Shown here in pieces: positions 1 to 64,000 of a stretch of 64,000 nucleotides of DNA (positions are counted from its first letter, which is position 1; every line of letters starts with the position of its first letter). Both the position numbers and the translations under genes were made by a program. The notes beneath the pieces were generated by a model. It made no database searches and was not told the origin of the DNA. It worked only from the letters and a program-made list of their open reading frames with translations. The stretch is from Myxococcus stipitatus. Lineage in GTDB: Bacteria > Myxococcota > Myxococcia > Myxococcales > Myxococcaceae. The DNA is taken from contig NZ_CP147913.1 of assembly GCF_037414475.1 (NCBI RefSeq), positions 1,550,001 to 1,614,000 on the forward strand, in the 5' to 3' direction.

Positions 1-1
1 G

Positions 2-754
2 TGGAACAACCTGGTGACTGGTTTCTCCTCGTGGGGAGAGCGCACCGCTCAGTCCGGGGAGACCATGCGCCGCTGGAGCGTGGAGTCTCACCGCCGCGGC
101 AAACTGTGGATGTCCCCCGTCGCGTTCGAGGACGTGCGCCACAAGCTTACCGACAGCGAGAACAGCAGCCGCGTGTACTGGGAGGCGCAAAACAGCCTGG
201 CGTTCCGCTCGCAGTTCGAGAAGGCGATGGAGGGCGACGCGGACTGGATTACGTTGCTGACGCTGACGGACTACGGCGAGTCGTGGCTGACGGCGTCCCA
301 GGAGCGTGGCTACGTCATCATGGATTGGATTGCGTACTACACCACCTGGTTCAAGACAGGACAGCGCCCCACCATCGTCCGAGATACGCTCTATTACACG
401 CACCGTCGGCACCGTACGGACGCTCCCTTCAACGCCGCGAAGCAGACAGCGCGCGCCATGAAGCTACGAGGTGGGGTCGCGGCATCCAACCAGGTGGAGT
501 TGCTCGCGTTCCTCAAGGAACCGGGCCAGCTGGTCATCACCCAGGGCACCGATGTGCGCACGATGGACGTGACGAGCGCGGGGATGACGGCCTTCCAGGT
601 GGCACTGGTACCCGGCACCACGCCCGTCTTCGAACTCCGGCGCAGCGGAGTCACCGTGCAGCGCCTGGAGAGCACGACGGCCATCCTCGCCCAGACCGTC
701 TACCAGGACCTCATGTATCACGCGGGCGGCGGGCGCCCCTGCACGCGGCCGTGA
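2..754 (+). CDS. Glycoside hydrolase family 71-type alpha-1,3-glucanase, C-terminal part (5' end outside window)
   Basis: Only the last ~250 codons are in the window and the frame is open from base 2. The segments WNNLVTGFSSWGER, GDADWITLLTLTDYGES and a following DWIAYYTTWFKTGQRP...DTLYYTHRRH match the way GH71 endo-1,3-alpha-glucanases (mutanases) end their barrel; D-Y-G-E-S corresponds to the conserved W-N-D-Y-G-E-S region of the family. A ~90-residue beta-rich tail follows. GH71 enzymes are secreted and cut alpha-1,3-glucan of fungal walls or dental plaque, which would suit a predator of fungi. The signal peptide cannot be seen. The frame ends abruptly in a Gly/Arg/Pro stretch at 720-754, directly against a decayed minus-strand frame, so the extreme C-terminus may be altered. 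Family assignment is from remembered motifs. Confidence 0.68.
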   Translation, partial: WNNLVTGFSSWGERTAQSGETMRRWSVESHRRGKLWMSPVAFEDVRHKLTDSENSSRVYWEAQNSLAFRSQFEKAMEGDADWITLLTLTDYGESWLTASQERGYVIMDWIAYYTTWFKTGQRPTIVRDTLYYTHRRHRTDAPFNAAKQTARAMKLRGGVAASNQVELLAFLKEPGQLVITQGTDVRTMDVTSAGMTAFQVALVPGTTPVFELRRSGVTVQRLESTTAILAQTVYQDLMYHAGGGRPCTRP

Positions 755-1241
755 GCGTCGGCGCGCGAGGACCGTCTGGGTTTCATTCGCCAGGGCAGCA
801 ATCTGCTGCGCGAGCCCCTGGTGAGCAGCAACCGGGACCTCAGCGAGGAAGGACACAGAGTCAACCTGGGCCGCCGCAATAGATGCGATAGCGGCGAGGT
901 GTTGCTCCAGTCTCCGAACGCGCGCCTGGATCAGGGCGAGTTGGGCGCCATCGACCGAACGAGGCGTGGATGCGTTCCTGCCGCACCCGCCTTCCGTTGG
1001 GCGTTGGCGACCCCAAGGAGCGCGGCGACGATGGACTCAAGAAGCGTCCATCCCGTGGCAGAGGCGCCTGAATCGACGGCCGCAGCCCACCCACTGGGGG
1101 ACGTTCGGACCTCGAGCGCGAAGCGCTCAGGGAACGAAGTCACTGCCTCCGTGGGAATTAGATGGGAAAGGACTCCGGAGACATCGCCGACGCCTATGTA
1201 GGCATCGGTGGCTTCCCGAGTAATTTCAGTGGGTTCGGGAG
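755..1241 (-). pseudogene. Decayed reading frame between GH71 gene and tRNA-Arg
   Basis: No intact gene fits here. On the minus strand, right after the tRNA-Arg 3' end, a stretch without start codon reads protein-like: TEITREATDAYIGVGDVSGV, then IPTEAVTSFPERFALEVRTS and a hydrophobic LLESIVAALLGVANAQRKAG, ending in a stop near 931. In another minus frame the protein-like reading resumes: DGAQLALIQARVRRLEQHLA, then AQVDSVSFLAEVPVAAHQGL and QQIAALANETQTVLARR, up to the GH71 stop. I read this as one gene with at least one frameshift and no 5' end. I do not recognise the family. It may instead be chance open frame in G+C-rich DNA. Confidence 0.35.
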
Positions 1242-1315
1242 CGCCCCAGGCAGGACTCGAACCTGCGACCCCCGGCTTAGAAGGCCGGTGCTCTATCCAG
1301 CTGAGCTACTGGAGC
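1242..1315 (-). tRNA. tRNA-Arg(TCT)
   Basis: The minus strand folds as a cloverleaf: acceptor GCTCCAG pairs with CTGGGGC, the anticodon stem CCGGC/GCCGG encloses loop CTTCTAA (anticodon TCT), and the T arm is GCAGG-TTCGAGT-CCTGC. The discriminator base is G. CCA is not encoded. It lies 41 bp downstream of tRNA-Pro and is probably co-transcribed with it. Confidence 0.95.
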
Positions 1316-1353
1316 TGGTTGGGCCACCCGCTCTGATTCCACTGCTTTACTTC

Positions 1354-1430
<77 letters not shown>

Positions 1431-1500
1431 AGAAGTAGAGTCCGGCATTGTTGAACCATCGCGCACGGACGCGCAAGAGCAACGTGCCTGACTCCCTCAT

Positions 1501-2106
1501 TCATTCGTCCTTCCCCAACTCCAACAGCCGCGACTTCATCTTCCGGAAGGCCGCTCCCCGGTGTGAAACCGCCGACTTCTCCTCGGACGTCAGCTCCGCC
1601 ATCGACCGGCCAGTGTCCGGAAACATGAAGACAGGGTCGTAGCCGAAGCCATGCGTCCCCCGGGCCTCGTGCCCTATCCGCCCCTCACACCGCCCCTCCT
1701 CCACGTGTGTCCGTCCATCCGGCCACACCAGCGCCAACGCACACCGGAACGACGCCCCTCGCTCCGCGTCCGGCACCCCCGAGAGCTCCATCAACAGCTT
1801 CTCGTAGCGAGCCTTGTCGTCCCCTTCCGCATACCGCGCGGACAACACCCCGGGCCCCCCATCCAGCGCGTCCACGCACAGTCCCGAGTCATCCGCCAAC
1901 GCCGGCAGCCCCGTCGCCTTCGCGTACTCCAGCGCCTTCTTCACCGCGTTCGCCTCGAACGTGTCCCCGTCCTCTTCCGGCTCGGGCACCGGCGGCACAT
2001 CCGCGAGCGACACCACCTCCACCACGTCGCCCACCAGCTCCCGCAGCTCGCGCACCTTCCCCTTGTTCGTCGTCGCGAAGAGCAGCTTCGCCTTGCGCGC
2101 CGTCAC
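1501..2106 (-). CDS. rdgB: dITP/XTP pyrophosphatase (HAM1/RdgB family)
   Basis: A 201-residue protein of normal family length. It shows the N-terminal substrate loop [10 protein letters not shown], the metal/catalytic signature [13 protein letters not shown] (about residues 70-82), GYDPVF (about 156) and the C-terminal [10 protein letters not shown]. The family hydrolyses dITP, XTP and ITP to monophosphates in the cytoplasm and so keeps deaminated purines out of DNA and RNA. It starts with GTG, and that start overlaps the rph stop (GTGA), indicating translational coupling; rph-rdgB pairing is common in bacteria. tRNA-Pro follows 70 bp later. Confidence 0.95.
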
Positions 2107-2816
2107 TCCAGCACCTTCGCCTGCGCGGCCACCAGCTGCTGGATGGCCGCCAAGCCCCCGTCGAGCATCGCGTCCAGCGTCCTGCGGTCGAACATCTGGT
2201 GCTCCGCCGTCCCCTGCACCTCCACCATCCGCCCATCCCCCGTCGCCACGATGTTCAGGTCCACGTCCGCCTTCGAGTCCTCCTCGTAGTCCAGGTCCAC
2301 TCGAACCTCGCCGCCCACCACACCCACGGACACCGCCGCCATCGGCGTCAGCTTGGGCATCTTGCTGAGGACGCCCTGCTTCTGAAGCGAGCGCAGCGCG
2401 AGCACCAGCGCCACATACGCCCCCGTAATCGACGCCGTGCGCGTCCCGCCATCGGCCTGCAACACGTCACAGTCCAGGGTCAGCGTCCGCGTCCCCAGCG
2501 TCGACAGGTCCACCGCCGCGCGGAGCGAACGCCCGATCAGCCGCTGAATCTCCATCGTGCGGCCCGTCTGCTTCCCCTTCGCCGCCTCGCGCTGGCTGCG
2601 CGAGTGCGTGGCGCGCGGCAACATCCCGTACTCCGCAGTCACCCAGCCCGTGCCCTTGCCCATCAGGTGCGGCGGAACCCGCTCCTCCGTGGAACAGGTG
2701 ACGAGCACCTTGGTGTGGCCGAACTCCACCTGCACGGAGCCCTCCGCATAGCGGGACACTCCGGGGGTGAGGACAACGGGACGAAGGTCCAGCACACCAC
2801 GTTGGAAGGAACGCAC
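2103..2816 (-). CDS. rph: Ribonuclease PH
   Basis: A 237-residue phosphorolytic 3'-to-5' exoribonuclease that trims the 3' ends of tRNA precursors. Diagnostic segments are LRPV near the N-terminus, [15 protein letters not shown], the nucleic-acid-binding [35 protein letters not shown], and [20 protein letters not shown] chose the GTG at 2814-2816 because an AGGAG sits 8 nt upstream and the protein then begins [14 protein letters not shown] as in relatives; the frame stays open 22 codons further upstream without family similarity. It overlaps rdgB by 4 nt. Its position ahead of rdgB and the two tRNA genes fits a tRNA-processing role. Confidence 0.95.
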
Positions 2817-2893
2817 GGCGAGCTCCTGAGGAAAGGAAAGAGAGCGGCCCCTCTCTACCAGAGCCCCTCGGCCCGCCGTCACCCCCTATCGAC

Positions 2894-3703
2894 TCACGGA
2901 GCCGCCGGGCTCGCCACCTGGGCAGGCCGCGAGGCATCCCTCCGCCGAGACTCACGCAAGAAGGCAAGCACCCCCTCGCTGATGGCCTCGGCCAGCTTCT
3001 CCTGGTAGTCCCCCCGCGCCAGCCGCGCTCCCTCCTCTGGATGCGAGATGTAGCCCACCTCGACGAGCACCGCCGGGCACTCCACCCCCGAGAGCACGAA
3101 GAAGGGCGCCTGCTGCACCCCCCGGTCCGCCGCCTTCGTGCGGGCCACCAACCGGGGATGAATCGAATACGCCAACCGCGACGAATCCGCGTGCGCCTCC
3201 GTGCGCACCAGGTCCTCCAGAATCAACGCCAGCGTCGAGTCCCCTCGCGCCGCCCGAGCCACCGGCGCCTCCGCGTTCTCCCGGTCCGCCACCGCCAGCG
3301 CCGCCTCACCTGACGCATTCGCCGACAGGAAGTACGTCTCCACCCCCTCCGTCCGCGCTCGCATCCGCGGCGTGGGCATCGAGTTGGCGTGAATGGAGAT
3401 GAACAGGTCCGCGCCGTGGTCGTTCGTCATCGCCACGCGCTCCGTCAGGCTCATCAGCGAGTCCCGCTCGCGCGTCAGGTACACCTCGCCCCCGGCTGCC
3501 TCCAGCTTCGTGCGCAGCCGGTGGGCAATCTGCAGCGCCACCTCCTTCTCGCGCAGCGCCCCGGGCCCCTTGGCGCCCTCCTTGGCGCCTCCATGTCCAG
3601 GGTCGATGACGATGCGCGCGGGCCGCTCGCCGGCCTCCACGCGAACGGGGACCAGCCAGAGACACGCAACCAGGGCCAGCAGCGGACGGAGAGACAGCCT
3701 CAT
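2894..3703 (-). CDS. N-acetylmuramoyl-L-alanine amidase (Amidase_3), secreted
   Basis: 269 residues. A signal peptide is seen at residues 1-24 (MRLSLRPLLALVACLWLVPV then VEA), followed directly by the zinc amidase core. Zinc ligands and the catalytic Glu are recognisable as IVIDPGHGG (His), LREKEVAL (Glu), ISIHANS (His) and the late VLVEVGYISHPEEGARL. The family cleaves the amide between MurNAc and the stem peptide in the periplasm, usually in cell separation. There is no AMIN domain, so it is shorter than E. coli AmiC. The ATG at 3703 gives the clean signal peptide; longer upstream reading has Arg-rich non-family sequence. It lies 49 bp after selD. Confidence 0.92.
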   Translation of the reverse strand: MRLSLRPLLALVACLWLVPVRVEAGERPARIVIDPGHGGAKEGAKGPGALREKEVALQIAHRLRTKLEAAGGEVYLTRERDSLMSLTERVAMTNDHGADLFISIHANSMPTPRMRARTEGVETYFLSANASGEAALAVADRENAEAPVARAARGDSTLALILEDLVRTEAHADSSRLAYSIHPRLVARTKAADRGVQQAPFFVLSGVECPAVLVEVGYISHPEEGARLARGDYQEKLAEAISEGVLAFLRESRRRDASRPAQVASPAAP

Positions 3704-3752
3704 GCCAGGCGGAATCGTAGCGGAGCCCTCCCCCGCGCGCGAAATCCCCGCC

Positions 3753-4811
3753 TCAGCCGATGACGTCGATACCCGGCCGCCCCGCCTGGACCTCGCCGAT
3801 GAGCGCGGCGTCCACGCCCACCTTCTCCAGCGCCTTGAGCGCCTTGAGCGCATCGCGCGCGGGCACACTGGCCAGGAGACCCCCGTTCGTCTGCGCGTCC
3901 GCGAGCACCCACTGAATCGCCTCGGGTAGCCCCTGCGGGAAACGGACCTTCTTCTTCACGTGCTCCAGGTTCGACTTCGTCCCACCCGGCACCACGCCCG
4001 CATCCGCCAGCGCCGGCACGTCCGAGATGAGCGGAATGCGCTCCAGGTCCACCGCGGCCCGCGTCTTCGCGCCCGTCATCATCTCCAGCAAATGGCCCAA
4101 CAGGCCGTAGCCCGTCACGTCCGTCAGCGCGTTCACCTTGAACTTGCCGGACGCGAAGACCTCACCCGCGGCGCGGTTGAGCGTCGTCATCAACGCGATG
4201 ACCCGCTTCGACAGCTGCTTCGACGCCAGCCCCCGCTTGATGGCCGTGGTCGCGATGCCCGTGCCCAGCGGCTTGGTCAACAGCAACACGTCCCCGGGCT
4301 TCGCCCCCGCGTTGGTGAGCACCTTCTTCGGGTTCACCACACCCGTGACGGCCAGGCCGTACTTGGGCTCGGGGTCCCGGATGCTGTGGCCTCCGAGGAT
4401 GGGGATGCCCGCCTCGTCCGCCTTCGACTGGCCCCCGGCCAGAATCTTGGACAGCACGGACAGGGGCAGGCTGTCGGGGAAGCCCACCAGGTTGAGCGCG
4501 AACAGGGGCTTGGCCCCCATCGCGTAGATGTCCGACAGCGCGTTCGCCGCGGCGATGGCGCCGAACTGGAACGGGTCGTCCACCACCGGCGGGAAGAAGT
4601 CCACCGTCTCCACCACGGCGAGGCCGGGCGCCAGACGGTAGACCGCCGCGTCGTCATTCGTGTTGAAGCCCACCAGGGCCTGGGGGCCTCGGGAGGACTT
4701 CAGTCCCCCCAGGATGCGCTGCAGGTCCCCTGCCCGAAGCTTCGCCGCGCAACCCGCGCAGTGACTCAGCTCGGTGAGGCGCAGTCGCTTCACCGACTTC
4801 GCGTCCGCCAC
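3753..4811 (-). CDS. selD: Selenide, water dikinase
   Basis: 352 residues. SelD makes selenophosphate from selenide and ATP for selenocysteine and selenouridine synthesis. The N-terminal active-site loop reads LSHCAGCAAKL. Compared with E. coli SHGAGCGCK, the essential Cys17 and Lys20 equivalents are kept, while the Gly14 position is Cys and the Cys19 position is Ala. Further motifs are NTNDDAAVYRL, VETVDFFPPVVDDP, AANALSDIYAMGAKP, and DVTGYGLLGHL. The GTG at 4811 is chosen because GGAGAAGGGG lies just upstream. The enzyme carries Cys, not selenocysteine, and no in-frame TGA is used. selA, selB and tRNA-Sec are not in the window. Confidence 0.94.
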   Translation of the reverse strand: MADAKSVKRLRLTELSHCAGCAAKLRAGDLQRILGGLKSSRGPQALVGFNTNDDAAVYRLAPGLAVVETVDFFPPVVDDPFQFGAIAAANALSDIYAMGAKPLFALNLVGFPDSLPLSVLSKILAGGQSKADEAGIPILGGHSIRDPEPKYGLAVTGVVNPKKVLTNAGAKPGDVLLLTKPLGTGIATTAIKRGLASKQLSKRVIALMTTLNRAAGEVFASGKFKVNALTDVTGYGLLGHLLEMMTGAKTRAAVDLERIPLISDVPALADAGVVPGGTKSNLEHVKKKVRFPQGLPEAIQWVLADAQTNGGLLASVPARDALKALKALEKVGVDAALIGEVQAGRPGIDVIG

Positions 4812-4866
4812 GGCGTGTTCCCCTTCTCCCGGGCCCGCCCGGAATGGGGCAGGCCATGTGTCCCGC

Positions 4867-5811
4867 TCAGACGACGCGCACGTACTCGCGCTTGAGCAAC
4901 TGCACCAACCCCTCGGCCGTGAGGACATCGTCCGCGTCCGCGCGGTCCAACACTCCCGCCAGGCTGCCCTGGTTGATGACCAGTTGGAGCACGTCCAACA
5001 ACTCCGGCGTCAGCTCCTTGAGCGGCGGCCCCAGCGGAACGGCGAGCTGGAGCGTGGCCTCGGGCGGAGGGAGGCTGGGCTGCAGGCGCTTGAACTCGTC
5101 GAGCTGCCGGAGCGCGTCCATCAACAGCGCCTCCGTCGACGAGTCCAGCTCCACCATGAACTCCTGGCTGTCGGCCGGACGCAGCTCGAAGTCACCCGAC
5201 TCCCAGGTGATGATGCGGTTGAAGCTCTTCTGCGGCCCCAGGTTGTGGTTCTCGTTGATGACCGCGTAGTACACGCGGCCCTGGCGCAGGTAGATCTTCC
5301 CCTCCTGAGTGCTGTTGACCACCAGCACGCCGTTCTTCTTGGAGGTGTGGAAGAGCTGGAGCAGGTCCGGCAGGGGAATCTCTTCAATCTTCCCCGTCAT
5401 GGAGCTGCCCTTGGTGGTGGTCCGCGCGGCCTGGGCGGCGGCGGCCTCCTCCAGCTTCTGCTTGGCCACGCTCTCATCCACGTTGGCGCCTTCGGCCCCC
5501 TGGTGCACCAGCTTCAGGATGGAGGTGCCGATGAGGATGCGGTCGCCTTCCTTCAGGCGCGCCTGCTTCACCTTCTCGCCGTTGACGAAGGTGCCGTTGG
5601 TGGAGCCCATGTCCTCGATGGTGATCTTCCCGTCGGAGAAGCTGATCTTCGCGTGCTTGCGCGAGACCATGTCCTCCACGAGGACCATGTCCAGCTCGCT
5701 GGAACGGCCGATGACGATGTGCTTCTCCGCCTTCAAGGGGAACTCGCCCCCCTGGTACTTCCCGGAGATGAACTTCAGGGCATAGCTCTTCGAGATATCC
5801 ATGGTCATCAA
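4867..5811 (-). CDS. FHA domain protein with DUF4388 (PATAN-type) domain
   Basis: 314 residues. The FHA phosphothreonine-binding domain spans about residues 28-103, with IGRSSELDMVL, VSRKHAKI and DMGSTNGTFVNG, that is, all core recognition motifs. A short Ala-rich linker leads to a DUF4388 domain (about 138-245), with LPDLLQLFHTSKKNGVLVV and GKIYLRQGRVYYAV, followed by a Pro/Leu-rich helical tail. FHA plus DUF4388 is typical of myxobacterial signalling proteins and suggests docking to a Ser/Thr kinase output. The ATG at 5811 overlaps the stop of the upstream TPR gene (ATGA); ATG at 5802 is an alternative. No membrane segment is present. The molecular role is unknown. Confidence 0.85.
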   Translation of the reverse strand: MMTMDISKSYALKFISGKYQGGEFPLKAEKHIVIGRSSELDMVLVEDMVSRKHAKISFSDGKITIEDMGSTNGTFVNGEKVKQARLKEGDRILIGTSILKLVHQGAEGANVDESVAKQKLEEAAAAQAARTTTKGSSMTGKIEEIPLPDLLQLFHTSKKNGVLVVNSTQEGKIYLRQGRVYYAVINENHNLGPQKSFNRIITWESGDFELRPADSQEFMVELDSSTEALLMDALRQLDEFKRLQPSLPPPEATLQLAVPLGPPLKELTPELLDVLQLVINQGSLAGVLDRADADDVLTAEGLVQLLKREYVRVV

Positions 5812-6530
5812 CCCGCCTGCTCCACCTTGCCGGGGTCCTTCACCAGGTTGAGATACATCTGCGCGCTCTTGTTGTCAGGGCTGCGCGCCAGCACGTCCTC
5901 CCAGACCTGCACCGCCTCCACCCGGCGTCCCGCCGAGTACAGCGCGACGCCGTACTGGATACGGCCTGGGATGAAAGACGGGTTCTGCGCGATGACCTGT
6001 TCGTACTCGGTGATGGCCGCCGCGTTGTCTCCCGCGTCGCGCAGGGCGTTGCCCAGCTTGAGCCGGATGTCCACGAACTGGGGACACAGGCCCAAGGCAC
6101 GCCGGTACTCCTCGATGGCCTTCTGCCAGGCACCGCTGGACGCGTAGACGTCCCCAATCTCGCCGTACATGTTGGCGATCTTCTTCTCGACATAGGGGTC
6201 CAGTTCTCCCGGGCCCGTCTTCTGCCGGGAGAGGGCGGCCTGGTAGACCTCCTTCGCCTCGGCGTACTTCCCCATGTCGTTGTAGATGACCGCCAGGTTC
6301 AGCGCCGCTTCGGTGTACGCCGGATTCAGGTTCAACGCGGACTCGAACGCCCGCTGCGCCCGGGCGAACTGGCCCTGGTCGTGGTAGATGATGCCGAGCA
6401 TGTTGAACACGTCCGCGAACGTCGGATTCTGCTCGACGATTTTCGCGAGGTACTGCTCGGCCTGGGCGTACTGCTTCTTCTCGAAGTAGCCGCGCCCGAG
6501 GGTCAGTAGCTGCTTGAGGGGCTCTTCCAT
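5808..6530 (-). CDS. Cytoplasmic TPR protein
   Basis: 240 residues made almost entirely of tetratricopeptide repeats, about five to six units. Examples are GRGYFEKKQYAQAEQYLAKI, MLGIIYHDQGQFARAQRAFE and AVIYNDMGKYAEAKEVYQAA. It starts MEEPLKQLL, with no signal peptide, lipobox or membrane helix, so it is probably a cytoplasmic scaffold. Its stop overlaps the start of the FHA gene, which strongly suggests the two products act together. It resembles Tgl only in having TPRs and lacks Tgl's lipoprotein signal. The binding partner cannot be read from sequence. Confidence 0.85.
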   Translation of the reverse strand: MEEPLKQLLTLGRGYFEKKQYAQAEQYLAKIVEQNPTFADVFNMLGIIYHDQGQFARAQRAFESALNLNPAYTEAALNLAVIYNDMGKYAEAKEVYQAALSRQKTGPGELDPYVEKKIANMYGEIGDVYASSGAWQKAIEEYRRALGLCPQFVDIRLKLGNALRDAGDNAAAITEYEQVIAQNPSFIPGRIQYGVALYSAGRRVEAVQVWEDVLARSPDNKSAQMYLNLVKDPGKVEQAG

Positions 6531-6572
6531 GACTCGGCCCGTCCTCGGGCCCTGCCTCCGACGCGGGGTAGC

Positions 6573-7277
6573 CTACATGAGGCCGGGCGAAAACAAGAAT
6601 TCATCACCGTGAAGCGTGAGCGACAACGACCGCTGGCCCCGGGTGTCCACCGGCCTCGACGGGAGGGAGCCCTGGAGCCGCCAGTGCTCCGTGACCTGCG
6701 CTTCCTCCCGCTCCAACCGGATGTACCACGCCTCCGCCCGATAGACGCGCCCTCGCATCAACTTCAGTTCTTCCCACTCGGGACCCGCCACTCCTGGATT
6801 CCCAGGCGCCACCAGCCGGGCCAGGGCGTCCGCGTCGGCGGACTCGAGCGCCCGACGACGGGCTTCCAGCGCGCGCACCACCGCGACCAGTTGGGGGGAC
6901 TCGGTGGTCTCCGGTACCCAGTCCCCGCGCTTGGAGACGAAGGGTGAGCGCTCCACGCCAGCGGTCCCCACCTGGGTGGCCCCCAGCGTTCCCTTGAAAT
7001 CGAGCGTCGAGTGCGCCACGGCCCGCTTCCCGCCCGGCTCCACCGTCACGGTGATGCGAGCAAAGTGGTGCACCTGGGAGGTCAAGGGCGCGGACGCGCC
7101 GGGGACGCTCAGGGAAAGCCCGTAGGACTCGGTGCGCTTGAGGGCGGTGATGACCTCGACCTCCGGCCCCGCGGCGAACCCGAGGAGCCGGGGGACAAGC
7201 AGCGCACAGGCGGCGAGCACCGCCAGGCCGGCGATGACCAGCCCGCCCAACCGGCTCCATTCCTCCGTCGTCCTCAC
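6573..7277 (-). CDS. Membrane-anchored hypothetical protein
   Basis: 234 residues. A single hydrophobic segment near the N-terminus (about residues 12-34, GLVIAGLAVLAACALLVPRL) leaves about 200 residues outside the cytoplasm. The body contains beta-rich stretches (HHFARITVTVEPGGKRAVAH) and an Arg/Glu-rich helix (LEARRRALESADADALARLV). The C-terminal part, RVYRAEAWYIRLEREEAQVT, looks like a beta-strand pair. I do not recognise a family. The GTG start overlaps the bamD stop (GTGA), so it is translationally coupled to bamD. A role in envelope assembly is only suggested by that context. Confidence 0.75.
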   Translation of the reverse strand: MRTTEEWSRLGGLVIAGLAVLAACALLVPRLLGFAAGPEVEVITALKRTESYGLSLSVPGASAPLTSQVHHFARITVTVEPGGKRAVAHSTLDFKGTLGATQVGTAGVERSPFVSKRGDWVPETTESPQLVAVVRALEARRRALESADADALARLVAPGNPGVAGPEWEELKLMRGRVYRAEAWYIRLEREEAQVTEHWRLQGSLPSRPVDTRGQRSLSLTLHGDEFLFSPGLM

Positions 7278-8050
7278 GTGCCCAGCATGCGCTGGGCCTT
7301 CTCCGCCGCGGGAGTCCCCGGCAGGCGGCGCAGCACCTGGCGCAGGGTCTCCTGCGCGCGCTTCGGGTCATTGAGCTTCACGTACGCGTCGTGAAGGTCG
7401 AAGAGGACTTCTTCCTCGAGGCTCGTGCCCGGGTACTTCGAGAGGATGGCCTCCAGGCGCTGGGCCACGGCCTTCCAGCGTCCGCGCTTCTGGTAGAAGC
7501 GGGCCACGTACATCTCGTGCTCCGCCAGGCGCCGGCGCGCGTCGTCGGCGTTGCGCTTGGCCTCCGGGGCGTATTGCGAATCCGGGTACTCGCGGAGGAA
7601 CTCCTCCATCGTGGACAGGGCGGAGCGAATCTCCACCTGGTCCTTCTCCTCGGACGGAGGCAGGGCGAAGAACTCCGACGGGTAGCTCTGCACGTGGGTG
7701 AGCGCGGAGCGGTACGCGGCGTAGTCCACCTTGGGGTGCGTGGGGTGGAGCTTGATGAAGGACTGGTACTGGTCCCTCGCCTCGGGGAACGCCTCGCGGG
7801 CGAAGTCCACGTCGGCCAGCTTCAGCTCCGCCTCGCGCGCGGCCTCCTGGTAGGGGAACTTCGAGCGGACGTACTCGAAGTACTTCTGGGCCTTGAGGAA
7901 GTCCTTGTTCTCCAAGGCCACGCTGCCGAGCGTGAGGTTCTCATCGGCGGTGACGGCGTAGTCGGGCTCGCCTCCTTGGGAGCCGGACAGGGCGGCGCAA
8001 CCGGAGGTGAGCAGCAGGACGGTGGTCAGGAAGGCGACGGCGGAACGCAT
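7274..8050 (-). CDS. bamD: Outer membrane assembly lipoprotein BamD
   Basis: 258 residues. The signal is MRSAVAFLTTVLLLTSGC with lipobox L-T-S-G-C, so the mature protein starts at Cys18. Five TPR-like units follow, with the BamD pattern AQKYFEYVRSKFPYQEAAREA, ARDQYQSFIKLHPTHPKVDY, EEFLREYPDSQYAPEA and EMYVARFYQKRGRWKAVAQR. BamD is the essential lipoprotein of the BAM complex, which inserts outer-membrane beta-barrels. The ATG at 8050 is the start giving the lipoprotein signal. It lies 10 bp after recX and overlaps the next gene. Confidence 0.9.
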   Translation of the reverse strand: MRSAVAFLTTVLLLTSGCAALSGSQGGEPDYAVTADENLTLGSVALENKDFLKAQKYFEYVRSKFPYQEAAREAELKLADVDFAREAFPEARDQYQSFIKLHPTHPKVDYAAYRSALTHVQSYPSEFFALPPSEEKDQVEIRSALSTMEEFLREYPDSQYAPEAKRNADDARRRLAEHEMYVARFYQKRGRWKAVAQRLEAILSKYPGTSLEEEVLFDLHDAYVKLNDPKRAQETLRQVLRRLPGTPAAEKAQRMLGT

Positions 8051-8060
8051 CGGCGCCACG

Positions 8061-8564
8061 CTATTCGTCTGGCCCCGAGGGGTCCAGCGAAGCTTCACCC
8101 AGCAACTGCTGGATGACGTCCTCGGAGAATCCACGGCCTGACAGGAGGCGTGCGGCCCGGGCCCACGACTTCCCGTCGAGTGGCCGGACAGTCAGCCCTC
8201 GCTTCTCCAGCACCCCGCGGGCGGCGGCCAGGGCGTCGAACTCCACGGTGCCGCTGGCGGCCTCCAGGGCATCGCGAGCCTCGTCCTCGGAGAGGCCGTG
8301 GGCCTCCAGGCGCTGGAGGACGGCCCCTGGGCCCTTGCCCCCTCTCAACAGGGCGGCGGCACGCTCGTGGCCGAAGCGGGCATCATCGAGGTAGCCCCAG
8401 CCCTCGAGTCGGGACAGGGCCTGCTCTCGCACGGTGGAGGCGAAGCCCTTCTTCTCCAGGGCCTGGAGCAGCTCATGGCGGGTGCGGGCACGAGCGGCCA
8501 GCAGCTTGAGCCCGGCATCCGTGGCGCGCTGGACGGCCGCTGGCCCTTCATCCTCCGAGAGCAT
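8061..8564 (-). CDS. recX: Regulatory protein RecX
   Basis: 167 residues, the usual size. Three-helix repeats typical of RecX are visible: LKLLAARARTRHELLQALEK, DDARFGHERAAALLRGGKGP and ARAARLLSGRGFSEDVIQQL. RecX caps RecA filaments and limits strand exchange. The ATG at 8564 begins MLSEDEGPAAVQRATD. Open frame continues upstream for hundreds of codons, but that part is antisense to the gene at 8599 and to the repeat array and does not look like protein. recA is not adjacent. bamD follows after 10 bp. Confidence 0.9.
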   Translation of the reverse strand: MLSEDEGPAAVQRATDAGLKLLAARARTRHELLQALEKKGFASTVREQALSRLEGWGYLDDARFGHERAAALLRGGKGPGAVLQRLEAHGLSEDEARDALEAASGTVEFDALAAARGVLEKRGLTVRPLDGKSWARAARLLSGRGFSEDVIQQLLGEASLDPSGPDE

Positions 8565-8598
8565 GGCGGGATACCTAGCATGTGGTAACAGGCCCCGC

Positions 8599-9336
8599 AT
8601 GCACCCAGTCCTCGCCCGCTTCCTGGCCGCCGATGTCGCGAAGGAGACGCTCCGCAAGCAACAGGCGGGCGGCTCGCTCACTCCCGAGGAGAAGGCCTTC
8701 GCCGAGGCGGCCAAGGCCCATCCGCGCCAGGCCTCCATCCTGATGGACGTGGGGGGGCGCGTGTTGTCCTCGGATGCACAGGCCGCGCTCGTGCTGCTGG
8801 CGGCACATGCCTCCGCGAGGGCGCTGCTCGAGGACACCGAGCTGAGCGAGCCCGCTCGCAAGGCCCGCGAGGCGCTGGCCGAGGAAGGCGCGAGCGAGGA
8901 GGAGACGGACGCGTTCATCGCCTCCATCCTCCTGGAGGAGGCGTTCGGGTACGAGCAGGACGTGGACACGTTCGACCGCGAATACGTGCGGGAGTCGCTG
9001 GGTGAGGTGCCCGCGCTGGCGGCGCTCACGAAGGAGGCGGTGGACGCGCTCTTCCTGAGCTTCGTGAAGGGCGCGGCGAACGATGCGGAGCGGAAGGTGC
9101 GTGAGGGCATGGCGCGTGCCCTGTTCGACATCGCCTGGGCCGAGGGCCCCGCGCCCATCAACCCCGAGCACATCGAGGCCCTGCTGGACGCGGAGGTCGC
9201 CGACAAGCCCGAGGAGGAGCAGGAGGCGAAGGTGCACGCCACCGCGCATCTGCTCCAGGCCCTGTCCCGTGAAGGCTTGATGGGGCCCCTGCGCCTGTCC
9301 CGTCTGCGCGCCATGCTCGGCGAGGAAGACGCGTAG
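8599..9336 (+). CDS. Hypothetical acidic helical protein
   Basis: 245 residues starting MHPVLARFLAADVAKETLRK. The protein is Ala/Glu-rich and predicted helical throughout, with no signal peptide or membrane helix. Recognisable stretches include EEGASEEETDAFIASILLEE and GVAN-like ERKVREGMARALFDIAWAEG, suggesting a TerB-like or tellurite-resistance-like all-helical fold, but I cannot assign it. It is divergent from recX, with 34 bp between start codons, so the promoters must overlap. Codon third positions are strongly G/C as in its neighbours. Confidence 0.8.
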   Translation: MHPVLARFLAADVAKETLRKQQAGGSLTPEEKAFAEAAKAHPRQASILMDVGGRVLSSDAQAALVLLAAHASARALLEDTELSEPARKAREALAEEGASEEETDAFIASILLEEAFGYEQDVDTFDREYVRESLGEVPALAALTKEAVDALFLSFVKGAANDAERKVREGMARALFDIAWAEGPAPINPEHIEALLDAEVADKPEEEQEAKVHATAHLLQALSREGLMGPLRLSRLRAMLGEEDA

Positions 9337-10051
9337 CAAGGCAGTGCGCCCGCGTAAGCTGGCTCTGCGGTGGAGTGGCTCCCCGGAAGCATGGGCCTGG
9401 ACTCATTCCTCGTCGCGGGCCCGCGCAGGCTGGTTCTGCGGTGGAGTGGCTCCCCGAAGGCATGGCCTGGACTCGTGCCTCTTCGCGGACTTGCACTCGC
9501 GGGCCCTGGGTGAGCGAACCAGACCCATGCCTCTTCGCTGGCCCGCGCGAGAGGGCTCTTCGGCGGAGTGGCTCCCCGGCGGCGTGGGCTCGACTCGTGC
9601 CTCGTCGCGGGCCTGCACTCGCCGGCCCTGGCTGAGTGCTCCCCCATGCCTCTTCGCTGGCCCGCGCGAGAGGGCTCTTCGGCGGAGTGGCTCCCCGGCG
9701 GCGTGGGCTCGACTCGTGCCTCGTCGCGGGCCTGCACTCGCCGGCCCTGGCTGAGTGCCCCCCATGACTCTTCGCTGGCCCGAGTGAGCAGCCTCTGCGG
9801 TGGAGTGGCCCCCCGGCGGCGTGGGCTGGACTTGTGCCTCGTCGCGGGCCTCAACTCGCGGGCCCCGCACCGGCAGGCATCAGGGGAGTGCGCCATCCCG
9901 TGCCTCTTCGCGGGCCCGCCCTCGCGGGCTCCCCCCTTCCCTCTTCGCGGGCCCGTGCTGAGGGCCCTGCGAGGCCATCCTTGGTGGATGCCCTCAGACC
10001 CACAGGCCGGGCGGTCTCACTTGCTCGCGAGACCAGCGCACCTCCGAACAC
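9337..10051. repeat. Degenerate tandem repeat array (~119-bp unit) between convergent genes
   Basis: There is no gene in these 715 bases. A unit anchored on CTGCGGTGGAGTGGCTCCCC, or CTTCGGCGGAGTGGCTCCCC, recurs with anchors at 9365, 9436, 9558, 9677 and 9795, followed by a very worn copy up to about 9975. The copies 9542-9660 and 9661-9779 are nearly identical at 119-bp spacing; the first step is only 71 bp. Each full unit holds two related halves built on GCCTCGTCGCGGGCCTGCACTC and GCCTCTTCGCTGGCCCGCGC. The minus strand stays open through the array, but only because the units are Arg/Ala/Pro-coding; no start, RBS or family likeness supports a protein. Confidence 0.8.
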
Positions 10052-11428
10052 TCAGAAGCGTTCGATCTGGAAGTCGTCATCCCCTCCCGCCGCTGGAGCA
10101 GGCGCGGGAGCAGGAGCCGGGCGCGCCGCGGGAGCGGGCGTCGGAGGTCGCATGGGCTGGGCCGGTGCTGGCGGACGAGCAGCAGCCGGAGCCATGGGCG
10201 CTCCGGGACGCGCGGCCTGAGGCGCGGGGGCTGGCATCGCCGGAGCGGGCGCCGCGGCTGCCGCGGGCGCCCCCTTCTGCGCGAACGAAGCGGAGCCCGG
10301 AATCGGACGGGACTCGCCGGGCTTGGCGTCGAAGTTGTCCCACTTCGAGTCCGACGTCCCGCTGATGCCAGAGAAGCGCAGCGCGAAGTCGTCCGGGTTC
10401 GTCGCCTGACGATGGGCCTCCTCGTACGTCACCAGCCCCTGCCGCACCAGGCTCATCAGCGACTGGTCGAAGGTCTGCATCCCGTACGAGTCGGTGCCCT
10501 GCGCAATCGCGTCGTGAATCTCCTTCGTCCGGTCCTTGTCCTCGATGAGCTCACGCACACGAGCAGTGACGCGCAGCACCTCCACCGCGGCCACGCGGCC
10601 CTTGCCATCCGCGCGCGGCACCAGACGCTGACTCACCACCGCCTTGAGCACACTCGCAAGCTGGATGCGTACCTGCTTCTGCTGGTGCGGAGGGAAGGCG
10701 GACACGATGCGGTTCACCGTCTCCGTCGCGTCCAGCGTGTGCAACGTGGACATCACCAGGTGGCCCGTCTCCGCGGCGTGCAGCGCCGTTTCGATGGTCT
10801 CGTGGTCTCGCATTTCGCCCACGAGGATGACATCCGGGTCCTGCCGCAGCGCGCTCTTGAGCGCCTGCGCGAAGCTCATCGTGTCCACACCCACTTCGCG
10901 CTGGTTCACGATGGAGCGCTTGTCGCGAATGAGGAACTCGATGGGGTCCTCGATGGTCATGATGTGGCTGGTCTCGTTGGAGTTGATGTGGTCGATCATC
11001 GCCGCCAACGTCGTGGACTTTCCCGAGCCCGTCGTCCCCGTCACCAGGATGAGGCCGCGCTCCTCTCCACAAATCTTCGCGAGAATCTGCGGCAGGAGCA
11101 GATCCTGGATGGTCATCACCTTGAACGGGATGACACGCAGCACCGCGCCCACCGTGCCGCGCTGCTGGAAGACGTTCACACGGAAGCGGCCCAGGCCCGG
11201 AACCCCGTACGCCAGGTCCACCTCGTTGCTCGCCTTGAACTTCTCCTTCTGGAACTCGTTCATGATGCCGAAGGACATCCGAGCCACCTCCTCAGGCGGG
11301 AGGCGACGGCCATCCTTCAACGGCACCAACGAGCCATCCACCCGGAACATGGGCGGCAGACCAGCCTTCAGATGAATGTCGGAAGCACCGCCGCGCAGGG
11401 CGATCTGGAGGATCTCATTGAGTTCCAT
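10052..11428 (-). CDS. pilT: PilT-family retraction ATPase with long Ala/Pro tail
   Basis: 458 residues; the first ~365 are a canonical PilT. They show the N-terminal PAS-like domain (GGASDIHLKAGLPPMFRVDG), Walker A VTGTTGSGKSTTLAAMID, Asp box with HIMTIEDPIEFLI, Walker B DPDVILVGEMRDHETIETAL, the His box GHLVMSTLHT, and the PilT marker AIREGK-equivalent region AIAQGTDSYGMQTFDQSL. PilT powers type IV pilus retraction at the inner-membrane base. Unusually, ~85 further residues of Ala/Pro-rich, low-complexity sequence follow, ending in acidic GDDDFQIERF. It may be one of the PilT paralogues usual in myxobacteria, since no pil cluster is nearby. Confidence 0.9.
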   Translation of the reverse strand: MELNEILQIALRGGASDIHLKAGLPPMFRVDGSLVPLKDGRRLPPEEVARMSFGIMNEFQKEKFKASNEVDLAYGVPGLGRFRVNVFQQRGTVGAVLRVIPFKVMTIQDLLLPQILAKICGEERGLILVTGTTGSGKSTTLAAMIDHINSNETSHIMTIEDPIEFLIRDKRSIVNQREVGVDTMSFAQALKSALRQDPDVILVGEMRDHETIETALHAAETGHLVMSTLHTLDATETVNRIVSAFPPHQQKQVRIQLASVLKAVVSQRLVPRADGKGRVAAVEVLRVTARVRELIEDKDRTKEIHDAIAQGTDSYGMQTFDQSLMSLVRQGLVTYEEAHRQATNPDDFALRFSGISGTSDSKWDNFDAKPGESRPIPGSASFAQKGAPAAAAAPAPAMPAPAPQAARPGAPMAPAAARPPAPAQPMRPPTPAPAARPAPAPAPAPAAGGDDDFQIERF

Positions 11429-11499
11429 GGGCGCTGTGAATCGTAGCAGACGCCCGCGCGACGATGCGACCCGCGCAAATCAGTGAGTCCCCTGAAACA

Positions 11500-11537
11500 C
11501 CACGGCGGAGACCCTCGTGAGAGAGCCCCCGCCGCGG
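11500..11537 (-). terminator. Hairpin downstream of rpsI
   Basis: CCACGGCGGAG pairs with CTCC-like and CCGCCGCGG sequence across a GTGAGAGA loop, giving a 9-bp stem with one mismatch. It lies 31 bp past the rpsI stop and before pilT. There is no T-tract, so intrinsic termination is not certain. Confidence 0.4.
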
Positions 11538-11568
11538 AGGAACAACCGGAGCAACCAACCCGCAGGGG

Positions 11569-11970
11569 TTAGCGCTTGGAGAACTGGAACCGGCGACGCG
11601 CGCCCGGCTGACCGTACTTCTTACGCTCGACCGCGCGAGCATCGCGGGTCAGGAAGCCGGCCTTCTTCAGCGCGGGACGGAACTCCGGGTTGAAGGCGCA
11701 CAGCGCACGGGCGATGCCGTGGCGGATGGCGCCGGCCTGGCCGGAGAGACCGCCGCCGCGAACGTTCACGGTGACGTCCAGCTTCCCCTTCTGCTCCAGA
11801 ATCTCGAGGGGCTGGTTGAGCACCATCTTCGAGGTCTCACGACCGAAGTAGTCGTTGATCTCGCGACCGTTGATGATGACCTGACCGGTGCCGGGACGCA
11901 CCCAGACGCGCGCGGTGGCCTCCTTGCGGCGGCCGGTGGCGTAGAAACCAAGCTCTTGATGGATGGGCAT
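11569..11970 (-). CDS. rpsI: 30S ribosomal protein S9
   Basis: 133 residues, full length. Family marks are [19 protein letters not shown], the central [20 protein letters not shown] and the invariant C-terminal RRRFQFSKR, whose basic tail reaches the P-site tRNA. It is 14 bp downstream of rplM, the universal L13-S9 operon order. Confidence 0.98.
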
Positions 11971-11984
11971 GGTCGTTGTCTCCC

Positions 11985-12431
11985 TTACGCCTCAACCGAG
12001 AACGCAGCCGGCTTCTGGGCGGCGTGGGGGTGGGTATCACCCGCGTAGACCTTCAGCTTCGTCATCATCTGGCGACCCAGCGCGTTGCGCGGCAGCATGC
12101 GACGCACGGCGTTGATGATGATGTCCTCGGGGTGCCGCTGGCGCAGCTTCGCCAGATTGGTGATCTTCAGGGCGCCCGGGAAACCCGCGTGCGGGTGCCG
12201 GTAGTACATCTTGTCCTGCTCCTTCGTCCCCGTCACCTTCACCTTGTCGGCGTTGATGACGATGACGTGGTCGCCCGTATCGATGGACGGCGTGTACATG
12301 GCCTTGTGCTTGCCCTTGAGCAAGGTGGCAATCTGACTCGCCGCGCGGCCCAGCACCTTGTCGGACACGTCAATGACGTGCCACTGGCGCTTGATGTCCC
12401 CAGCCTTCGCGCTGTAGGTCTTCTGCGACAT
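11985..12431 (-). CDS. rplM: 50S ribosomal protein L13
   Basis: 148 residues. Marks are [39 protein letters not shown], and the internal motif [20 protein letters not shown]. Of two in-frame starts, ATG at 12431 is preferred: GGAG lies ten bases upstream and the protein starts MSQKTYSAK like relatives. It binds 23S rRNA early in 50S assembly. Transcription probably begins about 106 nt upstream, from the promoter at 12545-12573. Confidence 0.98.
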
Positions 12432-12544
12432 TTCGTGCACTCCAAACTTCTCGCGGTCGCCAGGTGCATGCCGGGGACCGCATCTCGTGCCAAACGGACC
12501 ACAGGTCCTCCACCGTACCGCGTAGAGGCCCGGAAAGGCCGACC

Positions 12545-12573
12545 CTCCTAGCGGGCATGGAGGATCAAGTCAA
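12545..12573 (-). promoter_or_regulatory. Sigma70-type promoter of rplM-rpsI
   Basis: On the minus strand a TTGACT (-35) at 12568-12573 is followed after exactly 17 bp by TAGGAG (-10) at 12545-12550. Start of transcription is expected near 12538, leaving a leader of roughly 106 nt before the rplM ATG. Myxobacterial housekeeping -10 elements are often TA-poor like this one. Inferred from position and consensus only. Confidence 0.6.
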
Positions 12574-12600
12574 GGTTGGTGAGAGCCCTCCCACCCCAAC

Positions 12601-14667
12601 CTACCTCCCAGGCACGCCCCCTCCCCCTGGAGCAGCCCCAGGGGCCGGCTTCTTGAAGCGCTCCTTCAGGTTGGCGAAGAAGTTCTTCTCCTCCACCGTG
12701 GGCTCGCCCTGACGCGGCGCGTCCATAGCAATGACCTCGGAGACCTCGGCGGGGAGGTCCTCCAGGAACCGCGAGGGCGTCCGGGGGACTTCCTTGCCGC
12801 GCTTCACGCGGGTGACGGCGCGGGTGAGGTAGAGCAGCTCCTTGGCGCGGGTGATGCCCACGTAGCAGAGGCGGCGCTCCTCCTCGAGGTTCTGCGCCTC
12901 GCCCTGCATGCCCCCGTGGGGCATCAGGTCCTCCTCCATGCCGATGAAGAAGACGAGCCGGTACTCCAGGCCCTTGGAGGAGTGGATGGTCATCAGGGTG
13001 ACGCGACCCTTGGCGCCGGGAGCCTCCTCGTCGTCCTCCTGGCGGTTGTCCAGGCTCAGGCGGTTCAAGTAGGTGAGCAGGCTGGCCTTGGGGCCCTCGC
13101 GCTTCTCGAAGCGCTCGAGCGAGTCCAGCACGCCATCCACGCTCTTGAGCTTCTTGTCCGCGCTGGTGGCGCTGGTGGCGTGGGCACGCGTGGCGTCGCG
13201 GAAGCCAATCTCCTCCAGCAGCTTGCGCGTCACGGTGGCCAGCTGCCCCTGCTCGTAGGCGGCGCGGTAGCGCTCGATGAGTTCGACGAACTCGCGCACC
13301 TTCTCGCCGGCGCCCGGGGGCAGGTCTTCGTACTCCGTCGCCCGGCGCATCACCGTCCAGAGCGTGACGCCCTCGGCGCGCGAGTGCCCGTGCAGCCGCT
13401 CCACCGTCACGTCACCAATCCCGCGCGAGGGGACGTTGATGATGCGCATGAGGGAGATTTCGTCCAGCCGGTTCACGATGACCTTGAAGTACGCGATGAC
13501 GTCCTTCACCTCGCGCCGGTCGAAGAACTCGCTGCCGCCCACCACCTCGTAGGCGATGTTCTTCTCGCGCAGCATCTCCTCGATGGGATGGGACTGCCCG
13601 TTGGTCCGGTAGAGCACCGCGATGTCGTCTGCGGGGATACCCAGTGACACGTGCTTCTGGATTTCGTGTGCGACGAAGCGAGCCTCCTCCTCGTCGTTGG
13701 GGCAGGCGACGATCTTCACCTTCGGTCCCCCCTTGCGGTCGGTCCACATCTGCTTGGCCTTGCGCTCGGGGTTCTTCGCGATGACGGCGTTGGCCGCGTC
13801 CAGCACCATCTGCACGGAGCGGTAGTTCTGCTCCAGGCGCACTTCCTTCCCGCCCGGGAAGAAGTCATCGAAGTTGAGGATGTTGCGCACCTCCGCGCCT
13901 CGCCACGAGTAGATGCACTGGTCGTCATCCCCCACGGCGCACACATTGCGCGACTGGCCCGCCATCAGCTTGAGCAGCTCCAGCTGGGCCAGGTTGGTGT
14001 CCTGGAACTCGTCCACCAGAAGGTAACGGAAGCGGTGGGTGTACTTGAGGTACAGGTCCGAGTGCTCACGCAAGAGACGCGCGGGCAAGAGCAGCAGGTC
14101 GTCGAAGTCCACCGAGCCCTGCGCCTTCAGCGCCAGCTGGTAGTCCGGGTAGACCATGTGGGTGATGAGGTCGTAGTCATCGCCGATGCCCTCGGGCTTG
14201 GGCTCGGGCGCGGCTCCGGAGTTCTTCGCCTTGGAGATGAGCGTGAGCACCTTGCGCGCGTCGAAGGCGCGGTCGTCGATGCGGTGCTCGCGCATGGCGC
14301 GGCGGATGATGGCCAACTGGTCACCCATGTCCGCGATGGCGAACTTCTTGGGCCACCCCAGCCGGTGGATGTCCTCGCGGAGCATCTCCGCGCCAAAGGC
14401 GTGGAACGTGCACACGAGCACGCCCTGTGCCCGGGGGCCGGCCATGTGGACCAGGCGCTCCTTCATCTCCGAGGCGGCCTTGTTGGTGAAGGTCACCGCC
14501 AGGATGTTGCGAGCCAGGATGTGGTCTGGCCGCTCGTTGAGCAGGTGGACGATGCGGTGGGTGATGACGCGGGTCTTCCCGCTGCCAGCGCCCGCGAGGA
14601 CCAGCAGGGGCCCCTGGAGGGTGACCACGGCCTCGCGCTGAGGAGGGTTGAGCTTCGAGAGGTCCAT
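12601..14667 (-). CDS. Rep/PcrA/UvrD-type superfamily 1 DNA helicase
   Basis: 688 residues. All SF1A motifs are present: Walker A VLAGAGSGKTRVITHRI, TFTNKAASEMKER, DEFQDTN, GDDDQCIYSWRGAEV, LEQNYRS, TIHSSKGLEYRLVFFIGMEE and LCYVGITRAKELLYLTRA. The spacing and the PSRFLEDLPAE close resemble E. coli Rep more than UvrD. The C-terminus ends in a Pro/Gly-rich tail, AAPGGGGVPGR. It is a 3'-to-5' ATP-dependent helicase for replication restart or repair. I chose ATG at 14667 (MDLSKLNPPQREAV) as the family-typical start. It diverges from the lipoprotein gene, with 34 bp between starts. Confidence 0.92.
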   Translation of the reverse strand: MDLSKLNPPQREAVVTLQGPLLVLAGAGSGKTRVITHRIVHLLNERPDHILARNILAVTFTNKAASEMKERLVHMAGPRAQGVLVCTFHAFGAEMLREDIHRLGWPKKFAIADMGDQLAIIRRAMREHRIDDRAFDARKVLTLISKAKNSGAAPEPKPEGIGDDYDLITHMVYPDYQLALKAQGSVDFDDLLLLPARLLREHSDLYLKYTHRFRYLLVDEFQDTNLAQLELLKLMAGQSRNVCAVGDDDQCIYSWRGAEVRNILNFDDFFPGGKEVRLEQNYRSVQMVLDAANAVIAKNPERKAKQMWTDRKGGPKVKIVACPNDEEEARFVAHEIQKHVSLGIPADDIAVLYRTNGQSHPIEEMLREKNIAYEVVGGSEFFDRREVKDVIAYFKVIVNRLDEISLMRIINVPSRGIGDVTVERLHGHSRAEGVTLWTVMRRATEYEDLPPGAGEKVREFVELIERYRAAYEQGQLATVTRKLLEEIGFRDATRAHATSATSADKKLKSVDGVLDSLERFEKREGPKASLLTYLNRLSLDNRQEDDEEAPGAKGRVTLMTIHSSKGLEYRLVFFIGMEEDLMPHGGMQGEAQNLEEERRLCYVGITRAKELLYLTRAVTRVKRGKEVPRTPSRFLEDLPAEVSEVIAMDAPRQGEPTVEEKNFFANLKERFKKPAPGAAPGGGGVPGR

Positions 14668-14701
14668 TGCGCGCGGGCCGGGGATACCTTTTGATTCGGC
14701 C

Positions 14702-15265
14702 GTGCGCGACAAATTTCTCCTCCGCCTTGCCGCCGCCGTGCTCGCGCTCGCCCCGGGTGTCGGGTGTTTGAACCAGGATGCCGCCTCCCCCGAGGTGGCG
14801 ACGTCCGTTCCCGCCTCCAGTGCGCCTTGCGTCTACTTCAAGTCGCTGGCCCCGTTCCTGCCCGAGTCCCTGGAGGGCTTCGCCGTGGCCCGCACCCAGG
14901 GGTCCACCGGAAAGTACGGTGAGGTGTCCGTCTCCGAAGCCGAGCGCCTGTTCACCCGAGGTGAGGGGCGAGAGGTCAAGGTGCGCATCGTGGACACCAC
15001 GATGGGCGGGAAGATTGGACAGGCCATCCGCGACGCGGCGGAGCGCGCCAAGGGCCGAGCTCCCAGCGACCCGACGGCGCCCATCCACTGGCAGGATGCG
15101 GTGGGCTTCGTGAGGTACGACGCGGACGAGGCGCTGGCCGAAGCCAACCTCCTGGTGGGGGAGCGCTTCGTGGTGGCCATCACCAGCCGAGGCTTCCCCG
15201 GCACGGTGGAGGTGCGGCGGGTGGCGCGAGGAATCGACCTGGCTGGGTTGGCCAAGCTTCAGTGA
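14702..15265 (+). CDS. Putative lipoprotein, unknown function
   Basis: 187 residues. GTG at 14702 yields a signal sequence with hydrophobic LLRLAAAVLALAPGVGC, with the lipidation Cys at about residue 22. The mature part contains PFLPESLEGFAVARTQGSTG and KVRIVDTTMGGKIGQAIRDA, a pattern of beta strands and a helix. I do not recognise a domain. Its stop overlaps or abuts the Cys-rich gene downstream, with only 29 bp to that gene's best start, so the two are probably one operon. Export and outer-membrane or periplasmic location are inferred. Confidence 0.78.
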   Translation: MRDKFLLRLAAAVLALAPGVGCLNQDAASPEVATSVPASSAPCVYFKSLAPFLPESLEGFAVARTQGSTGKYGEVSVSEAERLFTRGEGREVKVRIVDTTMGGKIGQAIRDAAERAKGRAPSDPTAPIHWQDAVGFVRYDADEALAEANLLVGERFVVAITSRGFPGTVEVRRVARGIDLAGLAKLQ

Positions 15266-15294
15266 GCCCCGAACGAGGGCAAGGAGTGTCCCGG

Positions 15295-15792
15295 GTGGCG
15301 AAGGAGAAAGTGGCGCGGGCCGAGGCGGAAGATCCGCTCGCCGCGGAGAAGGCGGCACGCGAGCTGGTGGCCGCGCTGGGCAAGCGTGAGTTCCTGGAGC
15401 AGCTCCAGCGGCTCACCAAGAGCTACGCATCGGACCCGGGCAACCCCGGCTCCTATGCGTGCGAGGGCTGTCAGCGCTGTGCCAACTGCATGTTCTGCAA
15501 GGAGTGCGACAGCTGCTTCCAATGCACCCACTGCACCCGGTGCGAGCTGTGCAACAACTGCTCGCACTGCGTGGACTGCAAGAGCTGTCACGCGTGCGCC
15601 TACTGCACGCAGAGCGAGAACTGCACCACCAGCGCCTACCTGGTGATGTGCCGCAACCTCCAGGACTGCAACTACTGCTTCGGCTGCGTGGGGTTGGCGA
15701 AGAAGGACTTCCACATCCTCAACGTCCCCTTCTCGCGGACCGAGTACTTCAAGGTCGTGGGCAGGCTGCGCAAGGAGCTGGGCCTGTCCTGA
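15295..15792 (+). CDS. Cys-x-x tandem repeat protein, unknown function
   Basis: 165 residues. An N-terminal Ala/Glu/Lys-rich helix (about 1-45, AAEKAARELVAALGKREFLE) precedes a run (about 57-105) in which every third residue is Cys. The order is CEG CQR CAN CMF CKE CDS, then ten further triplets and a closing Cys, 17 in register. Five more Cys follow (SENC, LVMC, LQDC, NYC, GC), then a normal tail FSRTEYFKVVGRLRKELGLS. There is no signal peptide. GTG 15295 is chosen because AGGAG stands 8 nt upstream; GTG at 15262, which overlaps the lipoprotein stop, is an alternative. A metal-cluster or beta-helical structure is plausible. No catalytic family is recognised. Confidence 0.85.
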   Translation: MAKEKVARAEAEDPLAAEKAARELVAALGKREFLEQLQRLTKSYASDPGNPGSYACEGCQRCANCMFCKECDSCFQCTHCTRCELCNNCSHCVDCKSCHACAYCTQSENCTTSAYLVMCRNLQDCNYCFGCVGLAKKDFHILNVPFSRTEYFKVVGRLRKELGLS

Positions 15793-15807
15793 GGTCCGCC
15801 CGACCCC

Positions 15808-15829
15808 GTGCGCGCTACAAGGCGCGCAC
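15808..15829. terminator. Bidirectional terminator hairpin between convergent genes
   Basis: GTGCGCGC at 15808-15815 and GCGCGCAC at 15822-15829 form a perfect 8-bp stem around TACAAG. It lies 16 bp past the Cys-rich gene and overlaps the stop codon of the convergent methyltransferase gene. Confidence 0.6.
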
Positions 15830-17011
15830 GTAGAGGGCCTTGAGGTACTCCGTCTCCGGCAGACCCGCGAGGACGGGGTGGTCCAACCCCGCGCCCCGGC
15901 GCTCCAGAATCTGCACCGGGCGCTTCGCGTCCGTGGCGGCGGCGAGCACCATCTCCTCGAAGCCCGCGCGGTCCAGCTTGCCCGAGCAGGAGCAGGTGAC
16001 GAGCAGCCCGTCCGGCTTCAGGCAGCGGAACGCGCGCAGGTTGAGCTCGTGGTAGGCGCGCAGCGCGGTGGCCAGGCCCTCGCGGCGCTTGGCCAACCCC
16101 GGCGGGTCCAACACGATGGTGTCGAAGCGCTGGCCTTCCGTGTCGAAGCGGCGCAGCACGTCGAACGCGTTCGCGTGCTCCACGCGGACGTTGTCCCGGC
16201 GGTTGGCGCGGGCGTTCTCCTGAGCGCGCGAGGCGGCCTTCTCGTCCTGCTCCACCGCGACCACCGAGGCGCAGTTGCGCGACAGGGCCAGCGCGAAACC
16301 TCCGTGGTAGCTGAAGAGGTCCAGCGCCTCGCCTCGCGCCAGCTCTCCGGCGCGCAGGTGGTTGTCCACCTGGTCCAGGAAGGCGCCCGTCTTCATGTCG
16401 CCCAGCAGGTCGACTTCGAAGCGGTTCTCCCCCTCGTGGTAGGCGAAGCGTGCCTCGCCCTGGCCGTGCAGGAGGCGGGACTCACGCGTCAGGCCCTCGA
16501 AGTCGCGGCCCGAGGCGTCGTCCCGGCACACCACATGGGTGGCGCCGGTGAGCTCCACCAGCATCTTCGCGAGCGACTCCTTGCGTGCGTCCATGCCCTC
16601 GGAGAGCGTCTGGAGGGTGAGGCCAGAGCCGTAGCGGTCGACGAAGAGGCCAGGCAGCAGATCCGCTTCCCCGTGCACCAGCCGCAGACCGTCCCTGTGG
16701 GACAGCGTCGCGCGACGGGCGAGGGCTGCCTCCAGGCGGCGGCGGAAGAAGGCATCGTTCACCGGCTCCTCGGCGGGGCCCTTGCGCGTGATGAGGCGCA
16801 AGGCCAGCGGGGAGCGCCGGGCGTAGAGGGCCTGACCGATGGGGTTGCCTTGCGAGTCCACGACCAGCACCACCGCTCCGGGCCCCTTCACGTCGGGCGG
16901 TGCGGCGAGCTCGGTGCGGTACAGCCAGGGGTTGCCTCGGCGCAGGGACTTCGCGCCCTTCGGGGTGGTGCGTGCGACGGGCAGGGCTGCTGGGGGGGCC
17001 ATGTGCTTCAC
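15815..17011 (-). CDS. RlmI-type 23S rRNA (cytosine-5) methyltransferase
   Basis: 398 residues. The N-terminal PUA-like domain (KGAKSLRRGNPWLYRTEL) is followed by a small middle domain, then a Rossmann SAM-binding domain with LDLFSYHGGFALALS, VVAVEQDEKAASRAQENAR, DTIVLDPPGLAKRR and TCSCSGKLDR. The Cys after VT is where RlmI places its catalytic cysteine. E. coli RlmI methylates C1962 of 23S rRNA, and this protein matches in size and domain order. The GTG at 17011 overlaps the stop of the upstream gene; ATG 17002 is possible. Exact target base is inferred. Confidence 0.88.
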   Translation of the reverse strand: MKHMAPPAALPVARTTPKGAKSLRRGNPWLYRTELAAPPDVKGPGAVVLVVDSQGNPIGQALYARRSPLALRLITRKGPAEEPVNDAFFRRRLEAALARRATLSHRDGLRLVHGEADLLPGLFVDRYGSGLTLQTLSEGMDARKESLAKMLVELTGATHVVCRDDASGRDFEGLTRESRLLHGQGEARFAYHEGENRFEVDLLGDMKTGAFLDQVDNHLRAGELARGEALDLFSYHGGFALALSRNCASVVAVEQDEKAASRAQENARANRRDNVRVEHANAFDVLRRFDTEGQRFDTIVLDPPGLAKRREGLATALRAYHELNLRAFRCLKPDGLLVTCSCSGKLDRAGFEEMVLAAATDAKRPVQILERRGAGLDHPVLAGLPETEYLKALYVRAL

Positions 17012-18228
17012 TCCAGGCCGCGCGCGGCCAGTTCCTCGTCGTCCTCCCCGCGCAGATGCCCGATTTCGTGCAGCAATGTCACGCGAATCTGCTCATTCAG
17101 CTCGGCGGGCGTGCGAACCGCCCTCGCCAGGTTGCGGCGGTACAGCACCACCGAGCGGCACGGCGACTCGGTGCCGTCGCACGGCTCCCCCAAGGCCGGG
17201 CCCCGGAAGAGCCCCAGGATGGTGGGCGACAGGGGCGGCTGGTTGGCCAGCAGGTCCTCCTCCGCGGGCAGTTCCTCCGCGGTGACGGGCACCCCCTCCA
17301 GGTCTCCCCTCATGTCCACGGGGAGCTCAGCCACGGCGCGGACCACCTCCTGGCGGAAGGACTCCTCGCTCGGCATGGGCGGCACCGGGAAGTCCTCGGG
17401 CGCGAGGCTTCGGGCCTTGTCGAAGTGAGCCTGCGCCTGCTTCCACTTGCCCTCGCGCTCCAGCAGGAGCCCCAGGTGCTGGTGCGCGTGGGCGGCGCGT
17501 TCCGGGTCGTTGATGAGGCCCTGGAAGGACGACTTCGCCTCGGCGAAACGGCACAGCTCGAAGAGGGCCAGGGCCCGCTCGTAGAGCGCCTCGCGGCTGC
17601 CCGGCTCTCTCGCCAGGACGATGGCGGCTCGGGCCAGCGCCTCTTCCGCCTGGCCCAGGTCGTTGAAGGCCATGGCCGCCACCAGCGCCAGGTGAGGAAT
17701 CAGCTCCGGCGGAGTCCCGGGTTGGGACAGGCCTCGCTCGGCGTAGAGCGTGCCCAGCTCGTCGCGCTCGCGCGTGGACGGGAGCTGCACGGCGTACAGG
17801 TGCGCGGCCCCCAGGAGTGCATCCGAATCCCCCGGGTCGATGGCCAATGCCCTCGCGAACGCGAGCTGAGCCTCGGTCTCACGACCCAGGGCGGCCAGCG
17901 CGACGCCTCTCTCCGCGTGGGCCGCGGCCAGGTCGGGTTCGAGCGCCGCCGCTTGCGCCGCGCAGGACAGGGCCTCCTCGAAGCGGCCTCCGTCGTAGTA
18001 GCTCCGGGCCGCGTCTAAGGGGGAGCTGCCCCTCGCCCGGCACACCGCGAGCGGCTTCACGGGCTTCGCGGTGCCGGCCCCACCCTCCGCGGGCGCCGCG
18101 TTGGCGGCAGGGGCTCGGACGATGGAGGACACCTCCGGCAGTCCGGCGTCTCCCGTCGTGGGGGCCGGAGCGCTCCGCTTGCAGGCGGTGAGGATGAGGC
18201 AAAGGGCGAGCAGACCGCGCCGCGACAT
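17008..18228 (-). CDS. Lipoprotein with TPRs and C-terminal zincin-type metallopeptidase domain
   Basis: 406 residues. The signal MSRRGLLALCLILTAC ends in a lipobox Cys at 16. A Pro/Ala-rich linker leads to several TPRs (about 70-285), e.g. AARSYYDGGRFEEALSCAAQ and AEAKSSFQGLINDPERAAHA. The C-terminal ~130 residues carry VTLLHEIGHLRGEDDEELAA, an HExxHxxGxxD zinc site as in the Zincin_1 (MMP-like) family. The order TPR then zincin is uncommon; the peptidase domain could instead be structural. It is translationally coupled to the RlmI gene (4-nt overlap). ATG at 18228 gives the signal sequence. Confidence 0.85.
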   Translation of the reverse strand: MSRRGLLALCLILTACKRSAPAPTTGDAGLPEVSSIVRAPAANAAPAEGGAGTAKPVKPLAVCRARGSSPLDAARSYYDGGRFEEALSCAAQAAALEPDLAAAHAERGVALAALGRETEAQLAFARALAIDPGDSDALLGAAHLYAVQLPSTRERDELGTLYAERGLSQPGTPPELIPHLALVAAMAFNDLGQAEEALARAAIVLAREPGSREALYERALALFELCRFAEAKSSFQGLINDPERAAHAHQHLGLLLEREGKWKQAQAHFDKARSLAPEDFPVPPMPSEESFRQEVVRAVAELPVDMRGDLEGVPVTAEELPAEEDLLANQPPLSPTILGLFRGPALGEPCDGTESPCRSVVLYRRNLARAVRTPAELNEQIRVTLLHEIGHLRGEDDEELAARGLE

Positions 18229-18337
18229 GGGGCGTCAGGCTACGGCATCCCCTCGTGGCCGGGAAGCGGGGACGTGCATGCCCGCTGGGCGGGCGACATC
18301 CCCTCGTGCTTCCGGGTGAATTAGGGTGCGTGGCGCG

Positions 18338-18919
18338 ATGAGAGACTTGATTCTGGCGTCCACCTCCAGCGCCCGGCGCGCGCTGATGGATGGACTGGGA
18401 CTGCCCTACCGAACCCAATCCCCTGGCGTGGATGAGCATGTGTCACCGCTGCTCTCCGCGAAGGAAGCCGTGCGGGAGCTGGCTGAGCGGAAGGCTCTCG
18501 CGGTGCATGCCCGCGGCCCGGAGGCGTGGGTGCTCGGCGCCGACCAACTCGTGGAGGTGAATGGACAGACGCTCACCAAGCCCGAGAACCGGGACGCCGC
18601 TCGCGTGCAGTTGGGCAAGCTGCTCGGACAAACACACGACATCCACACCGGGGTCTGCCTAGTGGGGCCTGGAGGTCAGCGGTTCGAAGGCCTGGAGACG
18701 GCTCGCCTCACCTTCCACGCCGTGACGGCCGACGAGTTGGAGCGCTACCTGGACCTGAACGAGTGGGAAGGCTGCTGCGGCAGCTATCGCGTGGAAGGCG
18801 CGGGGCAAGCACTGCTGGCACGACTGGAGGGGGACCGCTCCAACGTGCAAGGGCTCCCCATGCTCACCGTGGTGCGTCTGCTTCGGCAGGCGGGCTTCGC
18901 CTTCTTCGAGCGCCGGTAG
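18338..18919 (+). CDS. maf: Maf-family nucleotide pyrophosphatase (YceF/m7GTP type)
   Basis: 193 residues. It begins [20 protein letters not shown], the Maf signature loop. The catalytic motif reads [11 protein letters not shown]; a D-Q pair is the YceF (m7GTP) variant, whereas the dTTP/UTP type has D-T. C-terminal [20 protein letters not shown] is also YceF-like. Maf proteins hydrolyse modified or non-canonical nucleotides in the cytoplasm. ATG 18338 matches the family start, though GTG 18326 is in frame. The last codons (FAFFERR) are the source of the degenerate tandem copies downstream. Confidence 0.93.
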
Positions 18920-19141
18920 AGCACGTCGTCCGCAGCACCGGGCACAAACCACATCCATGTGTGGCTCCTGCCCTGAATGGCGGTGATGCGCCTGTCGTGG
19001 CGGTCGGCGGCTCCTCCTTCGAGCGCCCGTAGCACACCTCATCCGCGCCACCAGGCAGAGCCCCCATGCGGCCCCTGCCCGGACGGACGCTGATGCACCT
19101 GTCGTGGCGGCCGGCGTCTCCTGCTTCGAACGCCGGCGAGC
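18890..19141. repeat. Degenerate tandem copies of the maf 3' end
   Basis: The maf terminal segment TTCGAGCGCCGGTAG (anchor 18905) recurs as TTCGAGCGCCCGTAG at 19018 and TTCGAACGCCGGCGAG at 19125, spacings 113 and 107 bp. Flanks also match: CCTGTCGTGGCGGTCGGCGG at 18991 and CCTGTCGTGGCGGCCGGCG at 19098. The last copy fades 10 bp before the stop of the convergent DHH gene. No gene is seen between 18920 and 19150. Confidence 0.7.
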
Positions 19142-19150
19142 CCACCCCGG

Positions 19151-20113
19151 TCAGCCCGCGGAGGACAATTCCGCGAGAATCTCCTGATACGCGGCGCGGG
19201 CCTTGTCCGACTGGTCCGCCTTGAAGCTGGCCGCGGCCACCACCGGATGCCCGCCGCCGCCGTAGCGGCCCGCAATCGCGGACAGGTCGTGCTTGCGCAG
19301 CTCCGGCTTCCACGGATTGGAGCCCAGCGACACCTTCGCGCGCGACGCGCCCTTCCCTACCCACAACGTGTAGCGCGCGTCCGGATACAGCGCGTACGCG
19401 ATGAACTTGTTGAGGCTGTCGACCCCTTCGTCCACCAAATCGAAGAAGACAACCCCACGCTCATAGCGAGCCTTCGCACGCACCAGCTCGATGTGCCCCT
19501 GATGACGCGCGAGCAGCGGCGCCAGCGGCTGGGCGATGAGCGGCGAGGCGGCGATGTCCGCCAGCGACTCCGTCTGCATCCGCCGGATGACCTCGGGGAT
19601 GAGCGCCGCGTCCTTGGTCGACTCCAACACCGTCATGATGCGCAGCGCGGGCTCCTCCAGCGCCACCGCCATCTGCGGCGAGGGGAACAGCGCGCCGTCG
19701 ATGATCTCCGCCCAGTAGATGAGGTCCGCCATCGGCGATGGGTCCCACCCGAAGCGCTCACGCGCCACATCCGCCAGGTACTTCGTGCAGCTCTTGCGGT
19801 GCGCATCGTGAAACTTGCGCCCACTCGAGTCCGCCCGGAAGTGCGCCTCGTCCCCCGGCTGTTGGAACGCGGAGGCATGGTGGTCGAACCACCACGTCAG
19901 CCGCGCATCCTGGCTGTAGCGGAAGTCGACGATGGCGTTCTCCTCGCCCGTGAAGACCGCCGAGTCGATTCCCTCCGCGCCGGGCTTGTGCGCCAGCCCC
20001 TGATACCGGAAGGCCGCGTCAGCACGGACGCGCTCCCGATAGAAGCGGGAGAACACCGCGGCGCTCGCGGCGCCGTCAAAGCAGTTGTCGTGGAACAGGA
20101 CCTGGACGTTCAT
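19151..20113 (-). CDS. DHH-family phosphoesterase
   Basis: 320 residues. N-terminal DHH domain: VLFHDNCFDGAASAAVF (motif I, metal Asp), AIVDFRYSQ (motif II) and WWFDHHASAF (motif III, D-H-H). C-terminal DHHA1: IAGRYGGGGHPVVAAASF, with the GGGH substrate loop. Such stand-alone DHH-DHHA1 proteins cleave nanoRNA, pAp or cyclic-dinucleotide products in the cytoplasm. This one lacks CBS or PAS domains, so it is closest to NrnA-like or uncharacterised members. ATG 20113 begins MNVQVLFHDN. It follows the zinc-ribbon membrane gene after 12 bp. Confidence 0.9.
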   Translation of the reverse strand: MNVQVLFHDNCFDGAASAAVFSRFYRERVRADAAFRYQGLAHKPGAEGIDSAVFTGEENAIVDFRYSQDARLTWWFDHHASAFQQPGDEAHFRADSSGRKFHDAHRKSCTKYLADVARERFGWDPSPMADLIYWAEIIDGALFPSPQMAVALEEPALRIMTVLESTKDAALIPEVIRRMQTESLADIAASPLIAQPLAPLLARHQGHIELVRAKARYERGVVFFDLVDEGVDSLNKFIAYALYPDARYTLWVGKGASRAKVSLGSNPWKPELRKHDLSAIAGRYGGGGHPVVAAASFKADQSDKARAAYQEILAELSSAG

Positions 20114-20125
20114 GGCCGCGCCCCT

Positions 20126-21202
20126 TTACTGCAACACGAGCCCCTCGCCCACCGCCGCGAAGGCCGCCGCCCCCTGAGCATCGCCCGCCTGAACATCCAC
20201 CGCGCCAGCCGCCACCACCGCCAGCCCCACCAACCGGCCATCCGCCAGCAGGCCACATCCCAGCGTGCCCCGCGCACCGCTCGTGGTGTTCAGCGCGTAG
20301 AGCTGCGTGCGGCCCCCCAACGCCAGCGGCGCGGGCCGGCTCAACTCCGCCCCCGGGCTGCTTCCCACCGAACGCAACAACCCCTGACACCCCGCCGAAA
20401 GCGTCGCCCCACTCCCTCGCTCCACCCACAACATCCCGTAGCGCCCCCGAGCCAGGTCGCCAAACCCCACGGCGCTCCCGCTCAACGTGGCCGCGGGCAA
20501 CATCATGTGCGTGGCGAGCTGCTCGCGCGTCAGCCGCTCCCACCCCACCGGCAACTCCAACCGATACCCCAGCTCACTGCCCACCAGCAGTTGCCGCACG
20601 CCGCCACCAGAGGACAGCGTCCCCGGCATCGCCAGCAACAGCCCCGACACCAGCGCCAGGCACAAGCCCAACCCCATGCTCGCGTAGCGCCGCACCACCC
20701 CTGGCTCGCCCATCACCAGCGACAACGCCACCAGCCCCAGCAGGACATACGCCACATGCACCGGCGCCGCGGGCGAGGCCCTCGCCAGCCACAGCGTCGC
20801 CACCAACTGCGCCACCAAGCCCACCTGCGCGATGCCCTTCACGGGCCCTCGGTTCAGCACCAGCACCAACGCGAGCACCAGGTCCAGCGCCACCAACCCG
20901 TACGTCCACGACGGGTCCTGCAGCGAGCCCACGACACCTCCCGCCCGCAGGAACCACGCGAGCGCCCCCGCCCCCAACACCGCCGCCACCGGCCCCGGAT
21001 GCGCCGACACCGCGCTGGTGACCAGGTCGCCACCAAACACCGTGGCGTCGTCGTCCACTGGGTCACCCAGCCGGTCCAGGTGCGTGCGCCCCACCTTCTT
21101 GTACGAGGGGAGATGGTCGAACGGCTCGCCACATGCGGGACAGGCCGCGGCGCCCCGGGGAATGGGGCTGTGTCCGCAGCTCGGACAAAGTGTTTGAGGC
21201 AT
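20126..21202 (-). CDS. Zinc-ribbon multi-pass membrane protein, unknown function
   Basis: 358 residues. A N-terminal zinc ribbon is formed by LCPSCGHSPIP and ACPACGEPF (two CxxC pairs, residues 6-27). About five or six hydrophobic helices follow between residues 70 and 205, e.g. YGLVALDLVLALVLVLNR and LGLCLALVSGLLLAMP. The C-terminal ~150 residues form a soluble domain beginning GSELGYRLELPVGWERLTRE, which resembles the start of PsbP/LpqN-like folds seen in other myxobacterial membrane proteins. No enzyme motif. It likely forms an operon with the DHH gene. Confidence 0.78.
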   Translation of the reverse strand: MPQTLCPSCGHSPIPRGAAACPACGEPFDHLPSYKKVGRTHLDRLGDPVDDDATVFGGDLVTSAVSAHPGPVAAVLGAGALAWFLRAGGVVGSLQDPSWTYGLVALDLVLALVLVLNRGPVKGIAQVGLVAQLVATLWLARASPAAPVHVAYVLLGLVALSLVMGEPGVVRRYASMGLGLCLALVSGLLLAMPGTLSSGGGVRQLLVGSELGYRLELPVGWERLTREQLATHMMLPAATLSGSAVGFGDLARGRYGMLWVERGSGATLSAGCQGLLRSVGSSPGAELSRPAPLALGGRTQLYALNTTSGARGTLGCGLLADGRLVGLAVVAAGAVDVQAGDAQGAAAFAAVGEGLVLQ

Positions 21203-21377
21203 GCCCCCGCGTATACCGCACCCCTCACACTCCCCTCACCCGAGCACGACAACCGCGTCAGTCCGCACCCTCGACTGCCAATTTTTTGCCCTCGAGGGCG
21301 GGGCTCACCAGACCCCCGAGTCGACTGGGACCGAGAGCGTTCTCGTTGCTCTCTGCTTCTCATCGAATTTGGACTCT

Positions 21378-21416
21378 TGAACGAAACGTCGAGATTGCCG
21401 GGCTGGATGAACGAAA
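21378..21416. promoter_or_regulatory. Candidate upstream activator sites (30-bp direct repeat)
   Basis: TGAACGAAA occurs at 21378-21386 and again at 21408-21416, exactly 30 bp (about three helical turns) apart. A related AACGAG is at 21426-21435, and its inverse TTCTCGTT near 21341. They lie 125-165 bp upstream of the sigma54-type promoter at 21541, the distance at which enhancer-binding proteins bind. The remainder of the 410-bp gap 21203-21612 shows no gene. Confidence 0.4.
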
Positions 21417-21540
21417 AAACTCGACAGAACGAGGAATCGGCTCGGAGCCCCGACGTTTGGTTTGGAGGAGTGACCGCAGAACCCTGCCTCATGACAGGGA
21501 AAACCCGTAGTGCACGTTACCTGCCGGATTGGCGTCCAAC

Positions 21541-21556
21541 TGGCACCTCGTCTGCA
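21541..21556 (+). promoter_or_regulatory. Sigma54 (-24/-12) promoter
   Basis: TGGCACCTCGTCTGCA matches the sigma54 consensus TGGCAC-N5-TTGCA at all but one position, with the GG and GC pairs correctly spaced. Start of transcription would be near 21567, leaving a leader of about 46 nt before the ATG at 21613. The surrounding region lacks a good -35/-10 pair. Confidence 0.6.
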
Positions 21557-21612
21557 TATGTCAGACCCCAGGTGTACTCACCCGCCCTGAGACCGCGTGG
21601 TGGGAGGAACAC

Positions 21613-21855
21613 ATGGCCAAGAGGACGACACGCAGGAGCGTCACGGTTCGACGGCAGGGTCGCCGGGTGATGCCCGCGCTCCGCCGGACGGCGCAGCGGG
21701 CCCGAGTGGCCGCGGAGCGGGCCCAGCTCACCGTGGGGGAAATCATCGCCGCGGCCTTCGACACGGCGGGCGGGGAGTTGGGGGAGGCGCTGGAGTTGAT
21801 GACCTCGCCCCAGATGACCCGCGCGCTGGGCCGCCGAATCGTCGTGGAGGGCTGA
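21613..21855 (+). CDS. Small basic protein with acidic C-terminal helix, unknown
   Basis: 80 residues, preceded by GGGAGG 6 nt before the ATG. The N-terminal half is strongly basic (KRTTRRSVTVRRQGRRVMPA, then RRTAQRARVAAERAQ). The second half is an amphipathic acidic helix (GELGEALELMTSPQMTRALG). That charge split suggests nucleic-acid binding or a small assembly factor. No family is recognised. It is the first and only gene behind the sigma54-type promoter, so its expression is probably conditional. Confidence 0.75.
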   Translation: MAKRTTRRSVTVRRQGRRVMPALRRTAQRARVAAERAQLTVGEIIAAAFDTAGGELGEALELMTSPQMTRALGRRIVVEG

Positions 21856-21885
21856 ACCTCACGCCGCCTCCAACCAGGCTCGCGG

Positions 21886-21912
21886 GCCGCGCCCTCCATC
21901 AGGCCGCGCGGC
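21886..21912. terminator. Hairpin between convergent genes
   Basis: GCCGCGC at 21886-21892 and GCGCGGC at 21906-21912 can pair perfectly around a 13-nt loop, between the stops of the convergent genes at 21855 and 21940. There is no T-tract. Confidence 0.35.
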
Positions 21913-21939
21913 ACGGGGGCCTCGCGCAAGACGCCTTCT

Positions 21940-22194
21940 TTACTCTCCGGCCATGAGCAGGCCCGTGGTGTAGCGCTGCTGCGTGGGTTCCCCCGCGAGC
22001 GCACGAGCGAAGTCCTCGGCATTGTTGGGATGCACCAGGAAGGTGCCCGCCCGCGTCTCCAGGCGCACAGGCTCCGCGTCCGGGTGCGGGTCAGCGGCCA
22101 CGGTGCCGCCCCCTCCCGAATCCACCGGCTGGACTGGCACCGTGGCGCAGCCCACGAACAGCAGGACACCCAGCAACATCGACTGACACTTCAT
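21940..22194 (-). CDS. Small lipoprotein
   Basis: 84 residues. MKCQSMLLGVLLFVGCATVP gives a clear signal with lipobox F-V-G-C (Cys16). The mature part begins with a Gly-rich linker (DSGGGG) and contains VRLETRAGTFLVHPNNAEDF. There is no known domain. It is convergent with the sigma54-dependent gene and 150 bp from the TolB-like lipoprotein gene, which is on the same strand. Confidence 0.78.
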   Translation of the reverse strand: MKCQSMLLGVLLFVGCATVPVQPVDSGGGGTVAADPHPDAEPVRLETRAGTFLVHPNNAEDFARALAGEPTQQRYTTGLLMAGE

Positions 22195-22346
22195 CCTCGG
22201 CCTCCGGGCAGGGGCCCGAAGCCGGGCCAGGGGGCCTCCCTATTCCTGGAGTCCCCGAGGCCGCAAGACCCACCGCGTCGCGCGCGGAGGATGGAAGGCC
22301 CGCGCCCCGGACAGGCCGTGGGGCGCGGACCTTTCAAGCACCACCG

Positions 22347-23837
22347 CTACCGGGGCTGCCAGCGCGGACGATGGTCGTCGCTGTCACCCGTCTGGAGGGT
22401 GAAGCCCCCCTTCGGGTGGATGATGGGCGCGTTGACCAGGGCCCCCGTGGCCGGGTCCACCTGCTGGACCTGGAGCTGGCCGCCCTTGATGAACGCGAGG
22501 AAGCGGCCATCCGGCGAGAACGACGGCAGCGTCCCGTCGTCCGCGATTCGCACCTCATCACCCGTCGCGGAGCCGTCCGCCGGGTTGATGCGCTTCAAGA
22601 AGATGACGTTGCCAGGACGCGTCTGGCAGGGCGACACCGCCGACCCGCACAGCACCGGCTTCCCGGACGTCGGCTTGAAGTAGTACGCGCGCACGTACGC
22701 GGCCCAGCTCCCATCCGGAGCCCAGGTCGGCGCGGCGATGAACGACTTGATGTCGCCCCCCGTCGACGACTCCGTCGTCACATCCGCGACGAGCTGCGGC
22801 TGCCCGCCCCCCGTCACGTTGATGTCGTACAGCCGGAACAGCGACGTGGGGAGGATCTCGCCCGCGAACGTCTCCAGTTCGCCAGCGGGGTTGGCCAGGT
22901 ACAACAACTGGTCATTGGCCCGGTTGTAGTGCGGCTGCTCGGAGCTCTTGTCCGTGTTGGCCACGGGGGTCGGCGAGCCGCCCGGCTTCACCGTCAACAG
23001 CCCCTCATCCGTCACGTTGTACGCAATCGTCGAGCCGTCACGAGACCAGTCCGGGAACGCGCCCGTCGTGGTGACCTGGGACATGGCCATGCCCGGCGCC
23101 ACCACGGAGATGCCCGAGCGCTGGCTGGCGCTCTGCCGCACGTAGGCGATGGACGCGCCCGGCTCCCACTCGGTGGAGCGGAAGGCCTCCGTGTTTCCAG
23201 AGCCACCATCCGCGACGACCACCGCTTGCCCCGCGACGAGCGGGACGTCTCTCACCGTGAGGTCGCCCGCCACCTTCTGACCCGACGTGTCGACGGCCCC
23301 TTGCACGAACGAGACTTGAGTGCCACCCGGCGCCCATCGCGGGTAGCGGCTGTCCCCGCTGCCTTCCGCCAACATCGTGATTCCCGGCGTGTCGTAGCGC
23401 ATCACCAGCGCCTTCGACGTGCCGCCGTCATCGCGCCCCGTCACCACGACCTGCAATGCCTGGCAGGTCATGGGCGAGCCCTCGCAGCGCAGCGCCGACG
23501 TGCAGTCCGCGGAGCTCGTGCAGGCGTCGCCCTTCCCGCCCGTACCCTGTCCGCCTCCATCCGCGCCCCCATCGGGGGCGCCCGCGTCCGGTTCGCCCGC
23601 GTCGGGGACGCCTGCGTCCGGAGTACCCGCGTCCGTCCCACCCGCGTCTGGCTCGAGCGGAAGCTCCACGACGGGACGCTGCTCACAATCATTGTTCGAG
23701 TTGCAGAACCACTCCTGCCCTTCCGCCGGATCCCCCTTCTTGCGACGACAATCGAACTGGTCGACACATTCGTCACTGCACCCCGTCGAGAGCATCAACA
23801 ACACGCACCCCAACACGCCAACGACTCGCTTCTTCAT
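22347..23837 (-). CDS. Surface lipoprotein with Asp-Ala-Gly linker and TolB-like beta-propeller
   Basis: 496 residues. Signal MKKRVVGVLGCVLLMLSTGC with lipobox S-T-G-C. A Cys-rich knot follows (CVDQFDCRRKKGD, CNSNNDCEQ), then a repetitive linker built on PDAG units (about 62-92), another Cys pair, and from ~130 a propeller with TolB-type blades: SRYPRWAPGGTQVSFVQG, GAFPDWSRDGSTIAYNV, AAPTWAPDGSWAAYVRAY and LPSFSPDGRFLAFIKGG. The linker and Cys knots are typical of myxobacterial exposed lipoproteins. GGAGGGG precedes ATG 23837. Ligand unknown. No catalytic site is seen. Confidence 0.85.
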   Translation of the reverse strand: MKKRVVGVLGCVLLMLSTGCSDECVDQFDCRRKKGDPAEGQEWFCNSNNDCEQRPVVELPLEPDAGGTDAGTPDAGVPDAGEPDAGAPDGGADGGGQGTGGKGDACTSSADCTSALRCEGSPMTCQALQVVVTGRDDGGTSKALVMRYDTPGITMLAEGSGDSRYPRWAPGGTQVSFVQGAVDTSGQKVAGDLTVRDVPLVAGQAVVVADGGSGNTEAFRSTEWEPGASIAYVRQSASQRSGISVVAPGMAMSQVTTTGAFPDWSRDGSTIAYNVTDEGLLTVKPGGSPTPVANTDKSSEQPHYNRANDQLLYLANPAGELETFAGEILPTSLFRLYDINVTGGGQPQLVADVTTESSTGGDIKSFIAAPTWAPDGSWAAYVRAYYFKPTSGKPVLCGSAVSPCQTRPGNVIFLKRINPADGSATGDEVRIADDGTLPSFSPDGRFLAFIKGGQLQVQQVDPATGALVNAPIIHPKGGFTLQTGDSDDHRPRWQPR

Positions 23838-23957
23838 AATGCCCCTCCAAAATGCACTGAGGGGTATAGGCTCGCGATGAATGACTGGGATGGTTCCCCG
23901 GGGTGGGGTTCCCCGTGCGTGTCCCTGATTGAACGGCGACCCTCCAGGGCGTGATGA

Positions 23958-24755
23958 ATGATCGACACCCATTGCCATCTCGATGCGACACGTTTCGACA
24001 CTGACCGGAATCACGTGCTGGAGCGCGCGTGGGCCGCGGGCCTTCAAGGCATCGTCATCCCCGGCGTGGGCCCTCATGATTGGGAGCCGCTGCTCGCGTT
24101 GTCCCGGCAGGACGCTCGGTTGCAAGCAGGCCTGGGCATCCATCCACAGCTCCTGCCGGAGATGCCCGCCGAACAGGATGACGCGGCGCTGGAGCTGCTC
24201 GACGCGCTGCTGTCGAAGGGAGGCGCAGCCGCCGTGGGCGAGTGCGGACTCGACGGCCCCTCGCTTCCAGGCGCCCCCCTGGAGAGACAACTGTCCGTCC
24301 TGAGACGCCACCTCGCACTCGCGCGCAAGCATCAACTCCCCGTGCTGATGCACTGCCACCGGCTGCACCCCGCGCTCATCGAACTGCTCAAGCAGGAAGA
24401 GATGCCCGAGGCAGGCGTGCTCATGCACAGCTACAGCGGCGGCGTGGAGCTGGCGCGCTTCTATCTCCAGAAGGGCTGTCACTTCTCCTTCGCGGGCCCA
24501 GTGACGTGGGCGGAGGCTCGCAAGCCCCTGGACGCGCTGCGCGCCATTCCCCTGGAGCGGCTGATGGCGGAGACGGATGCCCCGGACCAGGCCCCCACAC
24601 CTCACCGGGGCGAGCGCTCCGAGCCCGCCTACCTGCCCCACATCCTCGAGGGGATGGCGCGGGTGAGAGGCGAGCCCGCCGACGAGGTCGCCCAGCGGAC
24701 GACCGAGAACGCCCGCCGCTTCTTCCGGGAAGGTTTTCCCCGCGCTTCGCGGTAG
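23958..24755 (+). CDS. TatD-family metal-dependent hydrolase
   Basis: 265 residues, usual length. Metal site residues appear in MIDTHCHLDATRFD (HxH), GECGLDG (Glu), VLMHCHRLHP, HSYSGGVELA and the late Asp in AETDAPDQAP. TatD enzymes are cytoplasmic 3'-5' exonucleases or DNases acting on damaged or apoptotic-like DNA. The family also includes YcfH-like deaminase-fold hydrolases, so the substrate is not fixed. ATG 23958 begins directly with the motif. tcdA follows after 28 bp on the same strand. Confidence 0.92.
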   Translation: MIDTHCHLDATRFDTDRNHVLERAWAAGLQGIVIPGVGPHDWEPLLALSRQDARLQAGLGIHPQLLPEMPAEQDDAALELLDALLSKGGAAAVGECGLDGPSLPGAPLERQLSVLRRHLALARKHQLPVLMHCHRLHPALIELLKQEEMPEAGVLMHSYSGGVELARFYLQKGCHFSFAGPVTWAEARKPLDALRAIPLERLMAETDAPDQAPTPHRGERSEPAYLPHILEGMARVRGEPADEVAQRTTENARRFFREGFPRASR

Positions 24756-24783
24756 GCAAGCGGTCGCGTTATAGAGGACCTCC

Positions 24784-25677
24784 ATGAACCCGCAGCCCCC
24801 ACCGCCCGCCCCTTCCGAGAACGAGACTCCGCCCGCCACGGCGGCCGTCAGCAACGACGCCACGGGCTCGCTCGCCCGGCCCTTCAAGCTGTCCCGGCGC
24901 TTCGACCGCACGGGCCGGCTACTGGGTGACACGGCCATGGAGCGGCTGGCCAACGCGCGCGTGGTGGTGTTCGGCCAGGGCGGCGTGGGCAGCTACGCGA
25001 CGGAGGGCCTCGTGCGCAGCGGCATCGGGCACCTGACGCTGGTGGACCATGACGACGTCTGCGTCACCAACACCAACCGCCAGCTCCACGCGACGGTGAA
25101 GGGCGTGGGCAAGTCCAAGGCGGAGCTGATGGCGCAGCGCTGCCGGGACATCAACCCCATGGCCCACATCGAGGCCGTGCGCGAGTTCTACCGCGAGGAG
25201 GTCGCCGAGCAGATGCTCCAGGCGGGCCAGTACGACTTCGTGGTGGACGCCATCGACAACGTGAAGGCGAAGCTGCACCTGCTGCACCGCTGCGTGTCGC
25301 TGGGAATCCCCGTGGTCAGCTCCATGGGCGCCGCCGCGCGGCTGGACCCCACGGCCATTCGCGTGGAGGACCTGTCCGAGACGCACATGGACCCGTTCGC
25401 CAAGGACATCCGCAAGCTGCTCAAGCGCAAGTACGGCGTGGAGACCGACCGGCACACGGGCATCACCGCCGTCTACTCCATCGAGGCGCGACGGATGCCG
25501 GTGCCCCTCAACTACGACGACGCCACTGATGGCTTCCTCTGCGTGTGCCCGCAGGACAACGACTTCCACACGTGTGACCACCGCACGCAAATCGACGGCA
25601 GCGTGTCCTTCGTCACCTCGTGCTTCGGGATGAACGCGGCCGGCGTCGTGATTCGCCGGCTGGCTTCCACGCGTTAG
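24784..25677 (+). CDS. tcdA: tRNA threonylcarbamoyladenosine dehydratase
   Basis: 297 residues, longer than E. coli TcdA because of a ~35-residue Pro/Ala-rich N-terminal extension. The E1-like core has FDRTGRLLGDTAMERL, VVVFGQGGVGSYATEGLVRS (ATP loop), LVDHDDVCVTNTNRQ, DAIDNVKAKL and GAAARLDPTAIRVEDLSET, then the TcdA-specific FVTSCFGMNAAGVVIRRL. TcdA converts t6A37 to cyclic ct6A37 in ANN-decoding tRNAs using ATP. The adjacent TatD gene is likely co-transcribed. It ends 4 bp before the convergent nuclease gene. Confidence 0.9.
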   Translation: MNPQPPPPAPSENETPPATAAVSNDATGSLARPFKLSRRFDRTGRLLGDTAMERLANARVVVFGQGGVGSYATEGLVRSGIGHLTLVDHDDVCVTNTNRQLHATVKGVGKSKAELMAQRCRDINPMAHIEAVREFYREEVAEQMLQAGQYDFVVDAIDNVKAKLHLLHRCVSLGIPVVSSMGAAARLDPTAIRVEDLSETHMDPFAKDIRKLLKRKYGVETDRHTGITAVYSIEARRMPVPLNYDDATDGFLCVCPQDNDFHTCDHRTQIDGSVSFVTSCFGMNAAGVVIRRLASTR

Positions 25678-25681
25678 AGGC

Positions 25682-26653
25682 TCACGCCACGGATTGGGCC
25701 GGAGGCTGCGCGGCGAGCGCGGCCTCGCGCCCACAGGGCCTTCGGAACACGCAGCGCGTGCAGGGCGTCAGGGACTCCGACGGAGGATAGGCGGAGATGT
25801 CCAGCGGCGTGTTCGTCGCCGGGTCCTTCAACAGGGAGCGCATCTTCGCGACGCTCGTCTCGAAGTGCTGGCGAAAGGACGCCATGGCGCTCATGTCCAC
25901 CTGGACGTCCTGCTCCTTGCCCTCGTTGAGATACACGAGCGACGCGCGCACCTTCTCCAACGGGAAGCGGTAGCGCTGCGACACGTAGAGGGCATAGCCC
26001 AACACCTGCTCGTCATAGCCCTCGCGAGACTTGCCCGTCTTCCAGTCCACCACCACGGGCGTACCGTCCGAGTCGACGAAGACGAAGTCGGGGATGGCGA
26101 ACACCTTCAACCCGTCCAACGTGAAGTGGGCGAAGTCGAAGCCCGCGTCCACCTCCAGCCACTGCTCGGGCTTGAGGCTCTTGGCGAGGTCAGGCCAGCG
26201 CGAACTGAAGAACCACGCCAACGCCGAGCGCACCGTCTCCCAGTTCTGCTTCCAGGCTTCGTCGGGGAGCGTCTCGGCGTACTCGTGCTCGACGAGTCCG
26301 GTGAACTGCTTGCGGTACTTCTGCGTCCAGTACGCCTTGCCTCGCGAGTGGCGGAAGTCGTCCTGCATCAGCTTGCGAACCCGGGCCTCCACCGCGGCGG
26401 GGTCCACCACGCGGCCGGCTCGCCAGTCGAGCAGCACGTCCTTGAGGCACTCGTGCACGACGCTGCCGGCCCAACTGAAGCGGTTGGCCAGCTTCTTGAG
26501 CACGTACAGTTCCCGCACGTCTCTCGGTGCGTCCGCCACCCAGCCACCCCAGGAGCCGTAGTAGTAGAAGTAGTAGGAGCGCAGGCATTCGGAGAACTTC
26601 TCGTGGCGGCTCTTGGACCAGGAGAAGTCGTTGCTGAGGGTGGGGCGCCGCAT
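25682..26653 (-). CDS. RecB-like PD-(D/E)XK nuclease with C-terminal cysteine cluster
   Basis: 323 residues. Starts with WSKSRHEKFSECLRSYYFYY, the typical opening helix of Cas4/AddB-type nucleases. Catalytic motifs are FAIPDFVFVDSDGTPVVVDWK (metal Asp and D-x-K) and the following QVLGYALYVSQRY (motif Q-x3-Y). C-terminal TPCTRCVFRRPCGRE gives three clustered Cys; with Cys23 this could bind a 4Fe-4S cluster as in AddB or Cas4. No CRISPR system is nearby. ATG 26653 chosen; a longer upstream reading overlaps the divergent SDR promoter. Repair or DNA-uptake function is inferred. Confidence 0.85.
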   Translation of the reverse strand: MRRPTLSNDFSWSKSRHEKFSECLRSYYFYYYGSWGGWVADAPRDVRELYVLKKLANRFSWAGSVVHECLKDVLLDWRAGRVVDPAAVEARVRKLMQDDFRHSRGKAYWTQKYRKQFTGLVEHEYAETLPDEAWKQNWETVRSALAWFFSSRWPDLAKSLKPEQWLEVDAGFDFAHFTLDGLKVFAIPDFVFVDSDGTPVVVDWKTGKSREGYDEQVLGYALYVSQRYRFPLEKVRASLVYLNEGKEQDVQVDMSAMASFRQHFETSVAKMRSLLKDPATNTPLDISAYPPSESLTPCTRCVFRRPCGREAALAAQPPAQSVA

Positions 26654-26776
26654 GGAGGCGGCGCATCCTAGGCGTTCGCTCGTTCCGCAAGAAGGGGAAC
26701 AGGCGGGGAATCGAGCCCCCGGCGTGGGTTGAATGACAGTCCGGGTGGGAAACCCTGGGAGTATGGTCCCCCCACC

Positions 26777-27586
26777 ATGAAGACCCGACCCTTCAAGGAG
26801 CGAGTGGTCCTCATCACCGGGGCTTCCAGCGGAATCGGCCTCGCGGCCGCCAAGGCCTACGCCCAGGCGGGGGCCCACGTCGTCCTCGCCGCGCGGAGGC
26901 TCAACCGGCTCGAGGAGGCGGCCCGTGAAGTGGAGTCACTGGGCGTCAGGGCACTGTCCGTGCGGTGCGACGTGACACGCGGCGAGGACGTGGAGCACCT
27001 CATGCGCGAGGTGAGCTCCACGTTCGGCGGGCTGGACGTGCTGGTGAACAACGCGGGCCTGGGGCTGTATGGGCCGCTGGAGTCCATCAGCGAGGAGCAG
27101 CTGCGGCAGGTGTTCGAGCTCAACGTGTTCGCGCTGTGGCGGGTGACTCGGGCCGCGCTGCCGTTGCTGCGCGGGCGCAAGGGGGCGCAGGTGGTGAACG
27201 TCAGCTCCGTGCTGGGACATCGGGGACTGCCGCTGCTGGGAGGATATTGCGCGTCGAAGGCGGCGGTGAACGCCATGACGGAGTCGCTGCGCACGGAGCT
27301 CGCTCCCGAGGGAATCCGCGTGCTGCTCGTGTCTCCGGGGCTCACCGAGAGCGAGTTCCGTGAGCACCGCATGAACGCGCGAGGATGGGCGCAGCAGGCC
27401 GTTCCATTGAAGGCCATGTCGGCGGAACAGGTCGCCCACGAGATGGTGCGCGCGAGCCTGCGCGGACGGCGAGACACCATCCTCACCCTCCCCGGCCGCA
27501 TCATGGTACTGGCCAACCGGTTCGTCCCCGGCCTGTTCGACCGTATCGCCCACCGCATGGCCAACCCCGTGAAGAAGGACGCATGA
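26777..27586 (+). CDS. Short-chain dehydrogenase/reductase
   Basis: 269 residues. Classical SDR: cofactor loop VLITGASSGIGLAAAKAYAQ, VVLAARRLNR (Arg suggests NADP(H)), LVNNAGLGLYG, catalytic Ser in VVNVSSVLGHRG, Y-x3-K in YCASKAAVNAM, and LLVSPGLTESEF. Here the triad Tyr stands in G-G-Y-C-A-S-K. The C-terminal FVPGLFDRIAHRMANPVKK is hydrophobic, as in DltE/YqjQ-like SDRs. Substrate unknown. The stop overlaps the mutY start by 4 nt (ATGA). Confidence 0.9.
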   Translation: MKTRPFKERVVLITGASSGIGLAAAKAYAQAGAHVVLAARRLNRLEEAAREVESLGVRALSVRCDVTRGEDVEHLMREVSSTFGGLDVLVNNAGLGLYGPLESISEEQLRQVFELNVFALWRVTRAALPLLRGRKGAQVVNVSSVLGHRGLPLLGGYCASKAAVNAMTESLRTELAPEGIRVLLVSPGLTESEFREHRMNARGWAQQAVPLKAMSAEQVAHEMVRASLRGRRDTILTLPGRIMVLANRFVPGLFDRIAHRMANPVKKDA

Positions 27587-28779
27587 GCCCCCGCAGGCGC
27601 ACCGCGACACCCGAAGGCCCACCGGCTCAGCCCACGAAGGTGCCCGCGCGCCGGGGGCGGCCCCCTCGGAGTGCCGCGCCGGCTCGTGTCCTCGCGGTGC
27701 CCCCCGATGCGGCGCACCTCGCGTCCATCCGTGCGCCGTTGCTCGGCTGGTACGACCGCAACAAGCGCGACCTGCCGTGGCGCCGCACGAAGGACCCGTA
27801 TGCCATCTGGCTGAGCGAGGTCATGCTCCAGCAGACGCAGGTGTCCACCGTCATCCCCTATTGGGAGCGATTCCTCACGCGCTTCCCCACGGCGCTCGCG
27901 CTCGCCTCCGCCCCTCTCGACGACGTGCTCTCCGGTTGGAAGGGCCTGGGCTACTACAGCCGTGCTCGCAACCTGCACCGGGCCGCGCAGGAAGTCGTGT
28001 CGCGCTTCGGCGGCAAGCTGCCCTCCACCGCGGAGTCCCTCCTCTCCCTCCCCGGCTTCGGCCGCTACACCGCTGGCGCTGTCGCCTCCATCGCGTTTGG
28101 TGAAGAGGCCCCCCTCGTCGATGGGAACGTCGCCCGCGTGTTGTCCCGCCTCTTCGAGGTCGAAGGCACTCCCGGCGACCGCGAGCGCGAGGCCACGCTC
28201 TGGGAGCTCGCGGGCCACCTCGTGAAAGGTGAACGGCCCGGCGACTTCAACCAGTCCCTCATGGAGCACGGCGCCACCACATGCCGCCCGGAGAACCCGC
28301 TGTGCCTCCTGTGCCCCGTGCGGCAGGCCTGCGCCGCGTTCCGCAAGGGCCGGGTGGATGAGCTGCCTCCGCCCAAGGTGCGCGCCACTCCCAAGAAGCT
28401 GACACTGGCCCTGGCCGTGTGGTCCCACGCGCAGACGCTCCTCTTCGCGCGCCGCGCGGACTCGGGCCTCTTCGGCGGCCTCTGGGAGTTGCCCGCGGCC
28501 GAGGTGGACGAAGACTCCACTCCCGAGGAGACCACGCTGCGCCTCACGGCCGCGCTCGGTGCGGGCGTGCGGCTGGAGTCCCAGCTCGGCACGGTGAAGC
28601 GACAGCTCACCCACCGGGACCTCACGCTGCGCCTGTATCGCGTGTCCGGCCCGCAGCGCCCCTCGCGCTCCCCCGCCTTCCAGGAGCTTCGCTGGTGCAC
28701 CCCCTCCGAGGCGGCGACGCTCGGCATGAGCACCGCGATGCAGCGCGCGCTGGAAGCGGCGATGACCGCGCTCGCATAG
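27583..28779 (+). CDS. mutY: Adenine DNA glycosylase
   Basis: 398 residues. A basic N-terminal extension of ~45 residues precedes the core: WYDRNKRDLPWRRTKDPYAI, LSEVMLQQTQVSTVIPYWER, the helix-hairpin-helix LPGFGRYTAGAVASIAFGE with catalytic Asp in VDGNVARVL, and the 4Fe-4S ligands C-R-P-E-N-P-L-C-L-L-C-P-V-R-Q-A-C. The C-terminal Nudix-like domain includes FGGLWELPAAEV. MutY removes A opposite 8-oxoG. It is translationally coupled to the SDR gene. Confidence 0.95.
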   Translation: MSPRRRTATPEGPPAQPTKVPARRGRPPRSAAPARVLAVPPDAAHLASIRAPLLGWYDRNKRDLPWRRTKDPYAIWLSEVMLQQTQVSTVIPYWERFLTRFPTALALASAPLDDVLSGWKGLGYYSRARNLHRAAQEVVSRFGGKLPSTAESLLSLPGFGRYTAGAVASIAFGEEAPLVDGNVARVLSRLFEVEGTPGDREREATLWELAGHLVKGERPGDFNQSLMEHGATTCRPENPLCLLCPVRQACAAFRKGRVDELPPPKVRATPKKLTLALAVWSHAQTLLFARRADSGLFGGLWELPAAEVDEDSTPEETTLRLTAALGAGVRLESQLGTVKRQLTHRDLTLRLYRVSGPQRPSRSPAFQELRWCTPSEAATLGMSTAMQRALEAAMTALA

Positions 28780-28947
28780 GTCCTGGACCGCTTGTCACGT
28801 CATTTCGGAGTCACGCGCCACGCCTGTCCAACTCACGACAGGGCGCAAGCCACCGTGTTGCATCGACAACCCCCGCCACATCGGGTCGCTTTCGCACGCA
28901 CCACCCCAGTCCCAATCTTCGCGCGCCTTTTCGCCGGAGGTGACTCG

Positions 28948-29160
28948 ATGGCTCGCAGCAGCGGTCCCCACGCCCATCCGCAGACAGCGGCACATGCCTC
29001 GGAACACGCCCCCGAGACCCGGGGGCCGAGGAATGTCATCACCCATGACCAGATTTCGCGCCGGGCCTACGAAATCTTCCTCGCCCGTGGCGGCTTTCAC
29101 GGCAACCACGAGCAGGACTGGGCCCAGGCAGAGCGCGAACTGAAACTGGGACGTCGGTAG
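28948..29160 (+). CDS. DUF2934 small protein
   Basis: 70 residues. GGAGG stands 7 nt before the ATG. The N-terminal 30 residues are Ala/His-rich and disordered. The C-terminal half is DUF2934: ITHDQISRRAYEIFLARGGF, HGNHEQDWAQAERELKLG. The family is found in many soil bacteria and has no known function. It ends 21 bp before the stop of the convergent MetE-like gene. The 168 bp upstream (28780-28947) hold no gene. Confidence 0.85.
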   Translation: MARSSGPHAHPQTAAHASEHAPETRGPRNVITHDQISRRAYEIFLARGGFHGNHEQDWAQAERELKLGRR

Positions 29161-29181
29161 CCACCACCCGGCGCGATGCGC

Positions 29182-30273
29182 TCAATGCGGGGGCGGCGAG
29201 TGCAGCAGCGGACGCTCCGCATCGAGCGCTCCACGCAACCTGCGCTGCGCCACCTTCAGCTCGGCGAGGATGCGCTCCGCGTCCTGCACCGTGCGCATGG
29301 CCAGTCCACACGCGGGCGTCAGCAACATCGTCGACACGACGCGAGGGAACGTGAAGCCGCGAGGCAACGCCGCCTTCAGCGACGCCTCCACTGAGTCCGC
29401 CAGCTCCGTCACCTCGTAGGTCGACGACAGGTCCGTGGGGATGATGCCCAGGCTCAACGTCGCCCCCGAGGACAGGAAACGCTCCAGCGCCTCGCCCTCC
29501 TCCAGCATCGCGTCCAGCGACAGCCGCACGTCCAACGACAACAGGTCCGGCTGCGAGTCCAGCAGCGCGCCCCAGTCCGTGTTGCCACAGCAGTGCAGCC
29601 CCACCAGCGCGCCCTCGCGCTGGAGCGCCACAACCAGCAAGCGCAGCTCCTGCAACGCCAGCAGATGCCGCGGATTCATGCGCTGGAACGCGAACAGCCC
29701 GGGCTCGTCCAGGAAGAACAGCGGCGTGGTGCCCACGCGCCGCAGCGCCTTCACCATGGCCAACGAGCGCGCCAGCACCAACCGGAACATGCCCTGGTCC
29801 AGCCCCGGCACCTCCAACGCGGAGAGCCCCGAGTCCGTGCGCGCCACCGAGCGCACCGTGAACGGCCCCGCGAGCTGCACCTTCGCGAACGCCAGCTTGC
29901 GGTGCTCGACCTCCCACAGGAAGGGCCGCCACGCGCGGCAGGCCTCGGGTGAAGGCTCATACGCCTCCAGCGCCCCCGCCGAGAGCGCGGACTCCAGCTT
30001 CGCCTCGAACTCCGCGCGCCCCGCCTCCCAGGCGCTCAGGTCCACCGTGCACAGCCCCTCGTCGTCGAAGCGCAACCCCGGCAGCCCCTCGAGGGCCGCT
30101 GGAATCATCAACTCCGAGGGCTTGCCCACCGGAAGCTGCGGCAGGAACGGGATGTCCATGGACAGGGCCACCTGAAGGCCCAGCTCCACCTGCGTGTGCG
30201 GCAGGCTCCCGATGCCCGTGGTGGCACACGCGGGCAGGAGCTGGACGGCTCGGCGAATGTTCGGCGCGCTCAT
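29182..30273 (-). CDS. MetE/UroD-superfamily methyltransferase-like protein
   Basis: 363 residues, about the size of the catalytic half of MetE. Family marks are ATTGIGSLPHT near the N-terminus, IPFLPQLPVG, KVQLAGPFTV, FFLDEPGLFAF, LHCCGNTDWGAL and a late LTPACGLAMRT. The His and Cys of L-H-C-C and the Cys of T-P-A-C are where MetE and MtaA-type enzymes bind zinc for thiol activation. It lacks the MetE N-terminal half. It could be a corrinoid-dependent or 'core' methionine synthase, or a helper for neighbouring metH. ATG 30273 is family-like. Substrate unproven. Confidence 0.75.
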   Translation of the reverse strand: MSAPNIRRAVQLLPACATTGIGSLPHTQVELGLQVALSMDIPFLPQLPVGKPSELMIPAALEGLPGLRFDDEGLCTVDLSAWEAGRAEFEAKLESALSAGALEAYEPSPEACRAWRPFLWEVEHRKLAFAKVQLAGPFTVRSVARTDSGLSALEVPGLDQGMFRLVLARSLAMVKALRRVGTTPLFFLDEPGLFAFQRMNPRHLLALQELRLLVVALQREGALVGLHCCGNTDWGALLDSQPDLLSLDVRLSLDAMLEEGEALERFLSSGATLSLGIIPTDLSSTYEVTELADSVEASLKAALPRGFTFPRVVSTMLLTPACGLAMRTVQDAERILAELKVAQRRLRGALDAERPLLHSPPPH

Positions 30274-30405
30274 GGCCGGCGAGTCTACCTGCTCCCTCCT
30301 CCGGCGGGGCACCTCGGGGCCCCCGGGCCGTCGGGTCTTCTCCAAACGGGGCGACCTCATCCTTGCCAGGGCCCCCCAGGGGCATCCCGCGAGGAGGAAT
30401 CCGAC

Positions 30406-31005
30406 ATGCTGCGTCCAAGCTGGAGAACAGGCGTCCTGCTGGCAGTCCTGGGATGGACCGCTCCCTCCCTCGCCCGGAGCACCTCGGCCACCCGCGAGCA
30501 ACCCGCCCCCGAGTTCGACGCCCGGGGCATCACCGTCCGAAGTGGCGTCACCGCCTACACCGGCAACCTGGGCGACGCACTGGACCTGGGCGCGTTCCTG
30601 GGGGTCGACGCGGAGGCCCAGCTCCTACCTCTCCTGGGATTGCAACTGGGTTACGAAGGCTCCGCCAACGGCCTCAGGGATGACCACCAGGCCCGGCTCT
30701 GGCGCCACAACGTGGCCGCGATGGCCACCGTGGGCCCCACCCTCCGCGGGCAGTGGAAGCCCTTCCTGGGCGCGGGGGTCGGCGGCAGCTATCTGGACGG
30801 GACGCCTTCGGCCGACCGGCGCCAGTTCGGCACCACCTTCCTCGCCGAGGTCCCCCTCACCGCGGGGCTCGACTACCGCTACAACGGCGTGACAGCAGGC
30901 GCGCGCGCCACCTATCGCATCCTCATCGGTGGAGACCTCGCGCCCGGCGACGAGGCTGACGGCAACCTGGTCACCGTCGGCCTCAGCCTGGGCGCGCGGT
31001 TCTGA
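30406..31005 (+). CDS. Outer-membrane beta-barrel protein (OmpA/OmpW-like size)
   Basis: 199 residues. GAGGAGG is 7 nt before ATG 30406. A signal peptide is seen (GVLLAVLGWTAPSLA, cleavage near residue 23). The mature part alternates hydrophobic and polar residues in eight or so strands, e.g. ITVRSGVTAYTGNLGD, AQLLPLLGLQLGYEGSANGL, KPFLGAGVGGSYLDGTP and VTVGLSLGARF, and ends in Phe, the C-terminal signal for BAM insertion. Function unknown. It is convergent with metH. Confidence 0.8.
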   Translation: MLRPSWRTGVLLAVLGWTAPSLARSTSATREQPAPEFDARGITVRSGVTAYTGNLGDALDLGAFLGVDAEAQLLPLLGLQLGYEGSANGLRDDHQARLWRHNVAAMATVGPTLRGQWKPFLGAGVGGSYLDGTPSADRRQFGTTFLAEVPLTAGLDYRYNGVTAGARATYRILIGGDLAPGDEADGNLVTVGLSLGARF

Positions 31006-31032
31006 CCCCGCACCCCACCACCGCCCGCGGGC

Positions 31033-34000
31033 TCACGACACGGAGAAGTACGAAGCCTGCGGGTGGTGGAACGCGATGGCGGACACGGACGCCTCGGGCT
31101 CCATCATGCAGCCGTCGGTGAGCTGCACCCCAATCTCCTCCGGACGCAGCGCCGCGAAGAGCTTCGACTGGTCCTCCAACCGGGGACACGCGGGGTAGCC
31201 GAAGGAGTAGCGCTTGCCCGAGTACTCCGCGCGGAAGCGCTCCAGCATCGTCATGTCCTGACGGTCCGGCGTGCCCCACATGCTGCGAAGCTGCGTGTGC
31301 AGCAACTCCGCGTACCCCTCCGCCGTCTCCAGCGCGAGCGCCTGCACCGCGTGCATCTTCAGGAACTCGCCCTTGGCCTTCAGGCTCTCGGACAGCTCGC
31401 GGATGCCCGAGCCCGCCGTCACCACGAACATCGCCACGTTGTCGGAAGGGACGCCGTTCTCCAGGGGCCGCAGGTAGTCGGCGAGGCACAGGCCGCCCTC
31501 GCGCTCCTGCCGGGGGAACTCGAAGGACGCCGCCTCGCGCCCGGTGACGCCGTCGAAGAGCACCACGCGATTGCCGTCGCTGCCCGCCTTGAAGAACTGG
31601 AACACGGCGCGCGCGTGCATGAGGCCCCCGCGCAGCATGCCCTTGAGCTCCTCCACGGCCTCCTTCAACGCCAGCGCCTTGCGGCCCTCCTCCGTCTTCG
31701 CCAGCTCCGCCTCCGCGGGCGTGCCCAGCGCGCGCGACGACGAGCGCAAGCCCAGGTGCCGGCCGTACAGCATCACCGGGTTGATGAACTTCCAGATGTG
31801 GTCCAGCGGCGTGTTCGTGAGCACGTGCCGCTCCCAGTCCGGCGCCGGAGGCACCGTGTCGAGCACCCGAATCTCCGCGCTGCGCACGCGAGACGCGGGG
31901 GCCTCCGTCCGAGGACGCTCCTTCACCTCTTGCGCCAGCTTCACGCGGCGCTCGGACAGCTCTCCGCGCAGCCGCTCGTGCGACGACGGGTCGACAATCT
32001 GCTTGGCCAGGTCCAGGCCGCTCATCGCGTCCTGCGCATAGGCCACCGTGCCGGCGCCGTACGCCGGAGCAATGTTGCGGTCCACGAAGTTGCGGCTCAG
32101 CGCCGCGCCACCCACGAGAATCGGCACGTCGACCCCCGCGCGCCGCAGGTCCTCCGCCGTGGCCACCATCTGGTGCGCGCTCTTCACCAGGAGCCCCGAC
32201 AGGCCGAGGATGTCCGGCCGGTGCTCACGCACCGCCTGCACCAGCTGCTCGGGCGGAACCTTGATGCCCAGGTTCACCACGTGGAAACCGTTGTTGGCGA
32301 GGATGATCTCCACCAGGTTCTTCCCGATGTCGTGCACATCCCCCTTCACCGTGGCCAGCACCACCTTGCCGCGCATGGCCGCCTTCGCGGAGCTCATGTG
32401 CGGCTCGAGGAAGCCCACGGCCGCCTTCATCGACTCGGCGCTCTGGAGCACCTCCGCGACAATCAGCTCGTTGGCTCCGAAGAGCCGGCCCACCTCGTCC
32501 ATGCCCTTCATCAGCGGGCCGTTGATGATTTCCAGCGGCGTGTACTTCGCGAGCGCCAGCTCCAGGTCCGCGAAGAGGCCATCGCGCGAGCCCTCGATGA
32601 TGTAGCGCTGGAGCCGCTCCTCCAAGGGCAGCGTGCTCACCTGCACCTTGGCCGCCTTGCGCTCGCGGAAGTGCGCGGCGAAGGGCGTCACCGGGTCCGT
32701 GCCCCGGTTGTAGAGCAGGTCCTCCGCCAGCGTGCGCTCCTCCTCCGGCAGCGACGCGTAGCGCTCCAGCTTCTCGGAGTTGACCAGCGCCATGTCCAGG
32801 CCGGCCTGCACGCAGTGGTACAGGAACACGGAGTTGAGCACCTCGCGGCCCGCGGTCGGCAGACCGAAGGACACGTTGGAGATGCCCAGCACCGTGCGGC
32901 ACTGGGGGAAGCGCTGCTTGATGAGCCGCACGCCCTCCACCGTCTCCACGCCGCTGCCCGTGTACTGCGCGTCACCCGACGCACACGGGAACACGAGCGG
33001 GTCGAAGTACAGGTCCTCCGCCTTCATGCCGTATTTGCGCGTGAGCAAATCGAACGAGCGCTCCGCCACCTCCAGCTTGCGCTGGCGCGTCACGGCCATG
33101 CCGACCTCGTCGATGCAGCCCACCACCAGCGCGGCACCGAAGCGGCGCGCCAGCGGAACCACCTTCTCGAAGCGCTCCTCGCCATCCTCCAGGTTCACCG
33201 AGTTGATGATGGCCTTGCCCTGGCTGTACGTGAGGGCCATCTCGATGACGCGCTCGTCGGTGGAGTCAATCATCAAGGGCACTCGCACCTTCTTGATGAC
33301 CACGTCCAGGAACTGGCGCATGTCCTCCAACTCGTCGCGGTCCGGGTTGGCCAGACACACGTCGATGACCTGGGCGCCTCGCTTCACCTGCGCGCGCGCG
33401 ATTTCGGACGCGTCCTCAATCTGCCCCGCGACGATGAGTTCCTTGAACTTCTTGCTGCCGATGACGTTGGTGCGCTCACCCACGATGACCGGGCGCAGTT
33501 CGTCCGTCACGTCGAGGTAGTCGACGCCCGACAACGTCGAGCGGGGCTTGGGCACGGACGTGCGCGGCTTGAGCCCCTTCACCGCCTGGGCCAGCGCGCG
33601 GATGTGTCCCTCCTGCGTTCCGCAACAGCCGCCCACCACGTTGAGCCAGCCCTGCTCACAGAAGCGCCGCAGCGAGCGCGAGAGCATCTCCGGCGTCTCG
33701 AGGTAATGGCCGTTCTCGTCCGGCAATCCCGCGTTGGGCACACACGACACGGGGAACGGGCTCAGGTCCGACAGCGAGCGCAGGTGGTCCGTCATGAAGT
33801 CCGGACCCGTGGCGCAGTTGAGCCCCAGGTACAGCAAGTCCCAATGCTCCAATGACGCCGCCAAGCTCTCCACGCTCTGCCCCGCGAGCATCGTCCCCAT
33901 GGGCTCGATGGTGCCGGACACCGCCACCGGCACCGCGTAGCCCAGCTTGCGGAACGCGCGGTCGATGCCCAACAGCGCCGCCTTGACGTTGCGCGTATCC

Positions 34001-34548
34001 TGCGCCGTCTCCACCAGCAGGTAGTCGGAGCCGCCAAGCACGAGGCCCTCGGCCTGCACGGCGAAGTTGTCCACCAGCTCCTCGAAGGTGATTCCCCCCG
34101 TGACGCTGATGGCCTTCGTGGTGGGGCCCACCGAGCCCGCCACCCAGCGGATGCGCCCGTCCTTCGCCTCGGCCTCGGCGGCGGCCTCACGCGCGAGCCG
34201 CGCGGAGGCTTCGTTGATTTCCAGCGCCTTGTGGCCCAGGCCGAACTCGTTGAGCACCAGCGGCGTGCCGCCGAAACTGTCCGTCTCCGTCACGTCCGCG
34301 CCCGCCGCGAAGTAGCGCGCGTGGATGTCCCGGATGATTTCCGGCCGCGTGAGCACCAGGTTCTCGTTGCAGCCCTCGTACTCCGCGCCGCCGAAGTCCG
34401 CGGCCTTCAAGTCCTTCTGCTGGAGCAACGTCCCCATGGCGCCGTCCAACACCAGCACCCGCTCGCGCATGGCGGTGCGGAGGGCCTCCACTCGACGGCC
34501 GTTCTCTCCAGAAGGGGGCGGCAGGACCGCGGGGGTCGGGTTCGTCAT
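31033..34548 (-). CDS. metH: Cobalamin-dependent methionine synthase
   Basis: 1171 residues, all four modules. Homocysteine/zinc domain (about 25-335): LVLDGAMGTLLQQ, YLGLNCATGPDF and VVGGCCGTQEGH (the three zinc Cys). Pterin domain (about 360-620): VGERTNVIGSKKFKEL and CLANPDRDE. Cobalamin domain (about 660-880): DVHDIGKN, GLSGLLVKS and VGGAALSR. SAM-binding activation domain to the C-terminus: YGRHLG, RYSFGYPACPRLEDQSKLFA. It transfers methyl from methyl-THF to homocysteine. Start ATG 34548 overlaps the regulator's stop (ATGA). Confidence 0.97.
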   Translation of the reverse strand: MTNPTPAVLPPPSGENGRRVEALRTAMRERVLVLDGAMGTLLQQKDLKAADFGGAEYEGCNENLVLTRPEIIRDIHARYFAAGADVTETDSFGGTPLVLNEFGLGHKALEINEASARLAREAAAEAEAKDGRIRWVAGSVGPTTKAISVTGGITFEELVDNFAVQAEGLVLGGSDYLLVETAQDTRNVKAALLGIDRAFRKLGYAVPVAVSGTIEPMGTMLAGQSVESLAASLEHWDLLYLGLNCATGPDFMTDHLRSLSDLSPFPVSCVPNAGLPDENGHYLETPEMLSRSLRRFCEQGWLNVVGGCCGTQEGHIRALAQAVKGLKPRTSVPKPRSTLSGVDYLDVTDELRPVIVGERTNVIGSKKFKELIVAGQIEDASEIARAQVKRGAQVIDVCLANPDRDELEDMRQFLDVVIKKVRVPLMIDSTDERVIEMALTYSQGKAIINSVNLEDGEERFEKVVPLARRFGAALVVGCIDEVGMAVTRQRKLEVAERSFDLLTRKYGMKAEDLYFDPLVFPCASGDAQYTGSGVETVEGVRLIKQRFPQCRTVLGISNVSFGLPTAGREVLNSVFLYHCVQAGLDMALVNSEKLERYASLPEEERTLAEDLLYNRGTDPVTPFAAHFRERKAAKVQVSTLPLEERLQRYIIEGSRDGLFADLELALAKYTPLEIINGPLMKGMDEVGRLFGANELIVAEVLQSAESMKAAVGFLEPHMSSAKAAMRGKVVLATVKGDVHDIGKNLVEIILANNGFHVVNLGIKVPPEQLVQAVREHRPDILGLSGLLVKSAHQMVATAEDLRRAGVDVPILVGGAALSRNFVDRNIAPAYGAGTVAYAQDAMSGLDLAKQIVDPSSHERLRGELSERRVKLAQEVKERPRTEAPASRVRSAEIRVLDTVPPAPDWERHVLTNTPLDHIWKFINPVMLYGRHLGLRSSSRALGTPAEAELAKTEEGRKALALKEAVEELKGMLRGGLMHARAVFQFFKAGSDGNRVVLFDGVTGREAASFEFPRQEREGGLCLADYLRPLENGVPSDNVAMFVVTAGSGIRELSESLKAKGEFLKMHAVQALALETAEGYAELLHTQLRSMWGTPDRQDMTMLERFRAEYSGKRYSFGYPACPRLEDQSKLFAALRPEEIGVQLTDGCMMEPEASVSAIAFHHPQASYFSVS

Positions 34549-35441
34549 GATGGCTTCACTCCAGTCAGCAGAAAGACTCGAAAGGGGCTGGCCCCGTCGC
34601 GGGCGTGCGTCTCACGGGTGAGCGACGCGAAGCCCTGTGCGCCCAGCGCCGCCTCCAGCTGCGCGGGCTCGAACCCAAGGTGCCGGTGGCCCAGCCGTTC
34701 CACCACCCAGCGCTCGTCGTGCGGCATCAACTCCAACAACACCAACCGGCCGCCAGGCTTGAGCAGCCGCCAGGCCTCGGCCATCACGGAGGCAGGGGAC
34801 TCGACGTGATGGAGGCTCTGCGAAATCACCACCAGGTCCATCCGCTCCGACGGCAACGAGAGCCGGTGCAGGTCCTCGCACAGGAAGCTGACGTTGCCGG
34901 CGCGCTCGCTCCCGGCTCGGGCCCGCGCCTGCTCCAGCGCGTCCGCGTTCTGGTCGATGGCCCACACGTGCCGGGCCCACCGCGCGATGGCCACGCTCAA
35001 GACGCCGGTGCCACAACCGAAGTCGGCCACATCCAGCGGCGGCAAGAGCGACGCCAGCGCGCCCGCCCACAGGGACCATGACTGCCCGGGCTCCAGGAGC
35101 CGCTCGTTGAGGGCCTGCCGGTCCGCGCGGGCCCGCAGCAAATCCTTCAACCGCGCCGAGTCCCCCGCCGCGTCCTCCGCCTCCCTCGCCAGCCGGATGA
35201 GCGGCCAGCGGGCGTCATCTCCCTCCAGCGCCAGCGAGTAGTAGCTGAAGCCCGCCTGCCGCTCCTCGCGGATGAGCCCCAGCCCCTTGAGCTTCCCCAG
35301 GTGATGGGACACCGACGACTGGGCCACGCCGACCAGCGACACCAGCTCCGTCACGTTCAGCGGCGCCTCCGACACGAGCCGGAGGATGCGCAACCGCGTC
35401 GGGTCGCCGAGCGCCCGGAAGGATTGGGACAGAGCTTCCAT
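34545..35441 (-). CDS. ArsR-family regulator fused to SAM-type methyltransferase domain (SahR-like)
   Basis: 298 residues. N-terminal winged helix (about 1-80): LGDPTRLRILRLVSE, VGVAQSSVSHHLGKLKGLGL. C-terminal class I methyltransferase fold (about 110-290): LDVADFGCGTGVLSVAIARW, MDLVVISQSLHHVESPASVM, LLKPGGRLVLLELMP. It lacks the Cys pairs of metal-sensing ArsR proteins. The architecture fits SahR-type regulators of the S-adenosylmethionine cycle, which sense S-adenosylhomocysteine. It is translationally coupled to metH, so it likely autoregulates the pair. Alternative: a dual regulator/methyltransferase enzyme. There is no Shine-Dalgarno before the ATG; the message may be leaderless. Confidence 0.85.
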   Translation of the reverse strand: MEALSQSFRALGDPTRLRILRLVSEAPLNVTELVSLVGVAQSSVSHHLGKLKGLGLIREERQAGFSYYSLALEGDDARWPLIRLAREAEDAAGDSARLKDLLRARADRQALNERLLEPGQSWSLWAGALASLLPPLDVADFGCGTGVLSVAIARWARHVWAIDQNADALEQARARAGSERAGNVSFLCEDLHRLSLPSERMDLVVISQSLHHVESPASVMAEAWRLLKPGGRLVLLELMPHDERWVVERLGHRHLGFEPAQLEAALGAQGFASLTRETHARDGASPFRVFLLTGVKPS

Positions 35442-35466
35442 ATCGCCGCATCAACATACGTCGATA
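35441..35466. promoter_or_regulatory. Imperfect dyad at the start codon of the ArsR-type gene: candidate operator
   Basis: The 26 bp TATCGCCGCATCAACATACG + TCGATA read TATCGnCGnATnnnnATnCGnCGATA on both strands (18 of 26 positions symmetric). The dyad abuts the ATG of the regulator in an 84-bp intergenic region shared with the divergent patatin gene. Placement fits autorepression. Confidence 0.5.
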
Positions 35467-35525
35467 CCACCATGGACACCAGCGCACTTTCGACGCACTG
35501 CATGCTTCGAGGCGGACAGTGGTAG

Positions 35526-36413
35526 ATGTGGGACATGGCGCCTCCCTCCCTGCAGCAGCTTCTCGAAGGAAAGCGGTTTGGCCTGGTCCTCTCGGCCGGT
35601 TACTTCGGCTTCTACGGCCATGCAGGCTTTCTCAAGGGGCTGGCGAGCACGGGGCTCAAGCCGCAGGCCTACGCGGGCACGTCCGCCGGGGGCATGGTGG
35701 CGGCGTACGCGGCGACGGGGATGCCGGTGCACGCGATTGAAGAGCTGGTGCTCCGCCAGACGCGGGCCCACTTCTGGGACCCGGACCCCATTGGCGCGGT
35801 GCTCAACGCGGACGCCAGTGGCCACGGCCTGACGGGGCTGCTCAAGGGCGAGCGCTTCCGGCGGCTCCTGGAGGACACGCTCGGCGCGCGGACGTTCGAG
35901 GACCTCCCTCACCCGCTGCTGCTCGTCGGCGCCAACCTCACGCTGGGAAGCCACGACGTCTTCACCACGGGGGAGCTGGCCCCGCGCGTCCATGCCACGT
36001 GCGCCTATCCAGGCCTGTTCCGCGCGGTGCCGCTGGACGGCAACCTGTATTGGGACGGCGGATTGGTGGACAAGGCGCCCGCGCTCTCACTGCATGACAG
36101 CGCCGCGGGGAAGGACCTGGACGCCATCCTCGTGCACTTCCTGCCCAGCAAGACGCGCAAGGTGGTGGGGGGCCCCCTGGCGTACGCACAGGGGCTCGCC
36201 GCGGGCTCGGCCGCGCTGCGCAGGGACCACTTCCGCCTCCAGCTGTCCGTGCTGGAGGGGCGAAACATCCCCGTCTACGTCGTGGTCTCCAACCTGCCGC
36301 CGGTGACGCCCACCACCATGGAGCGAGGCTTCGACGCGCTGGACCAGGCACGGCTCTCCACCGTGGTCTCCCTCTCCCGGCCCCCCGTGCCCTTCGCCCA
36401 GGCGCAGTGGTGA
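35526..36413 (+). CDS. Patatin-like phospholipase
   Basis: 295 residues. Catalytic dyad: nucleophile Ser in YAGTSAGGMVAAY (G-x-S-x-G) and Asp in LYWDGGLVDKAP (D-G-G). The oxyanion loop reads LVLSAGYFGFYGHAGFLKGL, a variant of the usual G-G-G-x-R-G without Arg. Patatins hydrolyse phospholipids or other acyl esters. There is no signal peptide, so it is cytoplasmic or secreted by another route. ATG 35535 (MAPPSLQQLLEG) is an equally good start. It diverges from the metH regulator. Confidence 0.88.
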   Translation: MWDMAPPSLQQLLEGKRFGLVLSAGYFGFYGHAGFLKGLASTGLKPQAYAGTSAGGMVAAYAATGMPVHAIEELVLRQTRAHFWDPDPIGAVLNADASGHGLTGLLKGERFRRLLEDTLGARTFEDLPHPLLLVGANLTLGSHDVFTTGELAPRVHATCAYPGLFRAVPLDGNLYWDGGLVDKAPALSLHDSAAGKDLDAILVHFLPSKTRKVVGGPLAYAQGLAAGSAALRRDHFRLQLSVLEGRNIPVYVVVSNLPPVTPTTMERGFDALDQARLSTVVSLSRPPVPFAQAQW

Positions 36414-36425
36414 GACGGGCCTCGC

Positions 36426-36438
36426 GCGGCGGCGCCGC
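36426..36438. terminator. Hairpin between convergent genes
   Basis: GCGGC-GGC-GCCGC forms a 5-bp all-G/C stem in the 25-bp gap between the patatin stop and the stop of the convergent CoA-binding gene; no T-tract. Confidence 0.4.
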
Positions 36439-36882
36439 TCACTTCGCGCCGTAGCGCCGGTGGTCCACCATCAGGCAGCGGTCCTGCACCACCTGGATGC
36501 CCGCGCGCGCGAGCTTCTCCGCCGCGGCGTCGTTGCGGATGCCGGACTGGAACCACACCGCCTTCGGCTTCTTGGCGATGAGGTCGTCCACGTGCGCGTC
36601 GATGTCCTGCGGCCGGCGGAAGACATCCACCACGTCGACCTCGCCCGGCACGTCCGCCACCCGCCGGAACACGGGCTTGCCCAGGATGTGCGTCACGTCC
36701 GGGTAGTAGACGGGCACCGGCACCACGTCCACGCCCGCTCGGGCCAGATAGTCCGGCACGTAGAAGGCAGCCTGTCCCGACTGCTGCTCGGTCTTCATCC
36801 CCAGCACCGCCACCCGCCGCGCGTTCTTCACCACGCGCGCCACGCCCTCTTCGTCCTTGATGAGGTTCTCTTCCCAGCTCAT
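36439..36882 (-). CDS. CoA-binding (YccU-type) protein
   Basis: 147 residues. CoA_binding_2 Rossmann fold: RRVAVLGMKTEQQSGQAAFY, VPDYLARAGVDVVPVPVYYP, the late VWFQSGIRNDAAAEKLARAG and QDRCLMVDHRR with the conserved Cys in D-R-C-L. Family members bind CoA or dinucleotide; the enzymatic role is unknown. AGGAGG precedes ATG 36882, which overlaps the upstream lipoprotein stop (ATGA). Confidence 0.9.
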   Translation of the reverse strand: MSWEENLIKDEEGVARVVKNARRVAVLGMKTEQQSGQAAFYVPDYLARAGVDVVPVPVYYPDVTHILGKPVFRRVADVPGEVDVVDVFRRPQDIDAHVDDLIAKKPKAVWFQSGIRNDAAAEKLARAGIQVVQDRCLMVDHRRYGAK

Positions 36883-37778
36883 CGCGCCTCCTCCTGGAGT
36901 CCCTGCGCTCGCGACTCCATCGTCAACGTCCACGCGGCCCCATCCACCTGGGCCTTCACCGTGAGCTCCCGGCTCACGGGGACAAAGCGCCCGTAGGCCA
37001 CCACCTGCTCGCCCTGGCACGTCACGCCCGGCGTCAGCTCCGGCCGGCCCGCCGCCACCCATGCATCCGACAGCGCATCTGGGGCCTCCTCCGGCACCGC
37101 GTCCAGGCACCGCAGGCTCAGCACCACCGCGTCACCGTACTCCGTGTCGCGTGTCCCCTGAACCGTGCGCTCCAGCACATACGCCACCTGCGTGTCGCCC
37201 ACCGGCAGCACATCCACCATCCAGGTGCGTTGCCCCTCCGACACATAGCGCTGGAACAGGCCGCCGAACTTGGCCTCCCACTCGCGCCGCGTCCGCGCCT
37301 CCAGCACCTCGGGCTGGAAGAAGCGCTCCAGCGGGCCCGCATCCACTCCCGGAGGCACCGACTGCCGCACGGCCTCTCCCGCCGACTCCGGCGACACCAG
37401 CTTCACGAACGCGCCGTCCGCCGCGAGCTGGACGCGCAACATGAAGCGCTTGAGCACCTCGCCCACCCAGCTCTTCACCTCCACGCCCGCCCGCGTCTGC
37501 CGCGCGTGCGTCACACCCTGCGTCAGCAGCCAGCCTCCAGCGGAGGGTGTGAAGCGCGACTCGGTGGTCAGCTCCACCTCCTCGCGCACCACGGAGCCGC
37601 CCTTCTCCACCACGCGGCTGGCGCGCTGGGACTCGGTGAGCACGCGGTCGACGGGGGGCTGGAAGGACACGCGCACCCGGCGCGACACCTCGGGGATGGG
37701 CACCCGCAACGGGGGCGCCTTCCGACACGCGGACGTCAGCGACAGCACCAGACAGCACCACAGGAGACCAGAACGCAT
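36879..37778 (-). CDS. Putative lipoprotein, unknown
   Basis: 299 residues. Signal MRSGLLWCCLVLSLTSAC with lipobox T-S-A-C (Cys18). The mature protein has a beta-rich first half (VREEVELTTESRFTPSAGGW, GVEVKSWVGEVLKRFMLRVQ) with regularly spaced strands, and a second half with VLPVGDTQVAYVLERTV and ELTVKAQVDGAAWTLTMES. No catalytic motif. Probably outer-membrane attached. Coupled to the CoA-binding gene downstream. Confidence 0.8.
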   Translation of the reverse strand: MRSGLLWCCLVLSLTSACRKAPPLRVPIPEVSRRVRVSFQPPVDRVLTESQRASRVVEKGGSVVREEVELTTESRFTPSAGGWLLTQGVTHARQTRAGVEVKSWVGEVLKRFMLRVQLAADGAFVKLVSPESAGEAVRQSVPPGVDAGPLERFFQPEVLEARTRREWEAKFGGLFQRYVSEGQRTWMVDVLPVGDTQVAYVLERTVQGTRDTEYGDAVVLSLRCLDAVPEEAPDALSDAWVAAGRPELTPGVTCQGEQVVAYGRFVPVSRELTVKAQVDGAAWTLTMESRAQGLQEEAR

Positions 37779-37843
37779 GCGCCCGCGAACGCTGGCAGAA
37801 ACCGCCAGCGCCCGCGAGCGCTTCTTCCACCCACCTTCACACC

Positions 37844-38161
37844 TCAGGGGTGACGCGTGGCCCCCTCGGGGGCGTTCTCCACCAGGTCCCTGCCGATGTT
37901 GCGCCGGTCCCTGCGAGCGCCGTCGTCATCCACCAGCCCACCCCGGGCGAAGCGCCGGGCCGCCTCCGCCAAATCCCGCATCACGTCCTCGCGCGAGGCG
38001 TACTCGGTGCGCGGCAGGCACTTGAGGACGTTGATGATGCTGACGGGGGCCTCGCTGTCCTCGGCGGCCTCGACGAGCTCCTCCCGCGTCGACGGGTAGT
38101 CCACCGAGTCGAGGTGAGGGGTGATGGAGAGCCCGGGGTCTTCCGCGGTTCCGAATGCCAT
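37844..38161 (-). CDS. DUF2795 protein
   Basis: 105 residues. DUF2795 core (about 12-75): LDSVDYPSTREELVEAAEDS, EAPVSIINVLKCLPRTEYAS, REDVMRDLAEAARRFARGGL. A charged, disordered tail follows (DDDGARRDRRNIGRDLVENA). The domain resembles a helical DNA- or RNA-binding unit but its function is unknown. ATG 38161 chosen; the frame stays open far upstream only as antisense of the peptidase gene. Confidence 0.8.
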   Translation of the reverse strand: MAFGTAEDPGLSITPHLDSVDYPSTREELVEAAEDSEAPVSIINVLKCLPRTEYASREDVMRDLAEAARRFARGGLVDDDGARRDRRNIGRDLVENAPEGATRHP

Positions 38162-38353
38162 CTGCGGCTGCCTTTCTGCCCGGCCGTCCCGGCCCGGACG
38201 TGCGTCACTGGGTAGTTGAAACCTGGGGACGATGCCCGCGCCGGACCACCCGGCTGTTCCCCTCCTCTCCCCTGCCCAGGCGGGGGGACAGCCGCCCCGG
38301 CACCTCCCGAGGTAGAGTGCCGCCCGCCGCACCGCCGCCCGGAGCCTCCACCC

Positions 38354-39934
38354 ATGACCGCCGCACCCCTGCTGCTCGTCTGGCTCACGCTCGCCAGCAC
38401 GCCGCCGTCGCCGGCCCCCGCCGCCAGTTCCCGCGATATCTACTCGCTCGAGGACGACGCCTTCGTCTCCCAGGCCCAAAGAGACCTGGCGGAGCTCGAG
38501 CGCAACACCCAGGGCCTGCGCCGCCTCCAGGAAGAGCTCAAGGAGTCGAAGGCGCTCTACGCGCAGAAGCAGAGCGTGCCGTACACGCCGGACCAGAAGC
38601 AGCGGCTGCTCACCACGTGGGCCTCCTTCTTCGACTACTTCCTCTCCACCGAGGTCATCCGTCAGCGCTACTGGGACTTCGTGAAGGTGCCCGCGCTCCT
38701 CCAGCCGAAGAAGCACGCCTGGGGCTTCCTGCTCACCCACGGCGCGCTCACCACGGAGCTGGCTCACGGCCTCACCTACGCGCAGCTCACCAACGGCCGC
38801 AAGCAGTTGGAGGTCCTCCTCGACGAGCCCTCCCCCGACTATGGCCTCCCCCCGCGCGCCTTCGCCCGCTTCAAGGACAAGGTCATCCACGTGGCCACCA
38901 CCACGCAGCTCTACACGGGCGATACGTACAAGGAGCAGTTGAGGCCGCTGCTGGTGAAGGCCGGAGCGCTGGACGCGCCGCGGGTCCCCTGGGTGCTGCA
39001 GGAGATGAAGCTCAACAGCGAAGTCGCCCGCGGACTGCTCATCAAGCGCGGCGCCACGCTCTTCGCCAAGGCCGCGGCGGACGTCACCCAGGACACGGCC
39101 CAGCGCGCCTTCTTCCCCGTCCAGCGCTCCGTGGCCGAGTGGATGGGAGACACCCGCGTGCACCGCTCCGGCAAGCCCCTCATCCGCCGCGAGCAGGTGG
39201 ACGCGCTGATTCAGCGCATGGAGCCCGGCGACGTCATGGTGGCCCGGCAGAACTGGTACCTCTCCAACATCGGGCTGCCGGGCTTCTGGCCCCACGCGGA
39301 GCTCTACGTGGGCACCGCGCCGGAGCTGGCCCGCTACTTCGACGAGGACCTGGGCGTGAAGGCGTGGCTCGCCAGCCTCCCCGGCGCTCCCACCACCTTC
39401 ACGCAGCACCTTGCGCGCGCCTTCCCGGAGAAGTGGTCCGCGTACGGACAGAAGGACCCGCACGGAGACGCCCTGCGCATCATCGAGTCCATCAGCGAGG
39501 GCGTCAGCTTCACCGGCCCCGAGCACGGCATGCGCGTGGACTACCTGGGCGTCATGCGCCCCCGGCTGTCGCGGCTGGACAAGGCCCGCGCCATCCTCCG
39601 CGCGTTCGCCTACCAGGGCCGCCCCTACGACTTCGACTTCGACTTCTTCTCCGACCAGACGCTGGTGTGCACGGAGCTGGTGTGGAAGTCCTACGCGCCC
39701 TCGAAGGAGATGCGCGGACTCAACGTGCCGCTGGTCAACGTCGTGGGCCGGCGCACCCTGCCCGCCAACGAGCTCGTGCGCGTCTTCGACGCGGAGCACG
39801 GACGCGAGGACCGGCAGTTCGACTTCGTCGCCTTCCTGGACGGCCGGGAGGGCGAGGGGCTCGCGAAAGAGGCGGACGAGGCGGCTTTCCGCTACAGCTA
39901 CCGCCGGGCCAAGTGGGACATCGCCCAGGAGTAG
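38354..39934 (+). CDS. Exported YiiX-like permuted papain-fold (C92) peptidase
   Basis: 526 residues. Signal peptide LLLVWLTLASTPPSPAPAAS. A ~280-residue helical N-terminal region (LEDDAFVSQAQRDLAELERN, VIRQRYWDFVKVPALLQP) precedes the circularly permuted NlpC/P60-like domain. There the catalytic His comes first (PGDVMVARQNWYLSNIG ... FWPHAELYVG) and the Cys later (DQTLVCTELVWKSYAP). Such YiiX/DUF830 proteins are thought to hydrolyse peptides or lipid amides. The region between His and Cys is about 140 residues, longer than in YiiX. The small gene at 39941 is 6 bp downstream. Confidence 0.83.
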   Translation: MTAAPLLLVWLTLASTPPSPAPAASSRDIYSLEDDAFVSQAQRDLAELERNTQGLRRLQEELKESKALYAQKQSVPYTPDQKQRLLTTWASFFDYFLSTEVIRQRYWDFVKVPALLQPKKHAWGFLLTHGALTTELAHGLTYAQLTNGRKQLEVLLDEPSPDYGLPPRAFARFKDKVIHVATTTQLYTGDTYKEQLRPLLVKAGALDAPRVPWVLQEMKLNSEVARGLLIKRGATLFAKAAADVTQDTAQRAFFPVQRSVAEWMGDTRVHRSGKPLIRREQVDALIQRMEPGDVMVARQNWYLSNIGLPGFWPHAELYVGTAPELARYFDEDLGVKAWLASLPGAPTTFTQHLARAFPEKWSAYGQKDPHGDALRIIESISEGVSFTGPEHGMRVDYLGVMRPRLSRLDKARAILRAFAYQGRPYDFDFDFFSDQTLVCTELVWKSYAPSKEMRGLNVPLVNVVGRRTLPANELVRVFDAEHGREDRQFDFVAFLDGREGEGLAKEADEAAFRYSYRRAKWDIAQE

Positions 39935-39940
39935 GTACAC

Positions 39941-40216
39941 ATGACGGAAGACGTGGCCCACGAGATGCTGGAGCTGTCCGCCCAGCTCTTCGAGCGCATG
40001 ATTCTGCAGCAGCAGGCCAAGGTGTTGCGCCTGGCCCGGGAAGCCGTCCCCAACCTCACCCCCGAGGAGCTCCGCAACCCCCACGACTTCCCTGAACTCA
40101 AGGAACACCCGACTTTTGAGTACGAAGACGGAATCCTGGCGGGGTTGATTTCAGCCCAGGTGGCGCTGCGCACGGAAATCAAGGGGAGGCTTCCGTATGC
40201 ACCGCCCACCTTCTGA
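39941..40216 (+). CDS. Small helical protein downstream of YiiX-like peptidase
   Basis: 91 residues. CAGGAG lies 10 nt upstream, at the end of the peptidase gene. Sequence: helix MLELSAQLFERMILQQQAKV, then LAREAVPNLTPEELRNPHDF, HPTFEYEDGILAGLISAQVA. It is soluble with no known domain. Tight spacing suggests co-expression with the peptidase, perhaps as partner or inhibitor; this is inference. Confidence 0.75.
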   Translation: MTEDVAHEMLELSAQLFERMILQQQAKVLRLAREAVPNLTPEELRNPHDFPELKEHPTFEYEDGILAGLISAQVALRTEIKGRLPYAPPTF

Positions 40217-40270
40217 CGCTTGGCTGGCTGCCTTTGCCGCCAGGCCCGGCGTGCGTTAGTGGTTGGCGCC

Positions 40271-41125
40271 GTGAGCATCCCCACAGGATTCAGCCCGCCG
40301 CTGGCCCGGGAACGGTTGGTGTCGGCGCTGGCCGCGGAGCCACCCCGCCTGGACCTGGCCGCCCTGGCCATCGCCACCCTCGACCGGCCGGAGCTGGATG
40401 CTCCCGCGTGCCTCCATGTGCTGGATGTCCTGGCCTGCCGGGTGCAAGTCGAGACGGAGCGGCTCAAGGAGAAGGGCGAAGCCCTGGCGCCCCTGCGAGC
40501 GCTGCGTCACGTGCTCTCGGACATCGAGGGCTTCCGTGGCAACGAGGACGACTACCACGCGCCCGACAACAGCTTCCTGGACCAGGTGCTGGAGCGGAAG
40601 CTGGGCCTGCCGATAACGCTGTCGGTGGTCTACCTGGAGGTGGCGCGCCGTGCGGGCATCCCGCTCTACGGAGTGCCGTTTCCCGGACACTTCCTGGTGG
40701 CCCACGACGCGGGGGACCACAAGCTGGTGATGGACCCGTTCCACGACGGAGACATCCTCACGGAGCACGGCTGCGAGGAGCTGCTCAAGCGCGTGGCCCC
40801 GCAGCTCAAGTTCGACCGGGCCATGCTGGCCCCCGCGCCGGTGGAGCTGATTGCGTACCGCATGTTGTCCAACCTCCGGCGCGTGTACCTGGGCCGGGAG
40901 GACCGTGAGCGGGGGCTGGCCGTGGTGGACCTGCTGTTGCTCCTGGCGCCGGACCATCCCGGGGAGCTGCGCACGCGCGCGGCGCTGCTGGCGAACCTGG
41001 GCGCCTACCGCGCGGCGCTGCGCGACGTGGAGCGGTGCCTGGAGCTCTCTCCAGAGGCGCCGGACCGAGACCGGTTGGAGCTGACGGCGCGGGAACTGCG
41101 CGAGCGCGCCTCGCTGCTCAACTAA
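40271..41125 (+). CDS. SirB1-type transglutaminase-like/TPR protein
   Basis: 284 residues starting at GTG (VSIPTGFSPPLARERLV). Transglut_core2 region (about 70-190): GFRGNEDDYHAPDNSFLDQV, LERKLGLPITLSVVYLEVAR, YGVPFPGHFLVAHD, with the Pro-Gly-His and Asn-Ser-Phe-Leu of the family. Cys of the transglutaminase triad is replaced (L-P-I-T-L-S), as in SirB1 proteins, so catalysis is doubtful. A C-terminal TPR pair follows (LLLLLAPDHPGELRTRAALL). GTG 40271 is chosen on family start. Confidence 0.85.
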   Translation: MSIPTGFSPPLARERLVSALAAEPPRLDLAALAIATLDRPELDAPACLHVLDVLACRVQVETERLKEKGEALAPLRALRHVLSDIEGFRGNEDDYHAPDNSFLDQVLERKLGLPITLSVVYLEVARRAGIPLYGVPFPGHFLVAHDAGDHKLVMDPFHDGDILTEHGCEELLKRVAPQLKFDRAMLAPAPVELIAYRMLSNLRRVYLGREDRERGLAVVDLLLLLAPDHPGELRTRAALLANLGAYRAALRDVERCLELSPEAPDRDRLELTARELRERASLLN

Positions 41126-41169
41126 GAAAGACCAAGGCCCCGCGTGGAACAGGGCCCGGAGACTCAGCC

Positions 41170-41733
41170 ATGTCCCAGACAGTGAAGCCCTGGCCTCGAC
41201 TGCGCCAGGGGTTGCAGCACGACTACCGCGTGTTGAAGGTGCGCGAGGACATCTGGGCGGACCCGAGGACGAACCTGGAGCACTCGCGCGTGCGGGTGGA
41301 CTGCGCGGACTGGGTCAACGTCATCGCGGTGACGGCGAAGGATGAGCTGGTCTTCGTGCGGCAGTTCCGCTTCGGCATCGGCGCCAACACGCTGGAGGTG
41401 GTGGGAGGCATGGTGGACCCGGGCGAGGACCCGGCCGCCGCCGCCGCGCGCGAGCTGGAGGAGGAGACGGGCTACGTGCACGGACGCCTGGTGCCGCTGG
41501 GCGCGGTGCATCCCAACCCCGCGGTGCAGGACAACCGCTGCCACACCTTCCTGGCGCTGGACTGCGTGAAGGCCCATGACGGGCGGCTGGACGAAGGCGA
41601 GGACATCGCCGTGGAGCTCTACCCGCGCACGGAGCTGCCCCGGCTCATCCTGGAGGGCCACATCACCCACGCGCTCGTGGTGGTGGCCTTCTTCCTGGAG
41701 CGGCTGCACTCGGAAGGCGGCGCGGCGAAGTAG
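41170..41733 (+). CDS. Nudix hydrolase (ADP-ribose pyrophosphatase-like)
   Basis: 187 residues. Nudix box GGMVDPGEDPAAAAARELEE + ETGY follows GX5EX7REUXEEXGU exactly. N-terminal VREDIWADPRTNLEHSRVRV and VRQFRFGIGANTLEVVGGMV resemble ADP-sugar pyrophosphatases; the later G-x-x-H-x-N-P (LGAVHPNPAVQDNRCHTFLA) agrees. It probably hydrolyses ADP-ribose-type compounds. Substrate not determined. 44 bp after the SirB1-like gene. Confidence 0.92.
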   Translation: MSQTVKPWPRLRQGLQHDYRVLKVREDIWADPRTNLEHSRVRVDCADWVNVIAVTAKDELVFVRQFRFGIGANTLEVVGGMVDPGEDPAAAAARELEEETGYVHGRLVPLGAVHPNPAVQDNRCHTFLALDCVKAHDGRLDEGEDIAVELYPRTELPRLILEGHITHALVVVAFFLERLHSEGGAAK

Positions 41734-41745
41734 CCGGCGCGCAAG

Positions 41746-42012
41746 TCATCGCCGCTCGCAGCCGCAGCCGCACGCGTCGAGGTAGGGCGTCTCTCCGGGC
41801 GCGCAGACGAAGAAGATGTGCGGGCACTCCTTCACATCCCTGGAGATGGAGCGGCGGCCTTCCACCTGGGTGGCACAGCTCGGACGAGGCGCTGTGGCCA
41901 CCGGCGTCCTTCCCCCTGACGCGTCGGACTCGACCGAGGCGACGCTGCAGCCCAGCCCCAGCATGGCGGCCAGAAGCGCCAAGGTGGAACGGGTCGACCT
42001 GTCGTAGAACAC
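41746..42012 (-). CDS. Small Cys-rich lipoprotein
   Basis: 88 residues. GTG 42012, preceded by GGGGGAGGT, gives signal FYDRSTRSTLALLAAMLGLG with lipobox L-G-C. The mature part has CATQVEGRRSISRDVKECPH and ends LDACGCGCERR, a small disulfide- or metal-binding knot. Similar small Cys-rich lipoproteins are common in myxobacteria. Convergent with the Nudix gene. The 198 bp between 42013 and 42210 hold no gene. Confidence 0.7.
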   Translation of the reverse strand: MFYDRSTRSTLALLAAMLGLGCSVASVESDASGGRTPVATAPRPSCATQVEGRRSISRDVKECPHIFFVCAPGETPYLDACGCGCERR

Positions 42013-42210
42013 CCCTGTGACCTCCCCCACGAAGCCCGGCGACCGCCGGGCTCCAGTGGCGAGGCCAATCTGGACGCCTTCCCCGACAAGGGGGAGCCCC
42101 GAAGGGCACGGGTTCAGGAAGGGCCGTGTTGAGGGCCACAATCGCCCCGTCCACGAGACAACACTCGGAAGCCCGCAGGGACTCGTGCTTCGCGAAACCC
42201 CACCCATCCG

Positions 42211-42696
42211 CTATCGCTTCGCGCGCTTCCGGGCCCGCTTCGTGGGGGCTTCAGGGGGCTGCGAGCCCCGCTCCCAGGTGCCGGAGCGTCCGCCGGACTT
42301 GTGCTCGAGCTGGACGGCCTCCATCACCATGCCCCGGTCCACGCTCTTGCACATGTCATAGACGGTGAGGGCCGCCGCGCACGCGGACGTGAGGGCCTCC
42401 ATCTCCACGCCCGTGCGGTCCACGGTGCGCACCGTCGCGCGGATGGACAGCCCCTGGGCCACGGGCTCGAGCGTCACCTCCACCCCCGACAAGGCGATGG
42501 GGTGGCACAGCGGGACGAAGTCCGGCGTGCGCTTGGCGGCCATGATGCCCGCGAGCCTCGCCGCGGCGAGCACGTCCCCCTTCTCCACCTTCCCCGCGAG
42601 GATGCGCTCCCGCGTCGCGGGCAGCATGCGCAACAACGCCGTGGCCACCGCCACGCGCTCCGTCTTCGGCTTCGCGCCGACATCCACCATCTTCAT
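42211..42696 (-). CDS. moaC: Cyclic pyranopterin monophosphate synthase
   Basis: 161 residues. MVDVGAKPKTERVAVATA at the start, GDVLAAARLAGIMAAKRTPD, VPLCHPIALSGVEV (the conserved L-C-H-P), GVEMEALTSACAAALTVYDM and the C-terminal LEHKSGG. MoaC converts the MoaA product to cPMP in molybdenum-cofactor synthesis. A basic tail (KRARKRAKR) is extra. ATG 42696 has AGGAG 7 nt upstream and overlaps the stop of the upstream PLP enzyme gene. moaA is not here. Confidence 0.95.
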   Translation of the reverse strand: MKMVDVGAKPKTERVAVATALLRMLPATRERILAGKVEKGDVLAAARLAGIMAAKRTPDFVPLCHPIALSGVEVTLEPVAQGLSIRATVRTVDRTGVEMEALTSACAAALTVYDMCKSVDRGMVMEAVQLEHKSGGRSGTWERGSQPPEAPTKRARKRAKR

Positions 42697-43877
42697 CGCC
42701 CCACTCCTCGAGCCACCGCCTGGAGGAGGTCTTCCACCACGTCGTCGGGGTCCTCCAACCCCACCGAGACGCGGATGAGGCTCTCGCGGATGCCGGCCGC
42801 CTCGCGCTCCTCGGGCGTCATGCGGCGCGCGCTGGCGCTGGCCGCGTGCATCACCAACGTGCCCACGTCTCCCAGCGACGGCGCCGGCTTGCACACCTGG
42901 AGCGCCTCCAGGAAGCGCATCGCCTCGGGGCGTCCGGCGCCTCGGATTTCAAAGGCCACCATGGGCCCACCGTCGTGAAGCACCTCGCGGGCCACCGCGT
43001 GGTCCGGGTGCGACGGCAGGCCCGGGTAGATGACACGCTCCAGGAGCGTGGACTCCGCGAGGCGCCGCGCGACATGGGCCGCGTGTTCCGCATGGGCCTG
43101 CATGCGCACCGGCAGCGTGCGCAGGCCGCGCAAGGTGAGCCACGCCTCGAAGGGGCCCAGCACATCTCCCGTCAGGATTCGCGCCGAGCGCAGCACCTCG
43201 ATGCGAGCGCGCGAGCCGCTCACGGTGCCGCCCAACGCGTCGCTGTGCCCGTTGAGCCACTTGCTGGTGGACTGCACCGCGTAGTCCGCGCCGAGCGCCA
43301 ACGCGCGCTGCCCCGTGGGCGACGGGAAGGTCGCATCCACGGCGAAGGCCGCGCCCACGTCCCGGCACGCCTTCGCGAGCAGCCGCAGGTCCGCCACGCG
43401 CAGCAACGGGTTGGTGATGCTCTCGGCCAGCACCATGCGGGGCTTGAGCTCACGGATGCGCGCATCCATCCCCGCGTCCGACAGCTTCAGCGCGTGCAGC
43501 TCCACGCCCAGCGTGGCGCACAGGTTCTTGTAGAGCGCCCGCGTGACGCCGTAGCCGTCCGCGGGCATCACCAGCCTGTCGCCGGACTTGAAGCCCTGCG
43601 CCTCGAAGAGCGAGCGCAGCGCGGCCATGCCACTGGCATAGGCCACACACGCCTCGGCGCCCTCGAGCGCCGCCACGGCCTCCTCGAGCAGCGTCGTGTT
43701 GGGGGCGCTGATGCGGGCGTAGGCGTAGTCCTTGCCGTCCAGCGCGCCGTCCAGGTCGTCACTGCTGTCGAACCAGCTCACCGCCGACACGGAGACGGGC
43801 GGAGAGATGGGGACGGCTCGGCTGCCCGTCAGCCGCGTCCCGGCATGCACCGCCAGGGTCTTCTGCTTCGTGCTCAT
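42693..43877 (-). CDS. Cys/Met metabolism PLP enzyme (cystathionine gamma-synthase/lyase family)
   Basis: 394 residues. Family marks: PPVSVSAVSWFDSSDD, Y-A-R-I-S-x-P-N-T (YARISAPNTTLLEEAVAALE), AYASGMAALRSLFE, AVDATFPSPTGQRAL and the PLP Lys in QSTSKWLNGHSDALGG. C-terminal LIRVSVGLEDPDDVVEDL. The family spans cystathionine synthase/lyase, O-acetylhomoserine sulfhydrylase and methionine gamma-lyase. The Tyr before the lysine motif is replaced, so the reaction type is not fixed. A hairpin and a perfect palindrome lie upstream, between it and trxB. Confidence 0.88.
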   Translation of the reverse strand: MSTKQKTLAVHAGTRLTGSRAVPISPPVSVSAVSWFDSSDDLDGALDGKDYAYARISAPNTTLLEEAVAALEGAEACVAYASGMAALRSLFEAQGFKSGDRLVMPADGYGVTRALYKNLCATLGVELHALKLSDAGMDARIRELKPRMVLAESITNPLLRVADLRLLAKACRDVGAAFAVDATFPSPTGQRALALGADYAVQSTSKWLNGHSDALGGTVSGSRARIEVLRSARILTGDVLGPFEAWLTLRGLRTLPVRMQAHAEHAAHVARRLAESTLLERVIYPGLPSHPDHAVAREVLHDGGPMVAFEIRGAGRPEAMRFLEALQVCKPAPSLGDVGTLVMHAASASARRMTPEEREAAGIRESLIRVSVGLEDPDDVVEDLLQAVARGVGR

Positions 43878-43891
43878 GGGGGTCCTGGGAA

Positions 43892-43935
43892 GGCCGGCCC
43901 GCCCAGGAGAGGCGGACCGGCCCGAAGCATGCTTC
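43892..43935 (-). promoter_or_regulatory. Strong hairpin plus perfect palindrome upstream of the PLP enzyme gene
   Basis: On the message strand GGCCGG-T-CCGCC-TCTCCTG-GGCGG-G-CCGGCC (43892-43922) forms 6 + 5 bp around a 7-nt loop, 14 nt before the ATG at 43877. Next to it lies the perfect 12-bp palindrome GAAGCATGCTTC (43924-43935). It could terminate trxB or control the downstream gene. Confidence 0.5.
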
Positions 43936-43952
43936 ACGCGGCGGCGAGCGGG

Positions 43953-44918
43953 CTACTCGCCCTCTTCAATCAGCCACCGCTCCGCGTCGATGGCCGCCAT
44001 GCAGCCGGTACCCGCGGCGGTGATGGCCTGCCGGTAGTAGCTGTCCTGCACATCGCCACAAGCGAAGACGCCCGGGATGTTGGTGCGGGTGGAGCCGGGC
44101 ACCGTCTTGAGGTAGCCGCTCTGGTGCGTCTCCAGGATGCCCTGGAACAGCTCCGTGTTGGGCGTGTGGCCAATGGCCACGAACAGGCCCGTGGCCGTGA
44201 GCAGCTGGCTGTCGCCCGTCTTGAGGTTGCGCACCACCGCGCCCGTCATCCCCTTCTCGTTGCCCATGACCTCCTCGACCGCGGAGTTCCACAGGAAGGA
44301 GATCTTGGGATTCTTGAGCGCGCGCTCCTGCATCACCTTCGACGCGCGCAGCGTGTCGCGGCGGTGGATGAGGGTGACGTGCTTGACGATTTTCGCCAGG
44401 TACGTGGCCTCTTCCATGGCCGTGTCACCGCCGCCCACGACGATGACCTCCTGGTTCTTGAAGAACGCGCCGTCGCAGGTGGCGCACGCGGACACGCCCC
44501 GGTTCTTGTACTTGTCCTCGCCCTTGACGCCCAGCCACTTGGCGGTGGCGCCAGTGGAGATGATGACCGTCTCGGAGCGAACGCGGATGCCGCTCTCGCT
44601 CTCGATGAGGAACGGGCGCTGGCTGAAGTCCACCTTCACCACGTTTTCCATGTGGATGACCGTGCCGAAGCGCTCCGCCTGCTTCTGGAAGCGCTCCATC
44701 AGCTCCGGGCCGGTGATGGCCTCCGGAAAGCCGGGGTAGTTCTCCACGTCCGTCGTCACCATCAGTTGCCCGCCAGGCACGCGCTGGGGGTGCTCCAGCG
44801 TGGGACCGCCGGCGAACACCACCGGCTCCAGGTTGGCGCGCGCGGCATAGATGGCCGCGGTGTAGCCCGCCGGCCCCGAGCCGATGATGGTCACCTTGTT
44901 GATCTTCTCCTCCGCCAC
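43953..44918 (-). CDS. trxB: Thioredoxin reductase
   Basis: 321 residues. FAD loop TIIGSGPAGYTAAIYAARAN, ENYPGFPEAITGPELM, redox CATCDGAFF, NADPH loop VVGGGDTAMEEATYLAKI, HRRDTLRASKVM and GVFACGDVQDSYYRQAITAA + GTGCMAA. It reduces thioredoxin with NADPH. GTG 44918, with GGAGGA upstream, gives VAEEKINKVTIIGSG. It diverges from the cyclic-nucleotide gene with 76 bp between. Confidence 0.96.
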   Translation of the reverse strand: MAEEKINKVTIIGSGPAGYTAAIYAARANLEPVVFAGGPTLEHPQRVPGGQLMVTTDVENYPGFPEAITGPELMERFQKQAERFGTVIHMENVVKVDFSQRPFLIESESGIRVRSETVIISTGATAKWLGVKGEDKYKNRGVSACATCDGAFFKNQEVIVVGGGDTAMEEATYLAKIVKHVTLIHRRDTLRASKVMQERALKNPKISFLWNSAVEEVMGNEKGMTGAVVRNLKTGDSQLLTATGLFVAIGHTPNTELFQGILETHQSGYLKTVPGSTRTNIPGVFACGDVQDSYYRQAITAAGTGCMAAIDAERWLIEEGE

Positions 44919-44994
44919 GGGTGACTCCTCCCTCTTCCTCGTTGAGGCCGCAAGGTACCAGAGGCCCTCGGGCACGTGATACGAAGCTGGCCTC

Positions 44995-45453
44995 ATGGAT
45001 GCCGAGCTCCTCAGAAAGGTTGCGCTGTTCGAGGGTTTGACCCAGGGCCAGCTCGCCAAGGTGGCTCAGCTCGGCCACACCAGGGACTACCCGGCGGGCG
45101 CTTTCCTCTTCCGCGAGGGGGAGACCGGCCAGGAGATGTTCGTCATCGCCCAGGGCAAGGTCCGCATCTCCAAGTCCGTCCCCGGAATTGGCGAGGAGGC
45201 GCTCGCCATCCTGGAGCCCGGCCAGTACTTCGGTGAGATGGCGGTAATCGAGGACTCGCCCCGCTCCGCGGACGCCATCGCCCATGTCTCCTGCTCGGTG
45301 TGGGCCATGGAACGCTCGAAGCTGGACCAGTTGATGTTCACCGACAAGGACCTGGCGTACGTGCTGCTGTGGACGTTCGTCCGGACGCTGAGCGAGCGGC
45401 TTCGCGAGACGAACGACAAGATCAAGGCGTTCTTCGCCATCTCCCGCTTCTGA
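44995..45453 (+). CDS. Stand-alone cyclic nucleotide-binding domain protein
   Basis: 152 residues: one cNMP-binding fold (about 10-125) and a helix. Phosphate-binding cassette YFGEMAVIEDSPRSADAIA matches F-G-E-x-A-(x)n-R-x-A. The Crp-type winged helix is absent. So it binds cAMP or another cyclic nucleotide but must act through a partner; the C-terminal helix ERLRETNDKIKAF may dimerise. It is divergent from trxB. Confidence 0.9.
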   Translation: MDAELLRKVALFEGLTQGQLAKVAQLGHTRDYPAGAFLFREGETGQEMFVIAQGKVRISKSVPGIGEEALAILEPGQYFGEMAVIEDSPRSADAIAHVSCSVWAMERSKLDQLMFTDKDLAYVLLWTFVRTLSERLRETNDKIKAFFAISRF

Positions 45454-45637
45454 GCCGGCCCAGCGTCCGAGCATCCACGGGCCGCGGCTCTCGCCCCCCA
45501 AGACACGGGGTGGTGTCGCGGTGCCCGTCCAGCGAATGGGCTGCTCGCGGGTGGAGGTGGATGGGCGGCCTTCTCGCTCCAGGTAGAGACAGCGGGCACA
45601 CGCATTGCTCAACCGCCGCGCCGGGAAGGTGGGCGGG

Positions 45638-46405
45638 ATGGAGTGGAGCATGGGCGAGGCGTGGGCGGACGAGGAGCCAGCGGCGGTGCGGGCCGCTGGG
45701 AGCGTGGAACAGACCCGGGAGCGGATCTTCCGATTGGGCGCGCAGGCGCTCTCGGACCCGGAGCTGTTGTGTGTCGCGTGGGGCGCATCGGCCCGGGCGA
45801 CAGGCGCGAAGCAGGAAGCCGAAGCGCTCTTGAACCGCTGCGGCGGACTCAAGGCGCTCCTGCAAGCCGAACCGATGGAGCTCAAGGGCCTGCCGGGAAT
45901 GGGGCCACGCCGGGCGGCGCAGGTGCTGGCGGCGATGGAGCTGGGCCGCCGTGCGCAGCGGACGTTGGACCGCAGGCCTCGGCTGCGCACGGCGCGGGAG
46001 ATTCACGCGTACCTGATGCCGGTGCTGGGCGCGCTGCGGCGCGAGGTCTTCCACGTGTTGTGCTTCAACGCGCGCAACGTGCTGGTGCATGACATCCGGG
46101 TCGCCGAGGGCACCATGAACACGTGCCCGGTGGACCCTCGGGAGGTCTTCGCCGCGGCGCTGGTGTCCCGGGCCACGGCCATCGTGCTGGCGCACAACCA
46201 CCCATCGGGAGACCCGGAGCCCAGCGTCCAGGACGTGGGCCTGACGCGGCACCTCATCGCGGGGGCGCGGCTCATCAACGTCAAGGTGTTGGACCATCTG
46301 GTGGTGGGCGACGGGGCCTTCGTGTCGATGCTGGAGCGAGGGCTGCTTCCGGAGCCGGAGCGAGGGACGGCGTGGGAATGGAACGCGGCGCAAGGAGGTG
46401 GCTGA
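45638..46405 (+). CDS. radC: RadC-family JAB-domain protein
   Basis: 255 residues. N-terminal helix-hairpin-helix (LKGLPGMGPRRAAQVLAAME), C-terminal JAB/MPN metallopeptidase-like domain with ALVSRATAIVLAHNHPSGDP + EPSVQD (H-x-H-P-S-G-x(5)-S-x(2)-D zinc site). RadC proteins were linked to recombinational repair but the molecular activity is unsettled. Start at ATG 45638 (MEWSMGEAW) is tentative; ATG 45650 also has GGAG before it. The 184 bp upstream show nothing else. Confidence 0.9.
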   Translation: MEWSMGEAWADEEPAAVRAAGSVEQTRERIFRLGAQALSDPELLCVAWGASARATGAKQEAEALLNRCGGLKALLQAEPMELKGLPGMGPRRAAQVLAAMELGRRAQRTLDRRPRLRTAREIHAYLMPVLGALRREVFHVLCFNARNVLVHDIRVAEGTMNTCPVDPREVFAAALVSRATAIVLAHNHPSGDPEPSVQDVGLTRHLIAGARLINVKVLDHLVVGDGAFVSMLERGLLPEPERGTAWEWNAAQGGG

Positions 46406-46407
46406 GG

Positions 46408-46650
46408 ATGGGGTGCCTGGTGGGGATGGTGCAGGTGGAGCTGCTCGAGGACACGCGGGCGCAGGTGGTGAGGCTGGAGACCGGGCAGGCCTGCACGGTG
46501 GAGCGAGAGGCCTTGCCCTCGGAGGCGCGCGAGGGAGACGTGGTGGTGGATGGCCGGAGGGAACCAGAGGCGACGGCGCTGAGGGTGCTCGAGGTCGCGA
46601 TGAAGCGGGCCCGCCTGGCTGTCCCGGTACCGCCGGGGCTCGAGCTGTGA
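46408..46650 (+). CDS. Small DUF3006-like protein
   Basis: 80 residues. A strong AGGAGGT precedes ATG 46408. Sequence MVQVELLEDTRAQVVRLETG, then VEREALPSEAREGDVVVDGR resembles DUF3006 beta-barrel proteins. The C-terminus is Ala/Pro-rich. Only 2 bp separate it from radC, and recQ follows after 42 bp. No enzyme motif is seen. Confidence 0.7.
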   Translation: MGCLVGMVQVELLEDTRAQVVRLETGQACTVEREALPSEAREGDVVVDGRREPEATALRVLEVAMKRARLAVPVPPGLEL

Positions 46651-46692
46651 GGTGGAACGGGGGGCCGTGTTTCCGTTGACGGCCGGTCCAGG

Positions 46693-48786
46693 ATGGTGAA
46701 CATGCGAGCGATGCCGTTGGCCCTGCCCTATTTCGAACAAGCCCAGCAGGGCCTGGTGCGCCACTTCGGCCTGGCACAGTTTCGTCCGGGCCAGGCCGAG
46801 GTCATCTCCACGGTCCTGAGCGGGCGCAACACCGTGGTGGTGATGCCCACGGGCGCGGGCAAGAGCCTGTGCTACCAGCTTCCGGCCACGCTGCTGCCGG
46901 GGTTGACGCTGGTGGTGTCTCCACTGATTGCGCTGATGAAGGACCAGGTGGAGCAGCTCACGGCGCGAGGCATCTCCGCGACGTTCATCAACTCCTCACT
47001 GTCGGACCTGGAGCGCGCGGAGCGGATGCGCCGGCTGCGCGCAGGGGAGTACAAGCTGCTGTACGTGGCGCCCGAACGGTTCCGGAGCGCGAGTTTCGTC
47101 CAGACAGTCATGGACGTGGGCGTGGACCTGTTCGCGGTGGACGAGGCGCACTGCATCTCCCAGTGGGGCCACGACTTCCGGCCGGACTACGCGCAGTTGG
47201 GACAGGTGCGAAAGCGGCTGCGCCCGCCGCGCACGGTGGCGCTCACCGCGACGGCAACACCTGAGGTTCGCGCGGACATCGTCCGGGTGTTGTTGATGAA
47301 GGAGCCCCGGGAGTTCGCCATGGGGTTCGACCGGCCCAACCTCTTCCTCGGCAAGCAGGAGGTGGGCGGAGACACGGACCGGCACGAGGCCTGCGCGCGG
47401 CTGGCGGCGCTGGGAGGCAGCGGCATCATCTACTGCTCGACGCGCCGCGCGTCGGAGGGGGTCTTCTCGGAGCTGCATGGCCGGGGCGTGAAGGCGGTGC
47501 TGTACCACGCGGGCATGGACGACGACGCGAGGCGGCGGGCCCAGGACACCTTCATGTCCACGAAGGACGCGGTGGCGGTGGCCACCAATGCGTTCGGCAT
47601 GGGCATCGACAAGCCCGACATCCGCTTCGTCGCCCACGCCAACATCCCCCGGGCGGTGGAGGCCTACTACCAGGAGATTGGCCGAGCGGGCCGCGACGGC
47701 GGCGAGGCGCGGGCGGTGCTGCTGTTCAACCACTCGGACGTCTACACGCAGGAGCGGCTCATCCAGGGCAGCCACCCGTCGGAGGCGGTCCTCGCGGATG
47801 TGTGGGGCGTGCTCCAGACGGTGGAGGAGTTCGAGCGGGGCGTGCATGTGCTCGCGGGCATGGTGAACGCCAGCGAGTTCGAGGTCTCCGCCGCGGTGCG
47901 CATCTTCGAGCGCGCGGGGAAGCTGGAGCGAGGCAACCGCGGCGAGGGAGCGCACGGGGTGATGCTGACGGAGAAGGCCCAGGGTGCCCATCCGCATGCG
48001 GCGGACGCACAGCGGTTGTTGAAGTCGCTGCTGGAGACCTTTCCCGTGGGGCGGCAGGCCACCACGGAGTTGACCATCCTCGCCAGGCGCATCGGGATGA
48101 CGGTGGATGAGGTGCGGCACGCGCTGGGCCTGTTGGAGAAGTCAGGCGTGGTGAAGGTGCGAAGGCCTTTTTCCGGACGCTCCATCCGGGCCCTTGCGCG
48201 CCTCCCCTTCCGCGAGCTGGGCATGGACCTGCGCCACGTGCGCGAGCAGGAGCGGCAGAACCTCCAGCTCCTGCGGCGGATGACGGACTACGCCTATGCG
48301 GACCGGGAGCAGCGCTGCCGGCGGCGGAGCGTCCTGCACTACTTCGGGCAGGAGGATGTGGAGTCCTCGTGCGGCAACTGCGACGTCTGCGCGCCGGCGA
48401 AGATGCCGGTGCTGTTGTCCGGCGGACCGTCCGCGTCGCGGGCCCGGGCCACCGCCGCCGCGGCGCCCGTGACGAACTACAGCGAGCTGGCCTCGACGGA
48501 GCTGCGGCGCTGGCGCAAGGAGCTGTCGAAGGACCTGGGCGTCGCCCCCTTCATCATCTTCAACGATGCGACGCTCCTGGGACTCGCCGCGGCATTGCCC
48601 ATCGACAGGGAGGGCTTCCTCACGGTGAAGGGCACGGGCGAGAGCCGCTGGGAGCGGTTTGGCCCCAAGGTGGTGGAAATCTGCCTCATGGCTCGGGCCG
48701 CGGGGCATGAGCCCCAGGCCATGCCCATGGCCGTGAGCAAGGCACGCCAGCCTCGCATCCGCCGCGCGGTGGGCTCCGACGGATGA
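46693..48786 (+). CDS. recQ: RecQ-type ATP-dependent DNA helicase
   Basis: 697 residues. SF2 motifs: FRPGQAEVISTVLSG (motif 0), VMPTGAGKSLCYQLPA, VDEAHCISQWGHDFRPDY, ALTATATPEV, STRRASEGVF and QEIGRAGRDG. RQC zinc site CRRRSVLHYFGQEDVESSCG + NCDVC. HRDC near 600-670: ELRRWRKELSKDLGVAPFII, DATLLGLAAALPIDREGFL. It unwinds recombination and replication intermediates 3' to 5'. ATG 46702 is an alternative start. The third gene of a radC-x-recQ cluster. Confidence 0.96.
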   Translation: MVNMRAMPLALPYFEQAQQGLVRHFGLAQFRPGQAEVISTVLSGRNTVVVMPTGAGKSLCYQLPATLLPGLTLVVSPLIALMKDQVEQLTARGISATFINSSLSDLERAERMRRLRAGEYKLLYVAPERFRSASFVQTVMDVGVDLFAVDEAHCISQWGHDFRPDYAQLGQVRKRLRPPRTVALTATATPEVRADIVRVLLMKEPREFAMGFDRPNLFLGKQEVGGDTDRHEACARLAALGGSGIIYCSTRRASEGVFSELHGRGVKAVLYHAGMDDDARRRAQDTFMSTKDAVAVATNAFGMGIDKPDIRFVAHANIPRAVEAYYQEIGRAGRDGGEARAVLLFNHSDVYTQERLIQGSHPSEAVLADVWGVLQTVEEFERGVHVLAGMVNASEFEVSAAVRIFERAGKLERGNRGEGAHGVMLTEKAQGAHPHAADAQRLLKSLLETFPVGRQATTELTILARRIGMTVDEVRHALGLLEKSGVVKVRRPFSGRSIRALARLPFRELGMDLRHVREQERQNLQLLRRMTDYAYADREQRCRRRSVLHYFGQEDVESSCGNCDVCAPAKMPVLLSGGPSASRARATAAAAPVTNYSELASTELRRWRKELSKDLGVAPFIIFNDATLLGLAAALPIDREGFLTVKGTGESRWERFGPKVVEICLMARAAGHEPQAMPMAVSKARQPRIRRAVGSDG

Positions 48787-48821
48787 GGATGAGATGAGTC
48801 CCACCCAGGGGTGGACGGGAT

Positions 48822-49199
48822 TCAGCGCCCGCGGCGCAGCGCGGCCCGCGCGATGAAATAGCGCAGCGTCCCCATGAGGGTGCCCACGACGAGCGCGAGC
48901 AGGAAGATGACCACCACGGTGGTGAAGCCGAAGATGAGGCGCACCCCGAACTCGGAGATGCGCCCGTTGAAGAAGGCCGTGCGCAGCGGCTCCATCGCGC
49001 CCGTGAGCTCCAAGGCCCGTGCGGGCAGGGAGTCCAGCGACAGCGACAGCCGCTGGAGGAAGCGCGAGGGGAACATGCGCAGCGCGATTTCCACCACGAC
49101 GCCCACCAGCAGGTAGAGCACCGACAGCAGGAACGCGTTGCCCCACATGATGCGCAGCAGCGGGGACTCGGGCCCCGAGCCGGAGGGAGGTGTCGTCAC
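48822..49199 (-). CDS. Small two-helix membrane protein
   Basis: 125 residues with two hydrophobic spans (about 18-40, GNAFLLSVLYLLVGVVVEIA; and 89-112, LIFGFTTVVVIFLLALVVGT). The Ser/Pro N-terminus and Arg-rich C-terminus (RYFIARAALRRGR) suggest cytoplasmic ends. No family recognised. GTG 49199 begins 1 bp after the stop of the giant TPR gene, so it is co-translated and perhaps an assembly partner. Confidence 0.8.
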   Translation of the reverse strand: MTTPPSGSGPESPLLRIMWGNAFLLSVLYLLVGVVVEIALRMFPSRFLQRLSLSLDSLPARALELTGAMEPLRTAFFNGRISEFGVRLIFGFTTVVVIFLLALVVGTLMGTLRYFIARAALRRGR

Positions 49200-49200
49200 G

Positions 49201-52200
49201 CTAACGAGCCGCCTTCTTCTTGAGGGACGGCAGGGCCTTCTTCACTCGCGGCGCATCCTCGCTGCCCCCGGCCAATCGGAGGAAGGCCTCATACGCGTCC
49301 ACGGCCCGACCCAGCTCCGCTGACTCCCGGACGAGCACATCCGCCAGCGCCAGATAGGCGGGCCCATCCGTGGGCTCCAGCTCCACCGCCTTCAAGAGCG
49401 CCGTCTTCGCCGCCGCCTCCTGCTTCTGCTTGAGGGCCACCATGCCCAGCGCAAGGTAGGAACGGCCCTCATACGGGGCCAGCCGAACCGCCTCGTCCGC
49501 GGCGGACCGGGCCTCCTTCAGGGCACCCGCGCCCAGGAGGACGCGGGCCATGGCGGCCTGGGCGAAGGCCTTGTCCCAGGTGGTGGGGGCTCGCGAGGCC
49601 AGATCCTCCAGGGTGCGCGCCACGGCGCGGCCCCCGCTCGGGAGCTGCGCGTAGAACTCGCCCACCCGTCCACAGGTGGCATCTGGGCCTTCCCGGCGAG
49701 CCGCCGCGAAGGCCGCGTCCGCGTTGTCCACATTGCCCTGCCGGAGGAACGCGTGGGCAATCTCACAGAAGGTGTCCGGGTCCTTCGGGTCCAGCTTGTT
49801 GGCGCGCTCCAACGCGGAGAACCCGCCCTTCGCGTCGCCCGCGCCGAAGAGGATGGCGGCGCGCAGCCGGTGCGACTCCGCGTCGTCCGGGGCCAGCTTC
49901 GCAGCACGCCCCGCGGCGCCTTCCGCTTCCTTGCGGCGTCCGGAATGGAAGAGGGCCAGCGCGAAGCCCTTCTGCGCGGCGGCGCTGCCTGGGTTGTCGA
50001 GCTGCCACGCCTCGAACTGCTTGAGGGCCTCGGGGGTGCGGCCCAGCGCCAGCAGGGTACGGCCCAAGGCATCCCGCGCTTCGCCGTGCGCGCCGTTGCG
50101 CTCCACCGCCTGCGTCAGCGGCTTGAGCGCCATGTCCGGCAGCCCTCGCGACAGGAGCAAGCGGCCCAGGGAGCACGACGCCTCATAGTCGCGAGGGTTC
50201 TTCTGCGCCTCCTCGAACTGGGCCTGTGCCTTGTCGAGGGCACGCTCGCGCCAGTACAGCTGTCCCAGCGCCAGGCGCATGTCATTGCGCGGACGCTTCG
50301 AGGCGGCCAGGGCCTTCTCGAGCAGCTCGCGCGCCTGGGTGCCATTGCCCTCGGCGGAGTCAGCCAGGGCCAGGAGCGACAAGGCCTCCGGGGGGTAGCG
50401 CTCGTTGACGCGGGTTCGCGCCAGCTCCGAGCGCACACGCTTCCAGTCTCCCATACGGGCATGGGCGGTGGCTCGCACCAGGGCCACCTTGCGGCCGCCA
50501 TCGGCATCCAGGCGCGTCAGCACCTCGCGCTCGCGGTCCTTGTCCAGCAGCGTCCGGCCCAGTCCCTCGCGCGCTTCGTCGCTCTTGGGCTGGAGCTTCA
50601 GGGCCGCCTCGTACGCGGCCAGCGCCGCGTCCAGCTTCCCCGCCGCACGACTCGAGGCGCCCAGCGCGAGTTGGAAGTCGAACGCCAGCGCGCCTTGGGT
50701 TCCCTTCGAGAGCAGGGCTCGAGCCTCGTCGTACTTGCCCACGGCGGACAAGAGTTGCCCGTGCACCAGTTGCTGACGGGGCTTGAGGGCGGCGGGCAGC
50801 GCCGCGTCATCGGCCAGCGGGGCCACGTCCGAGAGCGCCTCGTCCAGGTCCTGCTCTTGCGCCAGTCGGGCCTCCGCCTGACCGATGCGCGCCAGGGGGT
50901 GCTTGGGGGACTTGGTGCGCGCCTTCGCGAACATCTCGATGGCCTGAGGGAAGTCCTCGGAGGCCAGGTAGTAGCCCCCCAGCGCCACCAGGGCACGGAC
51001 GTTGGAGGGCGAGGCTCTGAGCGCGCGGTCGAAGCGTTCGAGGGCCTTCTTCTCGTCCTTCGACGCCAGGAGCAGGGTCGCGGCGAGCGCGTGGACCTCG
51101 GAGCTCTCGTCGGTCGCGGCGAGCAGCGCGCGGCGGGCCGGCTCACGGCCTCGGTCATCGGCCACGAGGACGTTGGTGGTGAGAACCAGCCCCGGAGCCG
51201 CGTCCTTCACGCCGGGCTTCTCCAAGGCTTCGAGTGCCTTCCGGCGGTCCTCGGGGGACATGCCGTGGTCCGCGAAGAGCAGCGCATGTGTCCACGCGGT
51301 GAGCGCCCAGGCGCGGCTGCTGCTCTCGTCCATCTCCAGCGCGCTGCCGAGCTGCTGCAAGGCACCGTTCAGCGAGGCCCGCGTGTCCTGGACGACGAGG
51401 TCCTCGGCGCGAGCGAGCGCCTCGTTCAGCGTCTGCCCTCCCGAGGCCGCGCGAATGCGGAGGAAGCCGACGACGACGGTGACGAGCACCATCACCAGCG
51501 CCGCGGCACCGGCGATCTTGACGCCATTGCGCTTGATGAAGGAGGTCTTCGCGGCCTCTCGCGCCAGCTTCTGTCGGAGCTCCTTCTCGTAGGCGACGGT
51601 GAGGGCCTCGGTGTCCTGCTTGGGCTCGCCGGCCTTCGGCTTCGCCGTGGACCCGGTGGCCTCGGAGGCATCGGGAAGGTCGTCGAGCAGCGAGCGCTTG
51701 GAACCCGAGCCCCGCGCCGAGGACGCAACCCGGGCCGCCACAGGCGCGGCCCCCGTCGGCTCCACGGGCGGCAGGTCTCCCAGGAGTCCACCACTCGAGG
51801 CGGGAATCACCGGCTTCGCGGTGGTGAACTCGCTGGAGCGCAGCAACACGTCCTCTTCGGACTCAGCGGCGGAGGCCCCTGCCTCGGCCTCCCCCTCACC
51901 CGAGGACGCCTCGGTGTCGGGCGTCTGTCGCGAACCGTCCGCCGTCTGAGCGCCTTCTCCAGACGACGCGTCCGAGGAGGTCTCGAGCTCCGAACGGGCA
52001 GGCGCGCCGTCCTCCTCATCGGACAGCGACAGGTCGAGGGTCGGCAGCAACGCGCCGGGCGCCGTCCCCAGAACGGGAACCGGCCTGTCGATCAACCCCA
52101 GCGAAGAGCCCGACGACGTCCCTTCCGAAGAAAGCCCCAGGTCCACGTCATCCGACGTGTCGAGCGAACCCGCTCCAGTACCCGCGGCGCCGGAAGCCTC

Positions 52201-53013
52201 GGTGCCCGCCAGGGCCGCTGAAGCCCCGCCACCAGGCAACGTTCCCCCCTCGCCCGATGCGCCAGCGGCCCCTGCCTCAGGTGCCACATCCTCCGCACCG
52301 GCATCACCCGCCGCGCCACCGTTCGAGGAGACAGGTCCACGCGCAGCGCCCGGTGCACCGGCATCACCCACAGCGACGGCGCTCGCCAGGTCCGCCGCGG
52401 CCCGCGAGCCCACGGTCCGCGCCGCCGCCGAGCCACTCGCGGCCTTCGCCGCATCCCCCAACGCCGCCGCCCGCAACCGCGCGGCCGCCATCGGAGCCGC
52501 GGCCACCGCCTCACCACCCTCGGGCTTCTCACTTCCGTCAGCAGCCCCCTCCTCGGGAGCGGCCTTCTCCAGCCCCATCAAATCCGCGAAGACAGGCGCC
52601 GGGCCTCCGGCCAACGCCTGCTGGGCCTGCTCCAACCAGAGCTTCACCCGGCCATCGTTGGGCTGCAGCGCCACGGCCTTGCGGAGCAGTGGCAGCGCCG
52701 AGCGATACAGCCCGCGCTGCAACAGCACCTCGCCAATCAGGTTGTAGGCATAGGGGTTGTCCTTCTCGATGGCGATGGCCTTGTCGAACTGCTCCATCGC
52801 CTGGGCGGGGCGCCCCAGCTGAATCAGCGCCTTGCCCCAGAGCACGCGTCCCACCGTCGAGGACGGATGATGCGAGATGCCCTGTTCGCACACCTCGATG
52901 GCGCGCGCCGCGTCCCCCTTCTCCAGCAGGGCCTTGGCCAGTTCAACGAAAACGGAAGAGGTAGGGTCTTGCCGGAGGAGCTGCTCGTAGCGCTCCACCA
53001 TCGACTTGGCCAT
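49201..53013 (-). CDS. Giant single-pass TPR protein
   Basis: 1270 residues. Residues 1-145 are cytoplasmic TPRs (VELAKALLEKGDAARAIEVC, PYAYNLIGEVLLQRGLYRSA). Next comes a 300-residue Ala/Ser/Gly/Glu-rich disordered stretch (150-450), a single membrane helix at about 495-520 (KIAGAAALVMVLVTVVVGFL), and ~740 residues of TPRs outside the cytoplasm, e.g. ERFDRALRASPSNVRALVAL, LGQLYWRERALDKAQAQFEE. Single-pass, TPR on both sides: a scaffold linking cytoplasm and periplasm. ATG 53013 is used; reading further upstream runs into the divergent gene promoter. The 93 bp to the divergent lipoprotein hold both promoters. Confidence 0.88.
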   Translation of the reverse strand: MAKSMVERYEQLLRQDPTSSVFVELAKALLEKGDAARAIEVCEQGISHHPSSTVGRVLWGKALIQLGRPAQAMEQFDKAIAIEKDNPYAYNLIGEVLLQRGLYRSALPLLRKAVALQPNDGRVKLWLEQAQQALAGGPAPVFADLMGLEKAAPEEGAADGSEKPEGGEAVAAAPMAAARLRAAALGDAAKAASGSAAARTVGSRAAADLASAVAVGDAGAPGAARGPVSSNGGAAGDAGAEDVAPEAGAAGASGEGGTLPGGGASAALAGTEASGAAGTGAGSLDTSDDVDLGLSSEGTSSGSSLGLIDRPVPVLGTAPGALLPTLDLSLSDEEDGAPARSELETSSDASSGEGAQTADGSRQTPDTEASSGEGEAEAGASAAESEEDVLLRSSEFTTAKPVIPASSGGLLGDLPPVEPTGAAPVAARVASSARGSGSKRSLLDDLPDASEATGSTAKPKAGEPKQDTEALTVAYEKELRQKLAREAAKTSFIKRNGVKIAGAAALVMVLVTVVVGFLRIRAASGGQTLNEALARAEDLVVQDTRASLNGALQQLGSALEMDESSSRAWALTAWTHALLFADHGMSPEDRRKALEALEKPGVKDAAPGLVLTTNVLVADDRGREPARRALLAATDESSEVHALAATLLLASKDEKKALERFDRALRASPSNVRALVALGGYYLASEDFPQAIEMFAKARTKSPKHPLARIGQAEARLAQEQDLDEALSDVAPLADDAALPAALKPRQQLVHGQLLSAVGKYDEARALLSKGTQGALAFDFQLALGASSRAAGKLDAALAAYEAALKLQPKSDEAREGLGRTLLDKDREREVLTRLDADGGRKVALVRATAHARMGDWKRVRSELARTRVNERYPPEALSLLALADSAEGNGTQARELLEKALAASKRPRNDMRLALGQLYWRERALDKAQAQFEEAQKNPRDYEASCSLGRLLLSRGLPDMALKPLTQAVERNGAHGEARDALGRTLLALGRTPEALKQFEAWQLDNPGSAAAQKGFALALFHSGRRKEAEGAAGRAAKLAPDDAESHRLRAAILFGAGDAKGGFSALERANKLDPKDPDTFCEIAHAFLRQGNVDNADAAFAAARREGPDATCGRVGEFYAQLPSGGRAVARTLEDLASRAPTTWDKAFAQAAMARVLLGAGALKEARSAADEAVRLAPYEGRSYLALGMVALKQKQEAAAKTALLKAVELEPTDGPAYLALADVLVRESAELGRAVDAYEAFLRLAGGSEDAPRVKKALPSLKKKAAR

Positions 53014-53105
53014 GAGGGCTTGCGACTCCGGTGCTCGGGCGAGGGAGCCGGACCATACCACCGTGAACTCGTCCCGGGCGGCCACCGGATGTTACCGTCC
53101 CCTCC

Positions 53106-53522
53106 GTGATTCGCCCGCTCGCCCTGTTCCTCGCGCTCACCCTTGGTGGATGCGCAACCCTATCCAAGAAATCCAACCTGGAAGAACTCAAGCCGGTGGT
53201 GGAGTCGTTCCACAAGGTCATCCGCTGGAAGGACTTCCGGACGGCGGCGCGCTTCATCGTCCCAGAGCGGCGCCAGGCCTTCACCCGTGCCCGGATGGCC
53301 CTCCAGGACGAGCGCGACCTGTCCATCAGCGACTACGAAATCGAGGAGGTCGTGATGTCGGACGACGGCACCCGCGCCGTGGTCCAGAGCCGCATCCAGT
53401 GGATGCGCCTGCCCTCCGCCACGGAGAACACCTCGCTGGTGAGCTCGGAGTTCGTCTACAAGGACGGGGCGTGGCTGCTGGAGCGCCAGGACGAAGGTCC
53501 GTTCGCGGACGAGCTGCGCTAG
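53106..53522 (+). CDS. Small lipoprotein
   Basis: 138 residues, GTG start. Signal MIRPLALFLALTLGGC with lipobox L-G-G-C (Cys16). The mature domain reads LEELKPVVESFHKVIRWKDF + RTAARFIVPERRQAF, then DLSISDYEIEEVVMSDDGTR and SSEFVYKDGAWLLERQD. That pattern of helix then beta sheet resembles NTF2/SnoaL-like folds of myxobacterial lipoproteins. Divergent from the giant TPR gene. The hairpin array starts 10 bp after its stop. Confidence 0.83.
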   Translation: MIRPLALFLALTLGGCATLSKKSNLEELKPVVESFHKVIRWKDFRTAARFIVPERRQAFTRARMALQDERDLSISDYEIEEVVMSDDGTRAVVQSRIQWMRLPSATENTSLVSSEFVYKDGAWLLERQDEGPFADELR

Positions 53523-53531
53523 GCTGCCCAA

Positions 53532-53744
53532 AAGAAACCGCCCACCGACTCGGGGCCGGCCGAGGCGGTGGGCGTCGGGAACTCCCCAATGGAGCGCCCT
53601 ACAAGAAACCGCCCATCGACTCGGGGCCGGCCGAGGCGATGGGCGTCGGGAACTCCCCCATGGAGTGCCCTACGAGAATCCGTCCACCGACTCGGGGCCG
53701 GCCGAGGCGGTGGACGTCGGGAGCCCCCCAATGGAGCGCCCTGA
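53532..53744. repeat. Three tandem 71-bp hairpin units with compensatory changes
   Basis: Units begin at 53532, 53603 and 53674. Each contains a 9-bp stem: CGCCCACCG/CGGTGGGCG, CGCCCATCG/CGATGGGCG and CGTCCACCG/CGGTGGACG (arms 53539-47/53566-74, 53610-18/53637-45, 53681-89/53708-16). Inside, CTCGG and CCGAG pair around GGCCGG, identical in all units. Two stem positions change, each with a matching change in the opposite arm. A 71-bp period breaks any reading frame, so it is not coding. Confidence 0.85.
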
Positions 53745-53953
53745 CATTTGGGCGGGGCGACGCTGATGACCAGGCCCGCGTCGCCGCGCGGTGATGCCTG
53801 GCCTTAGAGCAATGGCGATGCCACGCCGAGCCCCCGCCCCCGGGCCCACGTGTGCTCACGAAGATTCAAGGACTTGCGCTCGCGCCGCGCCGACATTCCC
53901 AGGGATGGAGCGTCGGGGCGCTGACACTGCTGTCATGGGGTCCAGCCTTCGGC

Positions 53954-53970
53954 GTCGCGCCAGACGCGAC
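53954..53970. terminator. Hairpin between convergent genes
   Basis: GTCGCG (53954-53959) and CGCGAC (53965-53970) form a perfect 6-bp stem around CCAGA. Nearby TGACA-CTGC-TGTCA (53922-53935) is a second small dyad. The rest of 53745-54002 shows no gene. Convergent lipoprotein and epimerase genes suggest a terminator role. Confidence 0.4.
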
Positions 53971-54002
53971 AGCTGTGTCAGGGACCCACGGACTTTCCCC
54001 TC

Positions 54003-54926
54003 TCAGTCCGCGAGGACGGCGCGGATGGTCTCCCGCATGGAGTGGCGGGGCTTCCAGGCCACGTCCTGGACCCAGCGGCTGCCATCCACGGCGCACAGGA
54101 ACTGGATGTGGTCCAGCTCCGGGGGCGGGAAGTTGGCGATGCGATACTTGAAGAGCATGCCCAACAGGGGCCGGGCCACCGGGTGGGGCACGGGGATGGG
54201 GGAGTTGCCCAGTTCGCGCATCACCGCGGACAGGGGCACCTCGCCGGGGCCCACGACGTTGTAGACGCCCTTGGGCTCCGGGCGGAGGGCGGCCACCATG
54301 GCGCGGGCGACGTCCTCCACGTGGATGAGCTGCACCATGGGGTCGAAGCCCGCCATCATCCACGGGTGGCGCAGGCGCAGGTAGTTGGACGGCGCATTCT
54401 TGATGGTGGGTCCGACGATGTGGACCGGCCGCAGAATCACCGTCTCGATGTGGGGGTGCTTCCAGAAGAAGCCATGCGCGAGCATGTCCACTTCAATCAA
54501 GTCCCGCACGCCGGAGAAGCGGCTGGCCGCCATGAGCGGCGCGTCCTCGGTGAGGAAGTTCGAGTTGTCGGGGCTGGGGCCGTAGACGTTGGCCGAGGAG
54601 AGGACCACGACCTTCTTCACGCCGTACTTCGCGCAGTACTCCAACAGGCGCGTGGTACCCACGACGTTGAACGAGTGGTGCTCCTCCTCGCTCATGCGCG
54701 GGTCATGCATGATGCCCATGTGGATGACGGCGCGGACCTCGTTCTTGCGAAAGACGTCCTCCGCCTTCTTCTTTCGCAAGTCGAGCTCGTACATCTCGAC
54801 ATCCTTCGGCCGGCCCGCGAAGGGACGCCGGTCGATGCCGATGATGCGCTCGTGCTTGTGCAGAAGCTTCGCGAGGGTGCGGCCGAGGTTGCCGCTGATG
54901 CCCGTGACGACGACGGCCGGTCTCAT
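54003..54926 (-). CDS. NAD-dependent epimerase/dehydratase-family (extended SDR) protein
   Basis: 307 residues. N-terminal VVVTGISGNLGRTLAKLLHK (NAD loop G-x-x-G-x-x-G), IIGIDRRPFAG, HMGIMHDPRM. The triad Ser appears in VVVLSSANVYGPSPDN, but the Y-x3-K position is not in a clear motif, so catalysis may be altered. Later segments IETVILRPVHIVGPTI and LIHVEDVARAMVAAL are family-typical. It may act on nucleotide sugars, given the glycan genes nearby. ATG 54926 used; TTG 54932 is possible. Confidence 0.85.
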   Translation of the reverse strand: MRPAVVVTGISGNLGRTLAKLLHKHERIIGIDRRPFAGRPKDVEMYELDLRKKKAEDVFRKNEVRAVIHMGIMHDPRMSEEEHHSFNVVGTTRLLEYCAKYGVKKVVVLSSANVYGPSPDNSNFLTEDAPLMAASRFSGVRDLIEVDMLAHGFFWKHPHIETVILRPVHIVGPTIKNAPSNYLRLRHPWMMAGFDPMVQLIHVEDVARAMVAALRPEPKGVYNVVGPGEVPLSAVMRELGNSPIPVPHPVARPLLGMLFKYRIANFPPPELDHIQFLCAVDGSRWVQDVAWKPRHSMRETIRAVLAD

Positions 54927-54961
54927 GGACAAAGCCTCTTAGCACCGAACGGATGAGCCGC

Positions 54962-55816
54962 TCACCAGAACACCCCCCGGCGCTCCTTCAGGCCCTGGTG
55001 GAGCATGGACTGAATCGCGCCCTTCACGGTGCGGACCTTCTTGTCCAGCTCGCTGTCCTCGTCGTCCGGGCGCCCGGTGAAGTGCATGGGGTCGCCGTAG
55101 TACAGGCGATACTTCGTGGGCAGCGGGAAGGGCAGGCCCGTGGGGGTGATGGGGAACGACGGGAAGCCCAAGAGCTTCGCCACCGGCTTGAGGTCCATGA
55201 GCGCCGGGGCCTGCTCCTCGGCGCCGACGACGGCCACGGGGATGATGGGCGTGCGCGTCTCCAGCGCCAGGCGCATGAAGCCCAGGCCGAACTCCTGGAG
55301 CTGGTAGCGCTGGGGCCACAGCTTGTTGATGCCGCGGGTGCCCTCCGGGAAGACGAGGATGGCTTCATCCGACTCGAGCAGCCGCCGGCAGTTCTCCGGC
55401 GTGCCGACAATCTGCCCCATGCGCGCCATGAAGGTGGAGACGTACGGCAGGGACGGCACCCACTTCTCCACCATGCTGCGCACGGCGCGGGGAGGATTGG
55501 CCTCCAGCATCAGGGACACGCCAATCATGGCGCCATCCAGGGGGAGCTGCCCGGAGTGGTTGGAGACCAGCAGCACGCGGCCGGCGGGGACCTTCTCGAT
55601 GCCGTAGGTCTCCACGCGGAAGTAGTTCCGGTAGAGCCAGAGGAAGGGCGCCACTGCGGACAGGCTGAAGTCAAGGTTGTACCCGAACGGGTCCACCCCG
55701 TACTCGTTCTCCGGCCGAGCCAGGGCCGACATGCGAGACTTCTGCTCGTCATTGGCCATGCGGTCGGTCCAATCGCGCAGGCCCTTCTTCACTCGGTCGC
55801 CGAGTCGCTCCAGCAT
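54962..55816 (-). CDS. Lysophospholipid acyltransferase (PlsC family)
   Basis: 284 residues. Block I VSNHSGQLPLD (N-H-x4-D-type catalytic His/Asp), block III ILVFPEGTRGINK, block IV IIPVAVVGAEEQ. An amphipathic N-terminus (KKGLRDWTDRMANDEQ) and SAVAPFLWLYRNYF suggest membrane association. These enzymes acylate lysophosphatidate or other glycerol lipids. 35 bp upstream of the epimerase gene on the same strand. Confidence 0.9.
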   Translation of the reverse strand: MLERLGDRVKKGLRDWTDRMANDEQKSRMSALARPENEYGVDPFGYNLDFSLSAVAPFLWLYRNYFRVETYGIEKVPAGRVLLVSNHSGQLPLDGAMIGVSLMLEANPPRAVRSMVEKWVPSLPYVSTFMARMGQIVGTPENCRRLLESDEAILVFPEGTRGINKLWPQRYQLQEFGLGFMRLALETRTPIIPVAVVGAEEQAPALMDLKPVAKLLGFPSFPITPTGLPFPLPTKYRLYYGDPMHFTGRPDDEDSELDKKVRTVKGAIQSMLHQGLKERRGVFW

Positions 55817-55963
55817 ATCCCGCGCTCTTTACACCACCGGCCCCCGCACCGGGAGAGGAGAAACCCGGAAGCATGTCCCCGTCACTCCGGACGAGTCCGC
55901 CCTCACCTCCACGTCTTCCGCGCGACACTTGAATCACGCGACCCACGGGAATCGCGGAGCCTT

Positions 55964-56006
55964 CTCGACGTGCGTGCCAGTGAGGCACGCGGGTGGGCGT
56001 GTCGAG
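55964..56006. promoter_or_regulatory. Nested inverted repeat in divergent intergenic region
   Basis: CTCGAC (55964-69) / GTCGAG (56001-06) enclose a perfect 7-bp hairpin GCGTGCC-AGTGA-GGCACGC (55972-55990). It lies between the divergent acyltransferase and lipase-like genes (gap 55817-56126), where no gene is seen. Confidence 0.4.
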
Positions 56007-56126
56007 GGGGCGTGGGTGTAGGCTTCGGGCATGGAGGCCTGGAGTGCCCATCAAGGGTCAGCCCACCGAGTTCCACTCCAGTCGAGCGCGAAGCAGAGCC
56101 AGGGTTGGCGGCGTGCGAGGTGTGGC

Positions 56127-56783
56127 GTGAGGGCGTCCTCGGCCGCGGCGCTGCCCCCCGCGCGAATCGCGCCCGTGGAGCAACGCGCCCCCGTGTTGTT
56201 CGTCCACGGCCTGGGTGATGACGCGAGCGCCTTCGACTCCCTGCGCAAGCACCTGGAACAAGCGGGCTGGCCCCACCTCCATGCCCTCTCGCTCACGCCC
56301 AACGACGGGAGCGAGAGCCTCGCCGTCCTCGCGCGACAGGTGGCGCACGAAGCCCAGGCGCTGCGAGCCCGCACCGGCGCGCGCCGGGTGGATGTCGTGG
56401 CGTTCAGCATGGGGGCGCTCGTCACGCGCTACTGGGTGCAGTTGCTGGGCGGCAGGCTGATGGTGCGTCGCTTCATCTCCATCTCCGGTCCCCACCGGGG
56501 CTCCGCGCTGGCGTTCCTGGCTCGCGGCAAAGGCATCACGCAGATGAGGCCAGGAAGCCGGCTGCTCCGAGCGCTCGGGCAGGACACGCACCCGTGGGGC
56601 AACACGGAGGTGCACAGCTTCTGGTCGCCGTGCGACTTGATGATTCTGCCCGCCTCCAGCTCACGCCTGCCCGGGGCCAGCGAGCGCGTCTTCCCGGTGC
56701 TGCTCCACCCGTGGATGCTCACGGACACGCGAGTGCACGAAGCGGTGGTGGAGGTGCTCGGCTCGCCCGCGGTGGCGCGGTGA
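56127..56783 (+). CDS. Lipase-like alpha/beta hydrolase
   Basis: 218 residues from GTG 56127. Oxyanion loop VLFVHGLGDDASAFDSL, nucleophile elbow VDVVAFSMGALVTRYW (S-M-G, with Phe in place of the usual His before Ser), then FISISGPHRGSALA. Late H of LLHPWMLTD is a candidate catalytic His. Resembles EstA/LipA class 2 lipases. No signal peptide is clear. The start is uncertain: ATG 56031 is in frame but the added residues look non-coding. Confidence 0.8.
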   Translation: MRASSAAALPPARIAPVEQRAPVLFVHGLGDDASAFDSLRKHLEQAGWPHLHALSLTPNDGSESLAVLARQVAHEAQALRARTGARRVDVVAFSMGALVTRYWVQLLGGRLMVRRFISISGPHRGSALAFLARGKGITQMRPGSRLLRALGQDTHPWGNTEVHSFWSPCDLMILPASSSRLPGASERVFPVLLHPWMLTDTRVHEAVVEVLGSPAVAR

Positions 56784-56786
56784 GGC

Positions 56787-57725
56787 TCAGAGCGAGGGGG
56801 ACAGGCGCTTCGCGGCGTCGCGCAGGGTGACGACGTCACACTCGGCCCGGAGCCAGCCGAAGATTTCGCGCAGGCGCTCGAGCTTCTTCGCCGCGCTCAC
56901 GCGCAGGTCCCGCTGCTGGCGGACCAGTTCGCCGGGGATGCCGTCGGAGGCGTCCAGCACGTCGACGCCATGCAGCTCGAAGTTGAAGAAGGCATCGCGG
57001 CGGCACATGCCCCAGGCCGCGCGCAGGGTGGGCAGCGGCAGCGTCGTGGCGAACGTCCCGATGAACGGGAAGCGCAGTCCGGGGGTCACCGCCATGGGCA
57101 GCTCCACCACGGAGCCCGAGCCTCGCTGGTAGGGCCGCGCCGGGTCCGGGCGATACGGCACACGCGGCGCGAGCAGCACGCGCGGCGTATCCAACACGGA
57201 GCGCGACGGCCGCCCCACCAGGGCGAGCGCGCCCATCACCGCCGCCTTGGCCGCGTAGTACGGCGTGGCGGGAAAGGTGGAGGAACCGTACCGGTACCCC
57301 AGGGCAACCGTGGCCGCATAGAGGTCCGCGTTGAGGGTGTAGCCCGGGGCGCGGAAGCCCTCGGGCCGGGCCCCCGTGGCCGCGAGGATGGTGGCATCCG
57401 CGCGTTGGAGGTCTTCCAGGATGGCGGTGGGGCCTCGGCGCGTGAGCGCGTAGTCGTGGGCGTGGCTGTGGCTTGCCACCTCGATGCCGGCCGCATGGGC
57501 CGCGCGCATACCCGCGGCGGCGCCCGCGTCCGACTCCAGGTCCTCGCCGATGGCGAAGAAGGTGCCCGGCACGCCCACCGCGTCGAACAGCTCCCGGAAG
57601 CGAGGCACCGCCACCGCGTGGACCAGGGAGCGGGCGCGGTCATCCAGCAGCGACTCGGGCAGCCCGTGGATGCGGCAGTAGTGCGGCAGCGAGTCGAGGT
57701 CGACGGAGATGGACGCCAGCCTCAC
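56787..57725 (-). CDS. Polysaccharide deacetylase (NodB-like)
   Basis: 312 residues. NodB motifs: metal Asp in SISVDLDSLPHY, PGTFFAIGEDLES, HxxxH in ASHSHAHDYAL, and motif 3 FRAPGYTLNADLY. The enzyme removes N-acetyl or N-formyl groups from glycan or lipid-linked sugar. There is no signal peptide, so a cytoplasmic or membrane-face substrate is likely, as with ArnD. GTG 57725, with GGGAGGG upstream, is favoured over GTG 57755. It follows the GT2 gene by 19 bp. Confidence 0.85.
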   Translation of the reverse strand: MRLASISVDLDSLPHYCRIHGLPESLLDDRARSLVHAVAVPRFRELFDAVGVPGTFFAIGEDLESDAGAAAGMRAAHAAGIEVASHSHAHDYALTRRGPTAILEDLQRADATILAATGARPEGFRAPGYTLNADLYAATVALGYRYGSSTFPATPYYAAKAAVMGALALVGRPSRSVLDTPRVLLAPRVPYRPDPARPYQRGSGSVVELPMAVTPGLRFPFIGTFATTLPLPTLRAAWGMCRRDAFFNFELHGVDVLDASDGIPGELVRQQRDLRVSAAKKLERLREIFGWLRAECDVVTLRDAAKRLSPSL

Positions 57726-57744
57726 GGTCCGCGCCCTCCCCCGC

Positions 57745-58455
57745 TCACGTGCCACGCACGCGGATGACGTAGAACAACTTGCCCACGTTCTTGAGGACGT
57801 TGGGCACGCGCTTGAAGAGGTGGATGGAGGGCTGGCGCTTCTCGTGGAGCTGGATGGGAATCTCCATCACCTTCAGCCCCTCGCGCCACGCGCGGATGAC
57901 GAACTCGCTGGCGAACACATCCATGTCCACCACACACTTCTGGATGACGGGCAGGAGCGCCTCGCGGCGGAACGCCTTGAGCCCGTGCGTGTCCGTGCCC
58001 TGGAAGCCCAGCGTCACCTTGAGGAGCTTGTTGTGCACCCGCGTGGCCGCGCGGCGGATGAGGGGCCGCTGGTCACTGGCGCCCTTGGCCGCCTTGGAGC
58101 CCACCACCATGTCCGCCTCGCCGCGCTCGAGCCGGGGCAGCGCCGCGTCGTAGAAGGAGAGGTCGCAGAGGTCGATTTCGTCGCAGATGACGTACGTGCC
58201 CCGGGCCATGTTGATGCCCGCCTTGAGGGCGACGCCGTAGTTGGGGCGCTCGGAGTGGAACCAGCGCAGTCGCGGATGCCGGGCGCACAGCTCCTCGAGG
58301 ATGCTCGTCGTGGCGTCCCGCGAGCCGTTCTCCGCGAAGATGATTTCGTAGTCGAGCCCACGTGCATCCAACCCCTGGCGCAGCTCTTCTGCCGCCGAGG
58401 CGATGATGGACTCCTCGTTGTAGACCGGGATGACGACAGACAGGTGCGGTGCCAT
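57745..58455 (-). CDS. Family 2 glycosyltransferase (DPM1/ArnC-like)
   Basis: 236 residues. GT-A fold: SVVIPVYNEESIIASAAEEL, IIFAENGSRDATTSILEELC, GVALKAGINMARGTYVICDE (D-E-I-D metal region), GTDTHGLKAFRREAL, and the later FVIRAWREGLKVMEIPIQLH. No membrane helix, like dolichol-phosphate mannose synthases. It probably transfers a sugar to a polyprenyl phosphate. 19 bp before the deacetylase and 93 bp after the flavoprotein gene. Confidence 0.88.
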   Translation of the reverse strand: MAPHLSVVIPVYNEESIIASAAEELRQGLDARGLDYEIIFAENGSRDATTSILEELCARHPRLRWFHSERPNYGVALKAGINMARGTYVICDEIDLCDLSFYDAALPRLERGEADMVVGSKAAKGASDQRPLIRRAATRVHNKLLKVTLGFQGTDTHGLKAFRREALLPVIQKCVVDMDVFASEFVIRAWREGLKVMEIPIQLHEKRQPSIHLFKRVPNVLKNVGKLFYVIRVRGT

Positions 58456-58548
58456 GGAATCAGCTCTCGACGGACAGCAGTCCCGTCCGCCTAGCATGGC
58501 CCGCGCCACCCGTCGACAAGATGCGTCGTGACGTGCCCGGCGGCTTTG

Positions 58549-59862
58549 TCAACCGTTCAGCGCCCGAGCACACGCACGCCCCGCGAGGATGGCATCCTCC
58601 ATGGACGAGTACTCCCACTGTCCATAACGCCCCGCTGTGTGGATGCCAGCGTGCTCCAGGAAACGAAGGATTTCTGTCTTCGCGGGCCCATAGGCCTCGT
58701 CATAGAGCACGTAGGCGTGGGGAATCTCACGTGCGTGGGCGAAGAGGATGTCGTCCGCGGAGTGGATCATCTGCGAGCGCAGCAGGTCCTCCACGGCGTA
58801 CTTCTCCGCGGTGGCCGGGGACAGCTCGCCGTGGTGGCTGTATTCCACGTAGAACGTGGAGGTGTCCTTGGGTGCCAGCGCATCGTAGACGGCGGACGGT
58901 GAGCCGATGCGATACGTGTGGAACTCCGGCTCCGGCAGGTAGATCCAATGCCAGGGCTGGCGGTTGGCGCCACGCGCGGCCACGGCGACATAGGTGACGG
59001 TGGTGGCACGCAGACGCTTCGCGGCGGCGGACACCTCGTCGGGCACACCCGAGGGCCCCTGGGCCAGCAGGCGCACCAGGCCGGGCAAGGACACGGTGGA
59101 CACCAGCCCCGAGTAGGACAGCGTCCTGCCGTCGGACAGGGCGACCTTGCGCGCCTTCCAGTCGATGGAGGTGGGCTCGGTGCGCACGCTCAGCTCGCCG
59201 CCCTCGAGTCCCTTCAACATGGCGCGCGCGAGGCTCTCGATGCCGCCCTCGCGGGGGTAGAGGAACGACGCGTTGTAGCCCACGGCGTCGGTGCCGGCGC
59301 CCAGGGCTCCATCCACCACTTCCTTGAGCGTCGGACGGGGAACGAAGCGCCCGACCCAGGCCGCGGACATCTCGCGCGGGTGCACCGTCCAGAGCTTCTG
59401 GTTGTAGGGCACCATGAAGTTCTTCGCGAAGCCCTCGCCCATGTAGCGGAGGATGAACTCCTCGAAGTCCCGGGGCTCCCGCTCCCGCAGCGCGCGGCCC
59501 TTCTCGCCGTAGATGGCCTCCACGAAGCCCATCAGGTTCTCCGCCACGACGTCCGGCGGCAGGCCGTGTGTGTTCACCTGGTACGGGAAGCGCGTGAAGA
59601 CGCCGCGCGTGAAGATTCCCGCCTTGCGCTGGATGCGCACCATCTGCCCGGGCAGCCAGCGCGTGTTCACCCACTCCTGGATTTCAGGGTCGCGCAGGTG
59701 CAGCCAGTGGCCGGTGGGGTCGAAATAACACCCGTCGATGACCTCGGTCTTGATGAGTCCGCCGACCCGGTCCGACTTCTCGATGAGGCGCCAGGGCTTC
59801 TGGAGGAAGTGCGCCGTGGACAAGCCCGCGAGACCTGCGCCGAGGATGACGATGGGTTCCAT
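58549..59862 (-). CDS. FAD-dependent oxidoreductase (UDP-galactopyranose mutase/protoporphyrinogen oxidase-like)
   Basis: 437 residues. N-terminal IVILGAGLAGLSTAHFLQ (FAD loop), EKSDRVGGLIKTEVIDGC. Mutase-like stretches: RFPYQVNTHGLPPDVV, YNQKLWTVHPREMSAAWVGR, YPREGGIESLARAML; C-terminal GRYGQWEYSSMEDAILAGRA. Relatives appear in capsule and O-antigen clusters. The role with the GT2 and deacetylase is probably sugar modification. ATG 59862. Confidence 0.85.
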   Translation of the reverse strand: MEPIVILGAGLAGLSTAHFLQKPWRLIEKSDRVGGLIKTEVIDGCYFDPTGHWLHLRDPEIQEWVNTRWLPGQMVRIQRKAGIFTRGVFTRFPYQVNTHGLPPDVVAENLMGFVEAIYGEKGRALREREPRDFEEFILRYMGEGFAKNFMVPYNQKLWTVHPREMSAAWVGRFVPRPTLKEVVDGALGAGTDAVGYNASFLYPREGGIESLARAMLKGLEGGELSVRTEPTSIDWKARKVALSDGRTLSYSGLVSTVSLPGLVRLLAQGPSGVPDEVSAAAKRLRATTVTYVAVAARGANRQPWHWIYLPEPEFHTYRIGSPSAVYDALAPKDTSTFYVEYSHHGELSPATAEKYAVEDLLRSQMIHSADDILFAHAREIPHAYVLYDEAYGPAKTEILRFLEHAGIHTAGRYGQWEYSSMEDAILAGRACARALNG

Positions 59863-60057
59863 GCTGGGTCGGTCCTACCACCTCCTCCCGGTGAGAGGGG
59901 AACCAACGCGCGGTCGCAGCGGTGCGACGTCGGTGGGGCCTCGTCCGGCTGCTTGGGGGGCCGGGAGCGAAACACTTCTACTGCGGGGTGGCGCGTTCTT
60001 TCCGGGCTGGAAACGCCTCTGCTAGCCTGCGCGCGCTGGTCCCGTCGAAGGAACCCC

Positions 60058-63000
60058 ATGAAAGTCTCCTGCCCGTCTTGCCAGACGAACTACAACATCG
60101 ATGACAAGCGGATCCCTCCGGGAGGCGCGAAGCTCAAGTGCGCCCGGTGCCAGACCACCTTCCCCATCAAACCCGAGGGCGTGAGCGCGCCAGCCCCCGC
60201 CGCGCCTCCTCCTCCCGGCGCCATTCCCCTCCCGGGACAGGCCGCGGCCCCCGCCGCGATTCCGCTCCCTGGCGCCGCGCCTTCCGCCACCGCCGCGATT
60301 CCGCTTCCAGGTGCCGCGCCCTCGCCCTCCGCGGCGATTCCCCTGCCGGGTAGCGCACCGTCGGGCGCCATCGCCATGGGAGCCGGCCCGCAGGCCATTC
60401 CCCTCCCCGGCGCGTCCGCCTTCGACGGCGGCGCGATTCCGCTTCCTGGCGCGGCGGCCCCATCCGACAGCTTCGGCTTCGGCTCCGGCGCCATCCCGCT
60501 TCCGGGCGCCGCGCCCCAAGCGTCGGGCTTCGGACAGGGCGCCGGGGCCATTCCGCTTCCGGGCGCCGCGCCCTCGGGTGCCATCGCCATGGGGGCCGGT
60601 CCCGCCGCCATTCCCCTTCCCGGCGCGGCGGCCCCCTTCGACTCCGGCGCAATCCCTCTTCCGGGCGCCTCGGACTCCTTCGGAGAGGGCTTCGATGACG
60701 TGGAGGCGCCCGCTCTCGAGAACCGGGACGTCACGCGCGTCGTGGCCATCCCACTGCCCAACGCCGCGTATCGCGAGCAGGCCGCCACGGCGCCCCCGAG
60801 CTCGGCGCGCGACTTCGACTTCTCCGACGATGCACTGGCGCCGCCGGCGGATGCCTCCCCGTCGGCGTATGGCGCTCCGGACGTGACCGGCACCGCGCGC
60901 GACTTCGACTTCTCCGAGGCAGAGCTCCCGGTCCCCGCCCAGCCCGAGCCGGACCCCTTCGCCTTCGACGTCGAGACCTCGAGCGGTGAGGCCCCCTCCT
61001 TCGCGCTGCCGCCCACCCCCAACCCCGGGCAGGGCGCCTTCCCAGTCGAGGACAACCCCTTCGCGCTGCCGCCGCCTCCCGCGTACGCGCAGCAGCCCGC
61101 GACGGACGACCCCTTCGCGCTTCCTCCTCCGCCCGAGGACAATCCCTTCGCGCTGCCGCCGCCTCCCGCCTACGCGCAGCAGCCCGCGATGGACGACCCC
61201 TTCGCGCTTCCTCCTCCGCCCGAGGACAACCCCTTCGCGCTTCCGCCGCCTCCTTCCTACGCGCAGCAGCCCGCGACGGATGACCCCTTCGCGCTTCCCC
61301 CTCCACCCGAGGACAACCCCTTCGTGCTGCCGCCGCCGCCCGCCTACGCACAGCCCGGGGCGGACGACGCCTTCGCCTTGCCGCCGCCGCCCGCTGGAGG
61401 CCCCTCGTTCGACTTCGGTGAGCTCCCCTCTCCGGTGGATCCATTCTCGGCGGCACCGCCTCCGGCGGGCGCGATGGACTTCTCGGACCTGCCGTCTCCC
61501 GCCGCTCCGGCGATGGACTTCTCGGACCTGCCGTCCCCCGCGCAGGGCGGGTCGTTCGACTTCGCCGCGCCCCCGCCACCGGCGCCGATGCCGGACTTCA
61601 GCCTCGACTTCGCCGACCCGGCACCGCCGCCCGCCGCATCGCCTCCGCCCGCGTCCTTCAACCCCTCGATGGACTTTGGCGACGTGGACTTCGGTTCGCC
61701 GGCTCCCGCGCCCGCGCCGGGCATCCCCGACTCGCTCGAGTTCGACCCCACCGCGCGCCCCGCGGATGACCTGGAAGCGGACCTCTCGGATCCGCTCCCG
61801 CCTCCGCCCAACGCGGGCCCCGCGGATGGTCTGGAGATGTTGTCGTTCATCGACGACGCGGCCAGCCGGGATGGAGGCGCGCAGGCGGGCGCCAAGGTGC
61901 GGCGCTTCCACGTCCGCCGCCGCTCGGGCAAGGTGTTCGGCCCGTTCGACGAGGGCGTCGTCGTCAAGATGCTCGAGGATGGGCAGCTGCTGGGCAACGA
62001 GGACGTCTCGCTGGATTCGGAGTCGTGGTCGGCCATCGGCACCATCCCCACCTTCGCCGCCGCCATCCAGCGGCTGATGGAGGGCCCGGCCAAGGTCGTC
62101 GCGGCGGCGCCCGTCGCCGTGGCGGCGGACGCGGAAGCCCCTCACGCCGACGGGAGCGGCACGCAGGCGAACATGCGCCGCCTGGAGCAGCTCTATGAAG
62201 GCCGCATGGCGGCGGTCTCCGTGGTGGACCGCAGCGGCGCTAACGAGAAGCTCAAGAAGCGCATCCCCTTGTTCATCGCCGCGGGCGTCGCCGTGGTGGT
62301 GATGATCGTCGGCGCGGGGACGGAGTTCGGCACGCGCTACGGTGCCTTTGGCCGCCGGGCCCTGTTCCCAGCGCGTGTCTCGGACGGCTCGCCCGACGCG
62401 CAGCTCGTGACGCAGGCGAAGCAGGCGCTCCTCCAGGACACATTCGGCAGCTACCAGCAGGCGCAGACCCTCGCCGCCCAGGTGCTTCAGCAGAAGGAAT
62501 ACCCGGCGGTCCGGTCGCTGTGGTGCCAGTCCGTCGCCTACCTGCAGCGCAAGTACTCCGCGGCGCCGGTGGCCGACATGGCGCGCTGCCGCGAGGCCCT
62601 GCCGGACATCGCGTTGCTGGGCGAGAAGGACGTGGACTTCATCAAGGTCAGTGCGGCGCTGTCCCTCACTGCCCGGCAGGCGGACGCGGCGCTGGTCCCC
62701 TTGATGGACGCGTTCAGCCGCGAGGGGAATCAGGGCGACCTGGAGCTGGCCTTCCTGGTGGCCGAAGCGCAGACCATGAAGCGTGAACGGGACGCCGCCA
62801 TCGAGACCCTGAAGAAGGTACTCGCGGTGGACCCGAAGTCCGCCAAGGCCCACCACGCGATGGGCAACCTGCACCAGTCCGCGGGCCGCGCGGACGAGGC
62901 CGCGGCCTCGTACACCGCCGCGCTCGAAGCGGACCGCAAGCACGCCTCCTCCGCCGTGGAGCTCGCCGCCGTGCAGCTCCTGGTCCGCAAGGACGTGGAG

Positions 63001-64000
63001 AAGGGCGCGCAGTCCGTGGAAGAGGCCCTGGCCAAGGACGTCCAGTCCGCGCTGGGCCCCGCCGAGCTCGCCCGCGCCCGGGGGCTCAAGGGCGTGGCGC
63101 TCTTCTACCAGCACAAGCCCCGGGAGGCCGAAGCCGAGCTCAAGGCCGCGCTGGAGCAGGACCCGGAGTCGGACTTCATCAAGGCCCAGCTCGCCCACGT
63201 GATGCGCGCGCAGCGCAACTACGAGGGCGCGCTGCCGCTGTACACGGCGCTGGCCTCCGAGGCGGGCGACAACCTGGAGTACGCCGACGGCCACATCTCC
63301 GCGCTGGTGATGACGGGCAAGATGCAGGCGGCGCTGGAGGCGGTGCAGAAGGCCAGCGAGCGCTTCCCCAGCGAGGCCCGCATCGCCTACCTCTACGGCC
63401 GCATCGAGGACGCGCTCGACAAGCTCTCCGAGGCGGAGGGGCACTACAAGCGCGCCATCGCCGCGGACGCCAACCTGGTGGAGGCAAACCTCTACCTCGG
63501 CCGCTTCTATCTGCGTCAACGCCGCAACGCGGAGGCCCGGACCCAGTTGGAGCAGGCCGCTGCGAAGGCCCCCGAACACGCGGGGGTGCGCTCGGGTCTG
63601 GGGGAGCTGGCCCTCGCCGAGAACAACGCACTGCTGGGACAGCAGGAGTTCGAGCGCGCCGTGCAGCTCGACCCCAACCTGGCCGATGCCCACCTGGGCC
63701 TCTCCCGCGTGGCGCTGCTCGCCGGAGACCTGGAGAAGGCGCAGACGGAGGCCAACCGCGCGCTGGAGCTGGACCCGCACCTGCTCAAGGACGGCCGGCT
63801 GCAGCGAGGCATCGTCCTGTGGCGCCTGGGCAAGCTCGAGGAGGCCGTGGCCGAGTTGGAGAAGGCCAAGGGCGAGGACCCCCGCTCCACCACGATTCCC
63901 ATCACCCTGGGCGCCGTGCTGCTCGAGCGCGGAGACCTCCCTGGCGCGGAGAGCAACCTGGGCCTGGCGCTGAGCAACGAGCCCTCCAACCACGAGGCGC
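60058..64000 (+). CDS. Zinc ribbon / Pro-repeat / GYF-like / TPR membrane protein (3' end outside window)
   Basis: 1314 codons in window. Residues 1-35 form an MJ0042-type zinc ribbon (KVSCPSCQTNYNI ... LKCARCQTTF). About ten AIPLPG repeats follow (50-210), then a Pro-rich part with four 29-residue repeats (DNPFALPPPP...YAQQPA...DDPFALPPPP, 331-445). A GYF_2-like domain (about 615-675: FHVRRRSGKVFGPFDEGVVV) comes next, a membrane helix (about 736-758) and TPRs to the end. The layout recalls gliding-motor proteins GltJ/AgmX and AgmK. Homology to either is inference. Starts at ATG 60058. Confidence 0.88.
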   Translation, partial: MKVSCPSCQTNYNIDDKRIPPGGAKLKCARCQTTFPIKPEGVSAPAPAAPPPPGAIPLPGQAAAPAAIPLPGAAPSATAAIPLPGAAPSPSAAIPLPGSAPSGAIAMGAGPQAIPLPGASAFDGGAIPLPGAAAPSDSFGFGSGAIPLPGAAPQASGFGQGAGAIPLPGAAPSGAIAMGAGPAAIPLPGAAAPFDSGAIPLPGASDSFGEGFDDVEAPALENRDVTRVVAIPLPNAAYREQAATAPPSSARDFDFSDDALAPPADASPSAYGAPDVTGTARDFDFSEAELPVPAQPEPDPFAFDVETSSGEAPSFALPPTPNPGQGAFPVEDNPFALPPPPAYAQQPATDDPFALPPPPEDNPFALPPPPAYAQQPAMDDPFALPPPPEDNPFALPPPPSYAQQPATDDPFALPPPPEDNPFVLPPPPAYAQPGADDAFALPPPPAGGPSFDFGELPSPVDPFSAAPPPAGAMDFSDLPSPAAPAMDFSDLPSPAQGGSFDFAAPPPPAPMPDFSLDFADPAPPPAASPPPASFNPSMDFGDVDFGSPAPAPAPGIPDSLEFDPTARPADDLEADLSDPLPPPPNAGPADGLEMLSFIDDAASRDGGAQAGAKVRRFHVRRRSGKVFGPFDEGVVVKMLEDGQLLGNEDVSLDSESWSAIGTIPTFAAAIQRLMEGPAKVVAAAPVAVAADAEAPHADGSGTQANMRRLEQLYEGRMAAVSVVDRSGANEKLKKRIPLFIAAGVAVVVMIVGAGTEFGTRYGAFGRRALFPARVSDGSPDAQLVTQAKQALLQDTFGSYQQAQTLAAQVLQQKEYPAVRSLWCQSVAYLQRKYSAAPVADMARCREALPDIALLGEKDVDFIKVSAALSLTARQADAALVPLMDAFSREGNQGDLELAFLVAEAQTMKRERDAAIETLKKVLAVDPKSAKAHHAMGNLHQSAGRADEAAASYTAALEADRKHASSAVELAAVQLLVRKDVEKGAQSVEEALAKDVQSALGPAELARARGLKGVALFYQHKPREAEAELKAALEQDPESDFIKAQLAHVMRAQRNYEGALPLYTALASEAGDNLEYADGHISALVMTGKMQAALEAVQKASERFPSEARIAYLYGRIEDALDKLSEAEGHYKRAIAADANLVEANLYLGRFYLRQRRNAEARTQLEQAAAKAPEHAGVRSGLGELALAENNALLGQQEFERAVQLDPNLADAHLGLSRVALLAGDLEKAQTEANRALELDPHLLKDGRLQRGIVLWRLGKLEEAVAELEKAKGEDPRSTTIPITLGAVLLERGDLPGAESNLGLALSNEPSNHEA

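Follow-up and report, generated by a model that had tools for sequence, protein, structure and literature searches.

A Cysteine-Ladder Protein Conserved across the Myxococcota Is Predicted to Form a Twelve-Residue Beta-Solenoid

A gene in the window, by which we mean the whole 64,000-nucleotide stretch of Myxococcus stipitatus DNA analyzed here, encodes a small protein in which cysteine recurs at every third position over much of its length. Judging from predicted structures, this ladder very probably constitutes the packed core of a tiny right-handed beta-solenoid with 12 residues per coil, sharing the architecture of beetle antifreeze proteins; we read it so because the ladder follows a 12-residue repeat and because both predicted models match the Tenebrio molitor antifreeze protein best. 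The explanation that we favor as a whole, a cysteine-packed, reduced, cytosolic beta-helix rod with a partner-docking tail, has in our estimate about an even chance (roughly 0.5) of being correct. If it is, reduced thiols can make up the core of the smallest beta-solenoid, and this fold can serve ends other than binding ice. The 12-residue Tenebrio-type beta-helix is known from beetle antifreeze proteins; here it would be old, mostly single-copy, probably cytosolic and spread throughout a bacterial phylum.

The Gene and Its Distribution

The gene occupies positions 15295..15792 of the + strand and encodes 165 amino acids between a GTG start and a TGA stop, an assignment supported by the open reading frame, by orthologues and by substitution bias. 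A likely ribosome-binding site, AAGGAG (15281..15286, +), can be read directly 8 nt before the GTG. A preliminary description of the sequence had reported 17 cysteines in strict C-x-x spacing, followed by an ordinary C-terminal part. The 17 consecutive pure triplets are indeed present (15460..15606, +; Cys 56–104 in protein numbering), but as an account of the layout this is an undercount. Past the 17th cysteine the same spacing continues as S-C-S-L-C-L-C-C-C-L, so that the protein's 22 cysteines all share one residue class modulo 3, with none out of register. Nor is the C-terminal part wholly ordinary: the ladder extends into it for 30 residues, and the tail that follows is the best-conserved segment of the family. 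Runs of at least eight in-frame C-x-x triplets occur in this reading frame only, over both strands of the 10.3-Mb genome, where a reversed-pattern control returned zero matches.

Of the 195 Myxococcota genomes searched, 132 carry an orthologue, almost always in a single copy. The 74 named loci retrieved come from Myxococcus, Corallococcus, Archangium, Anaeromyxobacter, Minicystis, Labilithrix and others, the relatives of the genome being Myxococcus and its kin. An alignment of 62 relatives (A1) underlies the family statistics, with 36 representatives used for some of the column counts. The gene tree is broadly taxonomic, with long-branched rows placed uncertainly, and this agreement with taxonomy suggests that the gene is old and vertically inherited. 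One locus, labeled Comamonas sp. KCTC 72670, is Myxococcus-like and encodes a protein with 83% identity to that of the window; its label or sample looks wrong.

Substitutions within the genus fall mostly at the third codon position (for example 7, 5 and 27 at positions 1, 2 and 3), and within the pure ladder the corresponding counts are 0, 0 and 8. This bias, together with the orthologues in 132 of 195 genomes, establishes a real gene that is conserved across the phylum. A C-x-x run can also arise as the shadow of another coding repeat, and such shadow frames do occur: two matches to the phage protein family phrog_15341 (L112 and L114) are low-complexity frames of the CHPCHPC type. For the present gene the chance of such an origin is practically negligible, as the non-repeat ends are also conserved phylum-wide, the third-position bias holds inside the ladder itself and the ribosome-binding site is plausible. 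The L112 and L114 frames, long open frames with CHPCRPC-type repeats, have neither the conservation nor the substitution properties of the cysteine-ladder gene and constitute a trap for searches of this kind; phrog_15341 was accordingly discarded as a genome-wide probe, since it yields these shadow frames.

Pfam, NCBIfam and PADLOC return zero families for the window protein, and our literature search on the cysteine-ladder family found no paper. The earlier statement that no characterized family has this layout thus stands for these three collections, but phrog_15341, a phage family of unknown function, shares the ladder. Stray Pfam matches to TnsE_C, Anamorsin_N and a RING-like family, each to a single alignment member, were discarded. 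No relatives were found on plasmids, and none were confirmed in viral contigs when sought via the conserved tail; the sole viral match to the tail pattern (L110) is a chance occurrence in an unrelated frame. Patescibacteria probably have ladder proteins too, with a comparable FGCVGL tail.

Architecture and Predicted Fold

The protein opens with charged helices (15334..15432, +; model residues 3–15 and 19–35), as assigned by DSSP on the AlphaFold model and from alignments A1 and A2. Phylum-wide conservation is seen in the second of these, around REFLEQLQRL, and not in the first. Next comes the predicted beta-solenoid of about seven 12-residue coils (15451..15696, +; A1 residues 42–123), delimited by phase pattern, pLDDT and VIA-align and presenting an inward residue at every third position. 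Coil by coil, the inward residues of the window protein are CCCC, CCCC, CCCC, CCCC, CSCS and LCLC, then C-C-L. One outward aromatic or histidine residue per coil forms a second ladder (15493..15675, +), consisting of F56, H68, H80, Y92, Y104 and Y116 in A1 numbering. The C-terminal module AKKDFHILNVPFSRTEYFKVVGRLRKELGLS (15697..15789, +), defined by its conservation in A1, is modeled with low to moderate confidence (pLDDT 54–75); K126, D127, F128, I130, L131, N132, F141 and L147 are invariant in A1, and residues 137–150 form a helix in the second model described below. The outward ladder and this module (Y116-C-F-G-C-V-G-L, K-K-D-F-H-I-L-N, F141 and L147) are the most conserved parts of the family in A1.

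Direct reading of the N-terminus, MAKEKVARAEAEDPLAAEKAAREL, reveals no hydrophobic stretch, which agrees, at the level of sequence reading, with the earlier remark that no signal peptide is evident. No export signal can be recognized, and the protein is probably cytosolic.

Across the 62 relatives, the triplets of the ladder combine into a repeat of 12 residues. The inward residue is Cys in 76% of cases at phases 9 and 3 (A1 numbering modulo 12), with Leu next (15–17%), and at phases 0 and 6 it is Cys in 65–72%, with Ser next (26–33%). Shuffling of columns assigns this alternation of C-or-L with C-or-S a p value of about 0.001. Phase 8 carries an aromatic residue or histidine (Phe, Tyr, His) in 97–100% of the 36 representatives through six consecutive coils, which is more than a period of 3 alone would give. 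The register itself is strict, with a single off-register cysteine among the 3348 ladder cells of the 62 relatives.

Structure prediction points in the same direction. AlphaFold, run on A1 for the window protein, returns a ladder of beta-strands with pLDDT block means of 87–97 over residues 41–120, the tail being less certain than the ladder. We applied VIA-align to the PDB chains ranked highest by Foldseek, and the best match of the window model is the Tenebrio molitor antifreeze protein 1EZG (Z 11.2, 2.5 Å, 81 of 82 residues), the next unrelated entry reaching Z 6.2. The second model was built for a 13-cysteine relative (L086) from an alignment, A2, that leaves out the Myxococcaceae. There 1EZG ranks first again over 82 of 82 residues, with the next entry at 5.7, at a Z of 7.3 that according to VIA-align's own note lies within the range that can mean mere common arrangement; confidence is lower, with a mean pLDDT of 77.8. 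The agreement of the two models is to be read in the light of their overlapping alignments and of the chance that AlphaFold has learned 1EZG. Foldseek alone gave zero matches at E below 0.001 for either model against the PDB. Sequence comparison with the family profile also places 1EZG first (E 0.003 and 0.001), values inflated by cysteine composition, for which the bias is 35 bits and the score 20. The phmmer and profile alignments to 1EZG lie half a coil apart, so that the register between the two proteins is fixed only modulo six residues. The preliminary description had offered a ladder, beta-helical or polyproline-II-like, as one of two options, and the 12-residue repeat together with two AlphaFold models that match 1EZG best supports its beta-helical form.

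Role of the Cysteines

The other option, which the preliminary description preferred, was a chain of metal or Fe-S sites. In its present form this explanation would have the protein store, buffer or detoxify soft metals (Cu(I), Zn, Cd, Ag), bound as a row of ions or as clusters along a thiol-lined bore. The window protein, with four successive CCCC coils and 22 cysteines in 165 residues, lends itself to such a reading, as do the probable cytosolic location and the at least 13 cysteines that even the most substituted member listed retains. Family-wide, however, the proposal goes unsupported. Apart from C51 and C117, few columns of A1 are near-invariant cysteine, and the residue is replaceable nearly everywhere, most ladder cysteines being swapped individually for Ser or Leu. 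No coil is CCCC in every member, and 7 of the 62 members have no all-cysteine coil at all. Leu as well as Ser takes the place of cysteine, and which of the two does so depends on the place in the coil, a pattern more in keeping with packing than with the loss of ligands. No conserved set of cysteine ligands of the kind seen in metallothioneins and metal-thiolate proteins was found among the 62 members, no metal genes were noticed among the conserved neighbors, and no metal-binding Pfam family is matched. We therefore regard a metal chain as an unlikely function.

Disulfides offer another way of using the same residues. Cysteines at phases 9 and 3 could pair across the core and zip up the rod. 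The bonds might be constitutive, or they might form on oxidation and act as a redox switch that makes the rod stiffer. Five coils of the window protein have both cysteines of the pair that is bonded in the Tenebrio protein TmAFP (C45–C51, C57–C63, C69–C75, C81–C87 and C93–C99), and the sixth has Leu at both phases. If such bonds were general, the two partners should tend to disappear together, but one-sided loss of a pair occurs at the level of chance among the 36 representatives (62 seen, 60.7 expected). Moreover, no signal peptide was seen and the cytosol is normally reducing, so that a disulfide-zipped rod also appears improbable. Taken together, the exchange of single cysteines for Ser or Leu and the lack of co-loss between disulfide partners make an obligatory metal chain or disulfide set unlikely as the function of the family as a whole, as far as its sequences can tell.

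A third alternative treats the protein as a general store of thiols or a sacrificial redox buffer, for which only the count of cysteines would be important and not where they stand. The count is high and variable (13 to about 22 in A1), as such a role would allow. The nearly perfect register already described is at odds with it, the thiols are predicted to be buried, and the tail and the aromatic ladder are more conserved than the cysteine count; we consider this alternative very unlikely.

The pattern of replacement can be best explained by packing of a narrow core, which we hold to be the probable role of the cysteines. The only coupling seen, between phase 6 and the following phase 9, where 34 mismatched combinations are observed against 49.9 expected and Ser plus Leu exchanges for Cys plus Cys, fits such packing. 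Under normal conditions, the thiols most likely stay for the greater part reduced in the cytosol. The Myxococcaceae branch, with its four all-cysteine coils, could have gained a further use of cysteine. Its members contain up to 22, more than packing alone obviously needs. Conceivably, though with rather low probability, the all-cysteine coils of this branch form a continuous thiol bore that acts as a unit, either as a thiolate wire for soft metals or as a zipper that forms stacked disulfides on oxidation and so switches the rod and its docking module on or off.

Gene Neighborhood

In the Myxococcaceae loci, the cysteine-ladder gene follows a gene for a lipoprotein-like protein, with uvrD to one side and a gene for an RlmI-like methyltransferase to the other. 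In the window, the upstream gene (14702..15265, +), whose product has a lipoprotein-like N-terminus and whose start is uncertain, ends 29 nt before the GTG; it is a conserved neighbor in Myxococcaceae and belongs to no Pfam family. The convergent gene downstream (15815..17011, −) encodes PUA and SAM-methyltransferase domains, is RlmI-like and is a neighbor only. The surroundings change in 19 Polyangia-type loci (L081–L103, for example L091:6421–6876), where the gene directly downstream, in the same orientation and with a median offset of 3 nt, encodes a D-aminoacyl-tRNA deacylase (PF02580). The two genes apparently form an operon there, which is not seen in the Myxococcaceae loci. In two other loci the cysteine-ladder gene precedes a gene for a TPR protein. 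The neighborhood thus differs between lineages, and no conserved functional neighbor points to a role.

Elsewhere in the window, tandem repeats of about 71, 119 and 241 bp occupy 9348–9865 and adjoin a gene at 10052–11428, and an 87-bp tandem repeat with four copies at 89% match lies at 61047–61393; its unit would be proline-rich if coding.

Proposed Function

We propose that every third residue of the coil faces a bore so narrow that most side chains would not fit. Cysteine would be the default filler at all four inward corners; one opposite pair of corners would also admit Leu or Val and the remaining pair Ser, and the thiols would serve as packing rather than as ligands. The N-terminal helix would cap one end of the rod. 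The flat face with its stacked aromatic and histidine ladder would occupy the place of the beetle protein's ice-binding threonines, within the half-coil uncertainty of the register. At the other end, the invariant tail (KKDFHILNxPYxRxEYF) would dock a partner, and the rod would act as a passive binding scaffold.

The conserved aromatic/histidine ladder and tail indicate a binding rod rather than an enzyme. That the protein is a partner-binding rod nevertheless remains a tentative proposal drawn from conservation, somewhat short of even odds, and our confidence in the functional assignment overall is low. Acidic DNA mimicry of the MfpA kind was also considered; the charge of the solenoid, about −4 to +2, does not support it.

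An ice-binding antifreeze protein homologous to TmAFP is the function that the structural match itself would suggest, given that the coil length and the inward pattern are alike and that 1EZG is the best match in both structure and sequence. The surface required for it is missing. Threonine on both sides of an inward residue reaches 3% at one position and is 0 elsewhere, and the equivalent face is aromatic or histidine. In addition, no export signal is seen, and the protein occurs across mesophilic soil genera. An antifreeze role is therefore extremely unlikely.

The family is well bounded and its tail is strikingly conserved, which suits it for structure work and for a knock-out in a genetically tractable myxobacterium.

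Comparison with Known Systems

Ladders in the same C-x-x register, of comparable or greater length, are found in phrog_15341, the family formed by cysteine-ladder proteins of Campylobacter phages (CP220 gp032, CP21, IBB_35 and others). The window protein matches the phrog_15341 model with an E value of 3.2e-9, over positions 49–133 of its 276 only and with help from cysteine composition, and the structural matches to viral proteins include one from IBB35 (E 5.7e-5). The phage proteins, for which 17 phage records match, are up to 284 amino acids long and often occur twice per genome (for example L105:1887–2258; L108:2418–2936 and 3001–3855; L117:1201–1752). In CP220 and IBB_35 the ladder genes adjoin portal and DNA ligase genes. 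The likeness ends with the ladder: the phage proteins share an N-terminal segment of their own (MKLIDGYYVDSNNNKW...) and have no KKDFHILN module, whereas the window protein has no phage segment. A hypothetical protein of Flavobacterium phage FL-1 (L116:1201–1585) consists almost wholly of C-S-D, C-S-G and C-F-R triplets. The best viral structural match, to a predicted model, is A0A5B8IEK9 of Mimiviridae sp. ChoanoV1, annotated as "TNFR-Cys domain-containing" (E 3.8e-7, 30% identity over 125 columns).

Pentapeptide-repeat proteins such as MfpA, Qnr and EfsQnr are also small cytosolic right-handed beta-helices and give weak structural matches (Z 4.4–5.0). Their coils, however, comprise 20 residues, as opposed to 12 in triplets here, and neither the window protein nor any of the 62 members, with their period of 3 and 12, has a Pfam pentapeptide match.

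The closest comparison is with TmAFP itself (1EZG; TCTxSxNCxxAx). In each of its 12-residue coils, residues 2, 5, 8 and 11 point inward as C, S, C and A, with disulfides between residues 2 and 8 (PMC8038014). In its predicted fold the window protein shares with TmAFP the coil length and the inward orientation of every third residue, and in both, opposite inward residues are of the same type, C/C and S/A in TmAFP and C-or-L and C-or-S here. Five coils of the window protein carry a cysteine pair at the positions of the C2–C8 disulfide; across the family the partners are not lost together. The differences are equally distinct. TmAFP is secreted with a signal peptide and displays a TxT ice-binding face; the window protein has no visible export signal and carries the aromatic/histidine ladder instead, with TxT at 0–3% at every phase. 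It also has up to four cysteines per coil, and an N-terminal helix and the conserved C-terminal module are added. According to a 2021 paper, the Tenebrio-type repeat had not been identified in bacterial antifreeze proteins (PMC8038014). On the sequences compared, convergence with the beetle proteins appears as likely as common ancestry. The predicted fold is thus of a known kind, but its setting is new: bacterial, probably cytosolic and cysteine-cored, with the ice-binding face replaced by a ladder of aromatic residues.

Follow-up and report, generated by a model that had tools for sequence, protein, structure and literature searches.

What is the array of three 71-bp repeats that lies within the 64,000-nucleotide stretch of Myxococcus stipitatus DNA analysed here (the window), and which of its strands would do the work? 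The original prediction described "three exact 71-bp units" and offered, among other readings, a tandem small RNA or a DNA element of REP type. Judged from its sequence and that of its relatives, the array is very probably a minus-strand gene for a sigma-54-dependent non-coding regulatory RNA, whose modules have been amplified in Myxococcus. Tandem Repeats Finder places the array at 53532–53742, with a period of 71, 3.0 copies, 90% matches and zero indels; "exact" holds for the length of the units and not for their sequence.

Read directly from the sequence, the main hairpin of unit 1 is as had been claimed: a stem formed by CGCCCACCG (53539–53547) with CGGTGGGCG (53566–53574), an A53548–G53565 mismatch, an inner CTCGG/CCGAG stem and a GGCCGG loop (53554–53559). 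The two compensated pairs – C53545–G53568 becoming T53616–A53639, and C53541–G53572 becoming T53683–A53714 – are likewise there, and units 1 and 2 do differ at four positions. Every unit folds more stably than nearly all its dinucleotide shuffles, the z values for the three units being −3.4, −4.8 and −2.0 (plus strand) and −3.4, −3.4 and −2.9 (minus strand). Three features had been missed: a second, smaller hairpin in each unit (53577–53599 in unit 1), which also covaries; the functional strand, predicted to be the minus strand; and the signals around the unit on that strand, a U-tract after it and, before it, a sigma-54 promoter at 53809–53823, beyond the coordinates first given (53532–53744). 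Elsewhere in the window, at 9348–9865, a further tandem array with 71-bp and 119-bp periods overlaps a 611-aa open reading frame (8061–9896, minus strand), although 71 is not divisible by 3.

The predicted functional strand of the array is the minus strand, on which each unit reads as hairpin A (9 bp, loop AUNGG), GA, hairpin B (9 bp, a mismatch, 5 bp, loop CCGGCC) and then a U-tract. The first-transcribed unit – unit 3 in the earlier numbering – occupies 53674–53744, with hairpin A at 53719–53741, hairpin B at 53681–53716 and a decayed U-tract; the second, with a weak U-tract, occupies 53603–53673 (hairpin A 53648–53670, hairpin B 53610–53645); and the last, formerly unit 1, lies at 53532–53602 (hairpin A 53577–53599, hairpin B 53539–53574). 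Ahead of them on the same strand is a leader hairpin (53756–53785), found in Myxococcus and at other long-leader loci, whose GGGCC loop is conserved in comparisons across those loci while its stem varies. Two plus-strand candidates were rejected, namely a terminator (there is no U-tract on that strand) and a small peptide (its ATG-like CCATNGG varies at N).

Evidence that the folded form is under selection, as had been proposed, comes from covariation, tabulated with one unit per locus across 44 loci of the Myxococcus family and two further families. In this table 98.0% of stem cells are paired, uncompensated stem changes – named at the outset as counting against the idea – are rare (2% of cells), and 11 of the 23 pairs have changed on both sides; cells with double changes number 89, against 26.8 ± 5.6 after shuffling. 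When the structures are slid by 1–3 columns, only 34–59% of cells pair, compared with the 98.0% of the true register. Units of the genus Myxococcus alone give 94.6% pairing and nine pairs with double changes (61 cells versus 15.0 ± 3.0 shuffled). The loops behave differently from the stems: both are nearly invariant across the 44 loci, and the CCGGCC loop with its flanking CGG/CCG is invariant while the stems of distant relatives are wholly different. Hairpin A of the second family has GG/CC in place of CC/GG at its apex and retains the loop AUUGG, and in the third family the stem of hairpin B is different around an unchanged CGGCCGGCCCCG centre. The comparison shows two types of constraint, on pairing in the stems and on sequence in the loops. 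Gene conversion between the arms, suggested earlier as another source of the compensated pairs, cannot account for so many independent double changes, of several pair types, at 11 of 23 pairs; stem changes in distant families with the loops kept exclude it as a general explanation.

How widely, and where, does the element occur? A DNA search gives a single locus in its own genome, and 95 of the 96 family genomes have a match, the one exception being a genome that is only 79% complete. A covariance model (R1) built from the 44 loci – the kind of search that had been recommended – recovered the array element in the same 95 family genomes, so that copies in other genomes are indeed present, and added six genomes of the same order, one belonging to a second family and five to a third. 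There was no R1 match at E ≤ 0.001 in the sampled rest of the class and phylum, and searches of plasmid and phage collections gave no match. Genera named in records that carry the element include Myxococcus, Pyxidicoccus, Corallococcus, Archangium, Hyalangium and Citreicoccus. Against the family model the last unit scores 94.4 bits, and the units of this genome range from 80 to 94 bits.

The same pair of genes flanks the element across the family. One is an NAD-dependent epimerase gene (54003–54932, minus strand; PF01370), a conserved neighbour upstream on the same strand; the other is a convergent 138-aa lipoprotein-like open reading frame (53106–53522, plus strand), which has no match in Pfam or NCBIfam and whose homologues flank the element throughout the family. 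Second, diverged copies occur in two genomes, one of which (L133; G001:C6:375226) keeps its own sigma-54 promoter and enhancer palindrome, while the other (L128; G138:C818) seems degenerate. Three genomes of family f8 (L130, L131 and L132) have, upstream of the element, a gene for a large FHA-domain protein, which in L132 also contains a cyclase domain. A record titled Comamonas sp. KCTC 72670 (L263; BNCN01000011.1) carries a three-unit array of Myxococcus type and is probably misnamed.

The putative promoter, TGGCAT-CGCCA-TTGC (53809–53823, minus strand), has the form TGGCAT-N5-TTGC of a −24/−12 element, and in 62 of the 66 assessable loci TGGCA-N6-T[TG]GC precedes the first unit at one of a few fixed spacings. 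Among the others, three (L057, L072 and L082) have a variant −24 box, TTGGCC-N5-TTGC, and one reads CGGCAT-N5-TTGC; upstream of the element at L130 no promoter was recognisable. The pattern TGGCAYN5TTGC matches 35 times in 721,788 strand-positions (40 loci), or about once per promoter. Further upstream, at 53865–53876 on the minus strand, lies CAAGTCCTTGAA (reverse strand TTCAAGGACTTG), which we take to be an IHF-like site by comparison with the IHF consensus. It is conserved at −53 in Myxococcus, and a strict pattern finds it in 51 of 63 loci, at −41/−42 (where it mostly lies in other genera) or −52 to −54, and once at −30, in steps of about one helical turn.

Two putative enhancer palindromes of the form CTGACA-N4-TGTCAG complete the region, both on the minus strand: CTGACACAGCTGTCGC (53966–53981; two mismatches), 158 nt upstream of the −24 box and in the same position in other Myxococcus genomes, and ATGACAGCAGTGTCAG (53921–53936; one mismatch), 113 nt upstream. 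Typically there are two copies, 45–46 bp apart, at −158/−113 in Myxococcus and at about −148/−102 in many others, and the palindrome with at most two mismatches is found in 57 of 62 loci compared with 24 of 3100 shuffles. Within the same limit of two mismatches it also precedes the −24 box by 91–127 nt at the non-syntenic copies L127, L129 and L132, at the second copy L133 and at L126, while L131 has it with three; L126, L127, L129 and L132 come from other families. This layout is, by its motifs, that of an enhancer-dependent sigma-54 promoter, with promoter and RNA linked as one unit. Exact TGACAN4TGTCA occurs at five places in the whole M. stipitatus genome, and a regulon search with the exact palindrome found no sigma-54 promoter near any of the four other places; nor was an activator gene found among the neighbours of the array or of the non-syntenic loci examined. 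Elsewhere, a TGACA-N4-TGTCA palindrome without a sigma-54 promoter separates a gene for an OmpR-type response regulator from a porin-like gene (L235, around position 1500). Several Myxococcus genomes (L203, L211, L214, L218, L220, L229 and L230, around position 1500) share yet another conserved sigma-54 promoter, the third, which has the same IHF-like site and stands ahead of a short sequence resembling an ORF, ..MRKA.DM.ERGRKAA.LARFFRQQPDRIAALWRRMR...

Together with the covariation, the conserved promoter supports the earlier reading of the array as a tandem small RNA. The predicted transcript, about 270 nt long (53529–53798, minus strand), is placed by rule, with its start about 11 nt after the −12 box and its end at the U-tract GGUUUCUUUU (53529–53538, minus strand), which turns hairpin B of the last unit into a predicted intrinsic terminator. 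The folding energy of this RNA is −151.5 kcal/mol (z −3.6). Its minimum-energy fold pairs unit 1 with unit 3, a pairing that need not occur during transcription if, as we assume, the local hairpins form first.

How the modules multiplied can be followed within the genus. The element is tandem in 27 of 27 Myxococcus-group genomes, with two units in 15, three in 11 and four in one; L031 has one unit with a mutated core, and outside the genus Myxococcus a single unit is found. In 25 of 26 cases the nearest relative of a last unit is the last unit of another genome, which dates the duplication to before the species diverged and means that each position has kept its identity. In single and last units, hairpin B and the U-tract behind it make an intrinsic terminator at the 3′ end. 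The mean length of the longest T run behind hairpin B is 7.4 nt for single units, 3.9 for last units and 2.5 for internal ones; the last U-tract in Myxococcus (UUUCUUUU) is weaker than that of other genera. The decay of the U-tract in internal units only suggests one read-through transcript, and we infer that polymerase would mostly read through to the last unit, with partial termination possible at the internal ones.

Our proposed mechanism would run as follows. An enhancer-binding activator would bind one or two of the CTGACA-N4-TGTCAG sites, IHF would bend the DNA, and sigma-54 RNA polymerase would start near 53798. The ancestral RNA would have been some 80–90 nt long, a short leader being followed by hairpins A (loop AUNGG) and B (loop CCGGCC), the second of which would serve with its U-tract as terminator. 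In Myxococcus, before the species split, the A+B module would have been duplicated, giving two to four modules per transcript, and with the decay of the internal U-tracts polymerase would read through to the last one. Because the stems are kept by pairing and the loops by sequence, the RNA would most likely act in trans through its loops, either titrating a protein with them, in the way of CrcZ and GlmY, or presenting them to partner RNAs.

Of these two modes of action, base pairing – in which the leader or loops would regulate mRNAs in trans and extra modules would supply more copies of the seed – has a chance that we place a little below even. The RNA has the size and terminator typical of an sRNA, and pxr, another sRNA of these bacteria that sigma-54 drives, is believed to regulate genes in this manner (PMC5568312, PMC11928866); yet CCGGCC is a short loop with little specificity where the genome is GC-rich, even the 12-mer CGGCCGGCCCCG being found at nine other places in the M. 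stipitatus genome, and most of the RNA is locked in very stable stems. A decoy, which refines the main explanation, is a possibility that we advance more tentatively: the AUNGG and CCGGCC loops would titrate an RNA-binding protein, in the manner of CsrB or CrcZ, and the additional Myxococcus modules would raise capacity per transcript. The sequence conservation of the loops beside paired stems and the multiplication of modules inside one transcript fit this idea, and since known sigma-54/IHF-driven RNAs include the decoys CrcZ (PMC8395346) and GlmY (PMC6075780), a decoy role is plausible by analogy, with base pairing about as likely. However, no cognate protein is known, Hfq is reported to be absent from myxobacteria (PMC5684412), the loops differ from the CsrA motif ANGGA, and a single module suffices in most genera. 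Bolder still, and in our estimate rather unlikely, is a scheme for an undescribed, nearly universal Myxococcaceae regulatory RNA whose dose per transcript would be set by module number, weak internal terminators releasing a one- to four-module ladder from a single sigma-54 start; the RNA would then be a tunable decoy in organisms from which Hfq is reportedly absent.

It is very improbable that the array is only a set of terminators, serving the epimerase gene or separating the convergent genes without an sRNA of its own. Hairpin B with its U-tract is a standard terminator, found 260–470 nt past the stop codon of the epimerase gene and immediately ahead of the convergent lipoprotein gene, but a sigma-54 promoter that is conserved, together with an IHF-like site and enhancer palindromes, stands between the epimerase gene and the hairpins, copies at other loci have the same enhancer and promoter, the internal U-tracts have decayed, and terminators need neither invariant loops nor a second covarying hairpin. 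A REP-type mobile or repeated element, or a protein-bound DNA hairpin, would suit the palindromic, tandem and GC-rich character of the array, but copy-number searches, which found essentially one locus in each genome, always flanked by the same pair of genes, reject the former, and with a U-tract on one strand only and a sigma-54 promoter present the whole class of explanation is left with hardly any probability.

The regulatory RNA gene that we prefer can be set against known systems. No Rfam 15 family scores above its gathering threshold at the locus; the best, ncS035 (RF02870), reaches 18.8 bits against a gathering threshold of 79, a chance-level score. CrcZ/CrcY of Pseudomonas share an RpoN promoter, an enhancer-binding activator (CbrB), IHF and repeated motifs within one RNA (PMC8395346), but are unrelated in sequence, and CrcZ exposes A-rich Hfq motifs where the element has structured hairpin modules. 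Enterobacterial GlmY, which sequesters a protein, also combines a sigma-54 promoter with upstream enhancer palindromes and IHF (PMC6075780); its sequence too is unrelated, its QseF sites read TGT-N12-ACA, and glmY adjoins its activator genes whereas the element does not. NrsZ of Pseudomonas, an sRNA that likewise depends on sigma-54, has a transcript of about 226 nt (PMC8395346), but it is controlled by NtrC and processed, with no sequence relationship seen. Decoys of the CsrB/RsmZ type carry multiple hairpins with ANGGA loops, unlike the AUNGG and CCGGCC loops found here, and REP/BIME sequences with a RAYT transposase form many dispersed copies, unlike an element with essentially one locus per genome.

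A further comparison is with Pxr, which gates fruiting-body development and is the myxobacterial sRNA on which the literature found concentrates. Both have a sigma-54 promoter (TGGCA-N6-[CT]TGC in pxr) and an IHF-like site at a similar distance, 41 nt upstream of the −24 box in pxr, and pxr likewise has stem-loops, is intergenic, is confined to the same bacterial group and is tandem in some genera (PMC5568312). The element is nevertheless not pxr: located through its published primer-derived sequence and its NtrC-type neighbour, pxr lies at 3.109 Mb of the same genome beside that regulator, whereas the element, between epimerase and lipoprotein genes, is not next to pxrR (nla19, MXAN_1078), as pxr would be. 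With the element model pxr scores a background 14.1 bits, under a 15.5-bit match elsewhere in the same 3 kb. Its upstream palindrome is ATTTCAG..CTGAAAT, a different enhancer from CTGACAN4TGTCAG, which occurs (≤2 mismatches) in only 1 of 32 pxr upstream regions. A shared activator was rejected as well, the motif common to both being the IHF-type site on the other strand (WTCARNNNSTTR), while the true palindromes differ. Tandem pxr copies are reported to have their own promoter each, whereas the modules of the element repeat within one transcript. In genera g3 and g7 (L186, L187, L188 and L193), pxr has 3–5 tandem copies about 300 nt apart, in agreement with the published Cystobacter paralogues.

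The assignment of the element as a structured sigma-54-dependent sRNA gene is, on these predicted features, strongly supported, and so, very well, is its standing as a new sigma-54-dependent sRNA family of a known kind, which the M. xanthus ncRNA survey (Whitworth & Swain 2020) may list. What is unusual about it is its near-universality in the family and its internal tandem amplification in Myxococcus. The rigid, recognisable promoter makes the activator and its signal findable, and the natural series from one to four modules – single in other genera, amplified in Myxococcus – offers a test of how sRNA dosage or valency evolves where Hfq is reportedly missing. Beside Pxr, the element would be a second sigma-54-driven myxobacterial sRNA, detected in 95 of 96 family genomes compared with 83 of 96 for pxr (E ≤ 1e-6, by a less sensitive DNA search).
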